Shown here one piece after another: positions 1 through 38,360 of a stretch of DNA of 38,360 nt. The notes under the pieces were generated by a model. It saw nothing but the letters and a program-made list of their open reading frames with translations, was not told where the DNA came from and searched no databases. This stretch comes from Granulicella sp. (GTDB lineage Bacteria; Acidobacteriota; Terriglobia; Terriglobales; Acidobacteriaceae), in assembly GCA_003142215.1 (NCBI GenBank), contig PLOT01000152.1:1-38360 (forward strand). The letters are read 5' to 3'. A program made the position numbers and the translations under genes. Within the stretch, counting starts at the first letter, position 1. Each line of letters starts with the position of its first letter.

Positions 1-1183
1 AAGCAGCAAGACCGGGCGACTTATGGGAACCATTCGAGCCGCCATGGCGGGAATGGAGCGGACCGAAATTCTGGAACGGGTGTGGAGCGCAAAAGAGGAA
101 AAGAGACGACGAGGAGAATTGGCTCAGAGCCCAATTGTGTTGGGGTACGGAATCGGATACGAGAAAGGGCGGGGGTTTTTCTATACGTCGGATGCGGAGC
201 GCGTGCGGGCAGCGTTCCAGCAATTCTTGGCAGGAGCCCAGAGCTACAAGAAGCTCGCGGAAATGGTAGGTGTGACGCCCCGTGGCATGCACCTGATCCT
301 GAGAAACCCTATTTGGACCGGATGGCGTGTCATCGACAAGAAGCGGGATCCTTCCGCCGCTGGGAAGTATAAGGGCGTCAATGGGAGGCAGTCGGATCGC
401 CGGAAGATTGCGAGAGCTCCCGAAGACATAATTCGGGTTCAGGTCATTGAAACTCCGCTAATTTCAGTAGAGGATTTCGAAACGACACAACATATCATGG
501 ACTTGAAGCAGCAGAACCACTGGCGTACGCGGGCCGATTACGTCCACCGTTTCGCCTATAACGGGTTCCTGACCTGCTCGATGTGTGAAGAGCCAGTTCA
601 TACCGCGTTGGCACGGCGCGATTACTATGCATGCAAAGGGAGGCGGACCGCCCACAAATGCCTCTCAAAGTATATGGTTCGGGAGAAGCTCGAAAAGGGA
701 CTGGATGAACTGTTCGCTGAGCACCTCACCAAACGCTGCTTCCTAGAGCAGTGCTTAGAAGTCTTACAACAACGCTCGGCGCAGAACGACTCCGAAGTGG
801 CAATCCTAGGGCTGACCCAAGAGATCAAAGCACTCCATCGCAAACGTGAGCGCATCGTCGACAGCTTCATCGACGGCGAACTCACACGTGAAGCAAGGGA
901 TCAGCGCCTGACCGCAGTTGATCGTGGTATCCGCTCAGCACAAGAGGGATTGGCGAGGGAAGCTGGGGCTAAACCTCCGGCTATAGAACAGTTGATAGAG
1001 GCTTTCGCGCCACTCGCCGAGTGGGAGTATTGGACACGAGAGCAGAAGCGGTCGGTTCTTTCCACCCTGGTGCCAGAGATCCGGGTCGCAGATTACAAGA
1101 TCGAATCGTTGGGACTTAACCCCCTCATTTTCAGCAACGAAGATACCCACAGGGACATGGGTTCATCGCGGCGGCCAGCATGA
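1..1183 (+). CDS. Large serine recombinase, C-terminal part (recombinase domain, zinc-ribbon, coiled coil); N-terminal catalytic domain lies left of the window
   Basis: Open frame through the left edge; [37 protein letters not shown] and the NPIWTGW region resemble the recombinase domain of large serine integrases; [32 protein letters not shown] resembles the zinc beta-ribbon; a charged helical region follows. Confidence 0.85.
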
Positions 1184-2231
1184 AGCGGGCGGGGAAGGTG
1201 AGCGACATGGCTGCGCGCGCGATGGTCACCGTACCATCTTCCAGCGGCTGGCGCAGGACTTCCAGAACGTTGCGCGGGAACTCCGGCAGCTCGTCCAGAA
1301 AGAGGAGGCCGTTGTGGGCCAGCGAGACCTCGCCGGGGCGCGGGATCATTCCGCCGCCGATGAGTCCTGCGTCGGAGATGGTGTGGTGCGGCGCGCGGAA
1401 GGGGCGGTGCGTCACCAGGCCGCGGTCGGCATCGAGCACGCCGGCGACGGAGTGGATCTTGGTGGTCTCCAGCGCCTCTTCAAAGCGCAGCGGAGCGAGG
1501 ATGGACGGCAGGCGCTTGGCCAGCATGGTCTTGCCCGAACCGGGCGGGCCGATCATCAGGATGTTGTGCCCTCCGGCGGCTGCGACCTCCAGCGCGCGCT
1601 TGGCCACCTGCTGGCCGCGCACGTCCTTGAAGTCGTAGGGAAAGTGCTGCAGCTCGTCGAGCAGGCTTGCGGCCTCGATGCGCAGCGGCTGGGCTTTGAT
1701 GCCTCCAAGCGCGGCGGAGTTGAGCAGATCGCGCACGTCGCTGAGCGAGTGAACGGGATAGACGTTGACGCCCTCGACGACGGCGGCCTCGCGCGCGTTG
1801 GAGGCGGGAATGACGAGGTTCTTGATCCCTTTGGCGCGCGCGGCAATCGCAATCGGAAGCATTCCCTGCACCGCGCGCAGCGTGCCGTCGAGACCCAGCT
1901 CGCCGACCAGCAGAAAGTTGGAGATGTCCTTGATGTGCAGCGCGCCGTATGCCCCCAGAATGCCGATGGCGATGGGAAGGTCGAAGCCGGAGCCTTCCTT
2001 CTTGATGTCGGCGGGCGCGAGGTTGATGGTGATGCGGGTGGGAGGAATGTCGAAGCCGGAGTTGCGGATGGCGGAGCGCACGCGGTCGCGGCTCTCGCGC
2101 ACGGCGGCGTCGGGCAGGCCGACGGTGGAGAACTCGCTTTTCTCAAGGACGACGCCGGAGAAGTCGACCTCCACGTCGATGATGTGGGCGTCGATGCCAT
2201 AGACGGCGGCGCTGCGGGCTTTGAAGAGCAT
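1131..2231 (-). pseudogene. comM: YifB/ComM-family Mg-chelatase-like AAA ATPase, 3'-truncated at the ...AMNPCPCGY motif
   Basis: Starts [28 protein letters not shown]; Walker [18 protein letters not shown]; ends [12 protein letters not shown], where intact YifB proteins normally continue for more than 100 residues. Confidence 0.9.
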
Positions 2232-2410
2232 AGAGGCGACCGGAACTCAGTGGATTGCGGACGGAATGAGTCTAGCATTATGGGTCTGTTGCAAGCCGTC
2301 GAAGCTACGGGTGCAGTCTGCCGACGACAATTTTCCTGCAATTTCGCCGGGGTGAACCTCAGGCTTTTGCATCACAATACCAGACAGACGGAGTTGGACA
2401 GGAGCGGAAC

Positions 2411-3445
2411 GTGGAGACAGAGTTGAAAGCTACAGCCAGCCGAGCGCGAACGAATCTCTTCAACTGGAAGCGGAGCGGTCTGCTTCTGCTCGCTCTCGCT
2501 TGCCTGCTGAGTGCGGTGGGGAGGGCCCAGAATGCTGCTGCGAAGCCTGCCAGTACAACCGCGCAAGGACAGAGTGCTCCCGCGGAGCCTGCCAGCGCGG
2601 CGGGCAATGAAGAGGAAGCGCCGCCGGTGTCCCTCTCGCTCACGGCGACCGCCGGGCAGCGGACGGACCAGGCGTGGAAGATCCTGATCGATGCGGCGAC
2701 TGACGTGAAACATACGCAGACGCGGCTGCAGGCGCTGACGGCGCTGGGATTGCTGCGCAGCCCGCGCTCGGCGAAGCTGATCGCCGATGCGATGACCGAT
2801 CCGGGCCTGGACGTGCGCAGTGCGGCGGCGCTGGCCGCGGGGTTGAGCCGCGACCGGACGCTGGAGCCCAATCTGCGCAGCCTGCTGAACGACAAGGAGC
2901 CGCAGGTTGCGTTCACCGCGGCGATGACGCTATCGAAGATGGGCGACCACACCGGCGATGACATCCTGGTGGCGGTGGTGGATGGCGAACGCAGCGCAGG
3001 GCCGACGCTGGTCCACGGGACCGAGCACAAGATCGACAACGACCTGCACAACCCGGCGATGCTGACGCGGCTGGGGGCGATGCAGGGCGCGGCGATGCTG
3101 CTGGGGCCGTTCGGCGTCGGGATCACGGCGTTCGAGTTCATCCACCAGAGCGGCGGCGACCTGGCTCGCGTCTCGGCCATCGAACAGATAGCGAAGGAGA
3201 GGACGGAGCCGGTGCACAAGAAGCTGCTGGCCGCGCTCGCGGACAAGGACGCGGCGGTGCGCGCGGCCTCGGCGCAGGCGCTGGCCGACTACCACGACAA
3301 TGCCACATCGATGGCGATCTACCCGCTGTTTGCGGACAAGAAGTACCCGGTGCGGCTGATCTCGGCGGCGGCGTACCTGCGCACGACCGGAGTGCCGGGG
3401 CCACCGCCTCTAGTCGCTGCGCGCGCGGTGCGAGCCGGACAGTAG
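2411..3445 (+). CDS. Secreted or membrane-anchored HEAT-repeat protein
   Basis: N-terminal hydrophobic segment (SGLLLLALACLLSAVGRAQ) followed by alanine-rich HEAT-like helices (TRLQALTALGLLRSPRSAKLIADAMTDPGLDVRSAAALAAG). Confidence 0.7.
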   Translation: METELKATASRARTNLFNWKRSGLLLLALACLLSAVGRAQNAAAKPASTTAQGQSAPAEPASAAGNEEEAPPVSLSLTATAGQRTDQAWKILIDAATDVKHTQTRLQALTALGLLRSPRSAKLIADAMTDPGLDVRSAAALAAGLSRDRTLEPNLRSLLNDKEPQVAFTAAMTLSKMGDHTGDDILVAVVDGERSAGPTLVHGTEHKIDNDLHNPAMLTRLGAMQGAAMLLGPFGVGITAFEFIHQSGGDLARVSAIEQIAKERTEPVHKKLLAALADKDAAVRAASAQALADYHDNATSMAIYPLFADKKYPVRLISAAAYLRTTGVPGPPPLVAARAVRAGQ

Positions 3446-3501
3446 AGCGGGTTGCGGTTGCGGGCTCGTCGCTCTGTGTACCCCCCCCCGGGGTGAGTAG
3501 C

Positions 3502-3651
3502 GTAAAGTATTCAAAATACGCCAGTTAAGCTCGCGCTAAGCGCGCGGAACGTATTTAAGGCGAAGACCCGGGTGGTTTCGGTAGTGCCGGTACTGCGCGT
3601 TCTCGTTTTGTGTGCGAAAAGTCTTAAAGTCTTCAAAAAAGGCATGTTAAG
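3502..3651. repeat. Imperfect 28-bp direct repeat GTAAAGTATTCAAAATACGCCAGTTAAG (3502-3529) / TTAAAGTCTTCAAAAAAGGCATGTTAAG (3624-3651)
   Basis: Read directly from the sequence. Confidence 0.75.
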
Positions 3652-3690
3652 TCTGGACTCCGGTCTGGACAAGTCTGGACATGTCTGGAC
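3651..3690. repeat. Four copies of GTCTGGAC at 3651, 3663, 3673 and 3683; the last three are spaced exactly 10 bp
   Basis: Exact octamer matches. Confidence 0.9.
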
Positions 3691-3707
3691 TAGCCATGTA
3701 AAGTCTT

Positions 3708-3744
3708 GATTCCAGGGCTTTTATTTTGTAAAGTCTCTGGAATC
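3708..3744. repeat. Inverted repeat GATTCCAG-(21)-CTGGAATC
   Basis: Perfect 8-bp arms. Confidence 0.7.
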
Positions 3745-4097
3745 ATGTGTTTGTGGCGAATTGCGGTGTCTCTGGAGTGGACGCGGTCTCGCCTGGCAAC
3801 TTTCCCCCTGCTTCTATTGTATGAGATTGGGGGAAACTACTATGCCAACTATTATTGCGGATTATGTTGATGAAATTGGGAGGGTTATGGGGGATTTGGA
3901 GGGTCGAGGGGCTTGACAGGGCGATTTCGCTGGGAAATTCGCGGAAAAAATCTTCGGGAGCGGGCGGGGGGTGGAGGTAGACCCACCCTTCGCTAGAAAA
4001 AGCGAAGGATGGGGCATCCGGACAATGATGCCGACGACGCAGCCCGTGACGCTCCAGTAGTGCAGTTATGAGTTGTGAGTGAAGACAAAACAGCAGA

Positions 4098-4127
4098 AGG
4101 AGCGCCGGTGAGTGGGCGCTCCTTTTT
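4098..4127 (+). terminator. Rho-independent terminator-like hairpin AGGAGCGCC-loop-GGCGCTCCT-TTTT
   Basis: Perfect 9-bp stem followed by a T run. Confidence 0.75.
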
Positions 4128-4159
4128 CCATTCTCGATGGAACGATTGCCTGCCTAGTA

Positions 4160-4312
4160 TTAGCCGGAACTGCGGCTTCCGGTGACGAAGTGAACGATGA
4201 GCGAGATCACGGCGAAGAGGATCAGCAGATGAATAAGAAAGCTGCTGATATGCATCACGAAGAAGCCGCCGATCCAAAGCACAGCCAGAACGATTGCGAG
4301 GATTAGAAACAT
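4160..4312 (-). CDS. Small hydrophobic membrane protein of 50 aa, Lmo0937-like
   Basis: Manual translation: MFLILAIVLAVLWIGGFFVMHISSFLIHLLILFAVISLIVHFVTGSRSSG*; purine-rich AGGAAAGCAGGG upstream; below the length cut-off of the supplied ORF track. Confidence 0.75.
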   Translation of the reverse strand: MFLILAIVLAVLWIGGFFVMHISSFLIHLLILFAVISLIVHFVTGSRSSG

Positions 4313-4470
4313 GAACAGCCCTGCTTTCCTGCTTCAAGGGTATCGCGCGCTGGGCGCGAGCATTGCTTCTTACTGAGAGAGGAAAATCACGCGGTGCGTT
4401 GCTTGGCATCGTAACAAATGCGCGGTATGTGGAGTGAAAACCAGTTCTGGGTTGTCAGGTTAAAAAGCAA

Positions 4471-4501
4471 GAGGAGCGCCGGTGACTGAGCGCTCTTTTT
4501 T
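4471..4501 (+). terminator. Second terminator-like hairpin with the same GAGCGCCGGTGA core
   Basis: GAGCGC/GCGCTC stem followed by TTTTTT; near-copy of the hairpin at 4098. Confidence 0.65.
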
Positions 4502-4834
4502 GACTTCTCTTAGGAGAGGCGAAGGGGCTGCGCTCACGACTATTTTTGCTGTTATTTCGTTTTCTATTCTTCCCCGTCCCACTGCGGGAGAAAATTGGTT
4601 GTGAGTGGATCATTCCAGAGTTGTTAGAACTAAAGTATTCATTCTGGATGAGCTATCGGATTGAGAAAGAGCGAACAGGCGGCCGCAGGTTCCTTCGGCA
4701 AGCTCAGGGCAGGCTGTGGGAAACCCGATTTTGTGACTGATTTCAGCCCCGGGCCACCCGCCGAAGAATGGGGCACCCACTTTTTGTGGGGGATCAAGAT
4801 TCCAAAAACTTAGTGTGGTCCGCCCGCCCTGGAA

Positions 4835-5524
4835 TTAGTTAAGCCTCGGGAGATCATCGTCATCATTTGCTGGGAATTTGGCCTTTCCCTTTACGACGTA
4901 TTCGGCCAATATTTTGATACGTCTGTAGTACGACAAAAGAATCTTGAGTGACGCGACCGGATTGCCCGTCTGCTTATTCAATTCATTCAAATTCTCGAAC
5001 CCGAGCCCTCTAGCCAATTGTTCCGAAGCTTTGATCGCGAAGTCCATTTGATTCTGGGCAAGCTCAAGCTCTTTCTGTTTCAGATCGATCTGCATGAGCT
5101 TTCGCTCCTTGAGGCCCCTGTGGATTTCGGTATAAAGATTGTTCAGTCCTCCCGCTGATTTGATGAAAGCATCAATGCCACTCCCAATCGCAATAGCGGA
5201 TGGGACTAATAGGCCGAGTGCAATCCAACCCGGCGAGGCGTACTGGATCGATTTCACCTTTGGCCGAAGCCGTATGGGAACCTGAGAACGCAAGACCTTG
5301 TAAAAATTCACTGCACTATAGCCGCCGCGCCAGGGATACGAGGAGAATGTATGTGTGATCTTCTCCTGGTCTCGCGCCTCTTCGGCGAGTAGGAACACGC
5401 AATTGAACGCGTAAACTTGCTCGAATACATGCGGCAGTTCGTAAAAATCCTTGAGAGACCAAGCGGCACCAATGTCAATTGTGTAAGCGCCACTCTGCGC
5501 TAAGCTACTCGAGTTTTGATCCAT
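4835..5524 (-). CDS. Uncharacterised 229-aa protein with a central hydrophobic segment and a C-terminal helical region
   Basis: Single long ORF, lower GC than its neighbours, central ASPGWIALGLLVPSAIAIGSGI segment; no family recognised. Confidence 0.7.
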   Translation of the reverse strand: MDQNSSSLAQSGAYTIDIGAAWSLKDFYELPHVFEQVYAFNCVFLLAEEARDQEKITHTFSSYPWRGGYSAVNFYKVLRSQVPIRLRPKVKSIQYASPGWIALGLLVPSAIAIGSGIDAFIKSAGGLNNLYTEIHRGLKERKLMQIDLKQKELELAQNQMDFAIKASEQLARGLGFENLNELNKQTGNPVASLKILLSYYRRIKILAEYVVKGKAKFPANDDDDLPRLN

Positions 5525-5687
5525 TGGAAGCTCCTAACAAATTGATCCCAAAAAGACGGGCGGCACGCATCTTAGTGTGACTCCCAGAACTGGGTGACGG
5601 ATGGCACACAGCTCTACGAGCCATCATAATCCTGTGTGTCACGGAACAATTCACGACTTAGAGTTTAGACGTGGGGTACCCGATTTC

Positions 5688-5753
5688 CCTCGGGGACTAA
5701 AGTCCCCAGTGTTCTGTTGGCATCGTCGGCGCGGCTGAAGCCGCGCCCTTTCA
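5688..5753. repeat. Two adjacent hairpin palindromes: GGGGACTAAAGTCCCC and GGCGCGGCTGAAGCCGCGCC
   Basis: Self-complementary arms read directly; they lie in the intergenic region upstream of mreC. Confidence 0.7.
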
Positions 5754-5828
5754 AAACAGTACAAACTGCACCACTACCGAAAAAGCAGACGCGGGGGTTG
5801 CGATCTCGCGGATAATGTACACAGGCCG

Positions 5829-6995
5829 ATGGATTTTCTGACGGAGTACAAGAATGCGCTGTTTCTGATTGCGGTGTTGCTGGCGCAGGCGATTGCGCTG
5901 GCGGTGCAGGTGCGCAGCCCGGTGGACGCCTCGAAGCCGGACGGGCCCAGCGTGCGGCTGATCCGCATGTGGGCGATGACCTCGGTGACGCCGGTGGAGC
6001 GGGCGACGCACGCCCTCGGCTCCGGCGCGGGCCACGCGTGGTCGGAGTACATCGACCTGCGCCATGTGCGCCAGCAGAACAAGGATATGCAGCAGCAACT
6101 GGCGCGGGTGCGCATCGATGAAGCGGCGATGGCCGAGGACGCGCTCGAGGGCCGGCGGCTTCAGGCGATGCTGGGCTTCAGGGAGAGCTACGTTGGCTCG
6201 ACCGTTGCGGCACAGGTGATCGGCACCAGCGGAAGCGAACAGTCACGCGTGCTCACCATCGACAAGGGATCGCGCGACGGGCTGCGGCCGGACATGGCGG
6301 TCATCACGCAGGATGGCATCGTGGGCAAGCTGCGGGACGTCTTCCCAACGACCTCGGAGGTGCTGGAGATCAACGACCAGAGCTCTGGCGCGGGGGTGGT
6401 GCTGGCCAGCACACGGATTCGGGCGATCCTGCGCGGCACACTCACCGGGCAGGTGCAGATCGGCAACCTGACGGCGGACTCGCGCATCCAGCCGGGCGAG
6501 CAGGTGCTGACCTCGGGCGGCGACCAGGTGTATCCGCGGGGACTGCCGGTGGGCGTCGTCGAGAGCATTGCGCCCGATCCCGACCACCAGCCGTATAGCG
6601 CGATTCGAGTGCATCCGGCGGTCGATCTGGACCGCGTCGCAGAGGTGCTGGTGATTACGGGAACGCAAGCGGACCTGTCGCAGGCGGCGCAGCAGGACAT
6701 GGCGGCCGCCGAGGCGCAACACGCGGCCGACCTGAGCGCCGAACGGCTGCCCGGCATTCACGACGACGCGAATCCGGCTGCTGCCGCAGGCGCGAGTGGC
6801 GCTGCTCCGGTCACTACGCCGATTGTGCCTGTCACCCCGCACCCGCTGCCCACCGTGCATCCGGACCGGTTCACGAGCGGATCGACGCCGCCCGCCTCTG
6901 CGATGACGCCCGGCGCGGCGAGTTCCGCCGCGAGCAGCCAGAGCGCTCCGAGCAGCCCGCAGGCTCGACCTTCTCAGCCTGGGGCGGCGAAATGA
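5829..6995 (+). CDS. mreC: Rod shape-determining protein MreC
   Basis: N-terminal TM, coiled coil, beta domain (VITQDGIVGKLRDVFPTTSEVLEINDQSSGAGV); followed directly by mreD and mrdA. Confidence 0.9.
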   Translation: MDFLTEYKNALFLIAVLLAQAIALAVQVRSPVDASKPDGPSVRLIRMWAMTSVTPVERATHALGSGAGHAWSEYIDLRHVRQQNKDMQQQLARVRIDEAAMAEDALEGRRLQAMLGFRESYVGSTVAAQVIGTSGSEQSRVLTIDKGSRDGLRPDMAVITQDGIVGKLRDVFPTTSEVLEINDQSSGAGVVLASTRIRAILRGTLTGQVQIGNLTADSRIQPGEQVLTSGGDQVYPRGLPVGVVESIAPDPDHQPYSAIRVHPAVDLDRVAEVLVITGTQADLSQAAQQDMAAAEAQHAADLSAERLPGIHDDANPAAAAGASGAAPVTTPIVPVTPHPLPTVHPDRFTSGSTPPASAMTPGAASSAASSQSAPSSPQARPSQPGAAK

Positions 6996-7519
6996 TGGTC
7001 ACACGCAGCTACATGTCGCGCCGCGAGGTCGAGCAGCAGAGCTTCTCGCTTCCTGTGACGGTCCTGGTGCCGCTGGGCGCGGTGTTGCTGCAGGTGCTTC
7101 TGCCGCGAGTGTTTCATGGGCTGGCGATTCTCGATCTTCCGTTCATCGTGACGCTGTTCTTCGCCATCAGCCGGCGCAGCCCGATTGCCGGGACGGTGAC
7201 GGGGGCCTGCATCGGGCTGCTACAGGATGTGCTGACCGGCCAGCCCATCGGCGTCAACGGCATGGCGAAGTCGGTGATTGGGTACGCGGGGGCAAGCCTG
7301 GGAAGCCGGATCGACGTGGAGAATACAGCCACGCGCACGCTGCTGACCTTCGGCTTTTCGCTGCTGCAGAGCGTTCTTCTGTACCTGATCGAGCGGCGCC
7401 TGCTGGGCATTCGCGCCTTCCACCTGCTGTGGCTGCACGAACTGCTGAGGGCGGCGGCCAATACGGCGCTGGCGCTGCCGGTCTTCTTCCTGCTGGACCG
7501 CACCAGGCACCAGGAGTAG
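6992..7519 (+). CDS. mreD: Rod shape-determining protein MreD
   Basis: Multi-TM protein overlapping the mreC stop by 4 nt, with GLLQDVLTGQPIGVNG motif. Confidence 0.85.
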   Translation: MMVTRSYMSRREVEQQSFSLPVTVLVPLGAVLLQVLLPRVFHGLAILDLPFIVTLFFAISRRSPIAGTVTGACIGLLQDVLTGQPIGVNGMAKSVIGYAGASLGSRIDVENTATRTLLTFGFSLLQSVLLYLIERRLLGIRAFHLLWLHELLRAAANTALALPVFFLLDRTRHQE

Positions 7520-7532
7520 AGGTTGCCCCAAA

Positions 7533-7601
7533 CCCCACCTTAGCGACGATAAAGCCGTCGCGAAGATGGGGCACCCGGTTCAGTGGTTAAGTGGGGCACC
7601 C
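7533..7601. repeat. Intergenic palindromic repeat with (A)TGGGGCACCCGG motifs
   Basis: CCCCACCTTaGCGACG...CGTCGCgAAGATGGGG hairpin, then a second TGGGGCACCCGG; related motifs at about 4010 and 4769. Confidence 0.65.
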
Positions 7602-7651
7602 GGCACCGGGCGGATGAACAACGTAAACTGAGACAAGCAGGACTCGTCAGC

Positions 7652-9574
7652 ATGGAGCTAATTCCCCAGAGTGAACGGCACACGGACCGCGGCGAGAAGG
7701 TTGCGGCGGGCAAGCTGCACGCGACGCAGTACATCGTGGTGCTGGTGCTTGCGGTGTTGGCCGCGGGGATGTGGCGATTGCAGGTCCTGGGCGTGGACAA
7801 CTACCGGCTGCTGGCCGAGGCCAACCGCGTGCGCAAGCAGCCGGTGACGGCGCCGCGCGGCAAGATCTTCGACCGCGAGGGACGCATCCTGGTGGACAAC
7901 TACCCATCGGTCTCCTGCTCTCTGCTGCGCGAACAGGCCAAGGACCTGACTGCCGACATTCCCCTGATCGCGCGCGGTCTCGATCTGCCGGTGGACCAGA
8001 TCGAGGCCACGTTGCATCGCTACGCCAGTTCGCCGAAGTACCAGCCGATCCCGCTGAAGCAGGACATCACGCCGGATGAACAGGCCTTCATCGAGGCGCA
8101 TCGCAACGAGCTTCCCGAACTTGAGACATTCGACGATCAGCGCCGCCTGTACCCGCGCGATGGCTTTGCCGCGCACCTGATCGGCTATGTGGGCGAGCTG
8201 TCGACAGAGGACCTCAACAGCACCAAGTTCGACTTCTATGAGCCGGGAGACGTGGTGGGCAAGAGCGGCATCGAGGAGACCTACGACGAACTTCTGCGTG
8301 GAAAGGACGGATCGCGCGATGTGATCGTCGATAGCCACGGCAGGGAGGTCGGGCAACTCGGCCAGCAGGTTGCGGTCCCCGGCAAGGACCTGCGGCTCAC
8401 CATCGACCTCGATGTGCAGCGCGCGGCCGAGCTGGCCATGGAGGGCCATACCGGCGCGCTGGTGGCGATGGACCCGCATACCGGCGAGATTCTGGCGATG
8501 GTCTCGCGCCCCACCTACGATCCCAACCAGTTCTCCGTGCGCCTGACCAAGGACTACTGGTCGCAGATCGTCAACAACCCAGACCACCCGATGATGAACA
8601 AGACCATCCAGGCGCAGCTTGCGCCCGGCTCAACCTTCAAGATCATCATGTCGCTGGCTGGCCTTGAGGAGGGCGTCGCGCAGTCGATGCATGTGATGTG
8701 CAACGGCGGTGCCACTTTCTACGGACACTTCTTTGCCTGCGACAAGCACCACGGCATGGTGGACATCGACCACGCAATTCCGTGGTCGTGCGACACGTTC
8801 TACTACACGCTGGCAAACAAGCTCGGCATCGACACGATTGCCAGGTACGCGACCGAGGTCGGCCTCTCGCAGAAGACCGGCATCGACCTGCCGGACGAGG
8901 CTAGCGGCACGATGCCTTCCACCGCATGGAAGATGAAGACACAGCACGATAAGTGGTACGCCGGGGAGACGATCTCGGTGGGGATCGGGCAGGGCGCAGT
9001 GCAGGTAACGCCGATCCAGCTTGCGCGCGCGCTGGGCGGCATCGCATCCGGCGGCGTGCTGAAGCGGCCGCATGTGGTCTTTCCCGACGAACTGCCGCCG
9101 GAGATGTTGTCGGCGATCCAAGCCACCTATCCCGGCAGCGGCGACCGCGTAATCCCCATCACGCCGGAGAACTGGGAGACTATCACCGACGCCATGGCTG
9201 CGACGCTGGGTCCTGGCGGAACAGGCGCCGCCGTGCATCTGGAAGGCATCGACTTCGCCGGCAAGACCGGCACCGCCGAGGTCGTCAGTCACAGCGCCGG
9301 CGCGAAGAGTCTAGGGACAGGAAACGAACGCGCCAACGCCTGGTTCGTAGGCATGGCGCCGCGCCGCAACCCGGATATCGTGGTTACTGTTCTATGCGAG
9401 CATGGAGGCTGGGGAGCCGAAGCCGCCGCTCCCCTCGTCGCCCAGGTCATCAACGCATTTGTGAACAAGCAGCGCAAGAAGGAAGACAACCTGCTACGCG
9501 TGGCCGACCAGCCCAAGCCGGAGCAGCCGAAGCCAGCGCAGGTCTCGCCGGAACTTACGCCCACCCGCGAGTAG
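7652..9574 (+). CDS. mrdA: Penicillin-binding protein 2 (peptidoglycan transpeptidase)
   Basis: PBP dimerisation domain and transpeptidase motifs: APGSTFKI (SxxK), SCD (SxN-like), KTGTAE; ATG at 7652 preferred over the GTG at 7583, which lies in the repeat. Confidence 0.93.
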   Translation: MELIPQSERHTDRGEKVAAGKLHATQYIVVLVLAVLAAGMWRLQVLGVDNYRLLAEANRVRKQPVTAPRGKIFDREGRILVDNYPSVSCSLLREQAKDLTADIPLIARGLDLPVDQIEATLHRYASSPKYQPIPLKQDITPDEQAFIEAHRNELPELETFDDQRRLYPRDGFAAHLIGYVGELSTEDLNSTKFDFYEPGDVVGKSGIEETYDELLRGKDGSRDVIVDSHGREVGQLGQQVAVPGKDLRLTIDLDVQRAAELAMEGHTGALVAMDPHTGEILAMVSRPTYDPNQFSVRLTKDYWSQIVNNPDHPMMNKTIQAQLAPGSTFKIIMSLAGLEEGVAQSMHVMCNGGATFYGHFFACDKHHGMVDIDHAIPWSCDTFYYTLANKLGIDTIARYATEVGLSQKTGIDLPDEASGTMPSTAWKMKTQHDKWYAGETISVGIGQGAVQVTPIQLARALGGIASGGVLKRPHVVFPDELPPEMLSAIQATYPGSGDRVIPITPENWETITDAMAATLGPGGTGAAVHLEGIDFAGKTGTAEVVSHSAGAKSLGTGNERANAWFVGMAPRRNPDIVVTVLCEHGGWGAEAAAPLVAQVINAFVNKQRKKEDNLLRVADQPKPEQPKPAQVSPELTPTRE

Positions 9575-9598
9575 ATTGCAGCATAGAAACACGAGAAG

Positions 9599-10732
9599 CT
9601 ACTTCGATGCTCCACGGAAGACGATTGCGCAACCCACGGGATTCGTTGCGTTCGTTGTGCAATTATCCAAAGCTCGCTTGTCCGCCAGCTCCTGGTTGAA
9701 CATACCAGTGGCCATTCCCCATCCCCCTCGTCCGTTGGTCGCAAATGCCTTTTTCGGGCCGTACATCAGAAAGTTGTGGAAGGCTGCAAGGCCACGCTCG
9801 CTGAGTCCCGGCGGAGTCGGCACATTGACAACGGCAGGCTCGGGCAGGAGATTGTGCAGAGGTAACAGGCCTTTTTCCTTGAGAAATCCTTCCACCATGG
9901 GAGACCAGCCGGTGACGTCTACGAAGAAGTGATGTCCTTCGTCTGAGTACGGAGGCGCCATGACAAACTCGTCGATACCTCCTCCCTGGCGGAATGCAGC
10001 ATCGAACTTTCGCGCCAGCTCAGGCGGGAACCAGTGATCGTTCTCTGCATAGATCCAGAGCATGGGCACGCGGGATTCCGTGCCGAAATCGTGGAATGCC
10101 GAGACGATGCCGGTTTCATTGCAGTTATGCAGTTTGCCATCGCTACCCCTGCCGCCAGCGAAGTTGATTGCCGCTTTGAGCCCTGGCGGCGGATTAACGG
10201 TGAACGCAACCTGCGCGAAGCCGCCCGACGAGACGCCGGCGCTGACAATCGTGCCAGTATCGACCTCGGGCAGAGTCTCGGCATACCTGATAGCTGCCCT
10301 CAGGTCCGAAGCACTCTTGTTTCCTGACTCTGCAAATCCTCCGCCAGGAATTGTCGGGCAGTTTCTGGGTGTGAGATCTGGCTCTCCACTGGAACGCCCG
10401 TAGCCTTTGCGAACGACCACCAGAGCGACGTAGCCTCGCCGGGCGAACCAGATCGCCTGCGGCAGATAGCTCCAGGGCGTCACCTGACTGCGCTCGACGG
10501 GGTCGTTCGAGGTTCCGTGAGTCAACAGCGCGAGCGGATGTTTTCCTGGACGGGCGACCTCAACCTTCAGGACATCAATTCCGGACAGGGACTCCGGCGA
10601 CGGAATCGAAAACTCACTCTCGATCCACTGCATGTTGACTGGATTCGTAGCGGGAACCGCATCCTGTCCGGCGGCCTTTGGCAGGCTGGCCAGCCCGAAC
10701 GCCAGGAGAGCAGAGATAATCAATGCGCGCAT
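9599..10732 (-). CDS. Secreted alpha/beta hydrolase (esterase/dienelactone-hydrolase-like)
   Basis: Signal peptide MRALIISALLAFGLASLPKAAGQ; GVSSGGFAQ nucleophile elbow; GYGRSSG; late EGHHFF histidine. Confidence 0.75.
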   Translation of the reverse strand: MRALIISALLAFGLASLPKAAGQDAVPATNPVNMQWIESEFSIPSPESLSGIDVLKVEVARPGKHPLALLTHGTSNDPVERSQVTPWSYLPQAIWFARRGYVALVVVRKGYGRSSGEPDLTPRNCPTIPGGGFAESGNKSASDLRAAIRYAETLPEVDTGTIVSAGVSSGGFAQVAFTVNPPPGLKAAINFAGGRGSDGKLHNCNETGIVSAFHDFGTESRVPMLWIYAENDHWFPPELARKFDAAFRQGGGIDEFVMAPPYSDEGHHFFVDVTGWSPMVEGFLKEKGLLPLHNLLPEPAVVNVPTPPGLSERGLAAFHNFLMYGPKKAFATNGRGGWGMATGMFNQELADKRALDNCTTNATNPVGCAIVFRGASK

Positions 10733-10805
10733 GTGATCAATACAGTGGATTGAACGCCTTGCGTCAACTGTTATCGTAGGGGCGGGGCCGGAGCCGTCGT
10801 TTCGG

Positions 10806-11939
10806 ATGCAGTTCCAGGAGCTAAACTATCCCCAGCCCATGCGCCGCCTCACCTCATTCCGCGACTTCGACTGGATGCTTCTGATTCTGGTGCTGCTGGT
10901 CTCCGCGCTCAGTGTGCTGGAGATCAAGTCGGCGACGCTGCCCACCCGTTTCCACGACTTCGACCACAAGCAGTTCATCTTTCTGCTGGTCGGCACCGGA
11001 CTGATGTTTCTCATCTCGCGGATCGACTATCACCGGCTGGTGGATCTCGCACCCTGGGCGTATGGCCTGGGACTTCTGTCGCTGGTGGCCGTAAAGCTGG
11101 TCGGCACAACCGTGATGGGGGGCAAGCGCTGGATCAATCTCGGCGGCGGCGTCCACTTTCAGCCGTCGGAGTGGGTGAAGCTGATCCTGATCCTCGCCAT
11201 AGCCCGGTATTTCTGGGGTCTCGCAGGGCGCGAACTGAGCTGGCTCGATATCGGCAAAGCCTTCGCGCTGGTCTGCGTGCCTATGGCGATGGTGTTGATC
11301 CAGCCGGATCTGGGGACGGCGCTCACCTACTTTCCAATCCTGGTGGTGGGGCTGTTTCTGGGCGGAATACGGTTCAGGCAGGTGATGGTCCTCTTTCTGG
11401 GATTTTCCCTTCTGATCGGCGGCGCATGGATGAGCGGCAAACGCCTGAAGCCGTACCAGATGGCGCGCCTGACCAGCTTCGTCGATCCGGGCAGCGACCC
11501 GCGCGGCGCCGGATACCAGATCCTGCAGTCGAAGATCGCGGTCGGCGCGGGCGGCCTATGGGGCAAGGGAACCAACCAGGGGACGCAGACCCAGGGCGAC
11601 TTCCTCCCCATTCCATACACCGACTTCATCTTCGCCGCCTTCTGCGAGGAGCACGGCTTCGTCGGCGGCATGGGGATTCTAATTCTTTACCTGCTGATTC
11701 TGGTGCGGCTGATCGAGAACGCGCAGCAGGCCTCGGACGTTCCTGGCACCTTCATCGTCATGGGGGTGGCCGCCGTGCTGCTCTTCCAGATTGTGGTGAA
11801 TATCGGCATGGTGGTCGGCCTGATGCCGGTCACCGGCATCCCGCTGCCCCTGATGAGCTACGGCGGATCGTCGATCCTGTTCACCTTCCTCGCCCTCGGC
11901 ATCGTGATGAACATCCGCATGAGGCGGTTCGTGAACTAG
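10806..11939 (+). CDS. rodA: Rod shape-determining protein RodA (SEDS peptidoglycan polymerase)
   Basis: Multi-TM SEDS protein; GGKRWINLG, QPSEWVKL, QPDLGTALT, MPVTGIPLPLMSYGGSS. Confidence 0.95.
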   Translation: MQFQELNYPQPMRRLTSFRDFDWMLLILVLLVSALSVLEIKSATLPTRFHDFDHKQFIFLLVGTGLMFLISRIDYHRLVDLAPWAYGLGLLSLVAVKLVGTTVMGGKRWINLGGGVHFQPSEWVKLILILAIARYFWGLAGRELSWLDIGKAFALVCVPMAMVLIQPDLGTALTYFPILVVGLFLGGIRFRQVMVLFLGFSLLIGGAWMSGKRLKPYQMARLTSFVDPGSDPRGAGYQILQSKIAVGAGGLWGKGTNQGTQTQGDFLPIPYTDFIFAAFCEEHGFVGGMGILILYLLILVRLIENAQQASDVPGTFIVMGVAAVLLFQIVVNIGMVVGLMPVTGIPLPLMSYGGSSILFTFLALGIVMNIRMRRFVN

Positions 11940-11970
11940 CGGGCGGACGAACTTGGCAATGCACTCTCGT

Positions 11971-12318
11971 TCAGGCAAAGACGATGGACATGGAGCCGTG
12001 TACTTTAGGCGTTGGCGTCACGGTAATTTCAACGTCCTGGCCGAGGGCCGTCAAAAAATCAATCAGCCTACCGATGGAGAAGTTGCCCGCACGATTGCGG
12101 GTCAGGGCCGAGACGTGGGGCTGCTGAATCCCCAGTATCTTCGCGGCCTCCGCCTGGGTCAGGCCACGGCTCTTGAGGATGAGAGCAATCTGTAGAGTCA
12201 GCCGCGCCTTCATCAGCTCCCGATCTGCATTCGGCAGGCCAAGATCGGCAAAGACGTTGCCGCTGCCTTCGATGACTTCGTCTGACTTGGATACTTTGCG
12301 AGTGGTCTTCATAGTCAA
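11971..12318 (-). CDS. XRE-family HTH antitoxin (HigA-like, DUF4065/HTH_37-type)
   Basis: LTQAEAAKILGIQQPHVSALTRNRAGNFSIGRLIDFLTALGQDVEI; overlaps the upstream toxin gene by 4 nt. Confidence 0.85.
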   Translation of the reverse strand: MTMKTTRKVSKSDEVIEGSGNVFADLGLPNADRELMKARLTLQIALILKSRGLTQAEAAKILGIQQPHVSALTRNRAGNFSIGRLIDFLTALGQDVEITVTPTPKVHGSMSIVFA

Positions 12319-12677
12319 CTCAACCTTTCCTTGTAGTGGCGAACGGCTGCGGCCAGCCGCTGGCGAATCAGGTCGATCTCAGCCTTCGGGGTTGCAATCC
12401 CCGACTTCGACTTCTTCTGGAAGGCGTGCAGCACATAAACCGTATCGCGAAGACGAATGGTGTAGACCGCCCGCCAGGTGTTGCCGTCGAATGGAGCGAC
12501 GATCTCCATCACAGAATGTCCGCCAAACCCCTTCAACGGCTTGGCTGCGGGATCGGTTTCGCCCTTCTGTGCTGCATACAGAGCGTGGCCGACATCGCGG
12601 CGTACCTCCGGCGGAAAGGACTGTAGATCCCTCTGCGACGATCCGACCCAACGGACGATTTTCAACCCTTCATCCAT
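12315..12677 (-). CDS. RelE/HigB-like (Gp49/DUF891-type) toxin
   Basis: LPxEVRRDVGHALYAAQKG, AKPLKGFGGHSVMEI, WRAVYTIRLRDTVYVLHAFQKKSKSGI; track start 12692 overlaps the inverted repeat, so ATG at 12677 is preferred. Confidence 0.85.
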   Translation of the reverse strand: MDEGLKIVRWVGSSQRDLQSFPPEVRRDVGHALYAAQKGETDPAAKPLKGFGGHSVMEIVAPFDGNTWRAVYTIRLRDTVYVLHAFQKKSKSGIATPKAEIDLIRQRLAAAVRHYKERLS

Positions 12678-12678
12678 T

Positions 12679-12702
12679 ATACAAATATACATCTATTTGT
12701 AT
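12679..12702. promoter_or_regulatory. Inverted repeat ATACAAATA-TACATC-TATTTGTAT, candidate toxin-antitoxin operator
   Basis: Perfect 9-bp arms directly upstream of the toxin start. Confidence 0.65.
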
Positions 12703-12755
12703 TTATACGGGAACTCTTTCTTCCTCTCTCGATCTTTGCAATTGCTTGCAATCGA

Positions 12756-12778
12756 TTCGTTTATAAACGAAATATAAT
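12756..12778 (+). promoter_or_regulatory. Perfect 16-bp palindrome TTCGTTTATAAACGAA next to a TATAAT -10-like box
   Basis: Read directly; lies just upstream of the HTH gene at 12795. Confidence 0.65.
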
Positions 12779-12794
12779 AAGACAAGGTTGATCG

Positions 12795-13094
12795 ATGAGA
12801 GACAGAGCACATGATGAGGCCATGGCCGAGTTGTTTCAGCAGGACCCCGCGTACGCGCTGGCGCTGCTGAACAGCATTCTGGAGGACGGCGAACAGGGAG
12901 AGCTGCTGATCGCGCTGCGCCAGATGACCAAGGCCTTTGGCGGCGTACAGAGCGTGGCCGAGAAGGCCAACCTGAACTCGACTCAGCTCTATCGCACTCT
13001 CTCCGAGGAGGGGAACCCCGCGCTCAGCAGTCTGGCGGCAATTCTCAAAGCCATGGGCCTGCGCCTCGCGGTCGAACGGGTCAAGGCCGCCTGA
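12795..13094 (+). CDS. HTH addiction-module antidote-like protein with no adjacent toxin gene
   Basis: LLIALRQMTKAFGGVQSVAEKANLNSTQLYRTLSEEGNPALSSLAAILKAMGLRLAV matches the TIGR02684-style antidote/solo HTH pattern. Confidence 0.8.
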   Translation: MRDRAHDEAMAELFQQDPAYALALLNSILEDGEQGELLIALRQMTKAFGGVQSVAEKANLNSTQLYRTLSEEGNPALSSLAAILKAMGLRLAVERVKAA

Positions 13095-13704
13095 GCAACT
13101 GCTGCGCAATCCAAGTTTCTGACCCGAATCGAGAAGATCGCCAGTGACGAGTCCGAGGCGGGGAAGACGCTGGCGGCGATTTTGGTGCATACTGGATATA
13201 TAACCGGCTGTACCACCCAGGCCGGAGCAACCCCCGCTCCCGTTGGCGCATGGCGCCGGGCATGCGGCGCACGAATTTTGAAGATTTTCGATTTTTATTT
13301 TAGAAGAAGCCGGCCAGGCAGGGATCAAGTCCGTTGGCCGGACAGGTTTGAAGGGAAATGATTGCATCCGGATGGCGAACGGCCCCGCCTCAAGTTGGAT
13401 CTGAGGTTGATTCGGTCACAAACTCCGCGTGCCAGGTTTCGCTCGAAGCGTCCCAAGTGTCGCCGATCGCTCTTTGTAACACCCAGCGCGCGCCCATCGT
13501 CGGCGCTCTCTGGGCGCAGTCTGGGGTGGGTCATGACCCCCGTCCGCACCCATCGGTCGCCACCGCTTCCAGCTCCCACACGCCTGTCCGCACCCTCGAT
13601 GAGCAGCGACTAGCAGCAAGCTAGGGCTCCTCCGATCCACTCGCCTGCGTCTGCCGCCCGTACCTCCGGTTCTCTAAGCCGGAGCGGGCAGAAGGAGCAG
13701 GAAC

Positions 13705-16700
13705 ATGTCGAAAGAAATCTATATCTCCAGCACGCCTCACGAGACGCGTCTGGCCATCGTCGAAGACGAAGCCCTCACTGAAATGTATTACGAGCGCGAG
13801 AACGAGTACACGCTCGCCGGATCGATCTACAACGGACGCGTCACGCGCGTGCTGCCGGGCATGCAGTCGAGCTTTGTGGAGATTGGCCTGGAACGCGATG
13901 CATTCCTTTACATCACGGATTTCATGGAAGAAGCTCCGGACTCGGAGGAGTTCGACACCACCCCGGCCGGAGACCGCGCAGCGCGCGCGCCACGCCTGAC
14001 CAATGGCGAGCAGGCCACCGATGCGGGCGGACACGGCGAATCCGGCGGACGCGGCGGCGAGCGTGGCGGCAGAGGACGGCGCGGCGGACGCGACCGCGAT
14101 CGGGACCGCAATGCTGAACGTCCGGGAAGCCCCGACGCAGCAGCGCAACAGCAGGACGGCGGGCGCGGCGATGTTCCACACGGCGATGCTCCACGCGGCG
14201 ACGCTGGAGACACCAACGCAGACAGTGCGGCCCCCATAGAGTTCAACGAAGGCTCCGAGATTGGCGAAGGCGCACCCGGCGCCGATGGAAGCCGCCGCTG
14301 GCGCGGCCGTCGCGGACGCCGTCGCGGGCGCGGCGCCTCTGGCCAGCCAGGCGATCAGCCAGGTCAGGCGGGCGACTCGACGCAGGAGAACTCCGATGCA
14401 CCGGCCTACCCCGCAGCTCAGGGCTACTCCGAAGTGCCGGGCTACGACGACGACAACTTATCGTACGAGCGCGATTCCATCCATGAGATCGACGGCGAGG
14501 CCAGCCAGCCATCCACATCTTCTTCCGACCGCAGCCAGGACAGCCCGCGCAGCAGCGACAGCCCACGAGACAACAGCTCACGAGACAATAGCCCGCGCGG
14601 CGACCGCTCCGGCGATCGCTCCGGCGACCGCGGACGACGCGACAACGGACGCAGCCGCGACGGTCAGCAACGCGACCCCCAGCGTGGAGACCAGCGCCCG
14701 CCGCGCACACCCCGAGGATTCGAACCCTCGCGCAACCTCTACGGCGTGGACAGAGACAGCGGGGAGACCAGCGGCACCGGCCCCATCTCCAATGCCTATC
14801 CCGATGAGATCGAGGCTGGCGCCGAGCCGATCATTCTGCCCGGCGAATCGCTCTCCAAATACCGCAAGGGCGGCGAAGAGCAGCCCGAGCCCAAATCCGC
14901 GGAATCGACATCGAGTACGCTCGCTCCGCCGGCCAACCTCTACACTCTTGCGGCCGGCTGGGACGGCGGCGCAACCCTGCCCGGCGAGACGCTCTCGAGG
15001 CGCACCCCGGCCAACTCGCGCCCAGACTCGAACTCCGGCTCACGCCACGACTCGCGTTCCGACTCGCGTGAGGGACGCAACCGGCCTTCGCGCAACTTTG
15101 AGCGGGAGCCGAGACGCGATTCCCGCCCTGGCCGCAACGACCGCGGAGAGGGCCGGCGCGACAGCCGCTCCGACCTTCGCAACGACGCTCCCATTGCAGC
15201 CGTAGCCGTCTCCCAGCAAGGCTTCCAGCCCTCCACCCCTGAGGTAGCACAGGGATTCGACCAGCCCAATGTCGCAGAAACTCAAGCAGCCGAAGTGCAC
15301 GAAGCACCCGAAGCCACTTTGCCGGTCGTTGCGGAGCCGGTAGCTGTCGCGGCACCGGAGCCAGTAGTGGTTGCCTCGCCGACGCCAGTCCAGCAGGTTG
15401 AAGTGGAGTACGAGCCGGAGGACGCATCGGCCTCCCACCGCGTCGATCCCATGCCGCCCAGCAAGTTTCGCCAGAGCGCGCCAGCTATCGAACCGGTGCT
15501 GGAGCCACAGGCCGAACCGGCAGCCGAAGTCGCCGCCGAGCCACTGGCGGACGAGCCCGTAGCCGTTGCCCACGACATCACCTCGATCACTCCCGCGGGC
15601 GAGATGTTCTCCGAGCCAGTCGAAGCCCAGCCCGCCGCTGAACCCCTCCCGCAAGGCGAGGCCGGCTTCGCTCCTGGCCCTGGCCAACTCGCCGAAGAGG
15701 TTCTCGACGTGGAGGATTCCGCAGCCCCGAGCATCCATGCCAGTTCCATCGAGGAGATCGACGACCTCGACGAAGAGACGGTGGAGGGCGCGGCCGATCT
15801 GGGCACCATGCTGCGCGAGATGTCCATCGACCAGCTCACTCGCACCTCGCCCCAGGTGGATGAAGAAGACGAGATCGACGACGACGAAGACTTTGAGGAA
15901 GACGACCTCGACGAAGAAGACCTCGACCAAGAAGACGAGGAGGACGAGGAAGATCAGGACGAAGATCAGGACCAGGAAGAGCGCGACGGCGCAGAGCAGA
16001 CGGACAAGCTCGACGAGCAGGCGGCCCGCACCGGCAACGCAGCCGATGCCGAGTTCCACGAGGCGCAGTTCGGCCAGCCGGAAGAGGAGAACCGCACCGA
16101 GGAGCAGACGGGCGCTGCCGACAGTTCCCATCAGGAGCGCGGACGCGATGCAGAACGCCGCCCAGGACGTCGCGACGGGCGTCGCGATGGCCGGCGCGGA
16201 CGCAGTGATCGCAACGACCGTCCGCGCAATACCGGCGGCTCGGGCGAACGCATTGGGCGCTTCGGACACGGCGGCCATGGACGCTCGTCCATGCAGACCA
16301 CCAACCTGCCCGCCATCAGCGACCTGCTGAAGCCCGGCCAGGAGATCCTGGTGCAGATCGCCAAGGAGCCTATCGCCAAGAAGGGCGCGCGCATTACATC
16401 GCACATCGCGCTTCCCGGACGCTTCCTGGTCTTCATGCCTACGGTCAACCACACCGGCGTCTCGCGCAAGATCGAGTCGGACGGCGAACGCCGCCGCCTG
16501 AAGGAGATTCTGCTCAGCGAGAAGGGCGACGCCACCGGCGGATTCATCGTGCGCACCGCCGCCGAGGGAGCCACGGAAGAGGAGCTGCGCAGCGACTTGC
16601 GCTTCCTGCTCAACCTCTGGGCCGACATCAAGGCGCGCTCGGAATCCTCTAAGTCGCCCGCGCTCATCTACCACGACCTCAACCTCATCGAGCGCATCCT

Positions 16701-17508
16701 GCGCGATCAGGTCACCGACAACTTCTCCGCCATCTGGGTGGACACCGAGGCCGAGTACGAGCGCGTTCTGCGCTTCCTGCAGCGCTTCCAGCCGTCGCTG
16801 ATCCGCCGCGTCAAGCTCTACCTCAAGGACACGCCGCTGTTCGAGCAGTTCGGCATCACCGAAGAGATCAACAAGGCGCTGCGGTCGAAGGTCTGGCTGA
16901 AGTCCGGCGGCTCTATCGTCATCAACCAGACCGAGGCTCTGGTGGCCATCGACATCAACACCGGCAAGTACGTCGGCAAGACGGCGCGCCTGGAAGACAC
17001 CATCGTCAAGACCAACCTCGACGCCATCCCCGAGATCGTCCGCCAGATCCGCCTGCGCGACCTGGGCGGCATCATCATCATCGACTTCATCGACATGGAC
17101 GAGCGCAAGAACCGCAACCGCGTCATGGCCGCCCTGGAAGACGAGTTGAAGAGTGACCGCGCGCCTTCCAAGGTGCTCCAGTTCAACGACTTCGGCCTGA
17201 TCGCCATCACACGCAAGCGGGTCAAGCAGTCGCTGGAGCGCACGCTCTCCACCACCTGCACCATCTGCGACGGCACCGGAATGGTCAAGTCGCCCATCAC
17301 CGTCTGCAACGACATCTACATCGAGATGCGCAAGATGCACAAGACGCTGGACCGCGGCGACATCATGCTGCGCGTCCACCCGGAGGTCGTCAAACAGCTC
17401 AAGGCATCGGGCGCAAAGTGGCTGCTGGAGATGGAAGAGATGGCGGGCAAAACGATCCTGGTCAAGAGCGACCCGGCCCTCCACCCGGAGCAGTTCGACA
17501 TCCACTAA
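13705..17508 (+). CDS. rne: Rne/Rng family ribonuclease (1267 aa) with a very large low-complexity insertion in the S1 domain
   Basis: N-terminal MSKEIYISSTPHETRLAIVEDEALTEMYYERE...YNGRVTRVLPGMQSSFVEIGLERDAFLY; catalytic part IVIDF-like GGIIIIDFIDMD, zinc-link CTICDGTG; SD AGGAGCAGGAAC before ATG. Confidence 0.95.
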   Translation: MSKEIYISSTPHETRLAIVEDEALTEMYYERENEYTLAGSIYNGRVTRVLPGMQSSFVEIGLERDAFLYITDFMEEAPDSEEFDTTPAGDRAARAPRLTNGEQATDAGGHGESGGRGGERGGRGRRGGRDRDRDRNAERPGSPDAAAQQQDGGRGDVPHGDAPRGDAGDTNADSAAPIEFNEGSEIGEGAPGADGSRRWRGRRGRRRGRGASGQPGDQPGQAGDSTQENSDAPAYPAAQGYSEVPGYDDDNLSYERDSIHEIDGEASQPSTSSSDRSQDSPRSSDSPRDNSSRDNSPRGDRSGDRSGDRGRRDNGRSRDGQQRDPQRGDQRPPRTPRGFEPSRNLYGVDRDSGETSGTGPISNAYPDEIEAGAEPIILPGESLSKYRKGGEEQPEPKSAESTSSTLAPPANLYTLAAGWDGGATLPGETLSRRTPANSRPDSNSGSRHDSRSDSREGRNRPSRNFEREPRRDSRPGRNDRGEGRRDSRSDLRNDAPIAAVAVSQQGFQPSTPEVAQGFDQPNVAETQAAEVHEAPEATLPVVAEPVAVAAPEPVVVASPTPVQQVEVEYEPEDASASHRVDPMPPSKFRQSAPAIEPVLEPQAEPAAEVAAEPLADEPVAVAHDITSITPAGEMFSEPVEAQPAAEPLPQGEAGFAPGPGQLAEEVLDVEDSAAPSIHASSIEEIDDLDEETVEGAADLGTMLREMSIDQLTRTSPQVDEEDEIDDDEDFEEDDLDEEDLDQEDEEDEEDQDEDQDQEERDGAEQTDKLDEQAARTGNAADAEFHEAQFGQPEEENRTEEQTGAADSSHQERGRDAERRPGRRDGRRDGRRGRSDRNDRPRNTGGSGERIGRFGHGGHGRSSMQTTNLPAISDLLKPGQEILVQIAKEPIAKKGARITSHIALPGRFLVFMPTVNHTGVSRKIESDGERRRLKEILLSEKGDATGGFIVRTAAEGATEEELRSDLRFLLNLWADIKARSESSKSPALIYHDLNLIERILRDQVTDNFSAIWVDTEAEYERVLRFLQRFQPSLIRRVKLYLKDTPLFEQFGITEEINKALRSKVWLKSGGSIVINQTEALVAIDINTGKYVGKTARLEDTIVKTNLDAIPEIVRQIRLRDLGGIIIIDFIDMDERKNRNRVMAALEDELKSDRAPSKVLQFNDFGLIAITRKRVKQSLERTLSTTCTICDGTGMVKSPITVCNDIYIEMRKMHKTLDRGDIMLRVHPEVVKQLKASGAKWLLEMEEMAGKTILVKSDPALHPEQFDIH

Positions 17509-17667
17509 ACCAAACGCCGCTATAAAGTGATCCAAATGACGCAATGGAGCGTCTTATCTACCAACAAGTAGATTAGGTTTCGGACGTAAAGACCGGCACA
17601 ACAAACTCAGGCGATTCGGGTTCAAATGCTCGAAGGACTTTGCACTCAAAAGGGAGTCATTAAAGAT

Positions 17668-18669
17668 ATGAACATCCACCGTAGTTTCTTCGGTATTGCG
17701 TGCCGCGCCGCGGCATTCAGCTTCCTGATGGCGGGAACAGCCTTGCTTGCGCAGACCACCTCCGCCGCATCGGCCGTGAAGGCGCCAGTTCTGCTGGCAT
17801 CCGAATCCGCTTCGGCAGACCTCACCACGGCGTCCAGTAGCTCCAGCAGCAGTTCGTCCTCTATGGACGCCGATGCAGCCGATTCCGGTGCCCGCTTCAA
17901 TCTCCTCGGCAGCACCCAGCCGCCGCCGCGCCGCCGCTACGGCCGGCCCAACTACTCCAGCGGCAACACCAACAAAGACGGCTCCGAGAAGTACACCTTC
18001 CTGGGCGGAATGGGCCTCTCCATGCCGATCGGCAACACCCATAAGTACGAGACGCCCAGCTATGGATTCCAGGTCGGCGGTGGACGCAACTTCAACAAGA
18101 CCACCGGCCTGCTGCTGCAATTCGATTACGACCACTTCGGCCTGCAGGGCGCTACGCTTGCCAACCAGACCTATCTCTACGACACCGGCTGCCCGGTAGG
18201 CTCCGTCGCAGCGGGTACATGTGGTGTATCGGGCCTCGACGGCAACAACCACGTCTGGTCGTTTACCCTGAACCCCACCTTCACTCTTCCCACCGAACGC
18301 TCGCTGGGTGCCTATGCGGTGGTCGGCGGCGGCTTCTATCACAAGGTCACCAACTTCACCGAGCCCACGGTCGAAGAGAGTTGCTATTACTACTGCGAGG
18401 AGTATGAGGCAAATGCGAACATCGACCACTACACCAGCAATGCAATCGGTGTGAATGGCGGCTTTGGCCTCACCTACAAGTTCTCCAAGTTCTCCAACGA
18501 GCGCTTATACATGGAAGCGCGCTATGTCTTCATCCCGAACTCACAGCGCTACGGCGTCACGGCCGCTGATTCCACAACCACCATCGAGAACTACGCCGGC
18601 TATAACTACTATCCGCAGAACAGCAACCGCACCACTTACATTCCGGTGAAGTTCGGCATCCGCTTCTAG
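17668..18669 (+). CDS. Outer-membrane beta-barrel protein
   Basis: Signal peptide MNIHRSFFGIACRAAAFSFLMAGTALLAQ, poly-Ser linker, alternating beta-strand pattern, terminal aromatic VKFGIRF. Confidence 0.75.
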   Translation: MNIHRSFFGIACRAAAFSFLMAGTALLAQTTSAASAVKAPVLLASESASADLTTASSSSSSSSSSMDADAADSGARFNLLGSTQPPPRRRYGRPNYSSGNTNKDGSEKYTFLGGMGLSMPIGNTHKYETPSYGFQVGGGRNFNKTTGLLLQFDYDHFGLQGATLANQTYLYDTGCPVGSVAAGTCGVSGLDGNNHVWSFTLNPTFTLPTERSLGAYAVVGGGFYHKVTNFTEPTVEESCYYYCEEYEANANIDHYTSNAIGVNGGFGLTYKFSKFSNERLYMEARYVFIPNSQRYGVTAADSTTTIENYAGYNYYPQNSNRTTYIPVKFGIRF

Positions 18670-18698
18670 GGCGTCTGCAACTCACTCGCAAACACGAC

Positions 18699-18724
18699 GA
18701 AGCCCGGCCAACCAGCCGGGCTTC
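18699..18724 (+). terminator. Hairpin GAAGCCCGGC-loop-GCCGGGCTTC downstream of the beta-barrel gene
   Basis: Perfect 10-bp stem; no strong T tract. Confidence 0.6.
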
Positions 18725-18769
18725 GCTGCGTTCGCCGCAGTGCATCCATGCGTCACTGGCAGGGCTGGG

Positions 18770-19189
18770 CTACGCAAGCCATGGATTGATGAGCTTGACG
18801 CCGCAGTGTTCAAAGTCGTCGACGTTCCTCGTAGCTACCGATGCGCCAGCCGCCAGAGCAATCGATGCAATCTGCGCATCGAGCGGTGCCATTGGAGTGC
18901 CGCGCCGCCGCTTATCCGCCAGCAGCCGCGCGTAGTGCCGCGCGGAGGCATCATCAAAGGGAAGTACCCTGCCACCAAGCGCAGTCTGAAAAATGATGCG
19001 AGACAATTCGCTGAGCCGCTCGCGGCGCTTGCCGTGAGGCAGCAGTTCCAGTCCGTAGAGGACTTCGGCAAGCGAAACAGACGTCGTAGCGAGAGAGCTG
19101 GGCTCTTGCCCAAGAAACCACGCCGATACGGTTGGGTCGGGCCGTTCCTTGCTCAGCTCGGAGATGACATTGGTATCGACGACGATCAC
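18770..19189 (-). CDS. PIN-domain toxin (VapC/FitB-like)
   Basis: MIVVDTNVISELSKERPDPTVSAWF...DAQIASIALAAGASVATRNVDDFEHCGVKLINPW. Confidence 0.93.
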   Translation of the reverse strand: MIVVDTNVISELSKERPDPTVSAWFLGQEPSSLATTSVSLAEVLYGLELLPHGKRRERLSELSRIIFQTALGGRVLPFDDASARHYARLLADKRRRGTPMAPLDAQIASIALAAGASVATRNVDDFEHCGVKLINPWLA

Positions 19190-19197
19190 GAGGCCGC

Positions 19198-19440
19198 CTA
19201 CCTGAAGTCGGGCGGTTCACGGCCCGGCTCACGCGGCGGAAGTTCCAGATCCAGCGGACCGTACTTGGCGACCGCGCGCCGAATCGTGTAGTACGGATGT
19301 TCCTCTGGCTCTCGGCCTGCACCCGCCTCTTCCAGAATGGCTCGCGCCTCGGCCTCCATCGAACGCCCATGCACGGCGGCGCGGATGCGGATGCTCTCCT
19401 TCACCGAGTCTTTGAGGTCGCGAATATGCAATGTCGCCAT
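19198..19440 (-). CDS. Ribbon-helix-helix antitoxin (FitA-like)
   Basis: MATLHIRDLKDSVKESIRIRAAVHGRSMEAEARAILEEA; directly upstream of the PIN toxin. Confidence 0.9.
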   Translation of the reverse strand: MATLHIRDLKDSVKESIRIRAAVHGRSMEAEARAILEEAGAGREPEEHPYYTIRRAVAKYGPLDLELPPREPGREPPDFR

Positions 19441-19446
19441 GCAAGC

Positions 19447-19467
19447 AATGCTAGCACTGCTAGCATT
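19447..19467. promoter_or_regulatory. Inverted repeat AATGCTAGC-ACT-GCTAGCATT, candidate FitAB-type operator
   Basis: Perfect 9-bp arms, 7 bp upstream of the antitoxin start. Confidence 0.7.
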
Positions 19468-19488
19468 CAGCCGCAACAGCATCCGGAT

Positions 19489-21111
19489 TCAGATCCCCAT
19501 CGGATAGGGCTTCTCGTGCATCTCCTGTGAGCCGCTGCCGGCGCGCTCGAAGAGCCCCTGAAACAGGCTCAGCAGTCCGGTGTACCAGTAGCCCAGCACG
19601 AAGAGAAACAGAAATGGGATGGTGAAGTAGTTCTCCGTCGTTATCGCGTACCAGATGGTCCACGCGAAGTAGGTTCCGAGCAGCAGCTCGATCCACGGCA
19701 CGATGCCCAGCCGCTTGCGGTAGACCTTGGCCTGGCTGGCCTCGCCCTTCTGCTTCACGCGGTACTTGGGCGTGCGCGCGAAGGCCGTCTTATAGCCGAA
19801 CAGAGCCTCCATGACCGCCTTGGTGTTGGTGATGGTCAGCCCGACGCCCAGCGCCAGCAGAAACGGAATATACAGAAACGTCTTGTACCAGGTCTTTGGA
19901 AACAGTTCCTTCTGGCTGACCAGATAGAAGGTGGAGACCGACATCGTGCTGGCGATAAACAGCGGCAGGTCGATCAGCAGCATCTGGATGTATCCCTGCC
20001 AACTGCGGATAATCATCGCCGGCATCAGCAGCACGCTGAGCACGATCATCAGCGGGTAGCTGATGTTCGCCGTCAGGTGGCACCACGCCTGGACCTTGGT
20101 CTCAAACGGCACGTCGCTCTTCATCACCCGCGGCAGGATCTTCTTGCCGGTCTGGATCAGCCCCTTGGCCCAGCGCGCCTGCTGCGTCTTGAAGGCGGTC
20201 ATCTCGATGGGCAGCTCGGCCGGGCACTCCACGTCCTGCAGGTATTTAAACTTCCATCCCGCCATCTGCACGCGATAGCTCAGGTCGGTGTCCTCGGTCA
20301 GCGTATCGTGCTGCCATCCTCCGCCGTCGCTGATCGCCACGCGCCGCCAGACGCCCGCCGTGCCGTTGAAGTTGAAGAAGACGCCGGAGCGCGAGCGTCC
20401 GCCGTGCTCCAGCACGAAGTGGCCGTCCAGCAGGATTGCCTCCACCTGGGTCATGAAGCTGTAGTTGCGGTTCAGGTGCGTCCAGCGGGTCTGCACCATG
20501 CCGATGCCCGGTTCGGCGAAGTGGTCCACCACCTTCATCAGCCAGTCCGGCGCGGGGACGAAGTCGGCGTCGAAGATAGCGACCAGCTCGCCGCGCGCCA
20601 CCTTCAGCCCCTCGTCCAGCGCGCCCGCCTTGTATCCATGGCGATTCGTCCGATGCAGATGCACGATGGGCTGCGGCGCCATCCCCGCAAAGCCGTGCGC
20701 GTAGCGCTGAACGATCTCTTCGGCCACCTGCACCGTCTCGTCGGTCGAGTCGTCCAGCAACTGGATCTCGAAGCGGTCGCGCGGATACTCGATCCGGCAG
20801 ACCGCGTCGATCAGGCGGTCGATCACGAACTGCTCGTTGTAGATGGGAAGCTGCACGGTGACAAACGGCAGCTCGCCCGAGGCAAACCGGCCTCCCGGCT
20901 CGTTCCACTTGGCCGCATTCTTCTTGTTTCGGTAGTAGAGCCACACCAACTGGTAGCGATGGATTCCGTAGAACGCCAGAATCACCATGACGACGAAGTA
21001 GGGAATCAGGATCGCCAGATCGAAGCCGTTCCAGCGGTAGAGGCCGCGGAAGGTGTGGTCGCCATAGTGCGTGTGCAGATAGTGGCCAAAGCCCTTCGAG
21101 GCCAGAAACAT
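19489..21111 (-). CDS. Membrane glycosyltransferase family 2 (CESA-like)
   Basis: VTVQLPIYNEQFVIDRLIDAV, DDSTDET, DADFVP, TEDTDLSYR, QQARWAKG, multiple TMs. Confidence 0.9.
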   Translation of the reverse strand: MFLASKGFGHYLHTHYGDHTFRGLYRWNGFDLAILIPYFVVMVILAFYGIHRYQLVWLYYRNKKNAAKWNEPGGRFASGELPFVTVQLPIYNEQFVIDRLIDAVCRIEYPRDRFEIQLLDDSTDETVQVAEEIVQRYAHGFAGMAPQPIVHLHRTNRHGYKAGALDEGLKVARGELVAIFDADFVPAPDWLMKVVDHFAEPGIGMVQTRWTHLNRNYSFMTQVEAILLDGHFVLEHGGRSRSGVFFNFNGTAGVWRRVAISDGGGWQHDTLTEDTDLSYRVQMAGWKFKYLQDVECPAELPIEMTAFKTQQARWAKGLIQTGKKILPRVMKSDVPFETKVQAWCHLTANISYPLMIVLSVLLMPAMIIRSWQGYIQMLLIDLPLFIASTMSVSTFYLVSQKELFPKTWYKTFLYIPFLLALGVGLTITNTKAVMEALFGYKTAFARTPKYRVKQKGEASQAKVYRKRLGIVPWIELLLGTYFAWTIWYAITTENYFTIPFLFLFVLGYWYTGLLSLFQGLFERAGSGSQEMHEKPYPMGI

Positions 21112-21202
21112 GGCCGGAAGAGCGTGCAGATTGTTGAGAAATGAGAGCAGAACAAGACTCCGCAGTAAGGTTTTCCGTCCGAGACGATTCTACGCGAAGC
21201 CG

Positions 21203-21628
21203 CTATTCCGGGAGACGATCTTCATACTGAGCCAGAAAATCCTTGGGGTTGATGACGAATACATGCGAGATTGTCTTGAAGTACAGATGGGAGAAGTGGT
21301 TCTTGTCTCCGGTAATTAGATAGTCGGCGCTGGCACCGATCGCAGTGGCCAGTATCTGCCGATCTTTTGCAACCAGTTTGACATGCAGTGGAATGAGACG
21401 AACATCCGAATCGCTAACGATTTCCATCTGCGAAAGAAGGTTCATCAGTCGCGCCTCGTGATCGGAAGATCTAATATTTCTCGTGATTTCACCAATGACA
21501 TATTGCGAGACCACAAGCGTGACTCCGTGAAGCCGCCAGAGATCAAGAAAATCGGAGTCATCTTTGAGCGATGCCGAGAACAGGACGTTCGAATCCAGAT
21601 AGACGCGCAAGTGAGTTCGATCAGGCAC
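21203..21628 (-). CDS. PIN-domain protein (putative toxin)
   Basis: LRVYLDSNVLFSASLKDDSDFLDLW...AKDRQILATAIGASADYLITGDKNHF. Confidence 0.85.
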   Translation of the reverse strand: MPDRTHLRVYLDSNVLFSASLKDDSDFLDLWRLHGVTLVVSQYVIGEITRNIRSSDHEARLMNLLSQMEIVSDSDVRLIPLHVKLVAKDRQILATAIGASADYLITGDKNHFSHLYFKTISHVFVINPKDFLAQYEDRLPE

Positions 21629-21998
21629 TGCGCTCCTCTTGAAGTAACTCCATCCGCCGTCGCTTCAGATGCGCACGCCATTCAGATTGCGCTGGCAATC
21701 CGTCGCGATGGTTCGGCTCCAGTCCCTTGATCTGCGTAGGGTCGACACCCATCTGCAAGACATCCGGAAGATTTCTGTCCCATTCTTCCTTCGTCATCGA
21801 GTTGATCAGGATGAAGTACGCCGTCTCTTCCGGCGACCAGACCTCCGGCTCGTAGACGAACGCTGGCCGAATGCGAATCTCGCCATCCCTGGCCTCGGTC
21901 ACCAGCAGCGATCCATCCCCCAGCCCAAACTGCTTGCGCAGCTTCACCGGCAGCACAATCGTGCCGCGCTTGCCCATCTTGATCGTGGTCGTCGCCAT
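21621..21998 (-). CDS. SpoVT/AbrB-family antitoxin
   Basis: MATTTIKMGKRGTIVLPVKLRKQFGLGDGSLLVTEARDGEIRIRP; overlaps the PIN gene by 8 nt. Confidence 0.9.
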   Translation of the reverse strand: MATTTIKMGKRGTIVLPVKLRKQFGLGDGSLLVTEARDGEIRIRPAFVYEPEVWSPEETAYFILINSMTKEEWDRNLPDVLQMGVDPTQIKGLEPNHRDGLPAQSEWRAHLKRRRMELLQEERSA

Positions 21999-22020
21999 TC
22001 TTCCGATCCTCTGATTATCA

Positions 22021-22043
22021 GAATATCAGAAATTTTGATATTC
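22021..22043. promoter_or_regulatory. Inverted repeat GAATATCA-(7)-TGATATTC, candidate operator of the AbrB/PIN module
   Basis: Perfect 8-bp arms upstream of the AbrB gene. Confidence 0.6.
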
Positions 22044-22098
22044 AGATTAATCGATGTGTTTTGGGTGTCACAATGAACGCTTGACTGAATCGTATGCA

Positions 22099-22110
22099 AT
22101 GTATATACAT
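22099..22110. promoter_or_regulatory. Perfect palindrome ATGTATATACAT, candidate BrnTA operator
   Basis: 12-bp palindrome 5 bp upstream of the brnT GTG start. Confidence 0.5.
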
Positions 22111-22115
22111 GAATT

Positions 22116-22415
22116 GTGGACGTTCTCTTCCTCTATCGCGGCCAAACCTTCCTCTGGGACGGACGCAAGGCGATTGAGAATCGCACGAAGCACAGACTCA
22201 CATTCGAGACAGCCTGCGAAGCCTTCTTCGACCCCGCGTTTCTCACCGAGGACGCGAGCGTCGAAGAAGAATCCCGCATGGCATTGATTGGAACAAATAT
22301 TCAGGAAGACTTGCTTTACGTCGTTCACCTTGAGCGGGAAGAGTCGCAGATCAGACTTATTTCAGCCAGAGAGGCGACAAAGCGAGAAAGGAGACTCTAT
22401 GAGGACGGCTGCTGA
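22116..22415 (+). CDS. brnT: BrnT family toxin
   Basis: FLWDGRKAIENRTKHRLTFETACEAFFDP...RLISAREATKRERRLYE. Confidence 0.92.
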   Translation: MDVLFLYRGQTFLWDGRKAIENRTKHRLTFETACEAFFDPAFLTEDASVEEESRMALIGTNIQEDLLYVVHLEREESQIRLISAREATKRERRLYEDGC

Positions 22416-22695
22416 ACGAATGAGAGAAAGATTGGGCAAGGAGCGTGTGATGACTTCAATCAGTCTCCGTATCCCTGAGAATGTCATCGAAGACTTGAAA
22501 GAGATTGCTCCAAGTCTGGGCTTCTCCGGGTACCAGGGACTCATCAAGGCATACATCAGCAAGGGCCTGCGCAAGGATCTGGAGAAACTCGAAGGCTCGC
22601 AGGTGCAGGCCATCACAGAGAGTCTGCGCAAACAGGGCGTCGCCGACGAACTCATCTCCGCCGCCATCGCCGACGCTGGGTTGAAGACGGCGTAG
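22399..22695 (+). CDS. brnA: BrnA-like (RHH/CopG) antitoxin
   Basis: ISLRIPENVIEDLKEIAPSLGFSGYQGLIKAYISKGLRKDLE; overlaps brnT. Confidence 0.85.
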   Translation: MRTAAERMRERLGKERVMTSISLRIPENVIEDLKEIAPSLGFSGYQGLIKAYISKGLRKDLEKLEGSQVQAITESLRKQGVADELISAAIADAGLKTA

Positions 22696-22703
22696 ATCGA
22701 GAG

Positions 22704-23702
22704 CTAATTCAGGAACATCGTGCGGTAGGGGGTGTCTCGCTGGACGGGCTGGAAGCCGGCGTCGCGGATGATGCGGCGGATGTCTTCCTCCGTGGCGTGG
22801 TTCGTGGCGGCTGCGGCATTCTCGCCAAAGCCAGCCTTTGCGCCGATTCCCTGCGGAGTGACCGAGCCTGCGTCGTTGGCGCCAAATCGCAGGCCCATCT
22901 GCAGCACCTTCAATCCCTGCGCCCCACCGCTCCATTGCACATTCTCGATGTTGTCGAGGAAGACGCGCGCAACCGCCAGGTTCTTCAACTGCTCGACCGC
23001 GGTCACGGCATCCAGCTCGCGCCCGCTTGCGGCCTCGGCAGCCACGGGGACGAAGGCCGCAAATCCGCCCGTCTCCTCCTGCAACTGCCGCACCGCCGCC
23101 AGGAGATCGACGCGCTGCTCCGTAGTCTCGCCCGCGCCGAATCGCAGCGTCGCCACGGTCCGCAATCCCAGCCCATGCGCCGCGCGATGCACCGCAATCC
23201 ACTCGGCCCCGCTGCATTGCGTCTGTGCGTCATCTCTGGTGATTGAATCCAGCCCCGCGTCGCCGAGGCGCGCAATCGTCTGGCGCAGATCCAGTCCGCA
23301 GCCTGCGGCCAGCGCCACAATCTCCGTCGCCGATGGCCCTTCGATCCACAGCGCGGGAAAGCGCCGCCGAATGCCGCGGACAAATGCCTCGAAACTCCCG
23401 ATGCTGCTTGCCTTCGACTGGGAGCCGGGCCCGCCAACTCCGCCACGAAGGCGCACGCCGGTCGAGCCCAGTTCGACCGTCCCGGCGATTTTTTTGTAGA
23501 GTCCATCCAGCGAAGCCTCGCCCGCATTGCCCTCTACGCGCGCGCCTGTCGCCAGTGCAGCGCAGTCGATCGCGCCTTCGATGGCGTAGCTGACCACGCC
23601 CTCGGGATGCAGCCTGCGGCGCACGGCGTCGGCCTCCATGCCGATGCCGATCAGGTCGTCGCTCTGGAAGCACTCCAGAGCCTCGTTGTGGCTGATTCCC
23701 AT
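22704..23702 (-). CDS. MqnC/CofH-like radical-SAM homologue lacking the CxxxCxxC cluster motif
   Basis: Similar to MqnC in many segments (ALECFQSDDLIGIGMEADAVRRRLHPEGVVSY; AHGLGLRTVATLRFGAGETTEQRVDLLAAVRQLQEETGGFAAFVP; RVFLDNIENVQWS; GLRFGANDAGSV; IRDAGFQPVQRDTPY) but without the cysteine motif. Confidence 0.8.
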   Translation of the reverse strand: MGISHNEALECFQSDDLIGIGMEADAVRRRLHPEGVVSYAIEGAIDCAALATGARVEGNAGEASLDGLYKKIAGTVELGSTGVRLRGGVGGPGSQSKASSIGSFEAFVRGIRRRFPALWIEGPSATEIVALAAGCGLDLRQTIARLGDAGLDSITRDDAQTQCSGAEWIAVHRAAHGLGLRTVATLRFGAGETTEQRVDLLAAVRQLQEETGGFAAFVPVAAEAASGRELDAVTAVEQLKNLAVARVFLDNIENVQWSGGAQGLKVLQMGLRFGANDAGSVTPQGIGAKAGFGENAAAATNHATEEDIRRIIRDAGFQPVQRDTPYRTMFLN

Positions 23703-23706
23703 GTTT

Positions 23707-24198
23707 CTATTCTACGGGCGCAGATGCCGCCGCACCGGACGAGGCCGTACGCCGCTTCCGCCATTCCAGCAGCAGGGCCACAGCGCTCAGCAGGAAGATC
23801 GCTGCGATGATCCCCTGCGACCAGACGCAGTAGATGCACCAAAGCTCCAGGATGTAGGCCTCGATGTAGCTGAGAAACGCAGCGAAGAAGAAGCCCGCCT
23901 GGGCCAGCTCGAAGACCAGACCCATCCGTCCCATCAGCGCCAGGATCGCGATCAAGGTGTACGCCGCAATGCCGAGGGCCGCCACCGGGACATGCGGCAC
24001 GCCCGTCTGCACTCCCATCATCTCGTCGGTCGTCTTGGGCAGAAGCCAGGAGAAGCGGCTGTGGCCCACGGTGCCGCAGTCCCAGTGCTCGCTGACCGCG
24101 CAGGGAGGCGCCGCGTTGCGGTCCATCAGGTGAACGTGCAGCGCCATCGAGCTGACCGCGATGCCCGCCACTGCCAGTAATGCAATCAGATATTTCAT
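23707..24198 (-). CDS. Vitamin K epoxide reductase (VKOR) family protein
   Basis: WDCGTVGHSRFS loop, WCIYCVWSQ redox CxxC, four TM helices; ends 5 nt before the MqnC-like start. Confidence 0.9.
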   Translation of the reverse strand: MKYLIALLAVAGIAVSSMALHVHLMDRNAAPPCAVSEHWDCGTVGHSRFSWLLPKTTDEMMGVQTGVPHVPVAALGIAAYTLIAILALMGRMGLVFELAQAGFFFAAFLSYIEAYILELWCIYCVWSQGIIAAIFLLSAVALLLEWRKRRTASSGAAASAPVE

Positions 24199-24457
24199 GC
24201 ACTCCATCTTAGAGCATCCCGCCTGTTCCTATCCTCCGGAAGAGTCCCAGGAGGGCCGCTTTTTCTGGGAAAAAACGGCGCGCGGTTCGCCTGCTTGGCA
24301 TCCAACAGGAGAGATGCGCAACTTTGAGCGCGCCGCGGCGTTCCTGGCATTGCCGGTGAAAGTGCTTCGATTTTTCTGCAACCGGCTCATCTTTGCGCGC
24401 CACGCTCCGATAACACAATCTGGAACGCTGAAGCAATCCAGGGTTCCGAGGCTTGCA

Positions 24458-24865
24458 ATGAACACCAACCAACTTGCGGACGACCCCATCGTGACCGCCA
24501 AAGACGCCATCGTCAGCCACATGCGGTGGAAGATCACGCTGCAGTTGGCCATCGCGCTGAATGAGCCGCTCAGCCCCAGCGCCATCCGCGCCATCCAGCA
24601 TTCGGAGGAATGTCCCATCGGCAGATGGCTTGTCTCGCAACACACCTTGAGCATTCGCAATACAGCGGAGTACCGCGACCTGGCCGCCCGGCACGAGGAG
24701 ATCCATCGCGAGGTGGCCCAGATCGCCTCCTTGATCAACAACCGGAAGTACGGGGCCGCCCGGCGTGCGCTCGATCCGAACAGCAGCTTCCGGCGGGCGT
24801 CGCAGGCCATGGCCAGCGCGATCATGGCGCTCGATAGCATCCAGACGATTGCAATCGCAAGCTGA
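24458..24865 (+). CDS. Stand-alone CZB (chemoreceptor zinc-binding) domain protein, copy 1
   Basis: HMRWKITLQL...EECPIGRWLV...ARHEEIHREV matches the His/Cys/His/His CZB pattern. Confidence 0.75.
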   Translation: MNTNQLADDPIVTAKDAIVSHMRWKITLQLAIALNEPLSPSAIRAIQHSEECPIGRWLVSQHTLSIRNTAEYRDLAARHEEIHREVAQIASLINNRKYGAARRALDPNSSFRRASQAMASAIMALDSIQTIAIAS

Positions 24866-25001
24866 TCGCCCGCCGCATCCATCCCATCCGCCCCGCGCTC
24901 GCGCGCCTGCTCAGAATCTTCCGCCGACTCATCTTTCCGCGCCTGGCTCCGATAAACCAATCTGGAACGCTGAAGCAAATCCTGTGTTCCCACGGTTTGA
25001 A

Positions 25002-25409
25002 ATGACCAACAAGAGTCCCGTGGACGTCCCCATCGTGACCGCCAAAGACGCCATTGCCCACCACATGCGTTGGAGGATCACACTGCAGTTGGCTGTCACC
25101 ATGCATGAGCCGCTCAGCCCCGGCGCCACCCGCGCCATCCAGCATCTGGAGGAGTGTTCCATCGGAAAATGGCTTGTTTCGCAACACACCTCGAGCATCC
25201 GCAACACGCCGGAGTATCGCGACCTGGTCGCCTGCCACGAGCAGTTCCATCGCGTGATGAACCAGATCGCATTCGCCATCAACCGTGGGGATTACGAAGC
25301 TGCTGGGCAGGCGCTGGCTGCGGGCAGCAACTTCCGCAAGGCGGCACAGGCCATCGCCAGCGCGATGATGGCGCTCGATAGCATCCAGACGATTGCAATC
25401 GCAAGCTGA
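25002..25409 (+). CDS. Stand-alone CZB domain protein, copy 2
   Basis: HMRWRITLQL...EECSIGKWLV...ACHEQFHRVM. Confidence 0.75.
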   Translation: MTNKSPVDVPIVTAKDAIAHHMRWRITLQLAVTMHEPLSPGATRAIQHLEECSIGKWLVSQHTSSIRNTPEYRDLVACHEQFHRVMNQIAFAINRGDYEAAGQALAAGSNFRKAAQAIASAMMALDSIQTIAIAS

Positions 25410-25521
25410 TCGCCCGCCGCATCCATCCCATCTATGCCGTCCGCTTATCCATCCCATCCGTTCCCCGCGCCCACCGGGCCAATCAGACCTCTTCCGCTTC
25501 CGCTACACTGGGAAGTAGATA

Positions 25522-26682
25522 ATGTTCATCGATGAAGCCAAAATTCGCGTCCATGCTGGGGACGGCGGCAACGGCTGCATGGCCTTCCGGCGCGAAAAAT
25601 TCGTTCCCCGGGGCGGTCCCTCGGGCGGCGACGGTGGCCACGGCGGCGACGTTCTGATGTCGTCCTCGCTCTCTCACAACACGCTCATCCACTTCCGCTT
25701 CAACCCCGAGCACAAGGCACAGCGCGGAGGCCACGGCCTCGGCTCCAACATGTCCGGCGCGGCGGGCGAGCATCTGACCCTCGAAGTTCCCCTCGGCACC
25801 CTGCTCTACGACGACGCCACCGGCGAACTGGTCCACGACTTCAGCCGCCCCAACGAGACCATCGTCATCGCGCGCGGCGGACGCGGCGGACGCGGCAACC
25901 AGCACTTTGCCTCCTCCACCCACCAGGCGCCGCGCGAGCACGAACTGGGCCGCGCCGGTGAAGATCGCAGCTACCGCCTCGAACTCCGCCTGCTGGCCGA
26001 TGCCGGCCTGGTAGGCTACCCCAACGTGGGCAAGTCCACGCTGATCTCGCGCCTCTCTTCCGCGCGGCCCAAGATCGCCAACTACCCCTTCACCACGCTC
26101 CAGCCAAACCTCGGCGTCGTCCAGGTTGGCGAGTTTCCCCACACCCAATCCTTCACTGTCGCCGACCTGCCCGGTCTCATCGAAGGAGCGCACCTCGGCG
26201 CGGGGCTGGGAATCCAGTTCCTCAAGCACATCGAGCGCACCTCGGTGCTCGTCCATCTGGTCGATGTCTCCGACTCCAGCTCCGCCGGCGGAGGAAGCGC
26301 CGCGGCGAGCGGGACCGACCGCCCCGACCCGGTCGCAGACTTCAAGGTCATCACCTCCGAGCTTGCCACCTTCGACCCCGCGCTGGCCGCCAAGCCGACA
26401 ATCCTGGTCGCCACCAAGATCGACGTCGCCAATCCCGCCAAGCTCAAGAAGCTGGCTGCCTACGCCAAGCGCCGCAAGCTCCCCTTTTATGCCATCTCCG
26501 CGGTCACCGGCGAGGGCATCGAGCCGCTCAAGTACGCCATCAGCGAGATGGTCGCCGCCCATCGCCCCGCCCCCATCGACCTTGGCGAACCAAACTCGTC
26601 AACCACTGTCTCCGGCAAGCCTTTCAAGCACAAGCCCGCCTACCCGCCGCCAGCTCCACACGCCCGAGGCCGCGCCCGATAA
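25522..26682 (+). CDS. obgE: GTPase Obg/CgtA
   Basis: [59 protein letters not shown]. Confidence 0.97.
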
Positions 26683-26809
26683 CTCGCCCTTCCCGTCTAC
26701 ATCTGCTCATCCTGTCGAATCTTTCTATAGACTTGGTAGTGCGCTGCATTTCTAAGCCACACCGGCAAGCGGCGCGGCGTCAGCGTCACCATTTTTTTGA
26801 GGATTTCCC

Positions 26810-27412
26810 ATGAAGCTTTGCTCCATCGCCGCAGTCGCCGTTCTCGCTCTCGCGACCGTCGCGGCCCACGCCCAAAGTCAGGGTAACGTCGGCCTCTACT
26901 TCAACCCCGTCGCCATTCGCGTCAGCAACTCCAACGCCGACGCCGGCCCATACGCCTTCCTCGGCCAGAACTCGACCTCCCAGGTCTTCTACGGATACGG
27001 CTTCGGCGGCTACTACGACTTCCTGCACTCTCAGTCCGGCAAGCTCTCCGCCGGATTCGACATCCGCGAGTCCGACCTGCACGCCAACAACGCTATGCTG
27101 CGCAGCTTCCTGGCGGGCGCGCGCGTCTCCGCCAAACCCTTCTCGCGCCCCTTCAAGCCCTACGCCCAGATCTCCCTCGGCCTGGGAACCACCAAGGCGC
27201 CATCCAGCACCATCCACATCAGCAAGTTCGATTACACCCTCTACGCAGGCGTCGATTACACCCTCCAGAAGCACATCGACTTCCGCGTGGTCGAGATCGG
27301 ATACGGCTCCCTGACTACCATCAGCAGCGCCGATGTCGGCGGCGGCAATACCCTCTACGTCCCCGCCTCCAACCAGGTCAGCTTCAGCTCCGGCCTCGTC
27401 TTCCGCTTCTAA
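26810..27412 (+). CDS. Small outer-membrane beta-barrel protein
   Basis: Signal peptide MKLCSIAAVAVLALATVAAHAQ; beta-strand pattern; terminal SSGLVFRF. Confidence 0.7.
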   Translation: MKLCSIAAVAVLALATVAAHAQSQGNVGLYFNPVAIRVSNSNADAGPYAFLGQNSTSQVFYGYGFGGYYDFLHSQSGKLSAGFDIRESDLHANNAMLRSFLAGARVSAKPFSRPFKPYAQISLGLGTTKAPSSTIHISKFDYTLYAGVDYTLQKHIDFRVVEIGYGSLTTISSADVGGGNTLYVPASNQVSFSSGLVFRF

Positions 27413-27567
27413 GCCCTCCCGCCTTTCGCCTCCGGAGGCCCCGGCCGCCGGGCTGGAAGCCTCCCCTCCGGCCCGGAAATCTCCCCGCTATAAAAAATTG
27501 CTGACATTGGCGTTCCATTTCTATATGCTCATCGGTGCGCTAATAACTCCTCGCAAAAGGAACACCA

Positions 27568-28200
27568 ATGAAACTGCGATCCATAGCTCTTGTTCTCACC
27601 ATTGCCCTTGCATCTGCCATTGCCCACGCACAAACTGGAGTTTATGTCACCGCCGACACCCAGCAGTTCAACCAGATGGGAGTCAACTCCCATCCGGCTC
27701 CGGGCGGACAAACGGACCGTCCGTTGCTCATTGGGACCGCTTATGGTGTTTACTATGACGTGACCCGCCTGCCCCACATCGGCAAGCTCAGGACCGGCCC
27801 CATCGTTCTAGGCATCGATGGTCGCGGAGACACCTTCCGCCTGAATGCGGACTATGGCCCCTCCGGCCAGTTCGACCGGCAGGACGGCATCTTCAGCATC
27901 CGCCTTGCTACAAAGAAGCCGCTCATGATGAAGACCACTCCCTACCTCCAGGCTGGCTTCGGCATCGGCCACACCAGAATCCCGTCCCGCACCACATACA
28001 ACAACAACTTCATCTATCAGGCCAGCCTCGGTGCCGATCACAAGCTCAGCCGCAGGCTGGACTGGCGCGTGTTCGAGATTAGCGCAGGCGTCCTGGCCAA
28101 GTATCCCACCGGCTATTATTCCTACAACGGCGGCGCTGGCGCGAACCAGAGCAACTACCTGCTCACCTTCGGCACGGGCCTCGTCTTCCGCTCGCGCTAA
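27568..28200 (+). CDS. Small outer-membrane beta-barrel protein, paralogue of the preceding gene
   Basis: Signal peptide MKLRSIALVLTIALASAIAHAQ; terminal GTGLVFRSR; DWRVFEISAG parallels DFRVVEIGYG. Confidence 0.7.
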   Translation: MKLRSIALVLTIALASAIAHAQTGVYVTADTQQFNQMGVNSHPAPGGQTDRPLLIGTAYGVYYDVTRLPHIGKLRTGPIVLGIDGRGDTFRLNADYGPSGQFDRQDGIFSIRLATKKPLMMKTTPYLQAGFGIGHTRIPSRTTYNNNFIYQASLGADHKLSRRLDWRVFEISAGVLAKYPTGYYSYNGGAGANQSNYLLTFGTGLVFRSR

Positions 28201-28225
28201 TCCGGCGCTGCAAGTGTGAATCGCC

Positions 28226-28258
28226 CCACCCCTTCAGAATACTGTCCTGAAGGGGTGG
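28226..28258 (+). terminator. Hairpin CCACCCCTTCAG-loop-CTGAAGGGGTGG
   Basis: Perfect 12-bp stem between the beta-barrel gene and nadD. Confidence 0.7.
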
Positions 28259-28360
28259 CGTGTTTATGGCGACCGAAAGCCCTTCCTCTTCGCGGCCCAT
28301 CGCTTGCTCACTCACTCCACTCCCCATTCCTCCATCGTGAAAATGCTCTAGCATGACAGA

Positions 28361-29002
28361 ATGCGCGTAGCCTTCTTCGGTGGCACATTCGACCCCATCC
28401 ATCGCGGCCATCTGGGCCTGGCCTCCGCCGCGTCTGTCGCCTTCGCGCTCGACCGCGTCCTCTTCGCTCCCGTAGGCCAACAGCCCCTCAAATCCGCGCC
28501 CTCCATCGCCAGCTTTGCCGACCGCCTCGCCATGGCCACGCTCGCCTGCAATCCAGAACCACCTGCAACCGGCAACCTGCAACCTGCAACCTGCCCACGC
28601 TTCGCCGTCTCCACCCTCGACGCTCCACGCGCCGACGGCACCCCAAACTACACCGTAGACTCCCTCGCCGCGCTCGCCCGCGAGCTTCCCACCGCATCCC
28701 TCTACGTCCTCACCGGCGCAGACAGCTTCCTCACTCTCCGCCGCTGGCGTTCTCCCTGCCGCCTGCTCGCGCTGGCCGAGTGGATCGTCGTCAGCCGGCC
28801 CGACTTCCCCCTCAGCGAGGCCCAGATCGCGCCGCTCGACCTCACCCCCGCCCAGCGCGCCCGCGTCCACCTCCTCACCACCCTCAACGAGGAGGTCTCC
28901 GCCACCAACCTCCGCCGCCGCCTCCAGGCCGGAGACCCCTGCCCCGGCCTGCTCCCGCCCGCCGTCGCCGCCTACATCCTCTCCCACCACCTCTACCGCT
29001 GA
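28361..29002 (+). CDS. nadD: Nicotinate-nucleotide adenylyltransferase
   Basis: MRVAFFGGTFDPIHRGHLGLA; VSATNLRRRL (ISST.iR-like). Confidence 0.93.
   Translation: MRVAFFGGTFDPIHRGHLGLASAASVAFALDRVLFAPVGQQPLKSAPSIASFADRLAMATLACNPEPPATGNLQPATCPRFAVSTLDAPRADGTPNYTVDSLAALARELPTASLYVLTGADSFLTLRRWRSPCRLLALAEWIVVSRPDFPLSEAQIAPLDLTPAQRARVHLLTTLNEEVSATNLRRRLQAGDPCPGLLPPAVAAYILSHHLYR
28562..28594 (+). repeat. Heptanucleotide tandem repeat (CCTGCAA)n inside nadD
   Basis: CCTGCAA CCGGCAA CCTGCAA CCTGCAA CCTGC. Confidence 0.9.
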
Positions 29003-29011
29003 ATCCCGCCG

Positions 29012-30580
29012 ATGCTAGACTCAACCGGTATGGCGATCCGCTCCGATGGCGATGGCAGGCAGGGGACCCTGGCCGGTCTGTGGCTCGCACCCACGCGCAA
29101 GCGCGCCCCCCAGCCGCCTGCCCCGCCGGAAGCCTCCCTCGAACCTCGAACCCTGGACCTCGAACCTTCCCCTGGCACCGCCAGCGCTCCCTGGAGCGTC
29201 CGCGACCTGGTCACCGACCTCCGCCAGCACGTCGAGGCCGACTACGCCGACCTCTGGGTCGTGGGCGAGATCTCGAACTGCCGCGCCGCCCCCTCCGGCC
29301 ACGTCTATTTCACGCTAAAAGACGGCGAGGCGCAGCTTCCCGTCGTCCTCTTCCGCCGACAGGCCCAACTCCTCCGCTTCCACCCGCAGGACGGCCTCGC
29401 CGTTCTCGTCCGCGGCCGAGTCTCCGTCTACGAGTCGCGCGGCCAGCTCCAGCTCATCGCCGAAACCCTCGAGCCACGCGGTGCCGGCGCCCTCCAACTC
29501 GCCTTCACCCAGCTCAAGGGCCGCCTCCTCGCCGAGGGCCTCTTCGATGCCGCACGCAAGCGCCCCTTGCCCGCCTTTCCGCGCACCCTCGGCGTCATCA
29601 CCTCCACCAGCGGCGCAGTCCTCCACGACATCGTCAAGATCGTTCGCCGCCGCCACGCCCGCCTCAACCTGCTCGTCTATCCCGCTACCGTGCAAGGCCC
29701 CGAATGCGCCGCCTCGGTCGCCGCGGGAATCCGCTGGTTCAATCAGAGCCAGCCCAATCAGAGTCAGCCCAACAAGCTCTCCGCCCAGGTCGATCTCATC
29801 CTCATCGCGCGCGGCGGAGGCTCGCTGGAAGACCTCGCCGGTTTCAACGATGAAGCTCTCGCTCGCGCCATCGCCGCCTCTGAATTGCCGGTTGTTTCGG
29901 CCATCGGCCACGAGACCGACTTCACCATCGCGGACTTCGTCGCCGACCTGCGCGCCGCCACGCCCTCGGCCGCCGCCGAACTCATCACAGCAGCCCAGCA
30001 CCGCATCGAGGAGCGCGTCGAACTGCTCGCCGCCCGCGTCCGCCGAGCCATCCGCTACCAGTTCATGCTGGCCCGCCAGCGCCTCACCGCGCTCTCCGCC
30101 GCGCAGATGCAGAACCGGCTGCAGGCCCTCATCGGCCGCCGCGCTCAGCGCCTGGACGACCTCCGCCACCGGCAGCAGGCCGCCGCCAACCGCCGCCTGC
30201 GCGATCTCTCCAGCCGGTTCACGGCCCTCTCCACGCGCATCCAGAGCCAGAACCCAGCCGTCCGCCTCGCCCTCGCCCGCCGCCGCCTCGAGGCCGCCAC
30301 TCAGTCCCTCCGCCGCCTCGCCCGCTCCACCATCGCCGCCCGCGCATCCCGCCTCGACCGCGCCCGCGCCAGCCTCGACGCCCTCTCGCCGCTCGCCGTC
30401 CTCAGCCGCGGCTATGCCCTGGTCTACATCGAAAACGGGCTCGAAAACGGGATCGAAAACGGCGTCTCACCAGGAACCCTCCTGCGCAACGCCGCCGATG
30501 CCCACCCCGGCCAGACCATCCGCGCCCGCGTCGCCCTAGGCTCCGTCTCCGCCGAGGTCAAGTCCACCAACTCCGCCTGA
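29012..30580 (+). CDS. xseA: Exodeoxyribonuclease VII large subunit
   Basis: VVGEISNCRAAPSGHVYFTLKDGEAQLPVVLFR; RGGGSLEDLAGFNDE; GHETDFTIADFVADLRAATPSAAAE. Confidence 0.95.
   Translation: MLDSTGMAIRSDGDGRQGTLAGLWLAPTRKRAPQPPAPPEASLEPRTLDLEPSPGTASAPWSVRDLVTDLRQHVEADYADLWVVGEISNCRAAPSGHVYFTLKDGEAQLPVVLFRRQAQLLRFHPQDGLAVLVRGRVSVYESRGQLQLIAETLEPRGAGALQLAFTQLKGRLLAEGLFDAARKRPLPAFPRTLGVITSTSGAVLHDIVKIVRRRHARLNLLVYPATVQGPECAASVAAGIRWFNQSQPNQSQPNKLSAQVDLILIARGGGSLEDLAGFNDEALARAIAASELPVVSAIGHETDFTIADFVADLRAATPSAAAELITAAQHRIEERVELLAARVRRAIRYQFMLARQRLTALSAAQMQNRLQALIGRRAQRLDDLRHRQQAAANRRLRDLSSRFTALSTRIQSQNPAVRLALARRRLEAATQSLRRLARSTIAARASRLDRARASLDALSPLAVLSRGYALVYIENGLENGIENGVSPGTLLRNAADAHPGQTIRARVALGSVSAEVKSTNSA
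29137..29171 (+). repeat. Degenerate heptanucleotide repeat (CCTCGAA)n in the xseA N-terminal extension
   Basis: CCTCGAA CCTCGAA CCCTGGA CCTCGAA CCTTCCC. Confidence 0.85.
29740..29769 (+). repeat. 15-bp tandem repeat CAATCAGAG(C/T)CAGCC in xseA
   Basis: Two copies differing at one base; encodes NQSQPNQSQP. Confidence 0.9.
30428..30466 (+). repeat. 12-bp tandem repeat (GAAAACGGGNTC)x3 in xseA
   Basis: Encodes IENGLENGIENGV. Confidence 0.9.
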
Positions 30581-30621
30581 CCCCCGCCCTTGCCCGTTCT
30601 CGCCGTCGCCTTTTTTACGTC

Positions 30622-30684
30622 GTCATCCTGAGCGAGGCTGCACACGGCCACATCGTGTGCGGTCGAGTCGAAGGACCCCGACGA
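30622..30684. repeat. Intergenic repeat-like element GTCATCCTGAGCGAGG...GAGTCGAAGGACCCC with internal GCACACG/CGTGTGC hairpin
   Basis: Motif pair read directly; similar GTCATCCTGAGCGA..TCGAAGGA elements are familiar dispersed repeats in bacterial genomes. Confidence 0.55.
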
Positions 30685-30719
30685 AGCTGGCCCCGCCACA
30701 ACCGCCCGTGCGGCCAGCA

Positions 30720-32324
<1,605 letters not shown>

Positions 32325-32698
32325 TCATTTGGGGCCCCCAGACTTCCGCATGGCGTCCAATTCCCGGCGCTGCCGAAGATGTGGCCGGTTTCCTCGACCA
32401 CTTGAAGCCGCTGGAGCGAGGATTGCCTGGCAGGGCACCATCGTCGCGCGCGATAGCATCGACGCAGAACTTCCAATTGAGGAGTCCTTTTGGACGGCCC
32501 GCTCGTCTCCAACGTGTATCCCTCATCCGTTGCAGTAGTGCCGGCTCGCTCCACCGATCGGCGATGGTGCATTGCCTGCGCGGGACGGGGATTTCGCCGC
32601 CGAAAAAGGTCCGGCAAGATAGAAAATCGCCGCCGCCAGCGCTTGTGCGGAGATGTTTTGCGGTGAGATAGTGGTGTGCGTTCTAGCGAGGTCACTCC

Positions 32699-34504
32699 GT
32701 GGTGCGGTCTCAATCAATCGGTCTCTTGCTCTCTCTCGCGCTGGCAATTCCTGCTGCCAGCCAGGTTTCTGCCCGGACTCCCAACCAGAATCCGGCGCCG
32801 GGTCCAGCCGGGCCTCGCGCGCAGGGTCGCGCGCCGGCTCCCGCGGCCCAACCTGGTCTGCCCGCGCCGACGGAGCGCATAGGAGGCCGTCCGATCCACA
32901 ATGAGGCCGAGCGCGCCGCGCGGTGGAAGGTGGTTGCGATGCCGTACTCGCGGGCCGGACTGACGCCCGCCGAGCAGCAGATGATCGCCAAGCTCGCCGA
33001 CGCGTGCCACCTGATGGATGAGATATATCTGCGCCAGAGCGACCTGGGCGGCTGGGCGCTCTTCCACACGACGCAGAACGCCGACCTGTACCGACTGTTC
33101 TCGATCAATGGGAGCCGGTGGGACCTGGTCGACCGCAACTCCCCGGTCATCGGCGAAGAACCGCTGGTGCCGGGCCACGAGCTTTATCCGTTCGGGACCA
33201 CCAGCGCTGTGATTGAGCAATACGCCGCGGTGCATCCGGATCAGAAGGCTGCTCTCTACAGCCCGTGGACGGTGGTCCGGTCGGCGCCGCTTGACCTTGC
33301 GCCCGCTTTGAGCCAGCCGGTGGCAAGCGTTGCCGGCCATCTCTTCACCTATCCCTATCACGAGGCTTATGCGGAGTGGGTGAAGCCGATTGCCGCCGAT
33401 CTGCGGGCGGCGGCGAAGCTCTCGCCCGATCCGGCCTTCGCGCATTTTCTGAATCTGCGTGCCCAGGCCCTGCTCACCGACGATTACTACGCCAGCGATG
33501 TTGCATGGCTCGACCTGAAGGACCCGAAGATCGATCTGATCTTTGCGCCGTATGAGACGTATCTCGATGGCGTCCTCGGGGTGAAAACCTCGTATGGCGG
33601 GGCGATCCTGGTCCGCAATGAGGCGGAGAGCCGTAAGCTGGCGATCTATCGGCAGCACGAGGCTGCAATGCAGCAGGCGCTGCCGATCCCTGCGGAGGAT
33701 AGGCCTTCGAAGCAGGGTCAGGCAACGCCGATGGAGGTCGTCAACGCTCCATTGCGAGCCGGTGACCTGCACTATGGATACCAGGCTGTCGCGGACAATC
33801 TGCCCAACGATCCGCGCATCCACGCCGAGAAGGGGTCGAAAAAAATCTTCTTCAAGAACTTCATGGACGCGCGGGTGGAATATGTGATTCTTCCGGTCGC
33901 GCAGAAGATGTTGACGCCGGCCGAGACCAAAGACGTAAGCAGCGAAGGCTATATGACGGGCACGATTCTGCATGAGATCTCGCACGGGCTTGGACCTGCG
34001 TATGCGCATGTGGATGGGAAGCAGGTCACGATCAATGAGGCGATCGGGCCGGCGTACAGCGGGTTGGAGGAAGCTAAAGCCGACACGACGGGCATCTACC
34101 TTGCCAAGTGGCTGGTGGACCAGAAGCTGCTGCCGCCGACCGAACTCAACGGCATCTACGCATCGTACGTCGCGGGGATCTTTCGCACGCTCCGTTTCGG
34201 CACGGGCGAGGCGCACGGGCGCGCGGAGATGATGGAGTTCAACTACCTGCTCGAACATGGCGCGCTTGCGCAGGGGGCCGATGGCAAGTACGCCATCGAC
34301 TACGCTGCGATGGCCGCGGCGGTCGGGTCGCTCGCTCAGCAACTGCTCACGTTCGAGGCCCATGGCGACCGCGCCGGGGTTGAGGCGTGGTTCGCCAAGT
34401 ACGACGTCATGCCGCCGGCGCTGACCCGCGCTCTCGGATCGACCTCCGGCATTCCCGTCGATATCACACCCGAATTCGAACTCGCCCGCGGGGTGCGCCC
34501 ATGA
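32699..34504 (+). CDS. Secreted DPP-III/M49-like zinc metallopeptidase family protein
   Basis: N-terminal signal peptide; GTILHEISHGLGPAYA zinc motif; GLEEAKADTTGIY second motif. Confidence 0.7.
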   Translation: MVRSQSIGLLLSLALAIPAASQVSARTPNQNPAPGPAGPRAQGRAPAPAAQPGLPAPTERIGGRPIHNEAERAARWKVVAMPYSRAGLTPAEQQMIAKLADACHLMDEIYLRQSDLGGWALFHTTQNADLYRLFSINGSRWDLVDRNSPVIGEEPLVPGHELYPFGTTSAVIEQYAAVHPDQKAALYSPWTVVRSAPLDLAPALSQPVASVAGHLFTYPYHEAYAEWVKPIAADLRAAAKLSPDPAFAHFLNLRAQALLTDDYYASDVAWLDLKDPKIDLIFAPYETYLDGVLGVKTSYGGAILVRNEAESRKLAIYRQHEAAMQQALPIPAEDRPSKQGQATPMEVVNAPLRAGDLHYGYQAVADNLPNDPRIHAEKGSKKIFFKNFMDARVEYVILPVAQKMLTPAETKDVSSEGYMTGTILHEISHGLGPAYAHVDGKQVTINEAIGPAYSGLEEAKADTTGIYLAKWLVDQKLLPPTELNGIYASYVAGIFRTLRFGTGEAHGRAEMMEFNYLLEHGALAQGADGKYAIDYAAMAAAVGSLAQQLLTFEAHGDRAGVEAWFAKYDVMPPALTRALGSTSGIPVDITPEFELARGVRP

Positions 34505-36258
34505 AATACATTCTCGTCAGTCTGCTCGCTGTCTCTACCGCCTTCGCCGCCATCCCTGCTCCTGGCCAGCAGAAGCTCACGCTGCATCATCATGATGCTG
34601 CGCACCAGCCTCCTGGCACCATTGTGATTCCGGCATCGGATTTCTTCGTGGACTTTCCCGAAGGCGATACCAGCGGCGGCGGCGGCGGCGGACGCCGTGG
34701 TGCTGCCACTGTGTGGGAATTCAATAACTCCTCGCTGACCCTGGCGGTCGCAGGCGACGCCGCCGCGAAGATTCCGGTCAAGGAGGGTGGCGCCTATCAC
34801 CTGTTTGTGCGTGGCAGCGGCACGGCCGCGAGTTCGTTCCACGTCGCCATCGACGGCAAGCAGGATCCCACCAGCTTTGGTCAGGGAGCCATGCAACTAC
34901 AGCGTGGTGGCGACTTCACGCTGAAGCCGGGGACGGTCGAGATCAAACTCACTTCGATACAGCCTCGGCCAATATTTAACGTGCTGGTTCTAACCAAAAA
35001 TGCAAACTTCACGGAAGACGACCTGAAACCGCTGGAGTTGCCGGCCGAGGTGAAGCTGCTGCATGAGTACACGATTGCGCCGTCCAATATCGTCAAATTC
35101 GGCGATGTCGATGGGTCTGGAAAATACGCGATCCTGGATATCACCAACAACTACTCCACCATCATGTATGCCAACGATGGCCACGTTCTATGGCGCTGGG
35201 ATGCGCCGCCAACGACCCAGGGCGACCCGCGTGGCAACGAAGCGGCGGGAGTTCTCTGGGACTTTCATCACACCGGCCGCGATGAACTGGCGCACTGGCG
35301 CGAGACTCCCGACGGCAAGGAGTGGCTGGTGCTGGCCGATGGGCGCACTGGCGACATCATCAAGAAGGTGCCCTGGCCCGCGCCGCCGTTGCCGCATGTG
35401 GATAACAACTACCGCATGGCGGTGGCGAAGTTTCACAAGGATTCGGACGGGCCGGACACGCTGCTGGTGCTGGTCGATACCGGCGGTTATATCTCATTGA
35501 CGGCCTACGACAAGGACCTCAATCAGCTATGGCAGCACGCTGAACACCGCTTGAAAGATTACTTCGGCCACTACATCTATCCCTGGGACGTCAATGGCGA
35601 TGGCATCGACGAGGTCGTCATCAGCCACCTCTGCCTGGACGCGCAGGGCAATGAAGTCTGGAACAACGCCAAGTACTTCGAGGACAATCACGACCACATG
35701 GACGCGATGGAGTTCTTCGACATGAATGGCGACGGCAAGCCGGAGCTTCTGATCGGCCAGTCGGACGCGGGGACGCTGGAGTACAACGCGCAGAACGGGA
35801 AGATGATCTGGCAGAACAACTCCGACCACTCGCAGCAGGTGACGGCAGGCTACATCCTGGGCGATTCCAAGACGCCCCAGGTGGTCACCAATGGAAGGAC
35901 CTACGTGAACGGCCTCAGCGCGCAACTTTACTGGTTCGACAATCAAGGTCGGCTGCTTGAAACGTGGCCGGCGCATCCCCTGGGCGGGAACCCGAACTTT
36001 GTGCGCGGCGACTGGTTTGGGACGGGCAAGCGGACATATTTCTGGTACCGGTTCAAACTGGAGCCGGATGGCAACGCGACCCTCTACTTCAAGGGGGAGG
36101 CGTACCACATGTTCGACTTCGAGCACACCGGGGCCGACCAGGTGATCACGCTGGACGGCCCGACGCTGCGTGTCTATGGGTACGCCAACATCACCCCGCA
36201 CCCAAAGCCGTGCGATGCCGAGTGCCGTAAACTCATCGCCAACCATACGCATTACTAG
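34501..36258 (+). CDS. Secreted beta-propeller/FG-GAP-like protein (rhamnogalacturonan-lyase-like fold suggested)
   Basis: Signal peptide MKYILVSLLAVSTAFAAIPAPGQ; repeated GDVDGSGKYAILDI, WDVNGDGIDEVVIS, FDMNGDGKPELLIG calcium-loop-like motifs; overlaps the upstream gene by 4 nt. Confidence 0.7.
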   Translation: MKYILVSLLAVSTAFAAIPAPGQQKLTLHHHDAAHQPPGTIVIPASDFFVDFPEGDTSGGGGGGRRGAATVWEFNNSSLTLAVAGDAAAKIPVKEGGAYHLFVRGSGTAASSFHVAIDGKQDPTSFGQGAMQLQRGGDFTLKPGTVEIKLTSIQPRPIFNVLVLTKNANFTEDDLKPLELPAEVKLLHEYTIAPSNIVKFGDVDGSGKYAILDITNNYSTIMYANDGHVLWRWDAPPTTQGDPRGNEAAGVLWDFHHTGRDELAHWRETPDGKEWLVLADGRTGDIIKKVPWPAPPLPHVDNNYRMAVAKFHKDSDGPDTLLVLVDTGGYISLTAYDKDLNQLWQHAEHRLKDYFGHYIYPWDVNGDGIDEVVISHLCLDAQGNEVWNNAKYFEDNHDHMDAMEFFDMNGDGKPELLIGQSDAGTLEYNAQNGKMIWQNNSDHSQQVTAGYILGDSKTPQVVTNGRTYVNGLSAQLYWFDNQGRLLETWPAHPLGGNPNFVRGDWFGTGKRTYFWYRFKLEPDGNATLYFKGEAYHMFDFEHTGADQVITLDGPTLRVYGYANITPHPKPCDAECRKLIANHTHY

Positions 36259-36464
36259 GGCCGAATCATGGGACTGCTGGCCGGTGCGTCGAGGACAAAG
36301 ACAGTACCATCGCCACCAATCGGCAGACGAATGCCTGGAGCAACTTTGGTTGGCTTGGGGGTCTGCGCGTTGCACTGAATCATGCCGAATAGAGCGATGA
36401 CTGCAAAGAATGTTTGTGTATGTATGGTGAGAGAAATATCGCAAGCCATCGAATTGCAAAGCAT
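36255..36464 (-). CDS. Putative small secreted protein of about 64-69 aa
   Basis: MACDISLTIHTQTFFAVIALFGMIQCNAQTPKPTKVAPGIRLPIGGDGTVFVLDAPASSPMIRP*; signal-peptide-like N-terminus. Confidence 0.35.
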   Translation of the reverse strand: MLCNSMACDISLTIHTQTFFAVIALFGMIQCNAQTPKPTKVAPGIRLPIGGDGTVFVLDAPASSPMIRP

Positions 36465-36472
36465 TTTTGCAG

Positions 36473-37273
36473 TTATAGGTTGAGCTTCTTGAAGATGCGC
36501 TCGGGAATGTGGCGGACGATGAACATGATGGGCAGAAAAATGATCGGAACATAGAGCGTGTCCACGCGCTTGTCGATGGCTTTGACAATGGTCGCGGCCA
36601 CCTTGTGTACGTCGGCGAACTTCTCCGCGCCCTTCATCCCTGCGGTCATCGAGGTCTTCACCGGACCCGGCTTGATCGTAATTACGGTCACGCCCTCGCG
36701 ATCGACGCGGTTGCGCAGTCCGCTCAAGTACGTGCTTAGGCCTGCCTTGGATGCACCGTACATGTAGTTCGACTTGCGCCCGCGTTCGCCCGCCACCGAT
36801 GACAGCACCGCGATCACCCCCGCATGGCGCTGCAAGCAGTAGTTCGCCAGCCACGTCAGCAGCGAGACCGGAGCCATGAAGTTGGTGTATATGATCTGCG
36901 CCGCGTGCTCGAACTCCTGCTCGCCGCGCGCCTGGTCGCCCAGAATGCCGTGCGCCAGGAACGCAATGTCCATCCCGGTCAGCGAGTTCACCGCATGAGC
37001 CAGCAGCTCGGCGTGTTTGTCTGTGTCGTCCAGATCGGCGACGGCGGTGCCAACGTACGACGCGCCGCGCAGCTTCAGGTCCGCCGCAACCGCGGCCAGC
37101 TTCTCCGCGTTGCGCGCCACCAGAAACATCTGCGCGCCCTCCGCCGCCCAGATGCGGCAGGTCGCCTCGGCGATGCCGGAGGTCGCGCCCAGAACCAGAA
37201 TCTTCTTCGCAATCACTGCTTCGGAGCTTGCAGCAAGCGACGCATCCAAAGGCCGCGTAACAAGTGTACTCAT
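36473..37273 (-). CDS. SDR-family oxidoreductase, DprE2-like
   Basis: KKILVLGATSGIAEATCRIWAAEGA Rossmann motif; YMYGASKAGL active site; overlaps the DprE1-like gene by 4 nt. Confidence 0.85.
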   Translation of the reverse strand: MSTLVTRPLDASLAASSEAVIAKKILVLGATSGIAEATCRIWAAEGAQMFLVARNAEKLAAVAADLKLRGASYVGTAVADLDDTDKHAELLAHAVNSLTGMDIAFLAHGILGDQARGEQEFEHAAQIIYTNFMAPVSLLTWLANYCLQRHAGVIAVLSSVAGERGRKSNYMYGASKAGLSTYLSGLRNRVDREGVTVITIKPGPVKTSMTAGMKGAEKFADVHKVAATIVKAIDKRVDTLYVPIIFLPIMFIVRHIPERIFKKLNL

Positions 37274-38360
37274 AGGGTCGGTCCTCCTCCCGTGACGCGC
37301 TCCCAGAAGCTGGAGTTCAACATTGGGTCGCGGTACTGTGCAAACTGCCGCCACTGCGGGTAGAAGGTCTGGAACTGCGCCGGGGTCATGGCCGCGTCCT
37401 TGGCGGAATAGAGCCGTCCACCAAACTCCAGCGTCATGTCTCCCAGCCGCTTGAGCAGTGGAAAGGTCAGATCGGGCTTGATCGGGAAGTCCAGCGCCAA
37501 CATGATGCCGGCCTGGGGAAAGCTCATCATCCCCAGCGAAGGAATCTCGCCGAAGGCCTTCAACACCGCCAGGAAACTGGCCAGCCCGGACTTCGCGATC
37601 TCGCGCAGAATCTCGATCGTCCCCTCCTTCGCGTGCTGCCACGGAATCGCGTACTGGAACTGCACCAGCCCGCGCTTGCCGTATCCGCGGTTCCAGTGCA
37701 GCACCGCGTCCAGCGGATAGAAGAACGGCTCGTAGTCCTGCACCGTCTTCACGTGCGCCTTCATCTGCTTGTGGAAGAAGACCGAGTTGAAGAGGCTCAC
37801 CGTGGTATGGTTCAGCGCGAAGCCGGGAAAGTCGAACGGGACGCTCAGCTTCGGCTCGGGCGACCGCTTCAACTCGCCGGACACCTTCGAGTGTTCGCCC
37901 AGCATGAAGACGCCGCGCGCAAAGTTCCTGCCCGTCGAGGCGCAATCCACCCAGCTCACGGTGTACTCCACGTTCTGGTACTGCTGCTTCAGGTCGAGAA
38001 ACTCGTCGATGCCGTGGAACTGGATTCCCTCGTAGTCGATCTTGCGCGAGACGATCGACCGCAGCCGCAACTGCGCCCAGGTGATGACGCCGGTCAGGCC
38101 CATTCCGCCGATCGTCGCGGCGTACCAGTCCGGATTCTGGGTGGCCGAACAGAGCCTGCGGCTGCCGTCCGAGCGCACCAGTTCAAAGCTTGGAACGTGG
38201 TTGCCAAACGAGCCCGCAGCCTCGTGGTTCTTGCCGTGGATGTCGTTGGCGATTGCGCCGCCAAGAGTGACGTACTTGGTGCCGGGAGTTACTGGGAGGA
38301 AGAATCCGCGCGGCACAGCGAAGTCGAGAATCTTCGCCAGCGACACGCCCGCCTCGGCGG
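37270..38360 (-). CDS. FAD-binding oxidoreductase, DprE1-like (N-terminus cut by the right edge)
   Basis: GTKYVTLGGAIANDIHGKNHEAAGSFGNHV; GGMGLTGVITWAQLRL; LALDFPIKPDLTFPLLKRLGDMTLEFGGRLYSAKDA. Confidence 0.88.
   Translation of the reverse strand, partial: AEAGVSLAKILDFAVPRGFFLPVTPGTKYVTLGGAIANDIHGKNHEAAGSFGNHVPSFELVRSDGSRRLCSATQNPDWYAATIGGMGLTGVITWAQLRLRSIVSRKIDYEGIQFHGIDEFLDLKQQYQNVEYTVSWVDCASTGRNFARGVFMLGEHSKVSGELKRSPEPKLSVPFDFPGFALNHTTVSLFNSVFFHKQMKAHVKTVQDYEPFFYPLDAVLHWNRGYGKRGLVQFQYAIPWQHAKEGTIEILREIAKSGLASFLAVLKAFGEIPSLGMMSFPQAGIMLALDFPIKPDLTFPLLKRLGDMTLEFGGRLYSAKDAAMTPAQFQTFYPQWRQFAQYRDPMLNSSFWERVTGGGPTL

Follow-up and report, generated by a model that had tools for sequence, protein, structure and literature searches.

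A large, predicted disordered insert with a class-conserved motif in the S1 domain of RNase E/G from Terriglobia (Acidobacteriota)

Results

An RNase E/G gene with a divided S1 domain

The window analyzed here is a stretch of 38,360 nucleotides from a draft genome of Granulicella sp. (contig PLOT01000152.1). Downstream of mreC-mreD-mrdA-rodA, its forward strand carries an open reading frame (13705-17508) for a 1267-aa protein of the Rne/Rng ribonuclease family. A HigA/HigB-like pair (HTH_37 and Gp49; 11971-12692, reverse strand) lies between rodA and this gene. The window also has two PIN-domain genes on the reverse strand (18770-19189 and 21203-21998), the latter adjoining a small ORF that looks AbrB-like by eye; from their sequences, both PIN loci are probably toxin-antitoxin modules of the VapC type.

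In profile searches the protein matched Pfam PF10150 with 338 bits (aa 903-1173; cut-off 25.5) and NCBIfam TIGR00757 with 472 bits (cut-off 326). The RNase G equivalog profile PRK11712 scored 479 bits, below its curated threshold of 594, its match being split by the insert. We found one RNase E/G match in this draft genome, which is 83.7% complete and has 5.6% contamination; the closest named relatives are Granulicella MAGs, and such names are the basis for speaking of the class as Terriglobia. The crystal structures of E. coli RNase E (2BX2) matched two separate parts of the protein (aa 5-75 and 867-1197, using phmmer), and when the intervening segment was removed from the query, both parts aligned to RNase E as a single continuous domain.

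The key residues of the enzyme were invariant in 46 homologues: the catalytic aspartates D1083 and D1127, the 5'-sensor residues R950 and T951, the Zn-link (CxxC) cysteines C1185 and C1188, the KGAR lysine (K893), and two S1 aromatics preceding the insert, which we take to be the counterparts of E. coli F57 and F67. Judged by these conserved residues, the RNase E/G is catalytically intact. The protein begins at the first strand of the catalytic domain and ends about 80 aa past the Zn-link, and we did not find a large noncatalytic region at either terminus. At its C-terminus, the catalytic region is followed by a short domain of the RNase E/G thioredoxin-like type (PF20833, aa 1184-1266; 23.0 bits, under the 26.8 cut-off), and there is therefore no C-terminal scaffold; the first-pass annotation had likewise seen the protein end just past the catalytic region.

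Position, composition and predicted structure of the insert

The N-terminal strands and the first half of the S1 domain span aa 1-72 (13705-13920, ending in DAFLYITD in the 2BX2 alignment). They are followed by a 798-aa segment (aa 73-870; 13921-16314), after which the second half of S1 resumes at aa 871 with ISDLLKPGQEILVQ, leading into the 5'-sensor, the DNase I-like catalytic domain, the Zn-link and the short C-terminal domain (16315-17508). An insertion of about 790 aa had been proposed at 13930-16297, which was right to within a few residues. Since the same loop has 27-37 aa in uninserted Acidobacteriota homologues, about 765 of the 798 residues are extra. The insert sits between the columns of F67 and of the KGAR lysine, a placement made by alignment columns and not residue by residue against the Caulobacter structure 4OXP.

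Charged residues make up 34% of the insert, and its basic residues are arginine rather than lysine (95%). The composition profile agreed with the order of blocks proposed initially: RG/Arg-rich, R/S/D-rich, AEPV-rich, acidic, and again Arg-rich. The first Arg-rich block, RRWRGRRGRRRGRG (aa 197-210; 14293-14334), is a probable RNA-binding segment by its sequence, and its RGRRGRRRG string (aa 200-208) recurs exactly in the majority of the other genera that we tested from the family. The AEPV-rich block (aa 513-672; 15241-15720) has 55-72% A+E+P+V per 40 aa and includes ASASHRVDP (aa 574-582), partly conserved in the family. Next come a predicted helix, ADLGTMLREMSIDQLTR (aa 697-713, 15793-15843; AlphaFold helix 694-711, with a local rise in pLDDT), and the acidic block (aa 720-759; 15862-15981), with 70% D+E in aa 713-752. 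The second Arg-rich block, recognized by composition, covers aa 818-841 (16156-16227), and the positive net charge at this end of the insert is conserved in relatives. The insert closes with a conserved exit junction, SMQTTNLPAISDLL (aa 862-875; 16288-16329), which runs into the start of the S1 second half; its SMQTTNLPA portion (aa 862-870) is conserved within the family. Short tandem repeats occur in the insert, for example a 15-bp unit in the DNA of the acidic block (15879-15936, identified using TRF), and such arrays suggest that the loop grew by repeat expansion.

AlphaFold assigned pLDDT values below 50 to almost the entire insert, for the window protein as well as for a shorter, 777-aa homologue, in agreement with the disorder proposed at the outset. 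Neither Pfam, NCBIfam nor AlphaFold revealed a known fold in the insert, and Foldseek with the homologue model returned significant E-values for RNase E cores only. The S1 domain itself was poorly rebuilt in both models (the S1 first half had pLDDT below 50), so that the models are silent on how the loop exits the barrel; the window model has a helix (aa 871-874) at the start of the S1 second half.

The charge patterning read from the sequence at first inspection was borne out, as the segregation of charges in the insert exceeded that of composition-matched shuffles (z = 7.9). Strong segregation is kept across 30 relatives of the same family (z = 4.7-9.0), and alternating charge patches promote phase separation of the RNase E of Caulobacter and Sinorhizobium (PMC12691583). 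By analogy, the insert might thus be primarily a condensate driver similar to those of BR-bodies, in which alternating blocks of charge, together with Arg-rich regions, bring enzyme and RNA together in clusters and any linear motif is secondary. We consider this unlikely: segregation weakens outside the family of the window (z = 1.4-6.6 in f2-f7), whereas the motif described below persists throughout, and is therefore the better-conserved feature.

The insert is a constrained coding region shared across Terriglobia

To examine the distribution of the insert we used a class-wide sample of 121 genomes from 58 genera and 12 family codes. The gene was found in 120 of the 121 genomes; of 121 reading frames, 119 had at least 762 aa, and both shorter frames lie at contig ends. 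Alignment across Acidobacteriota mapped the insertion as an enlargement, in Terriglobia, of the loop that is 27-37 aa long in uninserted homologues. All readable Terriglobia genes had the enlarged loop, including those in closed and isolate genomes; the complete genome of Terriglobus roseus DSM 18391, for instance, has a 777-aa insert.

Two of the entries examined stand apart. One Acidobacteriaceae genome (G273) has two full RNase E/G genes, on contigs C26 and C71, both bearing the motif; a strain mixture is possible. A record titled Verrucomicrobia bacterium Tous-C9LFEB (L170, CAJCIP010000005.1) encodes an RNase E/G that is typical of Acidobacteriaceae and has the LPGES motif, and probably either its title is wrong or the bin is mixed.

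Between close relatives, the insert had dN/dS values of 0.09-0.32, compared to less than 0.08 for the core, and most differences were at the third codon position, indicating that the insert is translated, constrained and fast-evolving. An 834-aa ORF overlaps the gene in antisense (15040-17544, reverse strand). Synonymous diversity in the insert was about equal to or above that of the core, which does not point to another frame under constraint; we therefore rejected an overlapping antisense gene.

These data bear on two ways of dismissing the insert. The first is that it reflects an assembly error, a frameshift or a spliced element (intein-like or bypassed), to which the incompleteness and contamination of the draft genome lend some weight. 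We rejected it, and regard it as extremely improbable, since closed and isolate genomes share the architecture, the frame is continuous and under coding constraint, and Pfam detects neither an intein nor any other domain in the segment. Neither of the two outcomes named in advance as fatal to the observation, an assembly artefact or a known domain, came about. The second is that repeat growth expanded the loop in a largely neutral way that the enzyme tolerates, with no dedicated function. Low complexity, short tandem repeats, variable length and a dN/dS relaxed relative to the core are what this would produce. Against it, dN/dS is far less than 1, the motif core is present class-wide, the Arg blocks and the exit junction are conserved, and no readable Terriglobia gene has lost the loop, so that we see little chance of its being correct.

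A single origin and graded loop lengths

The insert is old and of single origin: on a tree built from the core, with the insert excluded, inserts of at least 100 aa required one change, located within Acidobacteriota. The suggestion that this region evolved independently was thus upheld. Loop lengths are graded. Uninserted homologues have 27-37 aa, a neighbouring group has 41-91 aa, and two further groups have 145-314 aa and 299-553 aa; among Terriglobia, the family of the window has 468-949 aa and the others 308-536 aa. Since this was a quick tree with several weak branches, the stepwise order of growth is only suggestive. The graded lengths across Acidobacteriota nevertheless provide a natural series for studying scaffold evolution.

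A linear motif conserved across the class

Within the variable sequence of the insert, one motif stands out: LPGES[L/I]xKY(R), present in the window protein as LPGESLSKYR (aa 378-387; 14836-14865) within the peptide PIILPGESLSKYRKGG. In the form LPGEx[L/I]xK[Y/F], it occurred in each of the 43 inserts that we read directly from seven families of Terriglobia, whereas 33 loops or inserts from other Acidobacteriota lacked it; shuffled inserts never contained it (0/8600). Searched for as a DNA pattern, the motif gave matches in 36 of 41 relatives, always at the RNase gene. These matches lay on the same contig as the catalytic match and just upstream of it, except in one genome (G030), where both motif matches were on a separate contig, which we attribute to a broken gene.

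In the class survey, 107 genomes had the full motif inside the RNase gene. One further gene was split over two contig ends, the motif being on the piece that holds the N-terminus. Eleven exceptions have an altered end (e.g., LPGESLSRY, LPGESLARH, LPGESLANY) after an intact LPGES[L/I]. The LPGES[L/I] core was thus present in 119/119 testable genes, one gene cut by a contig end being excluded; the motif had been defined on part of the sequences counted, and the survey added many genomes not used for its definition. A weaker second copy (aa 424-432), in the segment WDGGATLPGETLSRR (aa 419-433; 14959-15003), is conserved within the family and kept in most Acidobacteriaceae genera tested.

We considered copies of the motif in other proteins as a clue to a partner network. 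In the 121 genomes, no LPGES[L/I]xK[Y/F] was encoded outside the RNase gene, the 14 other matches being different, and this line was dropped. In the AlphaFold models, pLDDT rises locally at the motif (aa 376-387 in the window protein, aa 179-189 in the 777-aa homologue), and a short helix marks the end of the motif; the rise may reflect, at least in part, the alignment depth there.

Other RNA-decay enzymes

PNPase and RNase J were encoded in 13/13 genomes sampled, the draft genome of the window having only fragments below the cut-offs. RNase Y, which serves Bacillus as its scaffold endonuclease, was lacking from 28 of the 30 genomes whose inserts exceed 250 aa, and present in 12/12 genomes with loops shorter than 50 aa. 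Despite these strong counts, we did not accept that RNase Y loss and insert growth are independently correlated: there were too few independent changes, and in independent pairs the association with insert length was not significant, which makes it a clade-level pattern. Terriglobia, like the majority of other long-insert Acidobacteriota, lack RNase Y, which amounts to a swap of decay endonucleases at the level of clades. The pattern is compatible with RNase E/G being the main decay hub, without demonstrating it.

Discussion

Comparison with known RNase E systems

The first-pass annotation had contrasted this protein with Caulobacter, whose scaffold is C-terminal. S1 inserts have precedents, however, one of them in Caulobacter itself. 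Charged, predicted disordered inserts of about 50-150 aa in the S1 domain are known from alpha-proteobacterial and plant (chloroplast) RNase E, and the catalytic-domain fragment of Caulobacter that includes its S1 insert binds RhlB (PMC4245959). The inserts described here are likewise within S1, charge-rich, predicted disordered and variable in sequence. They differ in length (145-949 aa, 798 in the window protein), in belonging to an Acidobacteriota lineage and in carrying the LPGES motif, which we did not find in the literature on the Caulobacter and plant inserts; Caulobacter, furthermore, also has a C-terminal scaffold, which the window protein lacks. S1 inserts as such were already known; those described here are set apart by their size, their phylum, the motif conserved throughout the class and the lack of any scaffold at a terminus. 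In an older survey, based on few genomes, the RNase E/G of the Fibrobacteres/Acidobacteria group was given as 511 aa long with no degradosome potential (PMC3071783). We found no description of the present arrangement in Acidobacteriota in the literature searched, which left out most subscription journals, and the decay machine built around this RNase E/G seems to be unstudied.

In composition, the insert resembles the C-terminal region of gamma-proteobacterial RNase E, which has Arg-rich and AEPV-rich stretches, tandem repeats and lineage-specific microdomains (PMC4435900): both are disordered or predicted to be so, with similar blocks and repeats and with short motifs specific to clades. The gamma-proteobacterial hub, however, follows the catalytic domain, and its sites for RhlB, enolase, PNPase and the membrane are mapped, whereas the region reported here lies in S1. 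Cyanobacterial RNase E also has a clade-conserved motif of nine residues in a variable noncatalytic sequence, in that case a C-terminal, RRRRRRSSA-type nonapeptide that binds PNPase (PMC11964227); the Terriglobia motif is in S1. The PNPase-site sequences of E. coli, Caulobacter, Anabaena and P. aeruginosa (PMC11964227) bear no resemblance to LPGES[L/I]xKY. The BR-body RNases E of Caulobacter and Sinorhizobium share with the insert a region that is disordered, or predicted to be so, with segregated or alternating charge patches; theirs is C-terminal, and its condensation has been demonstrated.

A possible noncatalytic hub inside the S1 domain

The explanation that we favour, and consider moderately probable, is that the insert is a noncatalytic hub of the degradosome type, built into the loop that follows the F67-containing S1 strand instead of at the N- or C-terminus. 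Its Arg-rich blocks would hold RNA beside the S1 channel; the acidic stretches and those rich in AEPV would serve as charge-patterned spacers, perhaps with a part in clustering; and LPGES[L/I]xKY would dock a protein partner. This partner would plausibly be another RNA-decay enzyme, because the genomes encode PNPase and RNase J, usually without RNase Y. A degradosome function is attributed to the insert by analogy. The class-conserved motif gives the scaffold reading originally put forward more direct support than it had, whereas the contrast with Caulobacter on which it drew is incomplete, since S1-domain inserts are already known there.

The main competitor, which we judge rather unlikely, is a gate acting in cis: acidic parts would mimic RNA in the S1/5'-sensor channel, Arg-rich parts would capture the substrate, and LPGES[L/I] would dock on the enzyme's own core or tetramer and set its activity. 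In Caulobacter crescentus (PDB 4OXP), the S1 insert is partly helical and part of it reaches the RNA-binding cleft, where its acidic residues have been suggested to act as RNA mimics, and deletion of the S1 insert of Arabidopsis RNase E lowers activity (PMC4245959); the full motif is also unique to RNase E/G in the genomes searched. However, lengths of up to 949 aa and low complexity exceed the needs of a gate, and the pLDDT of the motif is only just above 50, with no evident docking in the models.

If the insert is a partner-recruiting hub, a broader picture could be drawn, which we offer tentatively and hold to be somewhat less probable than the hub itself: Acidobacteriota would have grown a whole platform in the S1 loop, beside the RNA entry, and in Terriglobia it would engage its partner through LPGES[L/I]xKY, partly replacing the lost RNase Y scaffold. 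The degradosome hubs described so far are terminal parts of RNase E or lie on RNase Y. In this clade, which is abundant in soil, the hub is seemingly inside the RNA-binding domain, and partner recruitment and substrate entry would therefore be physically coupled. The conserved ten-residue motif makes the function of the disordered region approachable by experiment.

A different short motif marks the same loop in a sister clade (f25, f35, f15 and f63). One to three copies of FER[I/V]xD were present in 10/10 of its inserts (L118, L121, L122, L124, L128, L129, L138, L155, L156 and L106), and none in the 43 Terriglobia inserts. RNase E microdomains are known to follow such a lineage-specific pattern (PMC4435900, PMC11964227). 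Sister clades with different docking-type motifs in the same loop are what would be expected of a recruitment platform.
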